Shown here: one piece after another, positions 1 through 64,000 of the stretch
Layout: each line of letters begins with the position of its first letter
How positions within the stretch are numbered: position 1 is the stretch's first letter
Source: Cladocopium goreaui
Taxonomy: Eukaryota; Sar; Dinophyceae; Suessiales; Symbiodiniaceae
Direction of reading: 5' to 3'
DNA length: 64,000 nt
NCBI GenBank assembly: GCA_947184155.2
Contig: CAMXCT020000815.1
Location: 91,943 to 155,942, forward strand
Made by a program: the position numbers and the translations under genes
The notes under the pieces: model-generated
The model's input: only the letters and a program-made list of their open reading frames with translations
What the model was told of the DNA's origin: nothing
Databases searched by the model: none

Positions 1-735
1 CAGCTGTGGGCTTGGCATCGCGCTGAAAACCTGAGGACCAAACGGTTCGAATCCCTGGCAAAAATGACATTGATGCACCATGATGCCCCAGTCTGGCATA
101 GGAAGACGTTCTGTGTAGCCCTGCATTCCCTAAAAATCACAGGAGGTTTTGTTGCATCATCCCAGGACGCTGCCACTGGTACCATATGAAGTGGTGGATC
201 TGATTTCCAGCTTGGTGAATCCCTTGAGCTTGCTGGAGGCAAAGAACGCGAGGAACATTGTATCATGCTACATCAATTATTGGTTAGATAATCTACTTTT
301 CATTCACCTCAGCGGGTGTTTCTCAAGAACGATTTAGTGTATATACGGGCCTTTTTTGTGGATCTCTAAAGTGCATTGCCACTGCTGTGCTCTTCTTCCG
401 GGAGTTTCCAAACACGTGTTGTCAATTTCAGCATGACGTTTTTGAAGAGCTGTGAATCCTAAGCAACCCCAAGTCACAAACACATGGGGATGGGTCAAAA
501 CCCTGGTACCTAGTGAACCCCAAAATAGCTGGGATTTATGGATGTTCATTTCACTAAAAATGTATAGGTATTGACCCATACCCACATGACCTACATGAAA
601 CAACGGGTTGTCGATAGGATAGCATTTTTGGATCAATGCAATGCAGAATCGCCAGAGATGGGTGTCCCAGTCGCAGGGCATGAACGCATTCATGAAAGGC
701 ATGGCATCAGGCGGGCGAGCCGGAAGGTTATTTCT
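1..735. other. Unassigned sequence with one short inverted-repeat element
   Basis: No gene is supported. A + frame at 149-337 and another at 571-765 read acceptably as protein for 30-40 residues, but neither has a clear splice context. About 480-590 is a copy of the inverted-repeat family seen again near 21.9 and 44.9 kb, listed separately. Confidence 0.3.
480..590. mobile_element. MITE-like inverted-repeat element, family B copy 1
   Basis: The ends are imperfect inverted repeats: ATGGGTCAAAACC on the left and the complement of ATGGGTCAATACC on the right, enclosing a core with CAAAATAGCTGG and CACTAAAAATG. The same ~110-bp unit occurs near 21903-22015 and 44905-45013. It has no coding capacity, which fits a non-autonomous DNA transposon. 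The family assignment is my own, from comparing copies within the window. Confidence 0.6.
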
Positions 736-739
736 GGTG

Positions 740-2810
740 TCGTGTCATCGGTTGAGTTAATATAGTTAATGTATATGGTGATAGATGAGCAATGGAAAAC
801 ATATAGTTAATATAGTTAATGTATATGGTGATAGATGAGCAATGGTTATCATATAGTTAATATAGTTAATGTATATGGTGATAGTTGAGCAATGGTTATC
901 ATATAGTTAATATAGTTAATGTATATGGTGATAGATGAGCAATGGTTATCATATAGTTAATATAGTTAATGTATATGGTGATAGATGAGCAATGGTTATC
1001 ATATAGTTAATATAGTTAATGTATATGGTGATAGATGAGCAATGGTTATCATATAGTTAATATAGTTAATGCATATGGTGATAGATGAGCAATGGTTATC
1101 ATATAGTTAATATAGTTAATGTATATGGTGATAGATGAGCAATGGTTATCATATAGTTAATATAGTTAATGTATATGGTGATAGATGAGCAATGGTTATC
1201 ATATAGTTAATATAGTTAATGTATATGGTGATAGATGAGCAATGGTTATCATATAGTTAATATAGTTAATGTATATGGTGATAGATGAGCAATGGTTATC
1301 ATATCAGTTAATATAGTTAATGTATATGGTGATAGATGAGCAATGGTTATCATATAGTTAATATAGTTAATGTATATGGTGATAGATGAGCAATGGTTAT
1401 CATATAGTTAATATAGTAATGTATATGGTGATAGATGTATAGTCATAGATGAGCAATGGTTATCATATAGTTAATATAGTTAATGTATATGGTGATAGTT
1501 GAGCAATGGTATATCAATGGTTATATAGTTAATATAGTTAATGTATATGGTGATAGATGAGCAATGGTTATCATATAGTTAATATAGTAATGTATATGGT
1601 GATAGATGAGCAATGGTTATCATATAGTTAATATAGTTAATGTATATGGTGATAGATGAGCAATGGTTATCATATAGTTAATATAGTTAATGTATATGGT
1701 GAGTTGAGGTTATGAATATAGCAATGGTTATCATATAGTTAATATAGTTAATGTATATGGTGATAGTTGAGCAATGGTATGGTGATAGATGAGCAATGGT
1801 ATAGTTAATGCATATGGTGATAGTTATCATATAGTTAATGTATATGGTGATAGATGAGCAATGGTTATCATATAGTTAATATAGTTAATGTATATGGTGA
1901 TAGTTGAGCAATGGTTATCATATAGTTAATATAGTTAATGTATATGGTGATAGATGAGCAATGGTTATCATATAGTTAATATAGTTAATGTATATGGTGA
2001 TAGATGAGCAATGGTTATCATATAGTTAATATAGTTAATGTATATGGTGATAGATGAGCAATGGTATAGTTAATATAGTTAATGTATATGGTGATAGATG
2101 AGCAATGGTTATCATATAGTTAATATAGTTAATGTATATGGTGATAGATGAGCAATGGTTATCATATAGTTAATATAGTTAATGTATATGGTGATAGATG
2201 AGCAATGGTTATCATATAGTTAATATAGTTAATGTATATGGTGATAGATGAGCAATGGTTATCATATAGTTAATATAGTTAATGTATATGGTGATAGATG
2301 AGCAATGGTTATCATATAGTTAATATAGTTAATGTATATGGTGATAGATGAGCAATGGTTATCATATAGTTAATATAGTTAATGTATATGGTGATAGATG
2401 AGCAATGGTTATCATATAGTTAATATAGTTAATGTATATGGTGATAGTTGAGCAATGGTTATCATATAGTTAATATAGTTAATGTATATGGTGATAGATG
2501 AGCAATGGTTATCATATAGTTAATATAGTTAATGTATATGGTGATAGATGAGCAATGGAAAACATATAGTTAATATAGTTAATGTATATGGTGATAGATG
2601 AGCAATGGTTATCATATAGTTAATATAGTTAATGTATATGGTGATAGATGAGCAATGGTTATCATATAGTTAATATAGTTAATGTATATGGTGATAGATG
2701 AGCAATGGTTATCATATAGTTAATATAGTTAATGTATGTTAATGTGATAGATGAGCAATGGTTATCATATAGTTAATATAGTTAATGTATGTTAATGTGA
2801 TAGATGAGCA
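740..2810. repeat. 50-bp satellite array, about 40 copies
   Basis: A unit of exactly 50 bp (core TATAGTTAATATAGTTAATG followed by TATATGGTGATAGATGAGC) repeats head to tail. Most copies are identical or differ by one base. Occasional units are shortened or rearranged (1430-1530, 1690-1860), and the last two units are degenerate. The stops in the unit rule out coding. Near-identity suggests recent expansion or homogenisation. Confidence 0.95.
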
Positions 2811-4175
2811 ATGGTTTGAGATGGTTTGAGATACTCGACGGTGGTCGAATCTTGCAATGCCAATGCCGGGTGTAACTGCTTCGACGGTTCGACGGTTCGA
2901 ACCTTTGGAGGTGCCTACGAGCGATCTCAGGAAGGTTGGTTGCCTATTCCGATGTTCAAAGACATGTGCGTCCTTGGGCACATCTCTGTGATGTTCGTTG
3001 CTGCGCCTCGGATGTTGGTCCAGCTGCCAAAACATTCTTCTTCTTCGGGAGTCCGCCATTTGCTCAAACACAGACTTTTCCGGTTTTTGTAGATTCTAAA
3101 CTAAACCTTTCCGGCCCAGTGGCAGTCTCCCCGAAAGCGCAGCGATCAGTAAGGTCCTGGTGTCGTACCAAGCAGGCCAACCCAACCTGGACCTTTTAGA
3201 AAGCCTCTACGTCACGGTCTTCCTGCAGGCTTCGACCCAAAACGAATCCTGCTGTGGCAGTGGTTGATTTGACCTCCATGGGACCACTAACTCTTGTCCT
3301 TGCCTTGGTCGACTCGCTTTGCCGCTGTTCATTTAGTGGAGCAGCTCCTCTCCAGGACGGAGCAATAATATTTGTCTTGAAAGATCCCACCTCTCTTCCC
3401 TCCAGTACTGTGGAACAAAATGCAGTCCCTAGACCTCCGCCTTCTTCACACGATTTTGATCCATTCGGTTGATTTTATTGTCCATGGTCGATAGACTTGA
3501 CTATCCTTAGCCCCAAAAAGGCCTATAACTATAGGCCCGATAGACTACAACCTGCCTCCACTAGAAATTTGTAAGCTCCTTGTGAAGCATTGATCTGGAC
3601 AGGGCATTTGGGTGCTGCTGGATGGGCAGTTGTGGCCAATCATTGCCGCTGACTTCGCAGCTTAGATGCAGCGGCTGCTGGATGGGTAGAGGGGAGGGAT
3701 GGCTCAGACCTTTCCAACCACCTCAACCACCTCAACCACCTCAACCACCTCAATGGCATGTGATATTTGGGCTGTTTTGAGTCTGGAGTTCGATAGAAGT
3801 TTCATAGGCTTTGATTTGATAGGATACAAACGGATACAAAAGGCTATTACATATCTGCATACATCGATACCCATTAAACCAACTTTAGCTTCTCACACGT
3901 GATTTTTCACCCAAGCCTAAGGGCCTAAACCATCCATTGCACCATCCGAAAAAACGATCCTAAAGATTGCTCCAAGTTGCACATGGTGAACATCTCACAT
4001 CTCCAAGGTGAAGTTGAATGAGTTGCACCATCGGAGCTCGCATCGGAAGGTGGGCCCCGTGGGCCAAGCCTGGCAGCGTTGTCCCTGTGCGACGCTTCCA
4101 GGTGATCATCCAGGTCATAGAGGAATCGAAGCTTGGCAGAAAGGTGGAGCAGCCAATGGCTGCAGCAAATTCTAT
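2811..4175. other. Unassigned sequence between two satellites
   Basis: Overlapping + frames at 2826-3472 are open for 70-90 codons with moderately protein-like composition, including a run to a stop at 3472. No frame is clearly better than its neighbours and no family is recognised. A 9-bp tandem repeat (CTCAACCAC, about four copies) lies at 3717-3755. The rest shows nothing I can support. Confidence 0.3.
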
Positions 4176-4179
4176 GGGT

Positions 4180-5850
4180 AATATGATGGTAATATGATAG
4201 TAATATGATAGTAATATGATGGTAATATGATAGTAATATGATGGCAAGTTGATAGTAATATGATAGTAATATGATGGTAATATGATAGTAATATAATGGT
4301 AATATGATAATATGATGGTAAGATGATAGTAATATGATAAATATGATGGTAATATGCAATATGATGGTAATATGATGGTAATATGATGGTAATATGATAG
4401 TAATATGATAGTAATATGATGGTAATATGATGGTAATACGATGGTAATACGATGGTAATATGAGAGTAATATGATGGTGATATGATGGTAATATGATGGT
4501 AATATGAGAGTAATATGATGGTAATATGATAGTAATATGATGGCAATTTGATAGTAATATGATGGTAATATGATGGTAATATGATGGTAATATGATAGTA
4601 ATATGATGGTAATATGATGGTAATAAGATGGTAATATGATGGTGATATGATGGTAATATGATGGTAATATGATGGTAATACGATGGTAATATGAGAGTAA
4701 TATGATGGTGATATGATGGTAATATGATGGTAATATGAGAGTAATATGATGGTAATATGATAGTAATATGATGGCAATTTGATAGTAATATGATGGTAAT
4801 ATGATGGTAATATGATGGTAATATGATAGTAATATGATGGTAATATGATGGTAATAAGATGGTAATATGATGGTGATATGATGGTAATATGATGGTAATA
4901 TGATGGTAATACGATGGTAATATGAGAGTAATATGATGGTGATATGATGGTAATATGATGGTAATATGAGAGTAATATGATGGTAATATGATAGTAATAT
5001 GATGGCAATATGATGGTAATATGAGAATAATATGATGGTGATATGATAGTAATATGATGGTAATATGATGGTAATATGATGGTAATATGATGGTAATATG
5101 ATGGTAATACGATAGCAATATGATAGTAATATGATGGTAATATGAACGTAATATGATGGTAATATGATAGTAATATGATAGTAATATAATGGTAATATGA
5201 TAGTAATATGATGGTAATATGATAGTAATATGATGGTAATATGATGGTAAGATGATAGTAATATGTGGTAATATGATGGTAATATGATGGTAATATGATG
5301 GTAATCTGATAGTAATATGATAGTAATATGATGGTAATATGATAGTAATATGATGGTAATATGATGGTAATACGATGGTAATATGATAGTAATATGATGT
5401 TAATATGATGGTAATATGATGGTAATATGATAGTAATATGATGGTAATATGATAGTAATATGATGGTAATATGATAGTAATATGATGGTAATATGATGGT
5501 AAGATGATAGTAATATGTGGTAATATGATGGTAATATGATGGTAATATGATGGTAATATGATAATAATATGATGGTAATATGATGGTAATATGATGGTAA
5601 TATGATGGTAATCTGATAGTAATATGATAGTAATATGATGGTAATATGATAGTAATATGATGGTAATATGATGGTAAGATGATAGTAATATGATGGTAAT
5701 ATGATAGTAATATGATGGTAATATGATGGTAATACGATGGTAATATGAGAGTAATATGATGGTAATATGATAGTAATATGATGTTAATATAATGGTAATA
5801 CGATGGTAATATGAGAGTAATATGATGGTAATATGATAGTAATATGTGTA
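4180..5850. repeat. 11-bp satellite with 231-bp higher-order repeats
   Basis: Units of 11 bp (ATGATGGTAAT and the variant ATGATAGTAAT) run for about 1.67 kb. Variant units recur in a fixed order: the CGATGGTAATATGAGAG block is at 4450, 4681 and 4912, a spacing of exactly 231 bp or 21 units. On the - strand the unit contains no stop codon in any frame, so a frame of 651 codons stays open across the array and reads as an 11-residue repeat (YYHHITIILPS). This follows from the unit and is not a gene. Confidence 0.95.
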
Positions 5851-6889
5851 TAGTATAGTATTAATGACATTTAATGACATTTAGTGACAATGATACACAG
5901 TGTATAGAGAGATGAGTTGGGAAAACAGCGTTCAGACCCAGCCACTGCTTGTTTGACTTATAGGAACAGCAAGCAATATAGAAGACTGGTCTGTTTGTGA
6001 CATCTCACTTTGAATTGACTAAGCTTGTCAAGCAGAACATCTTGAGAGTTGAGGCACAGAGGAGCAATGTGGGACACTGGAACGTGGCTCTCATTGTTTC
6101 TTGACTTCAATGCAGAACGATCACGAGAAACCTTACGGTACCTCATACGATTTTCACATGTGGTTTCAGAACGATATAGATAGGAGTTGGGACTAGTACT
6201 ACTATGTATGTAGACCATGAAAAATATGTATCACACAGGGATATAGACTGCATGATGTACCATTTGCTTCATTTCTATAAAGGCTGCCTTTGAATCTTTT
6301 CCTGTGTGTAATCATCAGCAAACTTGAGAGGAAACGCACCCATCTTCCGCGGTGTTTTGTTCATGCCAAAATGGCCCTTTCCGGCGGGGTGAGTCTCCTG
6401 GTTCTTCTTTGCATGCATCACGGGTTTTTGCATGAGATTTTGTGAGAATCTTAGTGCAGAGCTACAGGGCCCAGTTTTCAGCCTCCCAGAAACCTGCGGC
6501 ACTAGGGTGGCCACAACTACGTCTTTGACATTGCCCTGGGGTTGCGAGAAGCCAGCATGGCACTCTCGATTCCAGCAAACTTGAACTTGCTTGGGTACGA
6601 ACTTGCCGAGAAGTTTGCAGCCTCTGCAGAGTATTGTGAGCCACTTGAAGTGAATAGTGAGTCTAGGGTTGAAACTGAGACGACCTCTCACCCTCAGCCT
6701 CTTTTCGTACGGCTTGACTGCCTTAGCCATCCTAGCCATTCCTAGCCCAAGACCATCAACAATTAGTTCAGGTGAGCGAAGAACTTCAGTTTTGTTTGGT
6801 TTACCCGTTTATCCGTTGTCGTGCGTCTCCTGCTGCTGTCCAGAACGAAGCTTTTTCTCACTCATATCCTCTGGCTGCTTCATTTGTAG
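5851..6889. other. No confident gene
   Basis: A - strand frame of 154 codons (6275-6739) and an opposing + frame at 6542-6745 are both open. The + frame segment reading SIPANLNLLGYELAEKF is protein-like and could be an upstream exon of the gene that follows, but I cannot fix splice sites for it. Confidence 0.25.
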
Positions 6890-7286
6890 GTTGCTGGGTG
6901 CCGGCTTTTGTCTGCGCGATGGCAACGTGAAGCATCTCATTCGTGTGCTGTCCGAACCAAACCATGGCCTTGAGAAGCACCATGCCACCTTGGTGTCATC
7001 GAGTGACTCCTTGCTTCAGGACTTGGAGATGGGCACTCGATGGGGGTTTCCAGAGTGGACACTCTGATTTCAACACACTTCAACACATTTCAGTCAATCG
7101 AATCTCTAGGACATCTAGGATCTAGGACTTAGTTGGCTGTCACCCCCGATCAGTCAAAGAAACGCACAGACAGCTGGAGGCCAATGCGTCGGGCCTTGAT
7201 CTGGCTGCAGCTCAAGAAGAAGCTCGGAGAGCGTATTTGCAGAGCCCTGTGCTGCAGGGCGCTGACTTCGTTGTTTGCACCTTCCC
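6890..7286 (+). CDS. Two exons of a possible superfamily 1 helicase-like protein
   Basis: Exon 1 (6890-7032) follows a pyrimidine-rich acceptor ending TTTGTAG. It reads LLGAGFCLRDGNVKHLIRVL and continues to a GC donor after ATGG. Exon 2 (7154-7286) follows a CAG acceptor and ends at a GT donor. The phases agree: one base carried over from exon 1 completes the first codon of exon 2. Exon 2 ends in ARRAYLQSPVLQGADFVVCTF. This resembles the stretch before the GAG/DEAA region in UPF1/Sen1-type helicases, where an alanine-rich helix leads to an ADVVCTT-like strand. Walker A and DEAA motifs are not seen, so the family call is tentative and rests on that one segment. The 121-nt intron with a GC donor suits a dinoflagellate. 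Confidence 0.4.
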
Positions 7287-8642
7287 GTGACCTTGACTTA
7301 ACATCAGTGGATGCGGAGCGCAAACTTGCAGATTTTCGAAAAATCAGCCACTTTTCTGAGAAAGAATATTCTAGGAATGGGAATATGACATTTCTCAAAG
7401 GTCAATTTCTGCACGTTGGTCCCCAAGTTTGATGATCAGTACCCCTTTGATGAGACATGTTCTCGTTCGGTTGGTTGATTGCAGGCAACAGCGCTTTTCG
7501 TGGCAATTTGAGCCAAGTGAACACCAGACTCAGTGACTTACAGCGGAAGAACTTCAAATAAACATGAGAGCATACTGGTCACGCTACATACTTGTAGGTT
7601 TCAGAATTGGACATGCTATAGCATCTTAGTTTACTGTAGTTATATATACATTGAGTCTCCACATTTGACATGGATACACAATCGGTGAAAAAGAGAGCTT
7701 TCGTTGTTAATTAGCCATGTGGCGGTCAGACCTTCCTTTTTGGTCGGTGATATCAGTTATATCTTAGCCCTCACGGCTAAATCCAATCAGATCACCGATC
7801 ACCACGGGTGTGATCCAACAGGTATGTACTGGCCTACCTGTTGGATGACGTGTCTCGGCACCAAAAAAAGTGCTCAGAGCTGGACCACGATTTCGGAAAG
7901 AGATCGAAGAAACTGAGGTGCCAGAGCTCCGACAGTCTGTCCTGTTGATTTGGCAGGGAGGTTCCTAGGATGCAATGGCACCATGGCACCTGCAACCTGT
8001 AATCTGGAACCAGACAAGCGAATCTGAGAATTTGGTTCCGGCTCCACAGTCAACTTCGTCCCTAAGGCACACCAGTTGCTACTTGTAACTTGTACTGTCG
8101 TAGTTGTATACCTCTGTTTTCTAGATGTTCGCATGTCATGCTGCTTCCCACTCACACTCTTCTCCTCCTGTATAGCGGGTATGTGCGCTCAGTCAGTCTG
8201 CATAAGCTAAGGATCCTTGTTGGAATACCTGCATGAGGACCTACATGAGTGGGCGCAAGGAAAATTGCTTCAATGGCGAACAAGGCACCGACCAGTCCGA
8301 TTCCATGAAACTGAAGTAACTCTAAGTGATTCTAAGTGTCTCTAAGTGTCTCTAAGTGTTACGGTAGTGTTGCAGATCATTTCTGAAAAGCAGGGCTGGA
8401 ACATTGTCCATCGAGACAATTTTCGAATTTGGCCATGATTCAGTGAAGCCCTGAGGGTCCAAGGCTCATGGCAACAGTGCTTATCGAACATCATGCAACA
8501 CATTCTGTGCTTCGGCAAGCGGCAGTGCCATGAACACACCCACACAGAGGTTTGAAAAAACCAAGGGCTCTCAATCTGATTCTGTGCAAGTGGTTCGATC
8601 CCATTATTGCCTACTGTTTATGTCATGTGCGGATGCATTTCA
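7287..8642. other. No confident gene; small hairpin
   Basis: Open frames here are short and unconvincing. A hairpin at about 7811-7848 pairs ATCCAACAGGTA with TACCTGTTGGAT. A 10-bp repeat (TCTAAGTGTC) occurs three to four times near 8320-8360. Confidence 0.3.
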
Positions 8643-8779
8643 ATGTCAACCCCGGATGAGACTAAACCATGGTTTATTAATCAGGGGGTACTCCTCCAAT
8701 AGTCATAATCTTATACTTAAATGGTACCCTCCCAATTCAACAGCCGTAAACGGGGTTTATGAAAATCCAGGGTTGACAT
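8643..8779. mobile_element. MITE-like inverted-repeat element, family C copy 1
   Basis: The ends are ATGTCAACCCCGGAT and the complement of ATGTCAACCCTGGAT. The copy at 41612-41740 is the same element in the opposite orientation, and 55163-55266 is a copy lacking its right end. The flank is CA on the left and TA on the right, which fits a decayed TA duplication. No open frame spans it. Confidence 0.7.
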
Positions 8780-10810
8780 TATTCCATTTTAATCTAAACA
8801 GTCTAAACATTGAAATTCAACCTGGAATCAACCTGGACCAATCCAATTTCTACAGTACAAGAGGTCCTCCTCGGCAGAACAGGAGGCTGTACGTCATGAA
8901 CCACCTGGACCATCATTGGCTACGAAGGCATTGACTACAGCAGGGGGTGGTTAAAAAAGCAGGTGGCTTTTTTGGATATTCGGCTAGGAGGAAATCAACA
9001 ACACACTGTGGTTCTACTGTGGTTCTACACATGGGCTACTCCATTTGTGAGCAGCATGGTACTTTTGAAATCTTTTGAAGATCACTCGGGTTTTCTTTGC
9101 TATGAAACGACAGCATCCAATCCCTTTCGATCTATTTCTGGTCTGTATTCTGAGATGGAAGACTTGAAAAAAAGTTGGAGATTCTCCACTTGCATCAGGG
9201 TAAAAGCCATTACCAGGACTGTGGGTTCGGTGCCTTTTGTGCCCTTCGGAGCTCGGCATGTGCATGGTGTGTTGGAACGTCAACTGGGCAACGTCTATGG
9301 CTCCAATAGCAGATCAAAACAAGTGCTGGTGCACAGGCGCGCCTGGGCTGAGAGCCGAAACAAAAAGGGTCTCCGTAGTGGACAGTGCACCTGTGAAGCT
9401 GGATTACATTTCGCATGTAACAAAGATGAACATACAATATCATACAATATGATACAATATGTACTGTGTACATATAAACTGTAATTTTTACAATGCATAT
9501 TCAACTTCTCTCTCTCTCTCTCTGTATATATATATATGTATATACAAATGTAGATACAATAGTAATAAACATAATAATAATATTAGTAACATCTGTCTGT
9601 ACTTACAGCACATATACTAACAACATGTTGAGTTGCGAGTGGACATCACGTCAGACGATGCCTGATGCATACTAGCAGAAACGATTGCCTTGCAAATGAT
9701 AGAGCCCGGCTCTGAGTCTGAATTATGATCATAGCATGTCGGATGTCACTTGTCATCTCACTGTGGCTGGGCAGGATGCATTTCATCCTCTCTCAAACGG
9801 AGTTCACTCTGCTGAAGACGCTCATGGAACATCACTTTGAGTCAAAGGTGGGCCGTGTGATGTGTTGGACGATGGCATACGATGGCCCTTTTGGCACGAA
9901 AGACCGTGCCCCGCAAAATTCCAGGTCAGCGATATAGATCTCAAGCTTCACTGGCCACCGTTTGAGATCTGGGAACTCATCAATTTCAAGGCCTCGTCAG
10001 GGGCGCAAAGTGGCTGTGAAAAACACCAGCATCGTCAATGTGACCAGTGTGCTTTGAAGAATGAACTTGTTTTGATGAAAACAATCTCTACTGAACTGTA
10101 CTTGTGAGAATGGATGGCATTCTTTTCCATGAGATTCTGAGTTTGAGTTGGAAGGGATTGTTGAGAAGATCACACAAACATTTCCTGCGCCTTGTGTAGA
10201 TGAAGTTGATCCTACTTTGCTTTAGTGGGGCAGCCTCTGTTGAGAAAGGTTATATGAACATCCTGAGCCTTCCTCACGGCTCTTCCAGGCAATTGTGCTG
10301 TTCCCATGGAACCTCGAGATCACCACTTTTCTGGAATTCTACCGGCTTAACATTCCTCTTTTCGTGCAGCTCTCAAAAGCTGAACTTTTCGTGAACCGCT
10401 CCTGATTGTGCAGATTTTCCAATCGAGTATGGGAGATTTTGCCCAAACCGGCTAACTGTTTCTCAGCTATCCATAGCTATCCATAGCTATCCCTGGGGCT
10501 TTCCCTCACCGTCACGTCTCAGCTTTGCAGTTGCAGCAGCCTGAGGTCCCAGATTCGAGTTTCATGTCCGTGGTGGTTTGGTGCTACTCAGTTGCAACTC
10601 GAGCGAATCAAAGAATTCCTGTAGATCCCAATATCAACTCATGGAAAATCCGCCTCAGCAATGGTGAAATCGATCCCATCAGCAACCCTAGCATGCAATC
10701 TTCCTCGTTTGGGTGATATGCTACGATTCATGTTTGAAATCCTCGGCAAAGCTACATGCAGGAGTGTCCATCCTTTCTCGTGTCAATCACTTTAAGGCGA
10801 TGAGGTAATC
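8780..10810. other. Mostly unassigned; one possible exon and a microsatellite
   Basis: CT/TA simple repeats lie near 9508-9545. A possible + exon at 9775-9847 follows GGGCAG, reads MHFILSQTEFTLLKTLMEHH and ends at an AAG|GTGGGC donor. It is short and unlinked to neighbours. Nothing else is convincing. Confidence 0.3.
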
Positions 10811-10947
10811 ACTGGCCATTTCAGGATCCTAAATTGGAGGTACCTACCATATATAAGGCCTATGTAAGGCCTATGTAAGGGAATATCCCCAGAAAATATG
10901 GACTTATATGGTACAGTACCTCCATTTTAGGATCCTGAAATTCCCAT
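10811..10947. mobile_element. Mutator-like MITE with 10-bp target duplication
   Basis: The inverted ends are ATTTCAGGATCCTAAA on the left and ATTTCAGGATCCTAAAATGG on the right (read inward), followed by GGAGGTAC on both arms. The element is flanked by a perfect 10-bp direct repeat, TGAGGTAATC, at 10801-10810 and 10948-10957. Long inverted repeats with a 9-10 bp duplication are typical of Mutator-like elements. At 137 bp it is non-autonomous. Confidence 0.7.
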
Positions 10948-11019
10948 TGAGGTAATCTGGCTTCAACAGAAAACTGCATGGATCATGGCCAAGTTATGTA
11001 CTAGGGGGTTAAGTAAGAT

Positions 11020-11054
11020 GTATGCATATATATATACATATATATATATAACTA

Positions 11055-11088
<34 letters not shown>

Positions 11089-11150
11089 ATCATATATCTA
11101 TATAATTATACATATATATATATAATCATATATATATAATCACAGAATAT
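11020..11150. repeat. TA-rich microsatellite
   Basis: Runs of TATATA interrupted by ACTAAATA, CATA and ATCATA. No coding potential. Confidence 0.9.
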
Positions 11151-11710
11151 ATAGTGATCGATGCAATTTCCAAATCCTTTGTGAATTATGTGAATGCTCC
11201 AGAGGCTACATGGTGAATCCGGCCTTGCAGCACGTGCATCGCTTCACTACAATCAGGCCTGTGTAAAGGATAAGGTTAATTGGCTTCTGAACTCTCAGAA
11301 GAGTGTTTCAATACCAATATTCGCACGAAAATGTACGTCGCGGTTCCGTGCTATTGACCTTGGGAACGCACGAGCCAGGAAGGAATGGTGGCATGGAGCT
11401 TCCTGTCATCTACAACCATCACCAGAGGAGTGTTTGCAACTCAGATCTGTCCCAGCTGTCCCTAGGATTTTTTTAACGATGATGAGCCAGTCTTGATTCA
11501 CGACATTTCAGAACGTCCTATCATGCTGGCATTGTTTACCAAGTAATTCTGTTGTGAAAAGTATATTATCATGGGACTAAGCACAGCATGCAAGATCTAC
11601 AGACAGGGCTTGGATGGGCTTGGTATGGCTCTGTTGATTCTCAAGAGCCACAGCAGTCGAGATTCACCACAGCTGGAAAGAAGGCCTTGCACGAAAAAGA
11701 CGTCAGCTGA

Positions 11711-14435
11711 GGTGCTGGGGCTGAACCAGACTCAATTCCTCCATGGTTGGATTCCGAGAACGAGATGCCACTGTACAAACAGATCAACAGCTGGTGTCGC
11801 GGTAGCATTTAATCATATTTAATCAGAATTAATCATATTTAATCATATTTAATCATATTCAATCATATTTAATCATATTCAATCATATTTAATCATATTC
11901 AATCATATTTATATAATCATATTTACTCATATTTAATCATATTTAGTCATATTTAATCATATTCAATCATATTTAATCATATTTAATCATATTTAATCAT
12001 ATTTAATCATATTTAATCATATCCAATCATATTCAATCATATTTACTCATATTTAATCATATTTAGTCATATTTAATCATATTCAATCATATTTAATCAT
12101 ATTTAATCATATTCAATCATATTCAATCATATTTAATCATATTTAATCATATTTAATCATATTTAATCATATTTAATCATATTTAATCATATTCAATCAC
12201 AATATTTAATCCCCTAAATGCCAGCCACGAGCTTGCTTCATTTTCGTCGAAGGAAGGTCCAGAGAGATCGGTTAATGATCATTTAATGATTGCAGTCATC
12301 GTGTAAACGAAACTTTTGCATGGTGAAGATTGGTGAAGGGTTGGGATTTCTCTTGTGTTGACATCACCTGGCAGGACTGCCGAATTGCTTCTAAGTGCCA
12401 TTGGATCGTTTGCTTTTTTTGTCAGGCCGGGTTTCTTGATTGCAGGTGGCAAGAAACAGACTACGTGAAGATGCCCCACGTTCAACACTTCACTGGAGTG
12501 GTTCATCTGCTGCAGCAACTTCATCACTTTGATGCTCATTCTGTTGCTGGGTACTTAGGAAGATTGCAACGCTGGGCGCAGGGTCAGTGGGCAAGCCAGA
12601 TAGGGTTTGATATCATTAATACATTTTTTCGTTCTATTTCATTCATGTTGAACATTGAAAGGAGCTTCTTGCGATTGTAGGGTTAATACATTGCCCCTCC
12701 TGACATCATGGTACCTGAGGTCAAGAGAATGCGAGCGGCAAATCTGGCAGATCAAATGAAGTCCGCAGGTGTTTACGAAGCAATGTTGGGCACCAGGTGA
12801 AAAGGCCTGGCCAAGCCAGAAGGAGGATCGGGGATCGTCAGACTCGTACACCAAAGTGTATATATATATATATTATATATCAATTATATATATATATTAT
12901 AATATATATATATAATTGATATATAATATATATATATACTATATAAGTACACACTATATGCAGTGCCTTGGATATCTCTCTGATTTTCTTGCGTTGCTGG
13001 GATGGAATGGGACCTTCTTTATGGCTGCAAGGGGTTTGTTGGTCCTCCAAAGTGAGGACCCACGGCTCCTATGGAGTCCAGCTCTTCCGTTTGAAGGGTG
13101 AAACGTGGGACTGTGCAAGCCCTGAATTTTGTGGGACCACAAAAGCAGCGTTTTTTGTCGTGCGAAGACGTGTAAAATCACCGGAAGACATGCGAAAAAA
13201 TCATCTCTGCGACCCTCTTCCATTCCGAATGGTTAGATTCAGGGGATGTGGTCTCGGGTCTTGCCACCTGTGCTTTAGTTCCTGATCCGATGAGTGGCAT
13301 GATTGGCGGCCGATGCAAAGTGTGTCTTTGCGTCAAAAGCTTTGTGGCGTCGGCTGGACATATTTCTGCGTCAGGATGGGTTATCATTGGCGACCAAAGA
13401 AGTAATTTGAGCTTTTTTTTGGAACATAATTGCTCGAATACCGAAAGTAGGGGCAGGCGAGTTTGTGTTGGAGTTGGGGGCTGCCTCGCGCCAATGTGTT
13501 TGATCAGGGTCCCATGTTCAAAGCTTCCGCGTTATGTAATCGAATTGTTTTATCATATATTGCGAGGGTCATAACTGGAAGCCAATAGCCTGCTCATGGC
13601 TTTTATCCAGAAGAAATCCATGTGTTTCTTGGATATTAAACATTATTAAACTCTATTTCGGAGATTTGCCGAAGTTTGAGATATATACCCATAATTGGCA
13701 TTGGGCGTTGGGGACCTTGGCTCCCGAAAAGCTGAGGGTGAACCAACTGGTAGACGAGGTGCTGCAAGAGGCCTGGCTGTGAGGCATAAATTGACATGCT
13801 ACATGCAACTTTTCAAACGCATCAACAACGAACTGATGGCCTTTGGTGGCCTTGGTCATACGGGTTTCTACCCAAAAACGACAGCTGCTAGCCTTTTGGT
13901 GATCGATGATCCTAGTTGACCAATCCTTTGAAGTGTCCAGGAGCGATTGGAGATTTGTGATGACCCGGAACAGACCGAGGATGTTGCAGAGCTACTTGAT
14001 TTCAGCTATAGATGCGCGAGGGCAAGACGGGGACACATGGAAAAAGATGGAAACACAATGAAAAACATAAGACAGTTTTGCAGCGTCAATTTTATCACAT
14101 CATGTTGCCATGGCTGAGGCAGCTTCAATCTGAGCGGGCTGAGTCCCGATACAAGGTTCGACGGATGACTGCATGTGGATACAGAGGGCCGAATTTCGCC
14201 CAGAGTGATAGAACTAGTGACTAGTCACTAGTGGATCAAACATCCAGTGCTTGATCCAGTGCTTCATGGCTTGTGTTGAATGTTTGCCTACTGGTCAGCT
14301 TGGAGACTCTACAAGGAAGCACTGGAAACCTAAACTCATTGTTGACCAATGTCTGAATTCAATGCCCATCATGGATGAGGCCGCACTGCGCCAGCAACAA
14401 AAATTCCAGGAGGACTCCCTGTGGGTTTGTTCCGC
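11711..14435 (+). CDS. Multi-exon gene of unknown function (six phase-consistent exons)
   Basis: Six + strand exons join in a consistent phase. They are about 11711-11793 (ends QINSW, GT donor), 12446-12590 (KMPHVQHFTGVVHLLQQLHH, GC donor), 12720-12796 (RAANLADQMKSAGVYEAMLG, GT donor), 13738-13771 (VNQLVDEVLQE, GC donor), 13941-14010 (ERLEICDDPEQTEDVAELLD, GC donor) and 14320-14435 (MPIMDEAALRQQQKF). Acceptors include CAG|G and GAG|G. The start of the first exon is uncertain, because a TGA lies in frame just upstream. A further exon may lie at about 14855-14911 after CTTCCAG. The product is helical and acidic with no motif I recognise, so I assign no function. The first intron contains the 10-bp satellite. 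The 34-nt fourth exon is the weakest link. Confidence 0.5.
11808..12210. repeat. 10-bp satellite (ATTTAATCAT) inside an intron
   Basis: About 40 copies of ATTTAATCAT with variants ATTCAATCAT and ATTTACTCAT. Variants recur in blocks (about 11925-11985 and 12045-12105), which suggests segmental duplication inside the array. It lies between two exons of the unknown gene at 11.7-14.4 kb. Confidence 0.9.
12857..12952. repeat. TA-rich palindromic repeat
   Basis: Nested TATATATA runs around CAATTATATA and its complement TATAATTG give a near-perfect long palindrome. It lies downstream of the 12720-12796 exon, inside the proposed intron. Confidence 0.8.
14213..14232. repeat. Perfect 20-bp palindrome
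   Basis: ACTAGTGACTAGTCACTAGT is identical to its reverse complement. It lies in an intron of the unknown gene. A chance origin cannot be excluded. Confidence 0.6.
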
Positions 14436-14463
14436 AAGCGCAATTTTTCGGAATGGTCGTCAT

Positions 14464-14494
14464 ATGATTATGATGATGATGATGATGATGATGA
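14464..14494. repeat. ATG/ATT trinucleotide microsatellite
   Basis: Ten ATG-like triplets in a row. Read on the + strand they give a methionine run, which is not evidence of coding. Confidence 0.9.
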
Positions 14495-15613
14495 AACCAA
14501 GGAATATGGCTTCTTCACATTGTCATGACGAGTTGACTGTGGGCAGGGGTTTTGAGGTAGAGTCAGTAGGAGTTGAAGTGCCATAGCCACCCTGCACACT
14601 TCTCAAGCTGGAATTTTCAAAGTGGTTCCACACCCAGCATAGAGTGTCTGGAGATGCAGTGAGACCAGGAAAGACGAAGCGAGCCACTAAAGAAGGCAGG
14701 TTTTTCTCCGTCTTATTCTGTCTATCATTTCTCGCCATATCAAGTGCGAGCAAGTGACTCTCTCTCTCTCTATCCATATTTTTTTTTGTATATACATATT
14801 TTAGAGAGACATACAGGGACATGTTGTATACGTTTCTCGATCTTTTCCTTCCAGGTATCCAGAAGCTGATTTGCCGGATAACAGCCAGGGAGCAAATAGA
14901 CATAGGAAGGTTTGGCATGAACCATGATCTCCAGCCTGTTGTTAGTCAAAGCTGTACAAAGAAGCATGGAGATTGGCCTAGATTGCGTACAACGGGAGGG
15001 GATTGTTGGTTCATGGACGTTCATGGATCATTCTGTTTCAACCTCCAAAACGACCTAGATGCGCTAGATGCTCTAGATTGCAGTGGGGCAGGTGTTCGCC
15101 CCCTTGGATCTACACTATGTTGGTAAAATATGGTAAAATCGGATCCTAAGCTGGGAAACAGCTGGGAACGGCTGCGACAAGGAACTTTCAATGACTCAGT
15201 GGGTCTCACGAGCTCTGTGGGAGGAGCTCCTGGACAGCATTGGATGACTCAGTGGCTCTGAAAATTAAAGATTGTATCATGGCGACAAGGACCAAATGGC
15301 CTATGAAACATGGGACTTGGGTCATTTTGGCATATTTTGCCAGCTAGGCACCCAGAAAATTTTTGTGAACGCTATCCACCCAAATGCAGACCTATCATGT
15401 TTTTTTCGACAATTCTCCGGTCCCGAGGCGTTGCGGCTGCAAGACCATGGAGGAGATGCTGCCGCCGCAAGAATTATTGGCTGAGCAGCTGATCTGGTGG
15501 CGGAAGAGGTGTCTCTTGTGGGATTTGGAACCGAGAAGGGGGGGAAGTGGGGTGAGCTGTTCAGATAACTTTCAGAGCTGGTTAGCTGGTTCTCTTTCTC
15601 TGCACTGAAGATA

Positions 15614-15715
15614 CCCTCTGGTAAACTAACATAGCTATTGAAAATTGCCATTTATAGTGGATATTCCCATGAAAAATGGTGATTTTCCATAGTTATGCAA
15701 ATGTTTACCAGAGGG
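15614..15715. mobile_element. Hairpin MITE, family A copy 1
   Basis: Starts CCCTCTGGTAAACTAACATA and ends in the complement CCAGAGGG, flanked by TA on both sides. Nearly the whole unit is self-complementary. Copies are at 18178, 43137 and 58164, and the termini match those of the 2-kb island at 22260-24263. Confidence 0.8.
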
Positions 15716-17045
15716 TACCTTGCAAATCTGTTTCGATCCCTTGATTGTGACAGATCTGTTTTGTCATGTTTTGTCGAGAGCTTTGTTTTTAAGGCTTCGT
15801 TTTGTTGTTGCGCCACAGAATCCCCACATTGGGATGTCGGATCCGTTCCCTGAGGCTGCATGAGGTCGAAAAGCAGCAATCGACTCTGAACCACAGGCAT
15901 CAACACCATGGCTGCTGGTAACCATGTTCGGCGTTGCAGTGATTTTATTTCCTGCATGTTTCTGATCTAAAGTAAGAATGCACCAAGAGGATGCCCTGCA
16001 AAATCTGAAACCATCTACATCATTGTGACATCATTGTGACATAATTACAGTACCTCAGATCACCATTGACGTCACTGTGCGAAGCTGCAGCTCAGAGCTG
16101 TGAAGGATGCGATCCCAGTCGCCGCGGATGAGCAAGACGCGCAACCAGCGACACAGGTTGGGGCACACAATGGACAACCGTGGACGAACATGGACAAAGC
16201 AGGTGAGCGGTGAAGGAGCTGAAGTGGTGCCATAAAAGCACTTCTGGATTGGACATGATTTGATAAATTGTTTCAATCCTTTCCCCGAAAACATGGCGAT
16301 GTTTTCAATCCAAGAACTCCTTTGCTCAGAGATATCATTCACATTTGTTCACGCTCATCCTTCGCATGTATTTCTCAATGTATTTTGTCATGTTCGTGAC
16401 AATTTGGACGTACTTGCGACAAAACCCAGAATCATAATTTGAAAAACATTCCCTATCGGGTAGGTGGGATAGGATAGGTCGTCAAACTCTCCGCCTTCAT
16501 TGACGGGTCATTGGAGGCTGGGTCCTTCCTGTACTGCTCTGCCTGGAGACGTACTGCTGCCAGAGGCGACTGTGGGTTGAATCAACTTGGATCTGCCTTT
16601 GAACTGGGAATAGTCAGACAGACCGTCATGAAACATGACCGCATTCGGGAACCTTCACATGGTCGGCTAAATTGCGTGAACGCCAAGAACCAGGAATCTG
16701 ATCCCAAGTTCATAGATTCCTAGATGATGGACTATGATGGATATGGATGTTTTTTGTTTGGTCAGAGACACGGAATTCACAAACATTTCCGTTTGCTGGC
16801 ACATGACAGGTACATGTGACTTCACCGAGCGAGGTCTCCCCAGGCGCCACTCGATTCTTCTGGCTATGTCCCAAAACTGTTGCTCGGAGATATGATGAAT
16901 ATCTGGGTCCAGTTTTTGAACAGACCACAGGATTTCTTTGCCTATATTTAGCTTTGTCAGTAGGGTCCCGGTTGGCACACTTGATGTAGGTGGGTCAACC
17001 ATGTCAATCATGTCAACCTGTTCACCTGCCGTTGCCTCATGGCAG
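15716..17045. other. No confident gene
   Basis: Several frames on both strands are open for 60-115 codons, but none has composition or splice context that separates it from the others. Nothing is recognised. Confidence 0.3.
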
Positions 17046-17114
17046 GTGCCTTTTCCCCGTCATGGGAGTGTGACAAAGTCTCACACTGTGGAAATTCATC
17101 AGTCACGACAACAG
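17046..17114 (+). CDS. Short internal exon of unknown gene
   Basis: The sequence follows ATGGCAG and ends CAACAG|GTGAGACC. The 69 nt read VPFPRHGSVTKSHTVEIHQS in phase 0 at both ends. The donor is close to consensus. No family is recognised. Microsatellite-like AGCTGTGCC repeats follow at 17224-17253. Confidence 0.4.
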
Positions 17115-17908
17115 GTGAGACCGGCACCCACATTGCTTGGATGGTCGCAATATTGGGAGGTTCATGTCGAGTCCCTGTAGTTGATTCAAAAAACATCAGG
17201 CACCTTTCTGTTCCCAAGCTGCATCCAGCTGTGCCAGCTGTGCCAGCTGTGCCTTCACAGATGACATGATGAGATGCCGCAGGTCACCAATCCTCACCTT
17301 CACTTGGCCTACAGGCGTACTGGAAGCTGAAGGTCACCCGAGGTCACCAAAGGTCATGACTGAACTAAGCAGCGGATATGCTAAGACATGCTCACCGTTT
17401 ATGCTTTTATATTGTAGTATAATATAGAACATATAAAACACACACACACACACGTCCAGCAGAGACAGCACTACTTAGATGTACTGTCATGAATCTACTT
17501 GGATAAAAAAATGGCTTGGGTGGACGCCACATTTTTGGTGCCTGGTGCCATCTAATCAGGAGAATTGTGACTCTGAGAAGCCTGATTTCTGATGCCAAAC
17601 ACGGGTTGTCAGGCTCTTTTGGATCACAGGATGAGACCAGGACCGGACCAAGGCCAGGTTAGTTTCACAGGGTGGCATGGTGGAATTTACATAGAAACCC
17701 TTGATGTCTGGGTACACATTTGTTTAATTATGTTTAATTTACATACTGAAACAGGAGCAATGTGAATGAATCAACATGTCCTGGGCAGCTCCTAAGAAAT
17801 TACGAACTACGGCTGAGTCGGCCGAGTATGACCTGCAGCGGTGTCCATGGATTTCTTTCTCCGATCGCTTTTTAATCCGCTTTTGCTTGGAGAATGTGGG
17901 AACCATGT
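17115..17908. other. No confident gene; 9-bp tandem repeat
   Basis: About four copies of AGCTGTGCC at 17224-17253 and a CA run at 17436-17454. A possible + exon at 17777-17834 (APKKLRTTAESAEYDLQ, GT donor) is too short to support. Confidence 0.3.
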
Positions 17909-18005
17909 CCCATAGGATCCATGGTGCTGGTATATATGCTAACATGACTGGGATATATTGATGGGATCCATGTTACCATATATGGCAGCACCATGGATCC
18001 TATGG
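17909..18005. mobile_element. Inverted-repeat element (family H)
   Basis: The arms CCATAGGATCCATGGTGCTG and their complement at the right end enclose a core with TATATATG and CATATATG. Only one copy is seen in the window, so its nature as a transposon is inferred from structure alone. Confidence 0.5.
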
Positions 18006-18177
18006 GTGTTCATTGTTTGACTGAGTTTCACAATCCCAGAGATAAAAACGGCAGCGAGATCGGCAGGTTGGGATTTCGGCAACGATGGCACCTCGGAGGT
18101 ACCGAGGGGTTGCTACCACCGGACCTGCAGTGGATCTCGATGACCTAAGGAAACTGCAAAGTACCGAAATTTGGATA

Positions 18178-18280
18178 CCCTCTGGTAAACATTTACATAA
18201 CTATGGACAATTTACCATTTTAAATGGGAAAACTCACTATAAATGGCCATTTTCAATAGCTATGTTAAATTACCAGAGGG
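18178..18280. mobile_element. Hairpin MITE, family A copy 2
   Basis: CCCTCTGGTAAACATTTACA at the left and TTACCAGAGGG at the right, with TA flanking both ends. The interior holds two near-copies of the AAATGG/CCATTT motif shared by the family. Confidence 0.8.
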
Positions 18281-18589
18281 TATGACCTGATGAAGCGCTA
18301 TGAGCCAGTGTAGTAGCCACTTCCTCTAAGCAGCTGTGTCCGCGAAAAAACAAGCGATTGCATGCCAACGCTGTATCTCCGACGTCAAAAATTGTGATCG
18401 CAGCAAAAGAAAAGCAACGGTTATTGCAGGGCGCATTGGTGAATCGCCCAGACACTTCCGTACTTTAACATCTTGCAACAAAGTCTAACCCATGGTGTTG
18501 TGGAGCACAGGTCAGCAGATTTCTGCGACAGCACCGTGGCTTACCAGAGGCTAGGGAACAAGTAGCATTTGCGAAGGATAGGGAAAAAG

Positions 18590-18673
18590 ATCAATTATAG
18601 ATTAACAGGATAGGGAATAATCATCCCAACTGACTTTCATATTTTTTAGAGGGGTAGGTCAACCACCAACCAG
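18590..18673. mobile_element. Partial copy of family D element
   Basis: The right half matches the copies at 25378 and 49472 (CATATTTTTTAGAGGGG, then CAACCACCAACCAG). The left arm is missing, so this is a truncated relic. Confidence 0.55.
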
Positions 18674-20730
18674 TTAAAGTCCGGTATCCTTGAATCTGCT
18701 GTACCTCTACAATGACTGGCTCTTGATCAACCAACGGATTTGAACAATTTTTCTGTCTCCCTCTCTCTGAGTGACTCCCAAAACCCACTGCCAAAACCTC
18801 AAACCCTTGAGGAAATCAGAGAATTCCAACACACCCAGCATGTCGAAGCTGACCTTTGCAGACCTTTTGATCCAGCAGAAAGATGGCAGCTCTTTTGATC
18901 CAGTGTTAATGGCTGTCTCTGCGTCCCACAGGCGCAGCAGCTCCTGTCCTCTTTGCCATCAAGGCTGGACATGAGAGGACCTGTAAACCTGTCCACGAAT
19001 CTATAGATCATACCAGGAGGATGAGGGAAAGCTGTGGTTAGAACAGGGCCAACTTGGTTAGACATCTGGAGATTCATCGACGAGGCAAACAAATTCTGCA
19101 GATTCTGAGTGACCTACCAGGCCACTTCATCGTCTCAGGGCTCAGGTCATTCAGGCCGGATGGGTCACAGCGGCGCTTTCGATGTGTCCATTCAGAATGA
19201 TTGAGTAAATGAATGATCTAAAATCTAAAATAAAGATGCAAAATTGCATGACACGGGAGGCTACACTGGGATAAGATGCAGCGGTTCGTCTTTTTAGCTA
19301 GCGAAATTAACATCTTTGTGCCACGAGTTTGTCAGGCCACGAGTTCGTGTGCCATGGTTTTGCGCATGTTTTACCATGGCCACTATCGTGTTGCAATCTA
19401 TTGCACTGGAGATTTGCTTCTGGATGTCTCTGGTGAGACACTGGGTTGGCAAATCAGCAAAAAATCTGAATCAATCCTTGGCAGCTCGGATTGGTATCTC
19501 CAGATTCAGACAGAAATTCTATGAAATTCTTATCTGAAGACGGATTCTGTGAAATTCAGGATGATGAGGTCTCTCGGTTCCACTGTTTCAGTGCAGTTGG
19601 TGATCCTAGACTTTTGTTCGCAGAACAAATCCTCTTTGGATGATCATGGATGATCTCTACCTGTACCTCAAGAGCCAATGACTTCTTGGCACTTTTTCAA
19701 AGTTGCTCCAATCGAGCAACTTTCCAAGCCAGCCAAGAAGTTTTATGCCCCTTAGATCCCAACGTGACAGACAACATGCCGAACATGCCGAACAGAACAT
19801 GCCGAACATGGTTTTATGCATTTAACAGTCGCTCCAACACCTAGAAACAGCCTCCACTTTGTCAGCCAAAGATAGGAGCAGAACTATCCCCACCTGTCAG
19901 GTCTTGGAACGACACTATGGCAACCTTCCGGCAGGGGTCCTCAGTGGCCAGGAGTTGTAATTGGTGAACTGAGCTTTAAGAAGGTAACATATACACATGG
20001 AAGACTTGCAATATTTTTTGCTGCAGTCAACCAAGAGATAGACGTGCTCCAATTCCTTGTTGCCAATGACTGTCACAGTTTCATACGAGCAATTGGCAAC
20101 TGTGTGGCGGTTTTCCAACGCTTGAGGGAACTGAACCCCCTTTTCGATTGAATTGGTGATTGTACGACTATACCGTTACTTGACCAAATGTCAAGTTCTG
20201 GCCCGCCTTGCCAAAGCGTGGTGACAATGTGCTGTGCCAGTGCATCCTGGATGCCTTTGAGAGCTACGGAGCGAATGGTGTCACTTTCAAAATCTTCCAG
20301 CGAGAAGTCATGAGAGGCTGGATTTTGCTGAGCTCATTGAATCATCACTAAATCTGGATCAACGTTTCTGATTAAGGGAAGGTGGACAGTGAGAGACGAA
20401 CCTGAAAAAACCTGGTTGCATGTAGCTTTGCGCTTTAGTAGAATAGGGTTCCGCCTGATGCCAGACTATTGGATCAGGCGAGGGAAGGATTTCAGGACAA
20501 GTCTTAACTCTATTTTTCGGCCTTGGGGAGAGACAGACGTTTTTTCCACCACCATGCAGGGCTGTGCAACAAGGAGTGTGCACCCTCCTTGCTTTCACAA
20601 ACTGTGGAGTGCTCTAACACCTTCACTGCCGACTATTTGTTGAAAGGTCTGAAGGATTTGCCAGAATATAGATAACATGCCGCAGCCGAACCGATCCATT
20701 TCAGAAGCTATCTAAAATGGGGCCTCTGAG
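18674..20730. other. No confident gene
   Basis: Two short + frame stretches read like protein: about 18841-18920 (MSKLTFADLLIQQKDGSSFD) and about 19041-19090 (GPTWLDIWRFIDEANKFC). They lack clear boundaries. CATGCCGAA repeats occur at about 19778-19812. Nothing else is supported. Confidence 0.3.
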
Positions 20731-20810
20731 CTGCTGCCAGTGGGAGATCTGGGCCCTGCCGACATCGACCGCTTGTGGTATAGCTTGAGCCCGGATGGAA
20801 GGCTAGTTCG
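20731..20810 (+). CDS. Internal exon of unknown gene
   Basis: After an acceptor ending CTCTGAG, the frame reads LLPVGDLGPADIDRLWYSLS, then PDGRLV, and ends at a CG|GTATAT donor. Base composition is richer in GC than the flanks and the segment is helix-like. No family is recognised. The frame stays open past the donor to about 20900, so the 3' boundary is the less certain one. Confidence 0.4.
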
Positions 20811-21902
20811 GTATATTTTCTTGTGGGGGTCGCTGGCTGCAGAAATTGGGAGATCTGTGGTCATTTGTTTTGGCATGCCTTGGCCTGTGGCACACTCGTA
20901 GTGGTTGAGACCGACCACACCGATTGCCAAAGGATCTTTCTTCACGCTTAGTCAATAGCCGATCTAAATATCTACAACAACCGGTATTATTCATTGACTA
21001 AGTCTGTTTTGGGTTGAGGCAAGAAATGAGGACAGCAATCCAGATTCCAAAGAGATCCTGTATAGTGCCCATCCGGCTTTGACCGTTGCTCGCTGTAGGA
21101 TTTCTACTTGCACATTTTGCATAGTGTGTGCTTGTCAACCTGGCAGGTGGGTGTCGATCGACAAACTTGGAGAATTCTTGTACAAAGACAACGAAGCTTG
21201 GTTGGCCAATGCGTCATGAGAGGCTGGATTTTGCTGAGCTCATTGATTGATGCGTACTAGTATGCAAAAGTTGGGATATTATTGCGCTGCACATCTCTCA
21301 GTTTTTCTAAGCACACAACCAACCTGGAGACATTCTTTCAACGAGTTTTAGGGCTGTTTCACGATCCGTTAGACACAGCATCAAAGTGATTTTTGATCAG
21401 TTTGAGTTGAACTTGATGCTGTGTCTGTGGTCGCAGCGGTGTCCTGGGCGCCGGTGCCCAAAGAGGTACTTTGAATATCTTTGAATGCTGAGATATTCTT
21501 TGGCATTGTTCCGGGCCGTGCCTGAAAAGGGACAGTGCCTGAAAAGGGATAGTGTCGCCTGGTAGCATGTTAACTTAAAGTCTAGAGCATCATGTATTGC
21601 AAGTGAAACGAAACAACTTGAGCTGCATCCACTTTGAACCCGTTGCCAGATACATTGGATTACGGTATTTACAGTGCCAGATTCTGCCAGATGCTGCTTT
21701 GGCATTCTGAAGCCACTCGAACAAAGATCGACGATTTCGGGGGGTTGCTGTCGGAGTCCTAAATCTGCAGGTCCTCCAGCTCCAGTTCTACCAGGTTGGG
21801 TGAAATTCAAACTGGGGCAACGCAGCGAAAAACGGTGGCAATTCACATAGTAATTCAATGTAATTCATCGCAAGCCACGTTATTTTAGGAGTGGATACCG
21901 GA
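20811..21902. other. No confident gene
   Basis: A - strand frame of 153 codons (21397-21858) is open but has no recognisable content. A short stretch, AGAGGCTGGATTTTGCTGAG, occurs at both about 20310 and 21220, showing a small dispersed repeat. Confidence 0.25.
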
Positions 21903-22015
21903 ACATATGGCAGTGTGTCAAAACCTTGTACCCCTGGTGAACATCAAAATAGCTGGTAAATGGATGTTCATCCCACTAAAAATGCTATTAATAGGTATTG
22001 ATCCATACCCATATG
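21903..22015. mobile_element. MITE-like inverted-repeat element, family B copy 2
   Basis: Shares with the copies at 480 and 44905 the string TCAAAACC, the core ACATCAAAATAGCTGG and the right end GGTATTGATCCATACCC. It lies about 245 bp left of the 2-kb island. Confidence 0.6.
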
Positions 22016-22259
22016 ACTTGGGAATTCTTCACAACTCCAATGTCTTGCCTGTTTCAAGTGATGACGCCTTCATAATGAAGCCTACAATGCGAAGGGAGAA
22101 GACCTGGATCTGAGGCAAAAGAAACGGAAGAGGTGCGCCAGCGCTGGTTGTGCCGAGAGCATTCTCAAGGTATTCAGACGTCATCCAGACTTTATAGATC
22201 AAGACAGTCTTGCCAACAGTTTTGGTTTGGCATTCGGGGGAAATTTACCATGCAATATA

Positions 22260-22350
22260 GCCTCTGGTTATGACTAACATAGCCATGGTATAGATGGCCC
22301 ATAAAAAAATGGTAAATGCTAGGACATTCCAGCATTCATTGTTGGTTGAT
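22260..22350. repeat. Left terminal inverted repeat of the island
   Basis: About 90 bp, inverted relative to 24134-24263. An outer block (CTGGTTATGACTAACATAGC) and an inner block (GGACATTCCAGCATTCATTG) align with the right end. The left copy lacks about 40 bp of the middle that the right copy keeps. The first ATG of the first island ORF is at its inner edge. Confidence 0.75.
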
Positions 22351-22690
22351 GGAAAACAAACTTTTGGAAATAGAAAAACAAAGAATGGAAATGTTTATGA
22401 ACTTTGAAGATGAAGACGAAGAAGAGTATGATGAAGAATATAAAGAACAATTCCGACAAATGACAGACGAAGAGATTGAACGGCATATCGGTCTGGAAAA
22501 AGTGAGAAATGTAATGGAAGGATTTGACAGAGAACACGGTATAGACAAAATACGACGGATGATATACGAAGTAAGAAATGAAGACAAGAAAGAAGACCCT
22601 GAAGATGAAAAATATGAAAGTGATAGTAGTGAAACACAACGAATGAAACGATTACAGTGGATACAGGACAACAGAAAACCTAAAAACTGA
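22349..22690 (+). CDS. Acidic small protein of unknown function (island ORF 1)
   Basis: 113 residues starting MENKLLEIEKQRMEMF. The frame is also open upstream to an ATG at 22316, but that ATG lies within the inverted repeat, so 22349 is preferred. The product is very rich in Glu and Asp (for example DEDEEEYDEEYKEQF), predicted mostly helical, with no cysteine motif, signal peptide or membrane segment. The lysine codons are mostly AAA and overall codon use is AT-biased, unlike host exons. No family is recognised. It is the first gene of the island and is followed after 15 nt by the first copy of the AT-rich leader motif. Confidence 0.55.
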   Translation: MENKLLEIEKQRMEMFMNFEDEDEEEYDEEYKEQFRQMTDEEIERHIGLEKVRNVMEGFDREHGIDKIRRMIYEVRNEDKKEDPEDEKYESDSSETQRMKRLQWIQDNRKPKN

Positions 22691-22705
22691 ATAAGACCCC
22701 AAAAC

Positions 22706-22750
22706 TACTTAAAGAAAAAAATACCTATATAATATATATGAAATAAGAGG
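22706..22750 (+). promoter_or_regulatory. AT-rich leader motif before island ORF 2
   Basis: TACTTAAAGAAAAAA followed by CTATATAA and AATAAGAGG, directly before an ATG. A second copy with the same first 15 bases and the same order of elements is at 23410-23446, also directly before an ATG. Recurrence at the same place before two genes suggests a promoter or leader, as in large DNA viruses with short AT-rich intergenic promoters. That function is inferred. Confidence 0.55.
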
Positions 22751-23227
22751 ATGCTATTTACTTATAAAAACTGTGGATGTTGTAAAAAAGAAATGATTAA
22801 CCTAAAGGTTTTACTAAACAATATGTTTCCCGCTGGAATTTGTGATGAGATATGTGGTTACAACCTTCAATGTTCAAAATGTAAAGACTTAACCGATAGG
22901 GAGCGTAGATACATAGATTTCAATTATCATTTTGACTATTTTAATGATAAAAAACTGACGAGAGCAGAAAAGACAATCTATTTCTTTAAAAGAAGGATGG
23001 AGAAATCACCAATTTATTTATCCAACACGAACCGAACAAACACTCGGCAAATGAAAAGAGAAATTTATGTTTTAATGGATACATTCAAACTCAAGCAAGA
23101 ATTCAAACACGACAAACTGTTCTTAATGGCGATTAAGTCTTTTGTGAAAAGGGAGTGGAAAACTACCTATCACCTCCTTAAAAACTTTCACGACCTTACA
23201 ATACCTTACATATATGAAGTATTGTAA
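22751..23227 (+). CDS. Cysteine-cluster protein of unknown function (island ORF 2)
   Basis: 158 residues starting MLFTYKNCGCCKKEMINL. Cysteines fall at about positions 8, 10, 11, 31, 35, 41 and 44; the last four (C-x3-C-x5-C-x2-C) could bind zinc. The rest is basic and rich in Lys, Phe and Tyr, ending FHDLTIPYIYEVL. Its stop overlaps by 14 nt the ATG of the next frame at 23214, a compact viral-style arrangement. Codon use is strongly AT-biased. I do not recognise a family. No transposase, integrase or capsid motif is visible. Confidence 0.6.
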   Translation: MLFTYKNCGCCKKEMINLKVLLNNMFPAGICDEICGYNLQCSKCKDLTDRERRYIDFNYHFDYFNDKKLTRAEKTIYFFKRRMEKSPIYLSNTNRTNTRQMKREIYVLMDTFKLKQEFKHDKLFLMAIKSFVKREWKTTYHLLKNFHDLTIPYIYEVL

Positions 23228-23416
23228 GAACAAGCGGGAGTGGTGGTTTCCTCAAAACGATTGGACTTATACATTTAGAAACAGGGAATTCAAGGTAAAC
23301 GACATGTTGGAAATCTATTTTTGCGTGAATACATCGAAGAACTTTTCAATGGTTATGAAAAATATTTTAATGTAGAAGAAATAAAAGAGTATCTACAAAA
23401 AGTGGTAAATACTTAA
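23214..23416 (+). pseudogene. Frameshifted small protein gene (island ORF 3)
   Basis: The frame from 23214 runs 53 codons (MKYCKNKREWWFPQNDWTYT onward) to a stop at 23373. A second frame continues the protein-like sequence (REYIEELFNGYEKYFNVEEI) to a stop at 23414-23416. The switch corresponds to one missing base, most simply in the T5 run near 23315-23325. The final TAA lies within the leader motif of the next gene. A sequencing error in the homopolymer would look the same. Confidence 0.5.
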
Positions 23417-23446
23417 AGAAAAAATAACTATATATAATAAGAGAAA
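23410..23446 (+). promoter_or_regulatory. AT-rich leader motif before island ORF 4
   Basis: TACTTAAAGAAAAAA, then CTATATATAATAAGAG, directly before the ATG at 23447. It shares its first 15 bases and its layout with 22706-22750. Confidence 0.55.
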
Positions 23447-23937
23447 ATGAGTAGAGCAAAAATTGAGGTTATAGATATAGGTAATATTGGTTTATATGCT
23501 GACTTTGGTAGTGAAAGCGAGGACGATGACTGGGAAAGAAAAGCAATAGAAAAAGAAGATGAAGAGATTAGAGACTTTGTGAAGTGTCATCCTATGCCTT
23601 CACCAGATGATGAGGAAGGAGAAAAGTTTGGAAGAATGTAATTGATAGGGTGAAAAACGACCAAGGAATAAATGCTATGATAATATATTCATTCGTTAAC
23701 TTTGACATTATCAAAAGAATGTATGAAAACCTCACGGATAAAACAGTAATCATTGAATGTGGTAAGAAACTTAACCGTGATGGAAAATGGGATGTTATGG
23801 CAATAAATCAAACTCTATCAGCATTAGCAATAGATGAACTAAACGATACAAACAAACCTATCACAAGTCAAGTCAGGATAATTGAACACTGGTGGGATGG
23901 AATAGGAAACTGGAAAGCTTACATGATTAATTCATAA
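23447..23937 (+). pseudogene. Two-part gene, probably frameshifted (island ORF 4)
   Basis: The first frame (23447-23641, 64 codons) starts MSRAKIEVIDIGNIGLYADF and becomes acidic (ESEDDDWERK). A second frame, open from about 23614 to 23937, carries NDQGINAMIIYSFVNFDIIK and ends WWDGIGNWKAYMINS. It has no ATG near its start. Moving into it one base early near 23620-23630 would fuse the two, so a one-base loss in a single gene of about 160 codons is the simplest reading. Two separate genes remain possible. No family is recognised. Confidence 0.5.
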
Positions 23938-24133
23938 TATCTTAATAAAATAGATTATGAAGTAGTCATCCACCCAAACACAAACAAAACCCCCAACAGT
24001 CTAAACAAATCCTACCCCCATTCAATCCAAACATCAACAGTGAAAGTTCAGGGCAAAATAGTCCCAAAACCCCCACCACATGAAACATCAAAGATAAGGA
24101 AGAAACATGGAACATAAACCTAAAAACCATAAC
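23938..24133 (+). other. Tail of the island; in-frame open segment after a stop
   Basis: In the frame of ORF 4, past its TAA at 23935-23937, the sequence stays open for about 58 codons to TAA at 24115-24117. It is basic and rich in Pro, Asn and Ser (VVIHPNTNKTPNSLN). It has no start codon of its own. The + strand is purine-rich before this point and C/A-rich after it. Confidence 0.3.
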
Positions 24134-24263
24134 AACCAACAATGAACGCTGGAATGTCCCAGCATCCCCCTTTTACCATTTTTTCCCATTTATAGATGAT
24201 TTTCCCATTAAAACCTCCATTGATAATGGATTTTCCATGGCTATGTTAGTCATGACCAGATGG
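24134..24263. repeat. Right terminal inverted repeat of the island
   Basis: About 130 bp. Read inward from 24263 it gives CTGGTCATGACTAACATAGC, then an AAAATCC/ATGGG-rich middle, then GGACATTCCAGCGTTCATTG. The middle resembles the interior of family A hairpins. Confidence 0.75.
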
Positions 24264-24420
24264 TACTTAAGACTGAGATTTTCGGAGCGAATCTGTGGTC
24301 CAAGACCAAAGTAAGTATAGCTTCTAATCACTTTGGTGACAGGGATGATCAGCCCCAAAAAACACCCCGGCCACAGCAGAACGTCACAGTTTCATACAGT
24401 TTCATCTTAGCCGGAACAGT

Positions 24421-24726
24421 GTGAATCGAGATGCCGATCTCTGCATAAAATTAGCATTCAAAATGCCCGCCAAAAAGCTGTGCCAACCTCCAGCTGCCGT
24501 CCTTGGCTCTGCAAAACTGAGTGAAGTGGCGCGGTCCCAATTGAAGTCTGGAGATCTGAAAATCGCCTCAGCAGGTTCAGGATCAAAAAGCGAGTCTCCA
24601 AAGACACCAGATGCTGAAAACACCTACAACTGGTTCAGCGCGGTTGCAGCACTGGTTCAGCTCAGCTCTGATTTAAAGCCAGAAGCTCCAAGCGTTTTCC
24701 AAAGCCATGGCAGAGCGTGTCGCTGA
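24421..24726 (+). CDS. Possible exon of unknown gene
   Basis: A + frame open for 101 codons reads MPAKKLCQPPAAVLGSAKLS, then SEVARSQLKSGDLKIAS, and has an even, protein-like composition. It ends at a stop at 24724. Splice limits are not defined and no domain is recognised. It begins about 160 bp after the island's right end and is of host composition. Confidence 0.35.
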   Translation: MNRDADLCIKLAFKMPAKKLCQPPAAVLGSAKLSEVARSQLKSGDLKIASAGSGSKSESPKTPDAENTYNWFSAVAALVQLSSDLKPEAPSVFQSHGRACR

Positions 24727-25377
24727 AGGAGAGGTGTGGATCTCAGAGGTGGTGAAAAGTGGAAGCATTTGTGCACCACAAGGAGCTTCAAAACACGCAG
24801 GGAACACACAATAAATAATTTGTATAGATTAATATAGGAATGAGACTAGCAGAGCTGCTTCGTGCTGCGAATGTTCTGGCTCTGACATTGATGAGCCCCC
24901 AAGTTAATTGCAAGGAATTTGTCATTGTCAGCTTTCCCTGCTTTCAGTCGTTTCGAACATGACTCTAATCAGCCTACCCCATCCTACCCCATATGGTCTT
25001 GTAGCTTCAGGGAATAACACATTTGCCACCATGATTGCCAAACATGGGGATTCTTGACATGTCCATGACTCCGAATTAGCTGTGCCTCCAAGAACAGGGA
25101 AACTTTGACGTCCAACACAACTCGTGATTCCAATCAAGGAGGTTGGATGGGCTCCCTGCTGACCCCCTCCCAAGATTTCCGCTGATCTCAATGGTTTGGC
25201 TGAGGCCAGCGCATGCCACTCAAATTTGGCTGCAGAGGCAGGGTCTTGTTGCACAGCTGGATCCAAACAGCAGCGATCCAAAAAAAACCCCTTGAAGTAC
25301 TGTGAATGAAAGAGCCATATGTGGGACCTCCCCATGGCAACAGTATGACAAGAGTTTTGAATAGTTTCTGGTTGGTG
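24727..25377. other. No confident gene
   Basis: A - strand frame of 135 codons (24928-25335) is open without recognisable content. Confidence 0.25.
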
Positions 25378-25470
25378 GTTTGGAACATTTTTTATTTTCC
25401 ATAATATCTGGGATAATCCTTCCCATTGACGAACTCATATTTTTCAAAGGGGGTTGAAACCACCAACCAG
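25378..25470. mobile_element. MITE-like inverted-repeat element, family D copy 1
   Basis: CTGGTTGGTGGTTTGGAA at the left and AACCACCAACCAG at the right, around a core (TTTTTTATTTTCCA, CTTCCCATTGACGAACTCAT) shared with 49472-49577. Flanking dinucleotides do not match here. Confidence 0.7.
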
Positions 25471-25498
25471 GTTTGATCTGTTTCGCTGTTTCTTTGAG

Positions 25499-25654
25499 GC
25501 GAGTAATGGGTTTTACCCCAAGCACAGTGCGGCAGAGGTGCTACAGATCTCCAACTTACTGGCGCAGCAGGCATCCGATAAGACTGGCGGCTCGTGCGCC
25601 GTGGAGCACAGGGAGCTTCCCGGGGTTGCCAAAAGGGCTACTCACTCTTTGTGA
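25499..25654 (+). CDS. Exon of unknown host gene next to the LINE
   Basis: After the acceptor TTTCTTTGAG|G, the frame reads ASNGFYPKHSAAEVLQISNL, then LAQQASDKTGGSCAVEHRELPG, and reaches a TGA at 25652-25654. A GC donor after AAAAGG (25636) is the alternative 3' end. The composition is GC-richer than the flanks and clearly protein-like. The left target-site repeat of the LINE begins only 28 bp past the stop, so the retrotransposon entered a 3' untranslated region or an intron of this gene in antisense orientation. No family is recognised. Confidence 0.5.
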   Translation, partial: ASNGFYPKHSAAEVLQISNLLAQQASDKTGGSCAVEHRELPGVAKRATHSL

Positions 25655-25681
25655 ATAGGCACACTTCGGTTCAAGAATGGG

Positions 25682-25692
25682 TTCAGGTATTG
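25682..25692. repeat. Target-site duplication at the LINE 3' end
   Basis: TTCAGGTATTG. The identical 11 bases occur at 36873-36883, on the other side of the LINE. Confidence 0.9.
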
Positions 25693-25706
25693 TTTTTTTT
25701 TTTTTT
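25693..25706 (-). other. Poly(A) tail of the LINE
   Basis: Fourteen T on the + strand, directly next to the target-site repeat. This is the expected product of target-primed reverse transcription of a polyadenylated RNA. Confidence 0.9.
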
Positions 25707-25760
25707 CCCATTCTGCCGGCGTGAGGAATCCTCGTGCGGTCTCGCTGGATTGAATTCAAA

Positions 25761-28700
25761 TCAGGCCCCTTGATAGTCTGGCAGGAAAGACCATCGCGTG
25801 ACCTTTGCCGACGCACTCCATGCATCAGCAAGCCAAGTCTTGTCCTTGGCAGTGCAGGCAGCGGGTTCACGCCACCCTTCAAAATGGGCACGGGCTTTAA
25901 GCCCACGAATGAGTGCCACTACCATGCTACGGCACAGCGCGCTGGGGTATTCCTTAGCAGCGGCTGTCCGAAAGAGGCCACGCTCATTGCGCCCAGCAAG
26001 CGCGGCCGTAGGGCGAGTGCGCCACGTCTCTGCTCCTTCACGTAGCGCCGTAGCCACCACTGGTGCAGCACCCAAATTCAATGCCCGCAAGCAAGTAGGC
26101 TTAACTCCGGCCGCTCCGTACTCATACTGCTCCACATAGTGTCGGACCGCATCCGGTAGGGCCATAAGCCATTGCTGATGAGCCTGTGTGCGCCAGACGG
26201 AGGCACGCTCATCTTGTGAATCAGGCTGTTGTTGATGTTCCCAAGGGTGCTCCATGATCGCACCACCTCCATTGGTGACCACCGCCACTTCAATGGTCCA
26301 GGTATTCATCAACAATTGTGTGCCCATAGAGCTCTGCTTTAATTCCTGCCCTGTGCATTCAGGCAGGCTCCATGGAAGAGCAGCCGATCTCAGCGGCCTC
26401 GGCCCAGCTCCATCATCCAGCTGGATGTGCCGCGCGGCCGACCATGTCTCACACGGTGGGCCAGCAAGAACACCTGCAATAAGGCCACCTTGTGCAAAAC
26501 GTCGAACGTAGTCATAGTTCTCTCCATTGGCCAGGTTACCCAGCTCCGGATGGACAGCGGTATCCAGGGAGAGCATACGAATGGTGACTCCCGGCCACAA
26601 ATGATGCCCAATGTGCTCAAGCCACCAATGACAATCACCCACCCTTCTGCGCCCACTAAAAAGGTGGAAAATCCAAATGATCCGCTGATCTCCTTCTCGA
26701 CATACAGGTACTCCTCGGCAAAGAGGTACATGTAGAGGACGTTGAAGGATAGAGCAAAGCAAAGAGTGCTGATCGCGAATAGAATCCAAAATGACCTCCC
26801 GCACACGCACGGTGACCAGATCTTGCGCGTCCTTCTCGACAATGTGCTGCGGGCAGAAGGCACCATCCATGCGGCGTCGCCAGCACACCAGCTTACCAAC
26901 GGGTGACTGAAAAACAATTTGACTTATGGCCTCCAAACAGCGTCCAAAAAATTCCACCGAGAGATGAGCAAATCGAGAAAAACGAAGGTCATCATGCATC
27001 CAAACAGCAAGAGCCCACGCGCCAAGACCCTCTGCCGCTGGAGGAAGACCATGACCATCCGCCAAATTTGTCAAGCGCCAAAGGATAGGATCAGGATCAA
27101 CAAATGTCTGCAAGGATGGATCTCGAAGAACTGCATCAAAGGCCATCTTGCAGTTGTGCACCCAAGCATCGTCGATCGGGTCAATCAAACCTTCATTGCG
27201 GCACGCCTGCAACCACCGGGCATCCGCATCCAATCGAGTCTCACATTGAGTCTCCATCTGCGAGAGCACGTGAGGAATAACGGTGGCAGGCATTCGCAAG
27301 TGTCTGTCATCCTGTTTGGTTTCAACAATAGGCGCAATAACCTCCAAAGGTTCGTGCATCCACGTGAGTCTTTCATAACATCCATTCCGATGTCGTCGGC
27401 TCTGATGAAGATGGATTTGCAGTCGATTCACCGTCCAACAACATGTCCAACAAGCCGGGCATACTGTGGAGGTCATGAATTTCCTTTCCTCGCTAGGCTC
27501 ACCATGTGCACTCCAGAGGTGATTTTGCCATTGTCGGACCGAAAGAAAGGTCTTTGCGCACCAGCGGCATTCATAATTGGGGGCGGTTACCACCGATGCC
27601 GGATCATCCAGAGCAAAAGTAACTCCTCCCTTCAGCAGCTGATGATGCAAAGTTTGGTGTGCCGTCACAGCATCGCCAATGACCTTGTTCTGCAGCAATG
27701 CTCTCTTGTAGAGTCGGCGAACAAAACGAGGACCATCGTCACGTCGATCAGCAAACCATTGAAGCAGTATGGATCGAGAGGCCGTCATGGGATCAAACGC
27801 AATGAGTGTGGCATCCATGGAAATGAGCCATGTAAGCGCCTGTCGGATTGCCTTCCACCAAGAGCAGGATACCTCATCAGGGGCTGTAACCATTTCAATG
27901 ATCTGAGTCGGGGCATCAATGAAGAGATGGAATGCAAAAAGAAGACGATGCTTTGCCAGACGTAGTTCAATCGATGGCATCTGCCAACTCATCAATAGAT
28001 GGACGTCCGACAATTGATTGTGCGCCCAGAAGCCATTGCCCACGACCGTACGGATCCATTTCAAATATGTTGTATGAAGCCGTTGGACCTGTTGGGCAGT
28101 GAGCAGTGGCCAATTCCCAGCACCGTGCAGAAGCACAGGCATGAGAAGTGCATCAAGAAGACGAAGACGCACATTGACACCAATGTACCTGTTGCGCAAG
28201 ATCAACTTGGTAATCTGGCGATAAGCTAAGCCAGCACGGCTCACCCGATATCTGATCTCAGCATCAATGCTTCCATCTGCTTGAAAACAGGTGCCAAGGT
28301 GCTCATACACAGGCACGCATCGAACATGTTGTCCCAAAGGAGGAACAGAAATGCGAGCAAAATTGGCGACCAAACATTCACGACGACATGCAGGCGCATC
28401 AGGACCACGAAAGGCCAACACCACTTCCGTTTTACGGGGCTTCAAATTGAGAGTCAGGCCATAGGATGCGCAAACCTCAATCGTGGTTTGTAAAGTCCAA
28501 GCGATGGTCGAAACCAGATCATTGGCCTTGAGTGCAGCAACCGGTACGGCAAGATCATCCACCCAGGCAACCGGAGCTGCCCGCAGTCCCAAATGCGAGA
28601 ATGCAGCTTGTAGCGGCAAGAACTGATCCAACTGGGTCTGAAAGTCTTGCAATACAACTGCCATGAGGCTGTTGAAAGCAACATCTGCTAAGGGGCTGCC

Positions 28701-31700
28701 AGGTCGACTTCCACGTTCTGTTTGATGAACGGCATCAGAAGCACCAAGCGCATACCAAGTAAAACAATGCCCATCCCGAATGAGTCTTGCTGCTGGCTGA
28801 AGAAGCGGGGCTGAATCAATGGGAGGCTCCTTTGCCAATTTGGTACCCAGCACGGTCAAGTCAATGCCATTGTCGGTCAAGACTTGTCGCAGTTTGGGAT
28901 GCAGGGTTTCAGCGCCACCAAATATCAATTGCCGGACCATGGAGTGAAAGGCACTTCGGATGTCCACGAAAATGATGGCGGAGGAAACCACATGCTGCGC
29001 CGCAAGCTGAGTGAAGGCACGCACATACATTGTGGCAAACAACGTGGAACTTCGTCGAAAGCCACCCAGTTGAAGCGGCAGCCGGAAATGCTCCAAGGCC
29101 GGTAAGAATTGGCCACGCAGGTGCGAGTGGACCAACTTACCAATGCCGTCGATCAACATGATCCCTCTCATGCCATCGATTTTCTGACTCACCTCTTTCT
29201 TGGCAATCGGGTGGAGGATTCCTCCCTTCCCCTGAATGGGTTCTGCGCCCAAGATCCACACCTTCATCATGAAGGCGTGGAGAATGTCAGAATGTTGTCG
29301 GCAAGCATGCTGCAATGCCACTGGCGAAACTAAGTCCATGCCTGATGCCTTGCCTGTCTTGATGCGGCAGCCCAATGTTTCCACGGCAAAACGTGAGGGC
29401 AAAGCTTCCAAACAAATTTGCAGAGGAATATCATCCAAAGCCTGGTGTTGGGCGGCATGGCATTGTTGAAGAAGTTCGCCATACGGCACGCAATGTCCAG
29501 CTTCCAATGCATCGTAATGTGCAAATTGGTCTTCCAAGGACGGGCCGGTACATCTGAGATTGGATTTTCTCTTACTTCTCCACCTGGGAAGTAAAGGCTG
29601 CAAGGTTTTCCAGAGTGACTGTGCATTCTTGGAGGACTCATATCCTGCTTGCGCAGCCAAGCTTTCGTAAAACATGCAGTCATCTGTGCGAACAGCCTGC
29701 ACGACTCTTGGTGCCAGATCTTCATATGCCCAAAGATGCCATGCGTACGCACGGTCACAGTCACGTCTCCATCCTTGAAAAGATCGGGTCACCTGATGGG
29801 GTTGACGCCATGCAGCAAATAGCTCTCGAAGCAGGCCACGACAATGATGACGGCGTGCAGCATTGAGACATTTCCAATGGTGCCTCTTTGCATCAATCAA
29901 CTGCTTGGTATCATCAGAAAGATGACGCTTGCGCCAAATTCTGGGTTTTGGGTTCCACTGCTTGATCCAATGTTGCAATCGTGCAGCATGCGTGTGAACA
30001 TCAGTCGCCCATGTGACCTCCAGGGGGGCATCCTGCACCTTGCTTCCACGGGTGTGACGAGGTCTTCGGTCAGCTGGGAAGAACTCAAGCTGAAGCTCAG
30101 CACAAACACAATCATGATCACGGCGATGAAGAGCCAAATCAATGTGTGTGCTAACCCATGTGGACACGCCATCATGTGGAAAGTTGTTGGAAACTGCAAT
30201 ATAGTCCAAACGAGCTGATGTGCCTTTGGGATGTGTCCAAGTGGGAGCCGGTCCATCATGACACTCCGCAAAGGTCTGAGGCAGAAAAAGATCATGGTTG
30301 GCGAGCCACGTGTGAAATTGAGCACCTTTGCTGTTCTCATCATCAGCTTGATGTGGACCAATGCAGGGGGATGTCACACTGCCAACCCGACTGTTGGCAT
30401 CGGTCAGCATAACCATTGGCCATTGACGATAGGCAGCAGGTATTGCTGCAGTCGTGGCATCCCAAAACGTCTGCAGGACGTCCTCTTCATCATCCGAAGG
30501 AGCATGCACCACTAAGAAGAGAAGTTTGCATCCAGGATGTGCCCATCGGACCAACAGACGGCGCGAGGTGGCATGCAAGATACGAAGATCAGTCGTATCG
30601 ATATCAATGGTTCCACCAGATGTGGGGATGGATTTGCGCAACCAAAGTTGAATTCCACCTTGTCCACGTGCAGTCGCTGGGCCAGAAAGAACGTGAAACT
30701 GTTGAAAGAACGAGTGCCCGGTCATGCGAGCACGAGTCTCCTGAAGACCAATGACATGAAGACGTTCATTCATGAACTGATCAGCTAAGGCTTCAGCACG
30801 AGCGCCCAAATAACCCGAAGCAAAATCTTGTCCAGGAAACATGGTCATGACATTGGCCGTTGCAAAACGCAACCGAACAGGGTGACTTTCAGGACTGTCT
30901 GGCAAAGCTTGGAAACGACGCAACATTGCAGGATGAAAATCATCAGACGGAGGCATCTGAAACGGTTGCTCCACATTGAATCTCCAGTGCGTTCCCACTA
31001 GGATAGGTGCATCTTCATGATGCCGCACAGATTTCTCGATCAACCAAAGCCATTGACAAGCACATGTATCATTGCCCTGGAACGTGTACATGTCAAACCA
31101 CTCCACAAGAGAGGTGGTAAAAGAATGGTGCTGAAGCGCATGTCGACAAACTGTGTCAGCAGCCTCATTCCAAGGATGACTTTGATGACTTTGGATGTGC
31201 GTCCAATAGATTGGCCACGGAAGTACAACCTCAAGCCAGTGGATCAAAGATCGCAGCACAATGTGAACATCAGAGTTACAATGTGCAGCTTGACATCCTT
31301 GTGCAATATTGGCGGTATGCACACAGTCAAACGCAATCTCGAACCAGGGTTGAACTGCTGGAAGTGAGGCTGCAAGCTGGTGGATCCACAATGCTGCTAA
31401 CACTAGAGCAGTAGCCTCCGCTCTTGGTGCTGTAGCAGAACCAAGGCAAGGAGCACTCATAAATCCACCATGTCGCACGCCATCTTCGGTATGGACGATC
31501 AAAAAGACACCTGCAGCTGCACGGCCACTGGAGCGCCACGCAGATCCATCAGTATAAAAGGTTGCACCGAGAACTTTTTCATCTTGCCAAAGGGGCACAG
31601 CACCAAGTTGTTGCCATGTGGTCTCATGCCACCAAACCTGACTCAGATCAACTGAAGGCCGCAATCCAAGTCCCAATCGTAGTTGCTCACGCAGGAACAA

Positions 31701-34700
31701 AACACGTTGGCAATCAACAGTGGTAAAGCGAGGTGCTGGAATATTCGCTTCAAGGCTGATCACTTTCCGCTGAGCAATGTGTTGAAGCAGGTTCATGTGC
31801 TCATCATCTTCTGAGTCAAGAACCGCTACATGTGCTGTTTCCAAAGCAGTAGTGGCCTGAAGCTGTACCTCACGCTGGATGTGAAAAATCAGATGCATGC
31901 CATGCGTGACATCAAATCGTGGTAGGTCAGTGAGATCACGATCGCCCAACAACGTTCGACAGAGTGCTCTGGGTGGAACTGTGCCACAAATGCCGTCCAA
32001 GTCAATGTAATTTCTCAACTGTGCATGCGAAAGGTCACATGGCGTGGTCAAACATAGCAGCCGTGGATGCCACGGGTCATCCAAGGTGTCGACAATGGCA
32101 ACAACAATCGAGCACATGGTTGGCTGCACATGTTGTACCAAGACAAGATGTGCATGAACTTCAGCCTGCCCATCATGCGGAGTAGGGTGAACAATCACTC
32201 CTGTCAACTCTGCAAAGGGATCCATCCAATCGTCCCAAATCATGACGATCTCATGATACCAGGTTCCAACATTGCCAGTAAGACGCACGTCTCGACATAT
32301 TCCACTGTGAGGTCGTCGGAGGTGATCGGCATACCATGTGGAGATGACAAAAGCCTCAGGAGGGCGCTCCTGCAACTCTTGCTCATTGCTAAATAGCAGC
32401 ATGTGCAAATCATGGATCATCTGTGGTTGCCCTGGAGGAACCGGAACAGCACGGGTGCGAATGGCCGCAATATGCTGCATTTCGTGCTGGACACGTTCAT
32501 GATCTCCATCAACTTTGTCAACAGGGCCATCACTCCCAGGATGTGCTACAGCTGGACAATGCAGCGCTGCTGGCTTTTCTGTCATGGAACTCAAAGGCAT
32601 GGTAGAAGAACTCGTGTCGATCAGTGTAACGTGTTTCACCAAACATGCATCCTCATGTACTTCAGCATGACGAGAGCGGACATCATGTCGTACAAGTCGA
32701 AGTTGGAGCAGGGAGTTGGCTGTGGTTGGCATGACACGTCTTGGAACAAATGGTTCCGAGGAACTTGCAGCCTGACGGTCTCCATGACAATGAGGTGGTC
32801 TGACATGAAGTTCAATACTCGCTGCATCTGGGACATCGTGACGAATAAAACGCTCAAAATGTGCCACACCAGAGCGGGCAGAACACCGCCTTGTTTCACA
32901 GACATGGTTGATGCGCAGGATGTCAATGATATCCTCAGTACACAGCCAACGAGGAACAGAGTAAGCAGCTTGTAGAAGACGATCTTCATGATCACCTTGC
33001 ATTACCGCAGACAAGACAACTGCAGCTTGCGCTTCACGTGGCTTCTGTTCAATCATGACATGCACTGCGTCCAATGTAGTGGTCGCATGAGGAGGTCGAT
33101 GACCAACAATCTTGATTTGCAAGGGATCCGTTCCATGAAGAGTCGACTGCCAAGGCGTAAGCAAATCTTGTCCCCATAAGTGCTTAAAGCTGTCCAATTT
33201 GACCACCCGTGGTGCATTACATTCTGGATGCAATTCATGATGCACGTACCACGTCCAGACATAGAGGATGGGTCCTTCTTCCAGAAATTCCTGCATCGCT
33301 TCTGCCTCAAATGTGTCATCAAGCGGCTCAAACCAATGGTTGTCCATGGGCACCGGGAAGACTCTGAGCGTGGTGTCTTCGGGCACCGTGGTAGTGGATG
33401 TTGAGGTAAATGGTAGCGGAGCAGGAAAAGGAGCAACTGAAGGTCCAGAAGTAAGAGGCTGAACTGTGCTTCCCTGACGCTCAGTGACATGAATCGCCTG
33501 CAACGTATTCATCTGGGAGTCAGGCGGCGGAACACAGACTCGCAAATATGCACCATGCTGCATGACCTGAGGTGCTGCTTGATGAGCAGGCCATACACGA
33601 CCATTGAACTCAACCAAACATGCATCATTTTGCCATGAGCAATATTGCCGCACTCCTGCATAGTGGAGTACACCTTCACGTCCAAGATGTCGAGGCACAC
33701 GATGAACTCTTCTGGTAGCAGCGGGCAATGGGTGGATGCCAGCTGGTGTCAAATGAAAATGCACTTCCACGTCAATGATGACAAGTGCATCCGAGGAAGC
33801 CGTTGGAATGTCCGTCACCGATTGGATGATGAAAGAAAAGTCATCTCGTTGATCTCCCACCATCTGGGTCAAAATCGTGTGAGCTTGCAAGAGACTGGCC
33901 GGGACGATTTCCAGATTTCGTGCAAGCTCCATCAGCATGGGCACACCTGCAGCATTACGCATGAACATATGCAACGGTGGATGCCGAAGCCGATAAAAAT
34001 GACAGTTGAATAACGGTCCAGCAGAATGATCAGGCTCAGCAGATGGAGGAGATGCCGAAGGCGGGTCATCTTCAGGTGGATCCTGATCTCCATCACCAGG
34101 TCCTGTCACAAAGAAGTCCTCACTGTGACCGGTTGGCATGCCATGTGCTGAAACGCCAGAGGTCGAGACTTCACCAGCATGAGCAGCCGCACTTTCCAAG
34201 TTTGGATCATTTGGAATTTGAATTGTAAAGGAATGCCCAGGCCGCATCCGATGGGTGGCATCACCTCCACTTGGCAGCATACGCCATCCATGAAAAATAT
34301 GACATACTCGGCCATAGGGTCCTTGACAAGTTTGCAGAACTTGGGCCGCCTCCAAAATATGGTATCGATTCACCATAGGCGGAAATGAAGCTGCTATTGG
34401 GTGCTCACCAAGCCCATCATGGTCATCCATGTACTGTACTGTCACAAGACCAGAAAATCGGGGTTGATGAAGACCTTGCGCCAAAATCACGTCCAGGGCA
34501 ATGAGTTGATCTGCAGGACCTCTCATTGGCATGGGATTTGGAAGTGTGAAGGCTGTCGGCACGGAGTCATCCAACAGATCACTCCAGGCGTCCATCAAAT
34601 AATCCACCCAATTCGCTCGTTCAGGAGGAAGACGGACAACACGATACTGGTCGTTGTGCAACCTTGTCTCATGATGTAGGTACCATGTACGTACACGTAG

Positions 34701-36653
34701 CCCATCCGACATCAAAGCTGTAGGACTCATCCAAAGGGGGTCCAGAGCTGAGATCATACTGTCAGTAAAGTCATGTGCACGTGCAGGATTTCCAGGCCCA
34801 TGTGCATGAGGTGCATGTGGAGGGTCAGCATGATCTACAGGAATTTGGTGAAAATGCTGAAAACCGTCCATGATACTATACTTGGCCATTGGGGCAAAGC
34901 GATCACAACTGGCATCACCAGGAGCTTTGATCCAAGGCAAAACAGGCCATGCAACGGGAACATGCGGCCTTCGGGCTTGAAGTTTCAGAACTTCAGGCGT
35001 CAATTCCGTGCAATCATCCACAAGCGCCCATGGCTTACCAGGCCATTCATACAACGCTCGATGGGGAACAACGAGTCTGTGCAACTCGTGACCACTGAAA
35101 ACCTCCACCGCATCATCAAAGCGAACATGAAACGGTCTTGTTCGACGTGACGTGCTACTCTTCAATGGAGTCTTCACCTTTCTCACATGCGGCATGGGGC
35201 ATTGCAACTTGAAAGCAAGTGCATGAGCCGATTCAATGGCCTTCCATTCTGACATGAAGCATCCCTCATTCATGATAGAGTGGTTCCATTTCTGAACAAC
35301 AAAGTCAAAATCGGTCGCAACATCGACCGTTTGCAACTGCCCTGGGTGGTTGTACGCATTTGTCACTGACCACCGGGCCCACCAAAAGACGGCAGCGCAG
35401 ACTGATCTCCATCTGTCATGCCTGAGTCGGCCTTGTCGGCATTGACTCGTTGTCTTTTGGCACGTTGTTCTTCTTGCACCAATTCCTCTGTCTGAGTTTG
35501 CAACTGAGACATTGTCTCGACCAAACTGGTCAGACCCGTTGCAATGCGGTGAGCAGCTGCCATAGGAACATCTCTCAGCTCCTCCTCGTCGGAGACCACA
35601 ACCGTGCCAGCCTTCTCGTCGACCGGCACCATGTTCGCCGCCTCGAGCTTGCTGGCATTCATGATGTCCCGCGCCACCACAAATGCCTCCTTGGCTTGCT
35701 GAATCTTCTCGGTCAGCTGGGCCTTCCTGTGTTTGGAAGCTGGCTGTGTGTCCTTGCCAAAGCTTGAGGCTCTCGGCAAGAAAAGATCTCCACTGAGAAT
35801 GCAGCTGAGCTCGAGCTTGGACTGCCTTGTCGTAATCTTGTCGAGCATTGTCCATAGCGTTCACCGCTTGGTGCATAGTCTTCTTGTCGTGCTTGGCAAC
35901 TTTCGCAATGGCATCCTTCAGATCGGTTTGAATATCGTCTGGAAGTTCGCCTCCTTGATCTTGATGTTTCTGCAGCTTCTGCACGAGGGCTCGATACTTC
36001 ACAATCTCCTCGGGTGGCGGTGTCAACGCCGGCCCAGACGAAGTGGTCGTCGTGGGTTGAGCAAGATTGGGAGCCACTGGCGCAGGCGTAGAACCCGATC
36101 CCGGAGGCGGTGTGAGGGGTGGCGGAAGAGGAGGCTGCTGAGGAAAAGGCTGGGCCATCTGCTCCATTGCCTGCTGAGCAGCCTTTTTTCCCTTGCGGGA
36201 CTTCTTTCGCCCTTGTCCTTGTCGCTGACGAGGACTCTGAGCTCGACCATATGTCGTCGAATCCACCCATGGTTCTTGAGGCCACTGCCACTGTTGCGAA
36301 TACGCCTGATTGCCTTGTTGCCTCCGAGGCGATTGAGCACGTCCTGACTGGGCTTGCTGTCCAAAGTCCGGGGTCCCATAGGTCCACGAGGCTTTGCAGT
36401 CCCCACAGTGCCAGGCATTCTTCCTGTTTTTGCGCCCACACGGGCAGAACCATGGAGCAGCTGTCATGGCGTTGTTGATGGAACGCAGCAGTTGTGGATC
36501 TTTTGAGTGATGTGCCGCAAGACGTTGACGAAGCTGCTTCAGCTTCACCGCAGGCAACACAACCAGCCCAGAACGATGCAAAAACCACTGTCTTCTCGCC
36601 GATGCTCTTTGTCGTCTCCAACGCCTCCTGCACGTCGGCGTAATTGTCCCCAC
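25761..36653 (-). CDS. LINE polyprotein: RNase H, endonuclease, RT, zinc fingers, methyltransferase-like domain
   Basis: One frame is open for 3,630 codons (first codon GTG). Approximate residues: zinc ribbon 66-88 (WFCPCGRKN...HCGDC); three diverged copies of a domain of unknown function marked by TWYLHH (653), TWYVHH (1131) and TWYADH (1436); RNase H 1690-1835 (YTDGSAW, AEATALV, FDC, NEAAD); AP-type endonuclease 1926-2190 (FATANVMT, GLQETR, TDANSRVGS, ARLDYIAV, DHDCV); reverse transcriptase 2450-2785 (FVDIRSAF, RGSRPGSPLAD, WVDDLA, YEHLG); C2H2-type fingers 3026-3092; C-terminal domain 3325-3600 (FHLFSGRRRVGD, GPPCETWS, MEHPWE). All key RT, RNase H and endonuclease acids are present. RNase H precedes the endonuclease and RT, unlike I- or R1-type LINEs. 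The true ORF2 probably starts after the ORF1 stop at 35363, for example at the ATG at 35273. Residues ~310-430 are the wrong frame of ORF1. Confidence 0.9.
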   Translation of the reverse strand: MGTITPTCRRRWRRQRASARRQWFLHRSGLVVLPAVKLKQLRQRLAAHHSKDPQLLRSINNAMTAAPWFCPCGRKNRKNAWHCGDCKASWTYGTPDFGQQAQSGRAQSPRRQQGNQAYSQQWQWPQEPWVDSTTYGRAQSPRQRQGQGRKKSRKGKKAAQQAMEQMAQPFPQQPPLPPPLTPPPGSGSTPAPVAPNLAQPTTTTSSGPALTPPPEEIVKYRALVQKLQKHQDQGGELPDDIQTDLKDAIAKVAKHDKKTMHQAVNAMDNARQDYDKAVQARAQLHSQWRSFLAESLKLWQGHTASFQTQEGPADREDSASQGGICGGAGHHECQQARGGEHGAGRREGWHGCGLRRGGAERCSYGSCSPHCNGSDQFGRDNVSVANSDRGIGARRTTCQKTTSQCRQGRLRHDRWRSVCAAVFWWARWSVTNAYNHPGQLQTVDVATDFDFVVQKWNHSIMNEGCFMSEWKAIESAHALAFKLQCPMPHVRKVKTPLKSSTSRRTRPFHVRFDDAVEVFSGHELHRLVVPHRALYEWPGKPWALVDDCTELTPEVLKLQARRPHVPVAWPVLPWIKAPGDASCDRFAPMAKYSIMDGFQHFHQIPVDHADPPHAPHAHGPGNPARAHDFTDSMISALDPLWMSPTALMSDGLRVRTWYLHHETRLHNDQYRVVRLPPERANWVDYLMDAWSDLLDDSVPTAFTLPNPMPMRGPADQLIALDVILAQGLHQPRFSGLVTVQYMDDHDGLGEHPIAASFPPMVNRYHILEAAQVLQTCQGPYGRVCHIFHGWRMLPSGGDATHRMRPGHSFTIQIPNDPNLESAAAHAGEVSTSGVSAHGMPTGHSEDFFVTGPGDGDQDPPEDDPPSASPPSAEPDHSAGPLFNCHFYRLRHPPLHMFMRNAAGVPMLMELARNLEIVPASLLQAHTILTQMVGDQRDDFSFIIQSVTDIPTASSDALVIIDVEVHFHLTPAGIHPLPAATRRVHRVPRHLGREGVLHYAGVRQYCSWQNDACLVEFNGRVWPAHQAAPQVMQHGAYLRVCVPPPDSQMNTLQAIHVTERQGSTVQPLTSGPSVAPFPAPLPFTSTSTTTVPEDTTLRVFPVPMDNHWFEPLDDTFEAEAMQEFLEEGPILYVWTWYVHHELHPECNAPRVVKLDSFKHLWGQDLLTPWQSTLHGTDPLQIKIVGHRPPHATTTLDAVHVMIEQKPREAQAAVVLSAVMQGDHEDRLLQAAYSVPRWLCTEDIIDILRINHVCETRRCSARSGVAHFERFIRHDVPDAASIELHVRPPHCHGDRQAASSSEPFVPRRVMPTTANSLLQLRLVRHDVRSRHAEVHEDACLVKHVTLIDTSSSTMPLSSMTEKPAALHCPAVAHPGSDGPVDKVDGDHERVQHEMQHIAAIRTRAVPVPPGQPQMIHDLHMLLFSNEQELQERPPEAFVISTWYADHLRRPHSGICRDVRLTGNVGTWYHEIVMIWDDWMDPFAELTGVIVHPTPHDGQAEVHAHLVLVQHVQPTMCSIVVAIVDTLDDPWHPRLLCLTTPCDLSHAQLRNYIDLDGICGTVPPRALCRTLLGDRDLTDLPRFDVTHGMHLIFHIQREVQLQATTALETAHVAVLDSEDDEHMNLLQHIAQRKVISLEANIPAPRFTTVDCQRVLFLREQLRLGLGLRPSVDLSQVWWHETTWQQLGAVPLWQDEKVLGATFYTDGSAWRSSGRAAAGVFLIVHTEDGVRHGGFMSAPCLGSATAPRAEATALVLAALWIHQLAASLPAVQPWFEIAFDCVHTANIAQGCQAAHCNSDVHIVLRSLIHWLEVVLPWPIYWTHIQSHQSHPWNEAADTVCRHALQHHSFTTSLVEWFDMYTFQGNDTCACQWLWLIEKSVRHHEDAPILVGTHWRFNVEQPFQMPPSDDFHPAMLRRFQALPDSPESHPVRLRFATANVMTMFPGQDFASGYLGARAEALADQFMNERLHVIGLQETRARMTGHSFFQQFHVLSGPATARGQGGIQLWLRKSIPTSGGTIDIDTTDLRILHATSRRLLVRWAHPGCKLLFLVVHAPSDDEEDVLQTFWDATTAAIPAAYRQWPMVMLTDANSRVGSVTSPCIGPHQADDENSKGAQFHTWLANHDLFLPQTFAECHDGPAPTWTHPKGTSARLDYIAVSNNFPHDGVSTWVSTHIDLALHRRDHDCVCAELQLEFFPADRRPRHTRGSKVQDAPLEVTWATDVHTHAARLQHWIKQWNPKPRIWRKRHLSDDTKQLIDAKRHHWKCLNAARRHHCRGLLRELFAAWRQPHQVTRSFQGWRRDCDRAYAWHLWAYEDLAPRVVQAVRTDDCMFYESLAAQAGYESSKNAQSLWKTLQPLLPRWRSKRKSNLRCTGPSLEDQFAHYDALEAGHCVPYGELLQQCHAAQHQALDDIPLQICLEALPSRFAVETLGCRIKTGKASGMDLVSPVALQHACRQHSDILHAFMMKVWILGAEPIQGKGGILHPIAKKEVSQKIDGMRGIMLIDGIGKLVHSHLRGQFLPALEHFRLPLQLGGFRRSSTLFATMYVRAFTQLAAQHVVSSAIIFVDIRSAFHSMVRQLIFGGAETLHPKLRQVLTDNGIDLTVLGTKLAKEPPIDSAPLLQPAARLIRDGHCFTWYALGASDAVHQTERGSRPGSPLADVAFNSLMAVVLQDFQTQLDQFLPLQAAFSHLGLRAAPVAWVDDLAVPVAALKANDLVSTIAWTLQTTIEVCASYGLTLNLKPRKTEVVLAFRGPDAPACRRECLVANFARISVPPLGQHVRCVPVYEHLGTCFQADGSIDAEIRYRVSRAGLAYRQITKLILRNRYIGVNVRLRLLDALLMPVLLHGAGNWPLLTAQQVQRLHTTYLKWIRTVVGNGFWAHNQLSDVHLLMSWQMPSIELRLAKHRLLFAFHLFIDAPTQIIEMVTAPDEVSCSWWKAIRQALTWLISMDATLIAFDPMTASRSILLQWFADRRDDGPRFVRRLYKRALLQNKVIGDAVTAHQTLHHQLLKGGVTFALDDPASVVTAPNYECRWCAKTFLSVRQWQNHLWSAHGEPSEERKFMTSTVCPACWTCCWTVNRLQIHLHQSRRHRNGCYERLTWMHEPLEVIAPIVETKQDDRHLRMPATVIPHVLSQMETQCETRLDADARWLQACRNEGLIDPIDDAWVHNCKMAFDAVLRDPSLQTFVDPDPILWRLTNLADGHGLPPAAEGLGAWALAVWMHDDLRFSRFAHLSVEFFGRCLEAISQIVFQSPVGKLVCWRRRMDGAFCPQHIVEKDAQDLVTVRVREVILDSIRDQHSLLCSILQRPLHVPLCRGVPVCREGDQRIIWIFHLFSGRRRVGDCHWWLEHIGHHLWPGVTIRMLSLDTAVHPELGNLANGENYDYVRRFAQGGLIAGVLAGPPCETWSAARHIQLDDGAGPRPLRSAALPWSLPECTGQELKQSSMGTQLLMNTWTIEVAVVTNGGGAIMEHPWEHQQQPDSQDERASVWRTQAHQQWLMALPDAVRHYVEQYEYGAAGVKPTCLRALNLGAAPVVATALREGAETWRTRPTAALAGRNERGLFRTAAAKEYPSALCRSMVVALIRGLKARAHFEGWREPAACTAKDKTWLADAWSASAKVTRWSFLPDYQGA
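35363..36653 (-). pseudogene. LINE ORF1 (gag-like), split by one inserted base
   Basis: From the zinc ribbon to about position 35725, ORF1 reads in the frame of the long polyprotein (RSFLAESLKLWQGHTASFQT). From there the protein-like sequence continues in the +1 frame: QLTEKIQQAKEAFVVARDIM, then TSLVETMSQLQTQTEELVQE, ending PSFGGPGGQ and TGA at 35363-35365. One extra G in the GAAGGCCC run (+ strand 35720-35727) explains the switch. The product has a zinc ribbon, a basic Gln/Arg-rich part, a Pro-rich linker and a coiled coil, as expected of an RNA-binding nucleocapsid-like protein. Without the insertion ORF1 would lie in +1 relative to ORF2, so ORF2 would need -1 frameshifting or reinitiation. 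Confidence 0.6.
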
Positions 36654-36858
36654 CGTAGATCAAGACAGAGAGGATCACAAAGAGCACAACCAGCATAAAG
36701 TAAAGTTCCACCAATCGCAATGCAGCCACCAAAGCCCGATGGTGATGGCAATCACAGGGATGTAGTCCACGTCAGCAAAGGCAGCCACCCAAATGGCGGT
36801 GCCCGCAGGTCCCGTGGCAGACCCGCTAAGGCAAATGGTTAAGAGCGATGCGTGGGGC
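36545..36858 (-). other. LINE 5' segment with a hydrophobic open frame
   Basis: Inside the element, before the zinc ribbon, a frame other than that of ORF1 reads LVELYFMLVVLFVILSVLIY, then GGDNYADVQEALETTKSIGE, which looks like a membrane helix plus a soluble tail. Further 5', in the ORF1 frame, a segment reads VAAFADVDYIPVIAITIG. It could be 5' untranslated sequence, a transduced host exon or coincidence. Confidence 0.35.
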
Positions 36859-36872
36859 TCTTGAACCAAACC
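36859..36872 (-). other. Possible relict spliced leader at the LINE 5' end
   Basis: TTTGGTTCAAG (36870 down to 36860) matches the last 11 bases of the dinoflagellate spliced leader, TTTGGCTCAAG, with one mismatch. It sits two bases inside the target-site repeat, exactly where a reverse-transcribed, trans-spliced mRNA would carry it. Such relicts are known in dinoflagellate retrogenes. Confidence 0.6.
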
Positions 36873-36883
36873 TTCAGGTATTG
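36873..36883. repeat. Target-site duplication at the LINE 5' end
   Basis: TTCAGGTATTG, identical to 25682-25692. Confidence 0.9.
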
Positions 36884-37077
36884 GGTATTTTGTTCAACGA
36901 AAGCAATTTTGTCGAGGTCCACAATGGTTGAATGTTGGAGGAAACGAGGTCGTGCTGCAAAGGATTCTGTAGTTGTGTGCTTTTGCTCCAGCAGAATGAC
37001 TTTTAGCTACTTCTTGTAGGTCCAGGTAGACTGACACTTAGTGATACACGCCTCATCCTTCATGATTGCACATGCAA
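36884..37077. other. Host flank of the LINE, no confident gene
   Basis: No defended exon. The sequence should join 25681 in an allele without the insertion. Confidence 0.4.
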
Positions 37078-37495
37078 CTATATATATATATACATGTATA
37101 TTATAAAATAAAATATAATATAATATAATATAATATTAATAATATAATATAATATAATATTAATAATATAATATAATATAATATAATATAATATAGTACA
37201 ATATAATACAATGTAATATAATGTAATATAATGTAATATAATGTAATTTAAAATCATATAATATAATATAATATAAATATAAATATAAATATAAATATAA
37301 TATAATATAATATAATATAATTGAATAGAATAGAATAGAGTAGAATAGAATATAATAGAATAGAATAGAATATAATACAATACAATATAATACAATATAA
37401 TATAAATATAAATATAGATATAAATATATATAAATATGAATATAAATACAACTATAATTATAAATATAAATATAAATATAATTAATATTATAAGC
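37078..37495. repeat. AATATA-type satellite
   Basis: ATAATATA, AATAGA and AAATATAAATAT repeats in successive blocks. Read on the - strand they give an Ile/Tyr-rich open frame, which is an artefact of composition. Confidence 0.9.
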
Positions 37496-37678
37496 ATAGC
37501 AGATGCTTTGACAACTGCGTCGTATTTAGTTGGACGGAAGACGCAAGCGTTGAATAGTAACACTGAATGCTAGGCTATGATTCGATGTGCTTCAAAAAGC
37601 GTTTCAACAGGGGCTCCAGCAATCAAAAACTCATGAGGGCTTTGGGGCCTTGATCGGCGATCGGCCGTAGAGCCCCAG

Positions 37679-37776
37679 GTACAAGTTCTCCATCAATGAC
37701 TTCGCAGAAGGAGGCGAGCTGCTTCCTCTCCCCTTATGAGGATGAATTGATCATGAGTGAACTCGAAGCAAACTGG
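37679..37776 (+). CDS. Possible exon, frame ambiguous
   Basis: It lies between a CCCCAG acceptor and a TGG|GTGAG donor. One frame reads MTSQKEASCFLSPYEDELIM and runs the full length. Another reads YKFSINDFAEGGELLPLPL and stops at 37736; with a GA donor it would be in phase with the exon at 38160. Both are protein-like, so the frame is open. Confidence 0.35.
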
Positions 37777-37834
37777 GTGAGACCACCAAGTTGATCCAGG
37801 ATAGGCAGTCATACCAGGACTATAGGAAATACCA

Positions 37835-38065
37835 CGTATAATTGATATGATATGATATGATATGATATGATATGTATACGTATATATATATATTTATTAT
37901 ATAAATGTACATATATGTATATGCATATATGTATATGCACATATGTGCATATGTACATATGTACATTATACATATATATATATATATGCACATCTGTATG
38001 TATGTATGTATGTATATATATGTATATGTATGCATATATGCACATATATATATAAGTACATGTGT
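37835..38065. repeat. TATG/TACA-rich microsatellite
   Basis: GATAT, TGTATATA, CATATGTA and GTAT runs with many small palindromes. Confidence 0.9.
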
Positions 38066-38159
38066 AGTACATGATTCTGTTATTGATATATGTATACACA
38101 TACAATAAATATTTTACAATCATGATAAACATGTCGAACAACTTGACTAATGCACTTAG

Positions 38160-38262
38160 GCGACGAGAGTTTCGAACTGAACCGGGACGATGCCCTGCAG
38201 CTCATCGGTGCCTGGGGTGGTGAAACCCGCCGAACGTTCGGGGCGTCCCATGGCAGTGCATG
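38160..38262 (+). CDS. Internal exon of unknown gene
   Basis: After the acceptor GCACTTAG|G, the frame reads DESFELNRDDALQLIGAWGG, then ETRRTFGASHGSAW, up to a GT donor (ATG|GTAGGT). GC content and residue use differ sharply from the microsatellite before it, and it is one of the clearest exons in the window. An MITE-like element follows 57 bp downstream, inside the intron. No family is recognised. Confidence 0.55.
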
Positions 38263-38319
38263 GTAGGTGGCGAAAATGATGAAGAAACATGTTCAAAAGA
38301 TGAATACACATTTTAAGCG

Positions 38320-38436
38320 TATACATACTGTGGATGGAAGAAATCCTACACCAGTTGATAGGTGGTTTATCCCATTAGTTATAGGGTTTCAACCATCCAA
38401 GGTGGTGCAGGATTTCTTCCATCAACAGTATGTATA
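38320..38436. mobile_element. Inverted-repeat element (family G)
   Basis: The left arm (TATACATACTGTGGATGGAA then GAAATCCTACACCA) pairs with the right arm at 38403-38436 with very few mismatches over 34 bp. Single copy in the window. Confidence 0.65.
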
Positions 38437-40707
38437 CAGGCACATACAAGGAACATCATAAACCAGAAAGTATCGAACTGAAGTAGCCTAGATTAGGCTT
38501 TATTGATTTCGTACATGCTCAACATTGCTCACCGCATTCGACCAAAGTATTGATTCCAACACGGCTGCAAGTTTGTTGGACAAGGGCAGGTTCCATTCAT
38601 TTCCATTAGAATTTGGGAGTTCTGAGGGTGAATATCCCTGGCTCCCAGTTGGTTTGCAGCTCTAAGATGCACCAGGTGTGTTGAACTCGAAGGAGTCCGA
38701 CATTGCGAGGAGGGAACTGAGTAAAGAATCTCAGCTGGGGTCAAAGCTGTCTTTTTTAATGTTCGACAGAACCTTGGGGTCAGCAAAATGCACTTTCACA
38801 GTGACTGGGCAGCAGGTCGCTTGGCGCCAAGGGAATCACAAGAATCCAGAAACCAATGTTTTTGTGTGTGTGTTTTTGGATATTTTTGGATATTCAAATG
38901 AGATGTTTCAAAAGTGAGTGCCAGACTCGGAGACTCATTTGGACACTGAGCGCAAACACCGAGGTTCGCTTCTTTCGCGCATGGACCGTTCTGCTGTGGA
39001 AGGCCAGGGCTTGAGTTATCTTGGAGGAGCTTCGGGGCGCAACCACCACAATATGTGAATTCATGTCAATTCATGTCAAATCCATTTAAATCCAGTGTAG
39101 CTTGAAAGGCAGAAATATATGTCAGCAAACGTGGAGTAAAGCAGACATTGTAATACATGAAACCAATTGAAGCCAATGCCTCGGGAGGCATGGTTCGCAG
39201 ACTCTATGGGGTTTTGCAGCAAGAAACTCAGGGTTGCAACTTGTGGAACATGTGGAAGCAGCTGAGCTAATTGCAGGGATGTACTAGTTGGAAACACCAA
39301 AAAAAGGTTCCGACATCTTCCGACAACTCTGACATGGGACGCAACTATACAGACTATATACCTTTGCTGACTTTGCCATTTCCGTCTTTAGCCCTTTCCA
39401 TAGCAAAGTCTTGTTGCATGGAAGTGGAGCCGTTTGCGTCACCACACCTTCCACTCCAACCCACGCGTTGCTCCTCCAAGGCGAAAAAACAAAGCGATCT
39501 CTCAGTTGGAAACAGAGGCGTGTTGGCAACTTACATGGGCGATGTGGAGTTGGGAAGAAGTCAAGTGATCCAGGGGAAGGGGTTAAGTGGCTAATTCCCT
39601 CGTGGTGTGTATTTGGATTTCGGACCTTTTTTGTTTGAGTGCTTTGAGCGTTTTGACTGCAATGGCCTCAAAAGTGAAGCATCCACTCATATCTCGCACG
39701 GACACAGACCACAAACAGCGCAGGCTGCCAAAAAGTCTGCAAAAGGAGCAGGCTCATCTCTGCCGTGTGTCTGTGATTTGAGCCCTGACACATTTGCCCC
39801 TCGCAACCCTGGATGAGTTTTGGTGAGAGATGGAAGCGTTTCGGTTTCTCCACATACGTTTTTCATTGTTTTTTTTACCTCGTCTTGAAGCGTCAAAGTG
39901 GACCCGGTGAAACAACTTGGCCTCCACCAGGGCGCACCACTTCCTTACCTCAGACTGAGAGGCTGATGGCAGGGCAGAAGTTTTTGAGCTGGGCATCGCT
40001 TCCCCCGGCATTTTGTGACAAAAGTCATGAGTCCAGTCATGGTTTCAAATGAAAACAGCAAGCCATGTATTCTTGAAAGCGGTCTCTGCAGTCTTTCGAT
40101 GCCTATGCAGTCGGTATCTTTTGGTAAAACTTTCCCAATAGGAGCAGCTACCTGCGCCCGATGAATGAATTGGAAGATATTGACTCCAAAGAATCCAGCT
40201 GACTCAATGGACCAGGTGCTTCACAGAATCCAGCGGGGGCCGTTTTTTGTGTCTTTTCCAGGAAGCGTTCTGGAGGCCTTCATACTCCGCGTGCCAGGGC
40301 CTTGTCACAGTTCTCTCAACGTCCTGCTGGATTTATTACGATTTGTCAACTGTGCAGTGTGCCGCCCGAAAAGTGCAATGAGCAAAAAGGGTGATGAGGG
40401 TGGTACCGTACAAACTACCCTATACAGTAGCTAAAATATGCTACAATTGCTACAATGCTTGATTGTTCTTTCTAACTGGTTTGGTCGGGGTTCGGGGGGA
40501 GCTGGACTCTCAAAGTCAGGCCCGGTTCCCTGCTTATATCATTGGAAAGCTGTGCTAGTATATACAGAGCTGAATCTGAAGATACGCTTCGATGCTATTG
40601 TTGAGAAAGTGCAATCAAATTCGATTTGATTCAGTAATTACTTGCTTCATTTTGGAATACTCATTTCGGAAACGACATGTCCTGTGTAGTGACAAGAGAT
40701 GCCAACA
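38437..40707. other. No confident gene
   Basis: The + frame at about 38947-39056 (RMDRSAVEGQGLSYLGGASG) is protein-like without splice support. Several other frames of 60-107 codons are open on both strands. Nothing is recognised. Confidence 0.3.
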
Positions 40708-41565
40708 TCAGCTTCGATCAAGCTTGTCGCTGAGGACAACCACTCCCTGCCGGGTGCCGTCGAGCAGGCGCGTAGATTGCATGCTTGGCGCCGACCAAAA
40801 TGCAACGTGAAAAGATGTTAAAAGGGGAAACAGACAGCACATGGCGGCTCGTTTTTTTTTGGATATTGTGAGATCACTTCTTGCGTGCTTAGGTTTTGAC
40901 GTCGGACTGAACTTGTCAACCCCGAGTAATGGATGCGAACATGAAGAATGTAGTGTCAGTTTCTGGCCTTTAGTGGTTTCAGCATTCTTCTGACCATACT
41001 TCTGAGTGGGAGCCAAGCCAATCATGCAAAAGATCCCATTCACAGTGAACAAATGCTGGAGCAAATTTCTCTGTTGCACATAGTCACTTGGCATAGTCAA
41101 GTTTCTACCATACTGTGTAGCATGTGTAAAGCGAATGTCTGTACGAGAATTGTGAACCAAGTGTTGGCTAGAAGTCAAGTGCTCGTGCTGACAGCTCGCA
41201 CTGCCGCAGGGAGCCGCTGGACAAAAGGACCCAGCTGTTAAACAAACGACCGCATCGTGGATGATTTGTCGATATGTGGAGCCGTCTTGAATATCTTGAC
41301 TTTTCTTATTCCGACTGAGAGCCATCCGACTTGCAAACCAAATTCTACACAATGGTTCTTGTAAGTTTTTCTCTGCTGATGTGTTTCTGTGCAAAGGTTT
41401 TGCCCCAGCATGATGATGAATCAGGTGAATCTTCAGACAATTTGAAATAGCATAGTCATTGGAGATCTCATTAATGTCGGAGTGAATAAACAAAGGCATT
41501 TTGGTTGCGACCTCTTTCCGAAACCTTAACATAGAGCTTACAGGTGCACTGACATTGGCAATCAT
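40708..41565 (-). CDS. Unusually long antisense ORF, unknown
   Basis: 285 codons are open on the - strand (starting MIANVSAPVSSMLRFRKEVA), far longer than expected by chance at this base composition and outside any satellite. The residue mix is rich in Ser, His and Gln, with no domain, signal peptide or membrane segment I recognise. It is the only substantial - strand frame outside the LINE and the satellites. It may be a single-exon gene, a retrocopy or chance. No opposing + exon is convincing. Confidence 0.3.
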   Translation of the reverse strand: MIANVSAPVSSMLRFRKEVATKMPLFIHSDINEISNDYAISNCLKIHLIHHHAGAKPLHRNTSAEKNLQEPLCRIWFASRMALSRNKKSQDIQDGSTYRQIIHDAVVCLTAGSFCPAAPCGSASCQHEHLTSSQHLVHNSRTDIRFTHATQYGRNLTMPSDYVQQRNLLQHLFTVNGIFCMIGLAPTQKYGQKNAETTKGQKLTLHSSCSHPLLGVDKFSPTSKPKHARSDLTISKKKRAAMCCLFPLLTSFHVAFWSAPSMQSTRLLDGTRQGVVVLSDKLDRS

Positions 41566-41611
41566 GTCAAATCATCAAAACCATCAGCCACCATAAGTAC
41601 GGTCAACTGTA

Positions 41612-41740
41612 ATGTCAACCCTGGATTAAGAAACCCCAAACGGTTATTTAATTGGGAAGGTACCATTTAAGTATCAAATAATGACTATTGGGGGAATACT
41701 AATTAATAAACCATGGTTTAGTCTCATCCGGGGTTGACAT
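41612..41740. mobile_element. MITE-like inverted-repeat element, family C copy 2
   Basis: The ends ATGTCAACCCTGGAT and (inverted) ATGTCAACCCCGGAT have TA directly outside both (41610-41611 and 41741-41742). It is the inverse orientation of the copy at 8643. This copy shows the TA duplication most clearly. Confidence 0.75.
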
Positions 41741-41747
41741 TAATGGT

Positions 41748-41898
41748 TTGACACTGATGGTGAATTGGCATGAATTGGCTGGGCTCCATGGCTTCTTTGA
41801 ACCAGGATGCGACTTCAGTACCGAGGACCTTGCGGTGCCCTCTGAAGAGCTGTTTGTTTCCGACTCTGCTGTGGATCCAGTCACGACGCTTTTCAGTT
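41748..41898 (+). CDS. Possible exon of unknown gene
   Basis: The frame reads LHGFFEPGCDFSTEDLAVPS, then EELFVSDSAVDPVTTLF, up to a GT at 41898. The upstream limit is unclear because no AG acceptor lies between it and the family C element. The frame continues into the 10-bp repeat, where it is not coding. Confidence 0.4.
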
Positions 41899-41904
41899 CA
41901 TGGA

Positions 41905-42027
41905 TCATCATTTTTCATCATTTTTCATCATTTTTCGTCATTTTCCATCATTTTTCATCATTTTTCATCATTTGTCATCATTTTTCATCATTTTTCATCA
42001 TTTTTCATCATGTTTCATCATTTTTCA
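41905..42027. repeat. 10-bp repeat (ATCATTTTTC)
   Basis: About 12 copies with variants ATCATTTGTC and ATCATGTTTC. Period 10, like the array at 11808-12210 but of unrelated sequence. Confidence 0.9.
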
Positions 42028-42304
42028 TGTGCTCACCTGGGCTCACCTTATTGAGATCATCTCAAGAATTCTCAAGTACCTCTCAATTTTGATTCATTTT
42101 TTAGGTCCAGAGAAGCATGCCCCCAGGGCGCCCCTTGGGGTCAGGCCCACTGAGAACTTTGGTTCGAGTGCAAAGATATCAAGCAACATCTCTCCATAAT
42201 ATGCAGCTTTGATCTGATTGTAAATTTATATAATTTATAGATATTTATAGTATTACAGTAAATATGTACTGTATAATCTGTTTTTTTGTTTGAACATGCT
42301 TTAG

Positions 42305-42460
42305 AATATGTTTGACGACAGACTGGCGCAGATTTCCAAGCGCGAAACATATCAGCGGCCTTTCGCCCTGCACGAAATCAGCGGCTGTGGCCTCCATGGC
42401 AGATGTGGGAAGTGGCATTGCAACATTGCCAGGAGCGGGGCAGCAGGATCGAAATCTACT
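42305..42460 (+). CDS. Internal exon of unknown gene
   Basis: After a pyrimidine-rich acceptor (CATGCTTTAG), 52 whole codons read NMFDDRLAQISKRETYQRPF, then ALHEISGCGLHGRCGKWHCN, to ACT|GTGAGT, a near-consensus donor. Phase 0 at both ends. The Cys/His content (GCGLHGRCGKWHC) might bind a metal. The family is not recognised. Confidence 0.55.
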
Positions 42461-43136
42461 GTGAGTTAATAGCCATTAATAGCACCTTACTGTATATGAC
42501 TATTTCGATATAAATTTCTATTGTATTGTACTTTCTGTTTCATACTGTACCAGTACAGAATACTCCAGACTACGCTTGGTCATTGATTGCATGTGACTTG
42601 TATAGGCATTTTTCTAGATTTGAGTGCCTGCCACTTTCGGAAATCCTACATGCGAAAAAGATGAAGATATCCTCCATAGTTTCCACTCTTTCAGCCGCTA
42701 GCCCATTCAGCGAATTGAAGGAGAACCTGGAGCCCCGGGACCTGTTTCCACTTCTTTGCGTCCCTTGCTGTCAAGCTTCATTTCATAGTGCCAGGGCTTT
42801 CGTGCCAGCTGCTTGGAGCTCTGTGACCACCAGATCTGAAAGGTCAAGAGATTCAAGAGATCAAAAGAGAGTATAAAAGCCGCTGCCTCTGCACCAAGCT
42901 ATCCAACTCCTGCTACACTCTCATGTTGGATCGGGTACATCCGACCCAAGAATGGATTCCACGGATATAGTCCCTTTCCAAGAGCAGTGGTGCCATAATT
43001 TAAGCCTGCCCAAAAGAGGGACAGATGAATAGATTGCCGTTTTAAGGATTCTACATGTCCAGACAGTTTTGGTTGCATCAGACTTTTTGAATCTTTTTGA
43101 TATCTGATTCTGTTACATAATTCAGCATAATTATTA
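42461..43136. other. No confident gene
   Basis: A + frame at 42526-42876 is open for 116 codons, with a protein-like middle (KMKISSIVSTLSAASPFSEL). Splice sites are not evident. Confidence 0.3.
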
Positions 43137-43246
43137 CCCTCTGGTAAACGTTTACATAGCGAACTGGAAAATCACCATGTTCAATGGGTAAATCCACTAT
43201 CGACTGGGCCATTTTCAATAGCAAACTGTAACAAATTACCAGAGGG
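43137..43246. mobile_element. Hairpin MITE, family A copy 3
   Basis: CCCTCTGGTAAACGTTTACA at the left and TTACCAGAGGG at the right, with TA on both sides. Confidence 0.8.
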
Positions 43247-44525
43247 TAATCCGTATAAATTTGATCCCTATGGTCCCTATATGGTCCCTATATGGTCCCC
43301 ATAGTAGTGAGGCCAGCAAAGCGACCTTCCAGCGCCTCACTGCGGGCGGCTTGCTACGGCCCACACATGTGACCTCGCGGGTGGCGCTATCGCCCGTGTG
43401 GCCCCATCGAATTTGCCCAAGCTGTGACCCGGCCCCAAAGGAAGTGGTGAATTTTGTTTAGAAAATTACGAAAAGATAAAAACAAACAAGTTTTCTGAGA
43501 ATTTTATGATAGAATTTCTAGAATTTTTCTACAATTCTGAATTTTGTTTAGATTATAGAAAGACTCAGAAATTTATAGAAACGACAGGTTTTCTTCGCTC
43601 CAAACCACCATTCTTGGCAGGTACACGCTTAGATCGTCATAGATTCAGGTGGTGCTGCGCATGCAGTTGAGGCCAACAAAAAGCGTGGTGTACTTCAGGT
43701 CCGCATCCAAAATCCGTAAGACTCACCCTTCAGCAAGATGTATGATCGACTATCCTCAAGCACATGTATGATGTTCACAGCGCACGGGCTTTAACTTGCA
43801 GGCGTCAATCCTTGCGTAGGGAATCTTGAGACATAGCTACAATGGCATCATTGTGGCACGTACCATCTTTTTGCCGTTAAATCTTGTTGATGTAAAAGAT
43901 TGTTCCATCTTGAGTTCTAACTTCAGCCTGCTGGGCACCGGAGAGCAGTCTCAGCACTCCGAGGCATTGAGACGGTGGTTCTGCACACTGCTGCCCCGAG
44001 ATCCTTTTATGAGTCCCTGCCCAAACTCCGGAGATTCTCGGATGCCAGCAATTTGTGCATCAGGGACACTGAATTGCTTCATTTGACGAGTGAGACACAC
44101 CAAGTTGCCTTGAGCTGTGGCGGACACGTACAGTCTCGTTGGTAGGGTTGGACGGATTTGGTGGGTGTGTTTGCCGTGATGTTCCATCAATTGGTTTGGA
44201 CAAAGAACCAAGGTCTGGAGGAACAGACATAGGAATCCTGGACAAAGGTGTAACCGTGGAAGGGCGAAGATTGCGAGGGTAGTTGCAGCTGCAACCGAGG
44301 TGTTTCATGGTGCATGGCAAATCCAATCTGGTCTTCTGACCTTCCTCGTCCAAGTCCCACCTTCATGTTGCCTGGTTTGCCTCGCATGATGCTTTACCTG
44401 GACCTGATACGAAGAGGCTCGAAGACTTTCGTGACACTCCAAGTGACTTGCCCGCAAGTGGTGCCATGTGGTGCCCTGATGTGGTGCCCTGATGTGGTGG
44501 GATTGCTGGGGTATTGTAAGGGTAG
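43247..44525. other. No confident gene
   Basis: Short repeats (ATATGGTCCCT near 43270, TGTGGTGCCCTGA near 44466). Frames open on both strands near 43950-44350 are equally good, so none is supported. Confidence 0.3.
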
Positions 44526-47385
44526 GGCTGCCACGGTGCGGTGTGGAGGTTGAGCGCTTGGATCACGACTCGGCGGTGCTGCCTCTGTTTTTGTCCGTCT
44601 CCTTGCGGAAGCAGCTGCCCAGCTCGGAGCCCGAATTCGGAAAGGTGAGACATGGCCACGGCGATGTGGCGCGCAGGGAACTGGAGAAGGCCTTGAGCTT
44701 GGCATATCTGCAGTCTTTGCAGCGTCATGAAGCGGTGATGATGGCTCCTGGGGATGAAATAACGGGACTTTGTCTATTTGGTGAAATAGTTTGGTCACAG
44801 TTTTGGCAAAACCTCCAGTGTTTTTCGGGCCAAGTCGACAGTCGTAGTTGCCCCTTTGGCGTCCTTGCTTCCACTTCTTGACGGAGGGTAGACAACAAGA
44901 ATTGGCAGTGTGTCAAAACCAATAGTACCCCTGTAGTTCACATCAAAATAGCTGGGATTCATGGATTTTCATCCCACTAAAAATGGTAATACTATAGGTA
45001 TTGACCCATACCCAATTCAGAATTATGAACAGCTCCATGACTCCATCCTGGCCACCAGTGGCGGCCCACCAGGTCTTACCAGCTGAAAGCTCCTCCTATG
45101 GCGGTATCGAGCAGTTCACCGAGATGGTGGAAGCGGCAAAGTGGGAGGTCCACTTCGCAGCGACTGCCGCCAGTCAGGAGGAGCTTGGCTGCTTGCAGGT
45201 GACCCGGACATGTTTTCTTTCCAGTATCCGTAGTATCTTGTAATCATTTGTATCCTATTGTATCCTATTGTAATCATTTGTAATCATTGGTAATCATTTG
45301 TAATCCCATCAATGAGCTTTGGATATGTTTGGATACTCTTGAGCACTTAAGCATGGTAGCAGCACAGGCGGTGTGGCACTGACACAGCTCCGCTATATAG
45401 GCTAGATGCATGAAACCGGCAAAGAAAACTTCAGATGGAATTCTGAATTATTGGAAATAATTATGATCATCTCGACCATAACTATTTTGGTGATGGTCTT
45501 TGTGAGCCCATGGTGCATAAGGCAAGGCTCCAAATGGCATAAGCTTTTGGAACATATACTTCAACAGTCTAAGTTGAGGGATTTGTTGGGGGTAAGTGCT
45601 GCTTTACTTCTGGAGGTCAAATCAGACACAGCCACATGGAGAGTTTCTCAGCCGCATTACGTGGATGAACCAATGGATCAGAGATTTCAACTTTGCGAAA
45701 GTGTGCCTTTTTTATAGCACGTGTGAACATTGGCCGCCCCAGAAAGAAAGAACCATACAGGCGCCTGAAGCCGAAACTCTCCATGTGATCGAAAACTGGG
45801 ATCGCCTGAAGCTGCTTGGATCTCACTGATCACCACCCCGCCTAAAATCTGAGGTTGGAAATGCAAAGAAAGTCTTGAACTGCGGCGGAGTATCATCCGA
45901 ACCTTTCTCCCTGTCAGGCTTACGAGGACTCTCTGACCAGCAGATGTTTGAGGAAAGCAAATGTGAGTGGTATTAGTTTGCGCGAATTGATACCAACATT
46001 AAAATTTGTCCAAGTGGTATCAAGTTGGAGGATTCATTTGGGTTCAAAATGCTTAGCTGGGCACAGTCGTTCAAGGGGGGGTTGTACAAAAAGGACATGT
46101 AGCTGTGCAACGGCCCTGCAATATTTGGAGAATTGAAGGGTAATAAATAAATAAATAAATGTATATATATATATATATTATATAATTGTAATAAAAATAA
46201 TCATGATGATAATGACGACGACGACGACGACAACAACAGCAGCAGCAGCAACAACAACAACAGTAATAATAATAAATATATAATTAGAACGAGCTAATGT
46301 TCTTGTGCTATTTGAGCGAAGACTTCGGGATTCTCTGAGTCTTCGGCCCGTTGTGTGCTTCGAAATGATGGCCTAAAGATCACCATGAGCCGAAACAGCA
46401 TTAAGGCATTTCACCAGCAGGGTGCGGGATCTTTTTGGTGGAGGATGCAAAGGAAATACATGGAAATAACATGCAACAAAATCAAAAGAAGTACAAAGAA
46501 GTTGTAGAAATAAACGATTCCGGTGGACTTGGTGGACTTGAAGCTAATTCGACATTGCCAGTGGCGCGCCACAGGAACCTGGACCATGGATCTGAAATCG
46601 TCGAGTGCTCCGGTTCTGAGTTTATGGCCGCCGCCTGCCCCCAGAAGCGGGCCACCGGTCCACTACCAACTGGAGCTTGGAAACTGTGGCCTGCGGACAC
46701 TGGTGCAATGTAACGTGACACTGATGGGATGGGACATCTAGAATATTCCAGCACTAGAAAACCAAAAATTCCCCAAATGTGCTGGAATGTTCAGACTGCA
46801 GAATGCATTATATAACAAATCAAGTATGATCAAGTATGCATGGATTAAACATGGATGTTGGTTTCCTCTTGGAAGCCCCAATCCAACCCACCCAGAGCTA
46901 TGTCCGGTAACCGAGGTAGTTTGATCCCAGGCTTTGAGGCAACCTTTCCATTGGATTTGTCCATGGTAGATCAGCATGGAGCGTTGCAGATCCGCTTGAA
47001 GCTGCTGCACTCAGAACGATCTGAAGGCCGCACCGCTCAAAAGGCAAAAACTGCAGGGATTCATAGGTCCGATTTTGAACATGATTGGAAGTTGTTGAAC
47101 CATATTTTTTATTGGCTGTCAAGGCTTGCAGGGCCGTCAGGCATACATTTTGTCGAAAGAACTGGAACATTCGCCTTTGCATGGTGATCAGGCTTCGCCG
47201 TCTTTCCGGATGGTGACCACAGCTGCTTGCTAATGTGGCGCTTGGGTCAGGTTCAGCGCTTCCTAGATGCATCGGCCCTCATCGTGTCCTCGCCTGCATT
47301 TTGCATGCGCGATGACGACAACTGGGAAGGCCTGGGCCATCATGTGCTGCCTTTGGGAATCCGAATGGGGGGAAAAGCGAGAAAA
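44526..47385 (+). CDS. Multi-exon gene of unknown function
   Basis: Exon 44526-44644 (VERLDHDSAVLPLFLSVSLR) ends at AAG|GTGAGA. Exon 45073-45198 (VLPAESSSYGGIEQFTEMVE) is phase 0 throughout and ends CAG|GTGACC; the two fit. Exon 45918-45962 is open in two frames (AYEDSLTSRCLRKAN or LRGLSDQQMFEESK). Exon 46562-46702 can read ARHRNLDHGSEIVECSGSEF and join in phase to exon 47192 to about 47385 (FAVFPDGDHSCLLMWRLGQV). An alternative frame of 46562 runs 59 codons to a stop at 46741. So there may be one gene or two. Nothing in it is recognised. The first intron contains a family B element. Confidence 0.45.
44905..45013. mobile_element. MITE-like inverted-repeat element, family B copy 3
   Basis: TGTGTCAAAACC at the left, core ACATCAAAATAGCTGGG and CACTAAAAATGG, right end GGTATTGACCCATACCC. 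It lies in an intron between the exons at 44644 and 45073. Confidence 0.65.
45240..45306. repeat. Short tandem repeat (TTGTAATCAT)
   Basis: Six to seven degenerate 10-bp units next to a splice donor region. Confidence 0.7.
46141..46290. repeat. Microsatellite cluster
   Basis: AAAT, TATA, GAC, AAC, AGC and AAT runs follow one another within an intron. Confidence 0.9.
46740..46793. repeat. Small inverted repeat sharing a motif with the island TIR
   Basis: GAATATTCCAGCAC pairs with GTGCTGGAATGTTC. The right arm read inverted contains ACATTCCAGCA, which is also in the inner part of the 22260-24263 inverted repeats. Confidence 0.4.
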
Positions 47386-49471
47386 GAGATGAAAAGAGGG
47401 AACTTTCAAGTCTGACCTGTTTTTACTATTTTGGAATGAATCATATTTTGGCAGATTTCTGGTACAGAGGCTTGCGCGGCTACCTAGAGCATTGACACCT
47501 TGTAGTGGTTTGAACACCGGCAGATTGGCAGGTTGTTTGTGGATCACATCGGAACTGGGTCGCTCGGACATGCAGGGGGATTTGCTCTACAGGATTCCGA
47601 CATATTCCGACACCAGTACAGCAACTACATAGTCGCTATATATGTCGCATATCCTCCAGGGCTTTGGACCGAGGTGCATTTCCTGGAAATGACATAGACA
47701 TGGTGGATCAATGTGGATCATGACTGGTATATAATTCTCAAAGGGGATGTCAGCAATGTGATTTAGTTAAAACATGTAAAAGATAGTTATTAGTCATTTA
47801 TATTTTGAGTCTCCAGTAATCCAAGTAAATTATAACGACCTCACTACGACCTCAATGGAATCATGGTTAATAAGGGAAATTATCCCCAAATGGCCTTATT
47901 TCAGGTTAGTGAAATATTATAATTTACCCACAGTAATAACAGAGATCTCTCGAATACTGAGGCAGAGGGCTCCATCTTCAGCTCCGCTGGCCGAAGCCGC
48001 AGGGCTTTCAGCTGGGCAAACAGCAGCTGTCGGGGAAGGTGGGAGCAAGTGAATGGACAGATGCACAGGGAGAAGCTTGGGAGCAGTTTTGATGGAAGGG
48101 AGATCGTGGGAAACCTCTTGAAACCGATGTTTCTCCAAAATGGATCGTTGGAACATGTTAGAACATGATTTGGGGGGGGTGAAATTGCCCTGCTCTACTG
48201 CCCCCTTCCGGGCACTGGCATGATGATGGTTTGTCGGTCCAGCTACACCTGTCCAGCGATGACTCATCTGACGCGTTGTGACATGTCGAGCCATGCCGGG
48301 CCATGCCGGGCCATGCTGTAGTCTCTGTGCAGCACATGGAGGTGACGATCAGGGCAACGAGTTGAAGCCTTGGACGACCCATGCCACCTGCCGAAACGCT
48401 TGTGGTCCCTAGGATGTGTGGGATTGCAGCCTTGCGCAGGAAAACGATTGAACACGTGGTTTTTGAATTCTTATGACTTTCAGGACACACCTTGCTTGGA
48501 AGGCTGAGGTCCAAAGTTGATCCATTTTGATCTCTGAAAAGAAACAGTAGTTCGCCAATGTTCACCAAACATTTCCCAGGATATTTCAACATATTTCCTA
48601 TTTCAAATGCATCAATGAAGAACCTCCAGCAGATCACTTTGAACTGGGCTTGAGCAAAGTTACAGGAGTCCCCGTGACAGCTGTTGTGCCCTTAGACTTG
48701 GGCAGATTGGGCGGTGGGTGGCAATCCCGATTTCGTGCAATTTCTACGTCTTATTTTCTCTTTGTGTTTTCTTTGAGAACTATTTCTGATCTATAAGTCT
48801 GAGCAATATTGAATCACTTTCTGTATCTTGGTGTCTCGCTGTATGGGCTTGGTGTATAGACTTGCTGCATAGGCTAGTATAGGATGTGGCACTGAGGTGG
48901 TGGTGGGCCTTTGCTGTCTCCACGCAGGGCCAAGGTGCAGCAGCCAGGCTGTGACATACAGAACAAGTATAACACTGCTGACTATGTGGATTCGGTTTAT
49001 ATAAAACCAACATGAAACTCATAAAACCATGTCAATACAATCGTTCATATCTTCAAGACAAAAGTGGAGCTTTGAGCATCCAAATATTGGCATGTTACTG
49101 TGAAAAGAGGTCCTCCCTCAAGTTTTTGATTCGGCTCAATGCGGCACTCCGGTTTTGTTGAGGGTTTGATAAATACCAGTTCGTGTGGGATTCCTCTATC
49201 TCACATTTTGAATCCTGGGCACCGATGAACCTGACACAAGTCTAGATGATACCCGGCAAAACACCACGCCAAGGCGTCAGCCTAGCTGCTTAAAGTCTTA
49301 GCTGGCAGACCTTCGTACCCTAAGAATCCGTGATGTCACAGTGATGTCAATGATTGTACGACTACCCATGTGTGATACACAAAAATAACCAACACAAGAA
49401 GGATCTTCTGACGTCTCACAATCTCAGCATAGTGGCCACATGTCTGGCCACCTCATTATTCTATCAATATA
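47386..49471. other. No confident gene
   Basis: A possible + exon near 47950-48052 (RAPSSAPLAEAAGLSAGQTA) has competing frames. Three GGGCCATGCC repeats lie at about 48289-48311. Nothing else is supported. Confidence 0.3.
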
Positions 49472-49577
49472 CTGGTTGGTGGTTTGGAAGATTTTTTATT
49501 TTCCACAATATATGGGATGTCATCCTTCCCATTGACGAACTCATATTTTTCAGAGGGGTGGCCCAACCACCAACCAG
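49472..49577. mobile_element. MITE-like inverted-repeat element, family D copy 2
   Basis: CTGGTTGGTGGTTTGGAA and AACCACCAACCAG with TA outside both ends. It is highly similar to 25378-25470. Confidence 0.75.
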
Positions 49578-51091
49578 TATACATCTCAGCTGTTTGCCAT
49601 GCCAGGAAGGTGGTCAATTGGAGCAGTTCAAGCTTATGCAGGACCGATCAAAGGGATCGAAGGTTTGGAGAATCACCAAGAGCAGTCTATTACCACGGTA
49701 CAATATGTCTATAGTCCTACAATCATCTATGCCGCAATGCCAATCTAAAACCTGTAGTCATTTGATGTCATTTGTATTCATATACATATAATTATATAAT
49801 CTCATATATATATACACATATGTATATATGTATTTCTATCTTATTATCTATATTTTGCAGCGTACCACAAACGAGGCGCTTCTTATCTATATTTTGCCGC
49901 TTCCGTTTGGGCGAAGGGATGCACCTGGCAAGCACAACTTGTTGCAACGGTATTGGTCCCATCATGATAGCAACAAGATCCCAAAGACCAGGCCAACTGG
50001 GCTTTGGCGGTTTTGGGGTGAACTTGTGCCAAATTCTTGGCAGTGCTCACTTATTGCTAGGGCTGTTAGGGCAAGGTTACCCAGAAGCAGAAGCCAACAT
50101 CCAGAGCCAAGAACGGTGTTCTTTTTTCCTCGGCCGCTACACATGTACCACGCTTCTACAAGACAGGTGTGCATAATTGAGCTCCATTCGTTGGCTGGAT
50201 AGACACAAATTAAAAAAGGTATACTCCTTTGCAACTGGATAGTTTGGGATGAATAAGATGCAGAAAGTATCAAAGTGTGCATCACTTTGGAACAAGACAT
50301 AGGCTTTCTTCCAACCTAGAAGTTCATGGAAGCTTCGCGTTCCAGAGAAGATTCGTTTTAAAAAAAACAATCACACATTTCATTCAGCTTCCCATTTGGA
50401 GAGACAACGCATACCTGACGTTCCCCAATCGGGAGCATCTCTTACTCGACCCCAAACTCTCCACATGATCCAGTGTTGGGACGTATTTGTACAGGTGTTC
50501 TACCAACCACTCAAGTCTGTTGTTGGTCTTGCATGGTTCAACTCCAAAGGTGCATCTTACAAGCACATCTTTACATATCTTTTAAATCTTTCAATGTATC
50601 CTGGATATTTCAATGTATTTAATGTCTCAGAATTCAGACATGGGATTTCCCGTCATCATGAACATCGAAGAGAGGCTTCAAAGATTCCTGTATGCTTGTT
50701 TTTGCACTGCGCCACGAATCAGTCTCGGAGCATTTATGCTCAGGCTTTCAGGCTCAGCTGTGGATTGAACTCCTTAGATATTGAGTAGAGGATAGTGGAG
50801 GGATATGTGAGGGTCCAGAGCCACAGTGCATCATAGTACCAAAAGGCGCACGATTTCCCTCAACTCTAGCTGCTCTCTGCCGTGCCATGCTGGCCTTCCG
50901 TCCTGGTGTTGTTCCGAGGGCGCTACCGCCGAGCCACGGCTGCATTGAACGCAGAGATGCTGCCTCTGAGCCACGCGACCATGGGACATCTTGGGCTGTC
51001 GGATCTGTCGGATCTGTCGGCTTCATCATGGTCTCGCGACTCACACGCTTCACACGACTCACACGGCGGGCCGTGCTGGAAGCTCCGACAG
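49578..51091. other. No confident gene; overlapping open frames
   Basis: At 49859-50180 two + frames are open for over 100 codons after an acceptor-like TATTTTGCAG, and I cannot choose between them. At 50880-51090 two + frames are again open beside GGATCTGTC and TCACACGC repeats. One or both regions may hold exons of the gene that ends at 51353. Confidence 0.3.
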
Positions 51092-51353
51092 TGGCCATTC
51101 CGGGTGCCAAGGTGCAAGATGAAACGAGGCAGAAGAGGGCTGATCAGTGTCTGCGCCAAGGTCAGTTTGTTTTTGTTGGATCTTTGTTGGCTGTCAGCAA
51201 GTTCAATCAACAATTCGTTGCTGTAGTAGCTGTATTCGACCTGCCCCAAAACCCACAAGGTACCGACTGCTTCTCTTCACAGAGTTGTTGATGTCTTTCA
51301 CTGACACGGAGCCTCGTCCTCCACCTACATTTTACGAGACAAGCGCCCAGTAA
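51092..51353 (+). CDS. Last two exons of an unknown gene
   Basis: Exon 51092-51160 follows CTCCGACAG and reads AIPGAKVQDETRQKRADQCL, ending CAAG|GTCAGT. Exon 51283-51353 follows TTCTCTTCACAG and reads LLMSFTDTEPRPPPTFYETS, then AQ and TAA. The leftover G of the first exon plus AG of the second make a Glu codon, so the phases agree. The 122-nt intron has canonical GT-AG ends. The C-terminus is Pro-rich. No family is recognised. Confidence 0.55.
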
Positions 51354-51416
51354 AGCACTCATATTGGTCCCCATAAAGCGCAGTAACTTTCTTTTTTCTA
51401 TCCCTCAATGGACCCA

Positions 51417-51535
51417 TGGAGGGGATCCAAATTTCGTTGTTGGTGGGCGACCATGGACCCAGAATCCTGTTTCGAGGATGGAGACAATATCCGGCTGCAG
51501 AAGGAGGGCATGTTTGTGAACGAATATGCGGCTTG
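51417..51535 (+). CDS. Possible exon of the next gene
   Basis: The frame reads MDPESCFEDGDNIRLQKEGM, then FVNEYAAWN. It has protein-like composition, but no clear splice sites were found. Confidence 0.3.
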
Positions 51536-51944
51536 GAATGTATTCGAAACATCAACAAACTATCCAACAATATTTGAAGAAAAAAAATCCAACACCTTAT
51601 TGGCAAGGGGGAAGAAAACTATAAAAGGCTCCTGGATTCCTCTCGTGAGGAATTCCTTCCTCTTATGACTTCTTATGGGACAGGACAAACAAACAGACTC
51701 ACCACTGGCCGGCATTTAGGCAGCAGGAAAATAGACCCTTTGTACACCAGCTCTGCTACAATTATACCAGTAGTACCGCACAAGGCGGTGGCGGAAGTTT
51801 CAAAGGTAGGAAACTATAGGAGAGGTGAGTTGTTGTGATTCATGGATGGCAGAGCGAATCCACTGATGGACCGAAACGTGGTTGGATTTGTGCTTTTTGG
51901 AGTGGTTGCAATGGTTGCAGTGGTCACCTCACCACAACTGCTGG

Positions 51945-52665
51945 ATGTAGTGTGGTGTAGTGCAGTTGTAGTTGTAGTTGTAGGGTAGCGTAGTGGAGTT
52001 GTAGTTGTAATGTATATAGTGCAATTGGTGTAGTGTAGTTGTAGTTGCTGTTGCAGTTGTAGTTGTGGTGTGGTGTAAATAGCGTAGTGTCGTGTAGTGT
52101 ACTGTAGTGTTGTGTACTGTAGTGTGGTATAGCGTAGTGTAGTCTAGTGTAGTGTAGTGTAAAGTAGTGTAGTTGTAGTTGTAGTTGTAGTTGTAGTGTA
52201 GTGTAGTGTAGTGTAGTGTAGCGCAGTGTAATGTAGTGGTAGTTGTTGTGTCATGTATGTTAATTAATGTAGTGCAGTGCTGTGTAATGTAGTGTAGTTG
52301 TAGTTGCATTTGTATTTGTAGCTGTAGTGTACTGCAGTGTAGTTGGTGTAGCGTCGTGTAATGTAGTGTAGTTGTAATTGTAGTTGTAGCTGCGGTAGCA
52401 GTAGCGGTAGCAGTAACAGTAGCAGTAGCAGTAGCAGCAGTAGCAGCAGCAGCAGGAGGAGGAGGAGTAGTAGTAGTAGTTGTAGTTGTAGTTGTAGTCT
52501 AATTAGTGTAGTGTACCGTGATCAGATGTAATTAGTGTAGTGTAGTGTAGTGTAGTGTAATTAGTGTACGTAGCGCACGGTAGCGTAGTATATTTGCATT
52601 TGTATTTGTAGTAGTAGTTTGGTGTAGTGGTAGTGGTACTTGTAGTTGCAGTTGTCTATTTATCT
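51945..52665. repeat. GTAGT/TTGTAG satellite-like region
   Basis: Mixed 5- and 6-bp units (GTAGT, TTGTAG, AGTGTAGT), with AGCAGT and GGAGGA blocks near 52395-52490. It is stop-rich on the + strand; the - strand frame is an artefact of composition. Confidence 0.9.
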
Positions 52666-52700
52666 ATCTGTCTATCTGCAAGCTTGAAAATGAAGCTATT

Positions 52701-52860
52701 CTGCGAGACCTCCCTCGTTTTTGAACTTGACAACATCAAAAACGCAGCAAGCCTGCGAGACTTCCTCAACTTTTGAACTTGATATCGTCAAAAACGAAGC
52801 AATTCTGCAAAACTTCCTCAATTTTTGAAGTTGGCAATTCTACGAGACTTCCTGCAAAAA
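52701..52860. repeat. 52-bp tandem repeat, three copies
   Basis: CTGCGAGAC starts units at 52701, 52753 and (variant CTGCAAAAC) 52805, each followed by TTCCTC...TTTTTGAACTTG. A diverged fourth begins near 52850. The related string GCGCCTGCCACGC recurs further on (about 52938 to 53235). Confidence 0.8.
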
Positions 52861-53285
52861 TGGAAAGTTGAGTGCAGAGCTGACGGCCTCGTGCCAATGC
52901 GCTTTGCGATTTTTCCAGTCCATGTGTCTAAAGTGTTGCGCCTGCCACGCAAAAGTGACGCCAGGTCATACGAAGTGCTGCACCTGTCACGCAAAATCAT
53001 CTTAGCAAACCTGAACATCTGATGCTCCAAAATGCAACCCCTCTTAGGAAATCAGCGCCCTGACCTCCTAACATCTCTGATGAACATGTCTTTTGTACTG
53101 TGCCTGCCACGGAAAATGCATCTTTGCAGATCCTCTTCAAATGTCCCACGCCTGCCATGGTTCTTGGAAATGCGACTAAACCATCACGTTTTGCTCACTT
53201 TTGACAAGGTGCACAATCCCTTGCGCCTGCCACGCGAAACGACATCTGAACGCCCAAAAGTGGTCCGAACATGTGGTGTTTTTAA

Positions 53286-53520
53286 CATTTTGACTTGGAA
53301 ATGTGCTTTGCGCCACAGCGGCGTCCACTTTTTCGACATCTCAACTTCCAAAAGTGCTCCGACACAGGTGTTTTGTACATTTTGACTTGGAAACGTGCTT
53401 CGCGCCACAACGGCGTGCACCTTTTCATCATCTCAATTTCCAAAAGTGGACTGAGACCATCATTTTTTTACACTTTTGACTTGGAAATGTGCTTCGCGCC
53501 ACAACGGCGTGAATTTTTCA
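53286..53520. repeat. 92-94 bp tandem repeat, two and a half copies
   Basis: CATTTTGACTTGGAAATGTG begins units at 53286 and 53378, and a third at about 53472. Each has CGCCACA.CGGCGT and TCCAAAAGTG. The open + frame across it follows from period and composition. Confidence 0.8.
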
Positions 53521-53649
53521 TCTCTCATCTCCCCAGACGGTTCCGCACCCGCCGCTTTAGCAAGCCTACTTTTCGACCCTCCGGAGCCACAAATCATTGG
53601 AAAAACACAGTGTTTTGCGACTATTTACCTTTTCGCGCACCTGCATCTT

Positions 53650-53905
53650 CTTTCCTCTGACTCTTTCCTCTGACTCTTTCCTCGGACTCTTTCTCTTCTC
53701 AGATCTTCTCAGATCTTCTTTCATCTTTTCTTCTTTTCTTTTCTTCTCTTTTCTTCTCTTTTCTTCTCTTCTCTGATCTTCTTTCTTCTTTTCTTTTCTT
53801 CTCTTCTCTTCTCTTCTCGTCTCGTCTCTTCTCTTCTCGTCTCGTCTCTTCTCTTCTCTTCGCTTCTCTTCTCTTCTCTTCTCTTCTCTGACTCTTCCCA
53901 CCTCT
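53650..53905. repeat. Polypyrimidine tract (CTTCT/CTTTT)
   Basis: Almost pure C/T on the + strand with period 5. The - strand reads as a Glu/Arg/Lys open frame, an artefact. Confidence 0.9.
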
Positions 53906-53995
53906 GCTTTTCCATCTCTCCATATTGTCGGAAGTTTGGCTTCCAAACTTCCTTCGACGATTTAGTTGCTTTTTCTGCGTTTGGTGTATTTCTAG

Positions 53996-54084
53996 GTAGT
54001 CCTGTGCTGAGTCTGGCAGAGCCTTTCAGCAGGGTTCTAGGTCGATACTTGCGCAAGAGGATCATTGATGAACATTTCTATCCT
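53996..54084 (+). CDS. Possible upstream exon of the ClpS-like gene
   Basis: After TTTCTAG, the frame reads SPVLSLAEPFSRVLGRYLRK, then RIIDEHFYP, up to a GA dinucleotide at 54085 that would serve as donor in phase with the next exon. The 3' limit is uncertain, and so is its membership of the same gene. Confidence 0.35.
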
Positions 54085-54186
54085 GAAAACCTGTCTTGTA
54101 CGAATGCTGCAAACTGCATCGACAGCAGGGAAACGCAGCAGCATTCTTCTTTAGGGGAATGGTTGGCATAGCTATACATAGCTCAG

Positions 54187-54783
54187 GTAAATGATCGCCT
54201 AGAAATCCGACGCATGGAGTATTTCGATATTGATGAGAAGGCGCGATCCTATCACGACCCTACAGGGCGAGGCTGGTTTCGAGCCTCGGAGAATGTCTCA
54301 GAACTGGTGCGCAAGAGAGATCTGATGTTCATCGAGCGGGACTTCGTGGCAAGATGTTTGATGACGGTTTGTGCATTGAAAGAGAGCAACGCATATCAGG
54401 CCGGCATACTACAAGTTCTGATGTAATGAAACTATGACTTATAATACTTATACCATGACTGGTTTTTAAGCGACAGTTGAGTTTCCGGTTTTTGGACCGT
54501 AAATTTTTGTTTGTTGATTGGTTCGGACTGATATCCAAAGTATACGCACGTGTAATGCAGCCTGCTGAAGCATACTGGTGTTCTTTCCTCCAGCCTCAGT
54601 CAATTGTCAATGCAAAGTCTCAGTCAATGTTGACAACCTCTGCGCCAGGTAATGATGAAGGCCCACACTGAGGGAGTTGCAGTGGTTGGCACGTATGATT
54701 TCGAGACTGCTGAGACGTACTGTGCAGGACTGAATGCTAAGGGTTTAAGCGCTGACATCATTCCGGTCGACAATGGTGAATAG
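54187..54783 (+). CDS. clpS: ClpS-like protease adaptor (two exons)
   Basis: Exon 54187-54399 follows TAGCTCAG and includes MEYFDIDEKARSYHDPTGRG and RDFVARCLMTVCALKESNAY. It ends at a GC donor (CAG|GCCGG). Exon 54649-54783 follows CGCCAG, reads VMMKAHTEGVAVVGTYDFET, then AETYCAGLNAKGLSADIIPV, and ends in TAG. Both exons are phase 0. The pattern of an EFV-LM helix, an M-x2-AH-x2-G turn, AVV and an AE-x2-C helix is that of ClpS, the adaptor that hands N-degron substrates to Clp proteases; the best likeness is to plastid ClpS1. The Asn-Asp pair that binds the substrate N-terminus in typical ClpS (before the EFV helix) is not visible: RKRDLMFIERDF stands there. The helix histidine is kept. An alternative donor at 54775 would change the last few residues. 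Confidence 0.8.
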
Positions 54784-54867
54784 TTTCCAATGGTTTGGAC
54801 TAGCTTGCAGCTCATCCAGCTCTTCTCGTCTCAGCCTCATCTCGTCTGAGCTCAAGTACTAGTGCAG

Positions 54868-54963
54868 ATCCACTTGCGCTATCTTGCGCTGCGGCTCTTC
54901 ATGGCATATGACGAACAAAATCAGAAGCGAAGATGTGATCTGAGCATCTCTCCTGTTCTGAAG
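54868..54963 (+). CDS. Internal exon of unknown gene
   Basis: Between TAGTGCAG and AAG|GTGGCT, 32 whole codons read IHLRYLALRLFMAYDEQNQK, then RRCDLSISPVLK. It begins 84 nt after the ClpS stop, so it is either the start region of the next gene or an alternative continuation. No family is recognised. Confidence 0.4.
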
Positions 54964-55162
54964 GTGGCTGGCTCTGGAAAACTCTGCTCCTTTGCTCCGC
55001 TAGGTGTGACAGCTGAGACGCGTCCAGACAGACCGAATGCACGGGTGGATTTCTGGCACAAAAAATCAAGGATTTCTGTCCGGCTGGGGAAGTTCAACTC
55101 AGCAATTGGCTATTTGTGCAATTGGTAAACTAAGTGCCCGCATTTTGCCTGACCTAACTGTA

Positions 55163-55266
55163 ATGTCAACGCTGGATGAATAAACCCCTAGGCTGTTTAA
55201 TTGGGAGGGTACCATGTACGTATTAGATTATGACTATTGGAGGAGTACCCCCCAAATTAATAAACT
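55163..55266. mobile_element. MITE-like element, family C copy 3, right end lost
   Basis: TA then ATGTCAACGCTGGATGAAT at the left. The core TTTAATTGGGAGGGTACCAT and GACTATTGGAGGAGTACCCC match copies 1 and 2. The right terminal repeat is absent. Confidence 0.65.
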
Positions 55267-55528
55267 GATCTTTGGAATAGCTCAGGCCCAGGGGACGAGG
55301 TCCCTTCCCCATCAGCGCAGCTGGACCTGTCAGGAACAGCAACAAGCTGAGTACCTGAGGAGATTGAGGGAGTGGCCACCCTCAGAGTCTTCAATGAGAG
55401 GAATGGAGACAGTGCTGTGGGTGGAAAGATAGCAACAAGGGTATCTTTTGATTTGTTCACAGCTTCTGAGAGCATTGATCCACTTTAAGCTGACGAAAGC
55501 ATGCGGAAAGCCATAATTTGGTCACGGT

Positions 55529-56167
55529 TTGACAGTGGGTCAGCGAGGTTTTGACCATTCTGATTGGTGCATACTTGAGAAAAGCTGCATTTGTAGCTCC
55601 CCAGAACAAAGGCATCATGCTATATTATATATATACACATATAATTACCATATTATGCATGGCAGTGCCATTCCATGGCCCTGGATTAAAAGTCCTTTTA
55701 GACCAACCTACAAATACGCGTGCACAGCGAAAGCTCTCTTTTCGGGCACCAAGGCGGGCTGGATTGAACCAGGTGGGACCGACCTAGTGGTTCGATGTCA
55801 CCGGGTTTGGTGCACAGCCTTGTGGAACAACACGTTTCTTTTGGTCTTGGAGATGCGAAAGACTCGGCTTAAGGCAGCATTAGATTCAATACATGCAGAG
55901 CCCAGAACTCTTTGCCGACAACACAATCATCGGACCGTCTCAGTGTTCCTCAGAAGTGTTGCAGTCGTGTCCTTCTATTTCATCAAGATAGCTCAGTTGC
56001 AGATGGACTTCCGCAGGGCTGGTTGTGCTTCCTCTTCAGCACTAGATCCGCACCAGGAACGCAGCCCACGGTCACCACGGTCGCCTCGGGATGGGCCCAT
56101 GCCGCAGGTGCTTCAAGCCATGGAATGGGGATCCATCAACACCCGACTCACTGGGAATGTAGGATGA
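55529..56167 (+). CDS. Long open frame, unknown
   Basis: 212 codons are open on the + strand, which is longer than expected by chance. The middle contains a TA microsatellite. The C-terminal part (TRLKAALDSIHAEPRTLCRQ, then DPHQERSPRSPRSPRDG) is the most protein-like, but a second frame is open over 55912-56190. No splice sites or family can be given. It may be two exons with an intron that happens to lack stops. Confidence 0.3.
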   Translation: MTVGQRGFDHSDWCILEKSCICSSPEQRHHAILYIYTYNYHIMHGSAIPWPWIKSPFRPTYKYACTAKALFSGTKAGWIEPGGTDLVVRCHRVWCTALWNNTFLLVLEMRKTRLKAALDSIHAEPRTLCRQHNHRTVSVFLRSVAVVSFYFIKIAQLQMDFRRAGCASSSALDPHQERSPRSPRSPRDGPMPQVLQAMEWGSINTRLTGNVG

Positions 56168-56231
56168 ACACTGATGGTCACTTGTGTTGATGCATATTGC
56201 GGCATGGTGGTGATGATGATGATGATGAGGA

Positions 56232-57004
56232 TGAGGATGGGAAGGTGATGATGATGATTTGGAGCGGGAGAAGGAAGAGGCTCAGGTGGATGAGGAGGAG
56301 GAGCAGGAGCAGGAGGAGGAGACGGAGGAAAACGAGGAGGAAGTCGAGGTGAGTTTCCTGGCATGGCAATGCCCCGCGCATTTCACATGTGCACCTACTG
56401 CAAGGTAGGCCTGGGCTGCTTGAGCCCGTTGTGTTCTATCTGGTCCTTCACCATGGCAGGTTTTCCGTCGTCTCACAGCGCCTGCCACCCCTCCATCAGA
56501 CCAGGCCGGAGATGTTAGGCATGTTTGGCAGAAAGCGCCGGTCATTTCGAGGATTCTAGGCTTGAACTTGCTTTGTGAAAACTCGCTTGGCACATGCACA
56601 TGTTGATGTTGCCTGGGCCGTCTCCTTCTCAGTCGGATAGTATCACCATATACTCCTGAGAATCCCGAGAACAAACTTCTTCTTCTATGGCATCTTTTCT
56701 TGTCCCACATTCCTAAAACATGGCAATCGCCCATATGCCCGCACAGCCAATGGGCCGAAAGTTTATTTGAATACACCATAATACACCGATAAAGGAACAT
56801 GGTAATTACAGATACGGGCGACATCCATGACTCCTGGTGATGGGGTCATCATGGGTTACCCCCATGATGACCCTGCCTTGACCGCAGATGGCGCGAATTG
56901 CGGTGGCCAACATGGGTGCCAACAAAGCCCAGGTGTCGTTCGGAGGCGGGACGGGTTTCGCACAGACTCTGGCCATATGTCGCCATTTTCTAGCCATCTC
57001 CTAG
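56232..57004 (+). CDS. Last three exons of an unknown gene with acidic segment
   Basis: Exon about 56232-56348 reads LEREKEEAQVDEEEEQEQEE, then ETEENEEEVE, ending GAG|GTGAGT. Exon 56460-56504 follows CATGGCAG and reads VFRRLTAPATPPSDQ, with a GC donor. Exon 56888-57004 follows GACCGCAG and reads MARIAVANMGANKAQVSFGG, then GTGFAQTLAICRHFLAIS and TAG. All junctions are phase 0. The acidic stretch could be a nuclear or chromatin-type segment, but acidic runs are not diagnostic. The 5' limit of the first exon is unclear because it emerges from a GAT repeat. No family is recognised. Confidence 0.5.
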
Positions 57005-57044
57005 ATTCCTAGCTAAGCTGGTGTAGGTACATTTTTAAAAAAAC

Positions 57045-57345
57045 ATATATAAGTATATATATATATATCTATATGTATATATATATAGATATGTATGTAA
57101 TCATAATAATGATCATGATAATAATAGTAATAATATTAACAACAATAATAATATTAATATACATATATTTACATGTAATAATAATGATAAAGATAATAGT
57201 AAGATTAATAATAAACAATATTAACAATAGTATTAATATTATATATATATATATTTATATACTTGTAATAAGAATAATGAAAATGAGAATAATAATGTTA
57301 ATAATAATAGTAATATTAGTACACACACACATATATATTATAATA
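57045..57345. repeat. AAT/TA microsatellite
   Basis: TATATA and AATAATAAT runs, plus ACACAC. Stop-free frames here have no meaning. Confidence 0.9.
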
Positions 57346-57375
57346 TCCCGATGTATCCCGCTATCCCACCTGCAG

Positions 57376-57428
57376 GTCCCTTGGCAGAGTCCACTGATGC
57401 GTCCCAATACTTGGATGCCTTGCTGGAG
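57376..57428 (+). CDS. Short internal exon of unknown gene
   Basis: It lies between CACCTGCAG and GAG|GTCAGG and reads PLAESTDASQYLDALLE. Boundaries are good but it is short. It would be the first recognised exon of the gene after the stop at 57004. Confidence 0.4.
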
Positions 57429-58163
57429 GTCAGGGTTGGCTTGATACAAAGGATGCTTGGGCCAGGGAAATCTAAAAGGAAACGATGAATTTGAATGTGT
57501 GATAAGGTGCGAGGGAATTCAGATGCTCAAAACTACTCAGCGGACGAAGCCTTGTGAACACACAGCAGCACTATGTTGTTCCCCAAAGCAGATGAATCAC
57601 ATTAGTTTCTGATGTGCTTAGGATGATTGTCATTTTTTACTAGTGCCTAGTATTGCACTCTGTGGTCACGTTTTATGATTTTAGGATATTTTAGTTTTTC
57701 TTAAACCCATTTGTTGTATGACTTTTGAGTGTATGTCTTAAATCACGTTTGTCCCTTTGGTCGCTGGGACCCATAGCTTCCATGCAACTGATGCGCACTG
57801 AAACACGAAGCTTCTTGGACCATCAAATCATTAAAATCGCCACACCTTTCTTGCTACACTTCGAATCCATTAGAATTGCTAGATCATGTGGAACTGGACG
57901 ACTTTCCGCATCTTTCCACTTCCGCTTGGTGATGAAATCTCAACGTGACAGTTGGGTCTTCCAACGTGGCGTTTCGCCGCCCTGGCAGGCTCACCGCGAG
58001 GAGGTGAGAACAGATGATGATGCTTGGCACTGATGGCGGCGAGGCCGTAATGAGCAGCGCCCGTTGCTCAACAGGTAGAGACGGTAGAGATTGACATCAT
58101 ACGAGTCGGCGATTGCTCAGCATTCCGATCATTCTGCATGCTGCAATGATGCCAGCCATACTA
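57429..58163. other. One possible exon, otherwise nothing
   Basis: A + frame ending at GAG|GTGAG (58001) reads FHFRLVMKSQRDSWVFQRGV, then SPPWQAHREE. Its start, perhaps after TTGCTAG at about 57877, is uncertain, and other frames are open there too. Confidence 0.35.
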
Positions 58164-58263
58164 CCCTCTGGTAAACTAACATAGCTATTGAAAATGGTGA
58201 TTTATAGTGACATTTCCCATTAAACATGGTGATTTTCCATAGTTATGTTAGTTTACCAGAGGG
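58164..58263. mobile_element. Hairpin MITE, family A copy 4
   Basis: CCCTCTGGTAAACTAACATA and its exact complement at the other end, with TA on both sides. The two halves are almost perfectly complementary, the best preserved of the four copies. Confidence 0.85.
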
Positions 58264-58421
58264 TAGTTATTACAAATGTATGATTCTGTAGATCCACGAA
58301 AGATGATCGACAGGCTAGGCTGTAGGCATGGCTGCTCTTTTTTTTTCCACAAAAAAGTGGCACTGGGTACGGTGATACAACTGTTACAATTGTCTATGTT
58401 TGCCAATCCCTCTCGACTCAG

Positions 58422-58476
58422 TCCGATGGTTCCCGATGAGTCCGCCTGTGTTTTCTCTGCAAGGGTCGGTGCCAGG
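58422..58476 (+). CDS. Possible short exon, frame ambiguous
   Basis: It has a strong donor (AGG|GTAAGT) and an acceptor-like CTCGACTCAG. Two frames are open (MVPDESACVFSARVGAR or RWFPMSPPVFSLQGSVPG). Confidence 0.35.
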
Positions 58477-60594
58477 GTAAGTTAGCGATGAAACCCCAGA
58501 AATTTGAGAGCCAAAAACCAGGAGGGAACCCCTGTTTCAGGAGAACCGTACCCTTCTAAAAAAGCGCTGGGGTTGTCTCTGACATTCAAATTAGGCGGGT
58601 TAGGCTCCAATATATCAGCCATGCCGCAGTACATACTGCAGCATTTCCATGACAAAAAATCTCCTTAGCTCAAATGACATTGGACAATCACTTCCCTCAA
58701 ATGCTAGGCTTCCATTGTGCAAAAAGATTGCTGTAGAACCCAAGCATTTGAAGGTCCCAAAGACTTTGACCACCAACGCCTCAACGCCTTGGTCCCCAGG
58801 ACATCTATGCGTATATCAAACAGTCACCACGAGTCTCGGAGGCTATCCCCAGGGCCACATGCTCGACGTGCTCCGCACAGTGCATCACAGTGCCATGTAG
58901 TCGTACCATGATCGAAACTAGAATAGGAATGAAATGGAACGAGTAAGGTCGTCAGAACTTGGTGAAGCGGGATACTGCAAATAGCGGGAGGCTTAATTCA
59001 TTAATGAATTTTCCCGAAGCTTAGTGCTCAATCCATATGTGGTTTGCGCAGTTCAAGGCCACACACAGAGACACACATTTCCGACGGTTAAAAAGAGAAT
59101 CGATCCTGACCACGTTTTTTTATTATTATTAATGAATTTTTGATACAAAGTCATTCCGATGCTCGTTGATGAGCCGCAATCTTATCATATCTTATCAATC
59201 TTCAATGGATTCTCAATTTGTAAAGGACGACGACGCCATACAAAAGCTTGGTACTAGCTGAGAGCCCTTGTTTGGGATGCTGCGGATCCCAGTGGGGACT
59301 AGCTTCCCCATCAGGAGAAGGCACGCGAGATTTTCGACCGCCTGTGTCATCCCAAGCAGCGGCTATGACTGGGCAAAGATATGCAAAGATGTTTGACCAA
59401 AGAAAAGTTTTGAGTCATTTGAATATCACTCCTCACTGACTCACCTCTACATTTGGTTTCATTTGGTCATAGTATGTCATAGTCATTGTCCTCAAGTTTC
59501 TTGTTGAGAACTTGAACCTTTCGGTATGCGAAGGTTGGGCCGGGAACCTGGATTAAAAAGATATCCTTGATATCCTCAAGAGTCTCAACGATGGGTGTTC
59601 GAGTCAGATTCATTTGCTCAGGTATAAGAACGGCAAAGATGCCAGAATCAGGCCCGGTGTCCGCGGTGTATTCCCAAACTGAACTCACATGTTTTGACTC
59701 CTGACTATTAGTACGTATATATATATATATATACACATACACAATTATACACACATTATGGCCCACAATTTCTGTGTTGCCTGCTTCCAAGAGCGATCAA
59801 TCTCAGCTGGAAACACAACATGAGAAAGTGAGCCTTATCCTCATGATGGGTAAAAGTCTTTGTCACGAGCAAAATCTGTGTCTGCTGTGCATGACCCAGT
59901 ATTGGAAATACGGAAACTCCCAAACTTGTGGCTTCCGATCTACGCTTCGCACGACTTGCTGTAAAACATCACAAGCTCGAGGCGACGAGTCTATGCAGAA
60001 TTGGGCCTCTTGGTGGAGCAAGCAAAGGAAGCTCAGATGTGACGACCTCAGAACAGGAAACGCTGAACTGTCTTTCTTTTTTTGGAGCTTTTTTGTCGGG
60101 CTCTTTGCTGTACACGTCTCCAAAACTTAAGTTCATTCCGATCATTCCGCACCCGTGCAAACACAATTCCATTGCACGGTCACTGCAGGTTTTGACTCGT
60201 TAGCTCTAGGCAGTTATTTCACGGCCGCAGACAATCTGTCCATCCGTATATTGGAATGGGGATTGAGGCCGCACTTGGAGAACACTCCCTCATACACAGT
60301 GAAAGTGCGCAGAGACTTTGAATTTGCCACATACTGTATTTATTGTTTTTGTTTTTAAAATCAATCTCTTTATCGGTGGATTTCCATGTTGGAACCATTT
60401 CAAAGTCGATTGCTGAGGTGTACCTTTGAGCCACGGCTACCGTTGGCAAGGCTGGGGTTGGAGCTGGGGTCGACCCCTGGAAGACCCCTGGGTTCTTTCG
60501 AGCACTTTTGGATGGGTAGTACATGGTAGTACCGTATGATTTATTTTCATGATTATCCAGTTATCCATCCCACTGGTAGTTTTCGCCCTTGCAG
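58477..60594. other. No confident gene
   Basis: Possible + coding near 58717-58905 (GPKDFDHQRLNALVPRTSMR) and 59254-59400 (GEGTRDFRPPVSSQAAAMTG) lacks defined limits. A TA microsatellite lies at 59715-59745. Confidence 0.3.
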
Positions 60595-60706
60595 GTATCC
60601 TGACGGCTTTCAACCTCAAGAGTCCATCAACGAGCGCCTTTACAGGGACAGCTTCGACAGGCTTCGCCGCACATCGCAGGGCCACGGATTGAACATTGCC
60701 AAGTGA
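60595..60706 (+). CDS. Terminal exon of unknown gene
   Basis: After TTTTCGCCCTTGCAG|G, the frame reads YPDGFQPQESINERLYRDSF, then DRLRRTSQGHGLNIAK, and ends in TGA at 60704-60706. The acceptor is strong and the residue pattern clearly protein-like (helical, charged). The first base belongs to a codon begun in the previous exon. No family is recognised. A hairpin follows 180 bp later. Confidence 0.55.
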
Positions 60707-60884
60707 CCTGCCAAGATCGTCCCGTCGTCCCGTCGTCGTACCGTCGTACCTGTCACCACTTGAAATCAGCTTTTTTCGTGAACACAGAAATCGAAGTTTC
60801 GACGCAGCCGTTCAGAGACATTTTTATTTAAGGCAAGGCTGACAAATTGGTGTAAGATTTTTCAAGCCCTCTGAACGAGTAGGC

Positions 60885-60929
60885 CCTGGCATCGTGCTAC
60901 TGAAGTTTTCCAACTCGCACGATGCCAGG
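60885..60929. repeat. 13-bp perfect hairpin
   Basis: CCTGGCATCGTGC pairs with GCACGATGCCAGG across a 19-nt loop. It may be a structured 3' end element or a remnant of an inverted-repeat transposon. Confidence 0.6.
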
Positions 60930-61561
60930 TGATGCGAAACAAAAGGGATGGATAACTTCTAGCAACTTATTGTGATGTTACAATAGGGGTATGCGAATCC
61001 CAATGTCCACCCAGATATTTGTCCATGACAGTTATTCATAGAAGCAGTAAAGAAGTGAAAGAAGCGTCATGCAGGGATTTATTCACATTGACTTCTCTCC
61101 ACAAGGTTTTAAGCAGGACAGAAAACCTGTTAAGTGTTAGTTGATTGATGTTGATTGTCACTTGGAACCTCGTGGCGAAATACTCAGATCTTGATTTGGT
61201 ACAGCATTTGTGCTCCGCTGGGGGCCACCTTAGCTATTTGTTGAGGCGCCGCCGACGAGAAGAAGCAAAGCAGAGCATGCCGGTTTGGGCTCTCGGCTTG
61301 GGACTGGCCGCTTGTGATATGGAGTCGATCTAATCTAAGTCACCCGAGTCTCTATTTGACGCAGTTTCAGATCTTTTTTGGATCAGCTTGACAATGATTT
61401 GATGCCAGTGTAGGATAACGTAGGCTAGCAACGCAGATTTGGTGACGCAGTTGAAATTACAATCCATTCATCGGGCTTCACTCTAGTAGCTCTTGGACGT
61501 TTTCCATGTTCAAGTCTCCCATCACAGGTCCCAGCGATGCAGAAGATTGGTGATAGTATGT
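60930..61561. other. No confident gene
   Basis: A + frame at 61145-61333 reads LVAKYSDLDLVQHLCSAGGH, then LSYLLRRRRREEAKQ, to a stop. No splice context is visible. Confidence 0.3.
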
Positions 61562-61663
61562 GGGTATGTCTGAAAATGGGGTATACCCCCAATTATAGCC
61601 ATTTAGTAGGGATAATGATCATTAACCATTGGGTGTAGGGGTACACTATTTTCAGACAAACCC
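61562..61663. mobile_element. Inverted-repeat element (family F)
   Basis: GGGTATGTCTGAAAATGGGG at the left pairs with (inverted right end) GGGTTTGTCTGAAAATAGTG; both continue into TACCCC. Single copy in the window. Confidence 0.6.
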
Positions 61664-61789
61664 ATGTACAGATATGTACAGTAACTAGAGATGAATCCAG
61701 ATGCGACCCTCACGACATTCTGATCCTGGTACTGATTCAATCGCGACATTCTGGTTGTATACTGAACAACGGTACTATGATACAGTCTA

Positions 61790-61910
61790 ATCTATATGAT
61801 TCTATACGTGTACGTAATATGTATACATACAGTATATATATATATTTACACACACATATATATATAATTACATATATAATATATATTATTATATATATTT
61901 ATACATGATT
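61790..61910. repeat. TA/CA microsatellite
   Basis: TATATA, ACACAC and ATTATATA runs. Confidence 0.85.
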
Positions 61911-64000
61911 CATGTGGGAGGCATAGATTCAAAGCTTCAGCTCTTCAACTGGGATCTGGTTTGGACATCGCCAGCATCAAGACATCACCAGCGGATCCGT
62001 TGACCTTTGAGGTCCCAACCTTTCGACCGAACATGTCCATCAATAGCACGCCTGGGAGCTCATGGGAGAGAAATATCGAGTGGCAGCATGTGGCAGCCTC
62101 CTGTTACTTCACATGTTTATATATTTAACCGCTGTTTCCTTAGAGTTTTAATGAGTCTAGTGCAATGAGCTAATGAGTCTAGCGAGTCTAATGAGTCAAT
62201 AAGATTCAATAAGTCACTTGCTGTCTGCTATTCTCTGGCTGGTTTTCTACGGGCCTCGGACTTCAAATTTGCTTCCTGCAAAGACTCTGGTTCGCATTTT
62301 GCGATATACTTTGAATTGTGAACATGCTGATGCACTTTCACATCCAAATCCTGCTAGATCTGATGGATTTGTAGGAAGACAGTGCTCCATTTCCAGAGTA
62401 GTTATGCATATCTTTACACATGGTGGAAAGAGATATTGTAGTGTGATTGATAAATGATGAATATCCAGAGGATGAATACACAACAGGCTGATGCCTCTTC
62501 CTTCCATGGCTGCTCGAAGAAGAGGGTTGCACTATAGCATGTTGATTTGGTTTGAAGCAGTCTCGCAGATTAGGCTGTCAGGCAGCAAGTCATGTAGCGA
62601 CTTTTAAAAAACCTCGCGTTTGATCGGCTCTTTCGCTATGATCCAAAAATAATACCATAAACCAAGCTTCATTTTCTGGATGGTCTTCACTCGAATCCCA
62701 AGACTTGAAGCTTGCATGGGATTTAGGGAACCCACTGCAGCGACACGATTTGACTGTTGGGTTTGTTCTAAAGGCCGTTGACTGTTGGGTTCCAGCCGGG
62801 GTTCCAGCCGGGTTGAATCAGTTCCGAATGAGGACTAGCCGCAGGAGCGAAGGTGCTGACCGTCAGACCTTTTTTGCTGCCATGAAATCGATAGAAGTCA
62901 GCCGGGGATGGTTCAGATGGTCCCTGAAACTTCTGCAACAACAAGGGGTTAGCTCCTGGCTTAGCTCGTGATCCTGATCAAAAATATCAAAACGGCCTTT
63001 TTGGTTTGCCTGAAATATCTGAAATAGTAAAAGAACAAAAAAAAGAAGAAAAGCACATCTAAAAGGCAGTCAATGGCAGTCATCCTATGGTACTCTTGAG
63101 CCAAAGGTAGTTGATGGTAGTTGGGTCCCAGATTCACCGTGCCATGGCTTTTCACCGTGCCAGGCGGAGTATCTCCACGTGACACCTTGGACTCCGAAGG
63201 CGTGCGCAGGGCTACGGAGAAGCCTAATCTGTGGGTGTTTGGCGAGCGCCTATGCTGGGACTGGCGGGTCAAAGGCCTTTCGGCCTTTGGTATTTTTGGG
63301 ACAATGGATTTGATTTCAGTCGGTGTATCCTAAGGTAGCTCTTTGTGCTCATCATGCATACGAACTTGACATACTTGACTGCCTACGCTGGTCTTTATCT
63401 CCATCCATATCTTCCATAATTACATGCTAGATATCATAGTCATAGGCCCATAGGCACGGTGGAGATTTCGTCTTGTTTGGTCCTTGGCAGGTGGATTTGC
63501 TGGTACCGGCCTTGGTGCAGAGTTTCCATGGCTCATGGAGCAAGTGAGACTGACGTGCGCAGGAGGGTGAGACAGCGACCGAAATTTTAGAAACAGAGAA
63601 CATCAGAGTACCATGCAGACTTTCGCCAAGTTTTTACTGCACTGCACCTGGCTTTATTATCTTATTGGAGATTTTTACGACACCCCCGGCATTTTTTGGG
63701 TCCCAAGCGCTGTGGATGTCAATTCCTGGCATCCAGGTGGTCTGATCAGCGATGGATCCATGAACCGCAAACAGAGCCCTTTGCATGGCACGGTCCCCAG
63801 TGATAGCCATGGGAATAGCCATAACGGTCGGCTACCAGGAACATGGTGGGATAAGGTGGGTATGTTGAAAAAGAAAAAGAACAACCTTTCTGAAGCGATA
63901 TATTAGGGGATATCAAGAATTGTGGTGCTTAATGCTTCTTGTTCACTGAATTTACGCTCATCTGCGGGTAGAGAGCCCTCCTGATACTTTGGGCAGCTGG
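61911..64000. other. Several protein-like + frames, no defined gene
   Basis: The + frames at about 62230-62400 (LLPAKTLVRILRYTLNCEHA), 62795-62940 (MRTSRRSEGADRQTFFAAMK), 63160-63290 (RDTLDSEGVRRATEKPNLWV) and 63675-63850 (DTPGIFWVPSAVDVNSWHPG) look like exons by composition. Splice limits and phases could not be settled, and no family is recognised. All four are on the + strand. Confidence 0.35.

Follow-up and report, generated by a model that had tools for sequence, protein, structure and literature searches.

The AT-rich island at positions 22258 to 24265 of the 64,000-nucleotide stretch of Cladocopium goreaui DNA analysed here (the window, which is part of a 208-kb contig in a genome of 1.17 Gb) consists of two nested elements, a viral element within a resident host MITE, and not of a single composite. 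The viral element is very probably an endogenous Polinton-like virus of the rve-integrase type that inserted into the MITE, the copy in the window being an internal-deletion derivative. Directly shown are the nesting itself, the empty MITE relatives, the inverted ends, a target-site duplication (TSD) with five of six bases equal, the repeated interior, the missing middle and, in this assembly, the broken reading frames. What an earlier note on this DNA had taken for a new system is thereby clearly recognisable as the remnant of a virus lying inside a MITE.

A viral element nested in a resident MITE

The features described in the earlier note, namely long inverted repeats, TA at the edges, an AT-rich interior, + strand ORFs and a repeated AT-rich leader, were all recovered. 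With the left end as query, BLAST found two right-hand arms in the window, an inner (E 3e-9) and an outer one (E 6e-7). The outer inverted repeat (22258-22288 and 24235-24265; 31 nt, 90% complementary) has TA at both of its edges (22258-22259 and 24264-24265), and the inner one (22307-22348 and 24133-24174) measures 42 nt at 86%. GC content, calculated in 100-bp bins, was 21-41% across 22300 to 24199 and 38-52% outside. Long inverted arms thus exist as described, but alignment with the MITE assigns the two pairs to two different elements.

The outer arms belong to an element with the features of a MITE, which is short and non-coding, with terminal inverted repeats (TIRs, here the 31-nt arms), a TA duplication and three further copies within the window. 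Its left half (22258..22303) aligns with these copies and ends with the six bases of the left TSD copy, and its right half (24185..24265) begins with the six bases of the right one. When the two flanks were joined by script, the resulting empty MITE of about 117 bp aligned across the insertion gap with three unoccupied relatives, at about 15.6, 18.2 and 58.2 kb of the window. Between the two halves, the whole virus-derived element (22304..24184, 1881 bp, + strand) runs from AAAAAATGGTAAA at 22304 to TTTACCATTTTTT at 24184. Its left terminal piece (22304..22348, +) is an inverted copy of the right end, where the outer part of the TIR covers 24133..24184 (+). The flanking TSD copies, CCCATA (22298..22303) and CCCATT (24185..24190), are 6 bp long and differ by one base, and an A run permits a 1-bp shift of the border. 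The MITE was present first; the viral element, equipped with TIRs of its own, inserted into it and is flanked by a separate 6-bp TSD.

It had been proposed that viral genes are moved by host MITE ends that enclose them, or that the MITE was brought in by a virus. TA edges and outer inverted arms do enclose the whole island, but the interior is bounded by TIRs and a TSD of its own, three insert-free MITE relatives align across the site and, of the 40 copies scored, none matches the 2-kb query before base 92 except the window itself and short end repeats. Moreover, the copy on contig C358 interrupts a member of the same MITE family at another point. Such a composite is therefore highly improbable, and the idea that the MITE ends move the viral genes has to be abandoned. 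The ends are nevertheless those of mobile elements, with MITE arms outside and viral TIRs inside; as for a second copy with the same ends, the inner ends recur in other copies, whereas the outer ones belong to the MITE. The probability of an assembly chimera is close to nil, given the TSD at the site, the empty MITE relatives in the same window and the many copies that other contigs carry between different flanks.

Longer copies and their predicted gene content

The sequence that we take to be the dinoflagellate spliced leader has 172 exact copies in the genome against 0 for its reversed control; the host is therefore a dinoflagellate, as had been stated. Spliced-leader relics were found neither in the window nor in 52 loci searched for them.

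The 2-kb island used as query matched 39 other places, the main matches at 83-90% identity; this and the other copy numbers given here are lower bounds, since 40 of 1413 candidates were scored for this query, 40 of 199 for the TIR ends and 91 of 286 candidate genome places for the capsid candidate. Sequence was retrieved for comparison from 20 of the 39. In 15 of these, similarity to the longest copy extends 0.9-4 kb leftward beyond the segment that the window retains, often as far as the retrieved sequence reaches, and in the other five it begins within about 0.4 kb of the window's point. In the longer copies, the window segment forms the right-hand terminus of a Polinton-like virus, and TIR hits of opposite orientation lie 22.5 kb (C5939), 26.3 kb (C3079) and 11.7 kb (C358) apart. 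The interior is therefore repeated in the genome, yet it is viral and not ordinary dinoflagellate DNA.

Several observations were made on individual copies. The 11.7-kb copy on C358 (loci L017 and L043) sits in the same host MITE family as the window copy, at another position. At about 300-3000 of L052 and 5500-7000 of C446, stretches of 41-54% GC with ORFs that are not virus-like lie inside viral copies and are possible nested host or transposon insertions. Three contig pairs (L033/L034, L044/L045 and L025/L026) have identical flanks at the viral end, which may be segmental duplications or uncollapsed haplotypes.

On C4357, taken in its genomic orientation, ORFs continue for more than 15 kb, in an order that includes a probable polymerase, an ATPase, a methylase-like ORF, a putative minor capsid protein, a lipase-like ORF, the capsid candidate, an integrase and genes A, B and C. 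The A32-type ATPase matched Pfam Pox_A32 (4.1e-8, above cut-off) and a PHROG terminase (3.8e-9), the cytosine-methylase-like ORF reached 0.00015, just under the cut-off, and the putative minor capsid protein and the lipase-like ORF were both assigned by eye. The left part of the C5939 copy holds three more ORFs: one is GIY-YIG-like (0.0022, below cut-off), one matches a zinc finger (1.2e-5) and one, which we interpret as the beginning of the polymerase gene, matches Endonuclease_7 (4.8e-6). Searches of phages by tblastn returned one weak match for the ATPase and one for the window gene B ORF, and the putative minor capsid protein had no match in the PDB. Relatives in the protein database numbered 45 for the capsid candidate, 70 for gene B and 312 for the integrase, nearly all of them unnamed. 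As predicted from these ORFs, the gene set of the longer copies is that of a Polinton-like virus, in agreement with the virus-derived interior claimed at the outset.

The integrase is split on C4357 and 313 aa long on C446. Many of the 120 listed among its 312 relatives carry PF00665 (rve). In two relatives tested, rve was matched at 3.5e-6 and 1.9e-7, both below the curated cut-off, and one relative matched IS481 transposases at 1.8e-12, also below cut-off; for the one integrase of these copies that was tested, Pfam gave nothing at E 0.1. Against the PDB, only six weak matches were obtained (best E 0.023), five of them named integrase and one Pol polyprotein. By way of these relatives, the longer copies can be credited with a retroviral-type (rve) integrase.

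The polymerase ORF is probably a pPolB and the 466-aa protein probably the capsid protein, labels drawn from size, place, conservation and motifs. Three motifs, which we take to be those of polymerase B, were recognised by eye in the former, which had no match in Pfam or NCBIfam and only a chance match in the PDB. For the latter, no capsid match was found in Pfam, PHROGs, NCBIfam or the PDB (a chance match), nor in phages by tblastn. Six of 33 relatives of the capsid candidate matched RSN1_7TM in Pfam (best 5.5e-4), a match that was taken as spurious. Among 96 match rows for this protein, 43 are full-length (466 residues) and free of stops, at 96-98% identity. Between C4357 and C446, the first 119 capsid codons gave a dN of 0.02 and a dS of 0.21, and gene C a dN of 0.10 and a dS of 0.18. 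The near-identical copies without stops and the low dN/dS suggest that the capsid gene was under selection and that the family expanded not long ago.

Two other origins of the interior were weighed against this gene content. A fragment of a giant virus (Nucleocytoviricota), the link made in the earlier note, would have AT-rich compact genes and an A32-type ATPase, although the latter is also found in Polinton-like viruses; beyond this, nothing was found in its favour. The repeated ends with 6-bp TSDs, the rve-type integrase and the 22-26 kb TIR span fit Polinton-like viruses, as do the genes of the longer copies, and IMG/VR gave no relatives for the three queries used (integrase, capsid candidate and gene B). 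A giant virus is considered extremely unlikely. We also consider very unlikely a cut-and-paste transposon of the Ginger2/Tdd type, which would have an integrase-type transposase, no virus stage and the other genes as passengers. Its integrase family is common to such transposons (PMC2836005) and the capsid label is that of an unproven candidate, but the span, the ATPase, the polymerase motifs and several more viral-type ORFs in the longer copies argue against it and for a Polinton-like virus.

The window copy and other short derivatives

The window copy consists of 45 bp of the left end joined to the last 1.84 kb of the right end, and is 90% identical to the C4357 copy across the common part. 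The deletion junction, between the left end and gene A, lies at 22348..22349, and a match across it like that of the window was seen in none of the remaining 39 copies (1413 candidates, of which 40 were scored). Only remnants of genes A, B and C are held by this copy: the back part of gene A, its front being lost (22349..22690, +; 163 aa on C4357), where the window ORF (22316-22690) starts within the TIR, a frameshifted gene B (22751..23375, +; 217 aa on C4357, with 70 relatives listed, unnamed) and a frameshifted gene C (23447..23937, +; 162 aa on C4357). Polymerase, integrase and capsid genes are absent, so that the copy is not autonomous.

ORFs of 124, 158, 53, 64 and 95 aa are present on the + strand of the interior. 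The small packed ORFs first described are thus real, but four of the five are fragments of genes B and C, whose lengths in the window and on C4357 differ by numbers that are not multiples of three; the small overlapping ORFs result from these frameshifts. The frameshifts could be assembly errors, and apparent stops and frameshifts in other protist viruses were reported as artefacts in one study (PMC10120064). Apart from one PHROG of unknown function (E 0.022), the five ORFs matched nothing in Pfam and PHROGs, and an Rfam search gave no match. Because its genes are broken, the window copy probably yields no working viral protein; at most, its ends may be recognised in trans.

An AT-rich leader occurs twice in the window, ahead of gene B (22707..22737, +) and of gene C (23411..23440, +), with TTAAAG at 22709 and 23413. 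On C4357, the leader ACTTAAAGAAAAAATACCTATATATA stands 32-39 nt ahead of genes A, B and C. The motif precedes the same three genes on C446, and a scan of C4357 (15.8 kb), C446 (19.9 kb), L052 (7 kb) and the window detected it nowhere else. This leader looks like the promoter of the A-B-C gene cluster.

Both ends lie within 5.5 kb of each other in nine of 21 loci (the 20 retrieved and the window), spans that can include later insertions. These short two-ended loci are L010, L011, L012, L014, L018, L022, L023, L027 and the window, whose left TIR is too short for the threshold of the locus comparison, where it reads as empty, and which was counted from the inverted-repeat and BLAST evidence. The first mapped position past the left piece differs among the six copies examined (L011, L012, L014, L018, L022 and the window), the resumption point of L022 being less certain, as it falls where several copies diverge anyway. 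L023 resumes at most 4 bp from the window's point, yet a different sequence precedes it.

Target-site duplications and target word

TSDs were read by eye in the 12 copies with both ends read, the length of the terminal A/T run being allowed to vary from 5 to 7. They were identical at all six bases in six copies (L012, L018, L022, L023, C5939 and C3079), in some only if the terminal run is taken as 5 or 7 long, and at five of six in four (L010, L014, C358 and the window), whereas that of L011 is ambiguous and L027 has none. The longer copies show the TIRs and 5-6 bp TSD expected of Polinton-like viruses, at least five of six bases being equal in 10 of the 12 copies. L027 (on C496) has both viral ends without a 6-bp TSD, and a stretch of about 19 bp is common to both of its flanks, at unequal distances from the ends.

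CCCA or TGGG was found at the junction in 27 of 34 independent insertions, against 2.5% of window 8-mers under the same rule (CCCA allowed at base 1-2, or TGGG with its first letter at base 1-5), with a slight bias from the TIR-end query, which carried the window's own CCCATT. The corresponding binomial tail, 3e-37, assumes independence and the window background. The 34 target sites represent one end per insertion, typed by eye, with identical flanks counted once (C1703/C709, C5416/C662 and C1140/C1450) and L016 excluded, its end being masked. The word was missed at C3079, C358 (where the other end reads CCCATA), C5416/662, C3913, C3590, C1269 and C4780. The viral family seems to prefer one short DNA word for landing, and part of the CCCA/TGGG bias may be regional, because several sites lie in CCCAT-rich repeats. 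The possibility that CCCAT forms part of the element end was rejected: the two flanks repeat it in direct instead of inverted orientation, CCCATA standing to the left and to the right of the C390 and C5939 copies, and in further copies the flank reads TTTGGG or TCACAG.

Relation to known viruses and proposed origin

In the parts of the open-licence literature consulted, neither a CCCA target word, among papers on Polinton target sites, nor a short deletion derivative of a Polinton-like virus, among those on non-autonomous or defective Polintons, was found. Mavirus-like EMALEs have an rve integrase. They are likewise integrated small DNA viruses with TIRs and TSDs, but no sequence-specific integration was reported for them (PMC8547959), unlike the CCCA/TGGG bias of the present family.

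The element belongs to a known kind, the dinoflagellate endogenous Polinton-like viruses, because such viruses have been published and rve integrases typically produce TSDs of 6 bp (PMC12220804). The claim of a new kind of system does not stand, the sequence having many copies here and Polinton-like viruses of dinoflagellates being in print (PMC10120064, PMC12721341). Those with a 'Dino group' capsid (PMC10120064) are likewise high-copy, integrated and of low GC, with TIRs, pPolB and either an rve integrase or a tyrosine recombinase; the consulted part of their description mentions neither short derivatives nor a target word. OmPLV of Oxyrrhis marina (PMC12721341) also has a dinoflagellate host, an A32 ATPase, a capsid, pPolB, TIRs and low GC, but is described with a tyrosine recombinase and no TSDs, in contrast to the rve-type integrase and 6-bp TSDs found here. 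In cryptophyte Polinton-like viruses with rve-INT, 6-bp TSDs are likewise tied to this integrase, whereas the part of that survey consulted describes no target word comparable to CCCA/TGGG (PMC12220804). Elements entered the same survey only if 6-80 kb separated their TIRs, themselves 100 bp-8 kb long, so that a 1.9-kb derivative would be filtered out (PMC12220804). Maverick/Polinton repeats are also present in another Symbiodiniaceae genome, that of Breviolum minutum, where they were studied for DNA modification and chromatin, ends and targets being absent from the consulted part of the description (PMC11071213). Polinton-like viruses of dinoflagellates being in print, the less expected features are the frequent loss of the middle, which leaves short end-bearing derivatives, and the preference for CCCA/TGGG at the insertion site.

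In the sequence of events that we propose, a Polinton-like virus would have inserted into the resident host MITE at a CCCATT word, generating the 6-bp duplication, presumably through its retroviral-type integrase. The middle, about 20 kb with the polymerase, ATPase, capsid and integrase genes that is missing in comparison with the long copies, may have been lost before integration, a defective genome being integrated in trans, or after it, and the remaining genes of the window copy would then have decayed. A more specific scheme, which we put forward tentatively and hold to be rather unlikely, combines a sequence-specific retroviral-type integrase (CCCANN in either orientation, with a 6-bp TSD) with short end-bearing defective genomes integrated in trans by full-length relatives, host MITEs and CCCAT-rich repeats being the landing sites. 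If true, this would be a viral counterpart of the autonomous-transposon/MITE pair. Since so many copies have legible ends and TSDs and the target word is strong, the specificity of integration and the way in which short defective forms of Polinton-like viruses arise become testable in a dinoflagellate. The present case also suggests that a class of short derivatives is missed by surveys requiring at least 6 kb between TIRs.

Other features of the window

One open frame of 3630 codons occupies 25761-36653 (-), with matches to RNase H (3.1e-7) and reverse transcriptase (6.2e-4, below cut-off), and was read as a large LINE-like retroelement encoded by this one ORF. A further family of short inverted repeats is present at 8642-8747, 41640-41741 and 55191-55252, with stretches 85-98% complementary in copies tens of kb apart. 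Two long tandem arrays, at 755-2816 (a 50-bp unit, about 41 copies) and 4177-5846 (the 11-bp unit GGTAATATGAT, about 153 copies), display a strong strand asymmetry, with a GC skew of up to 0.92.
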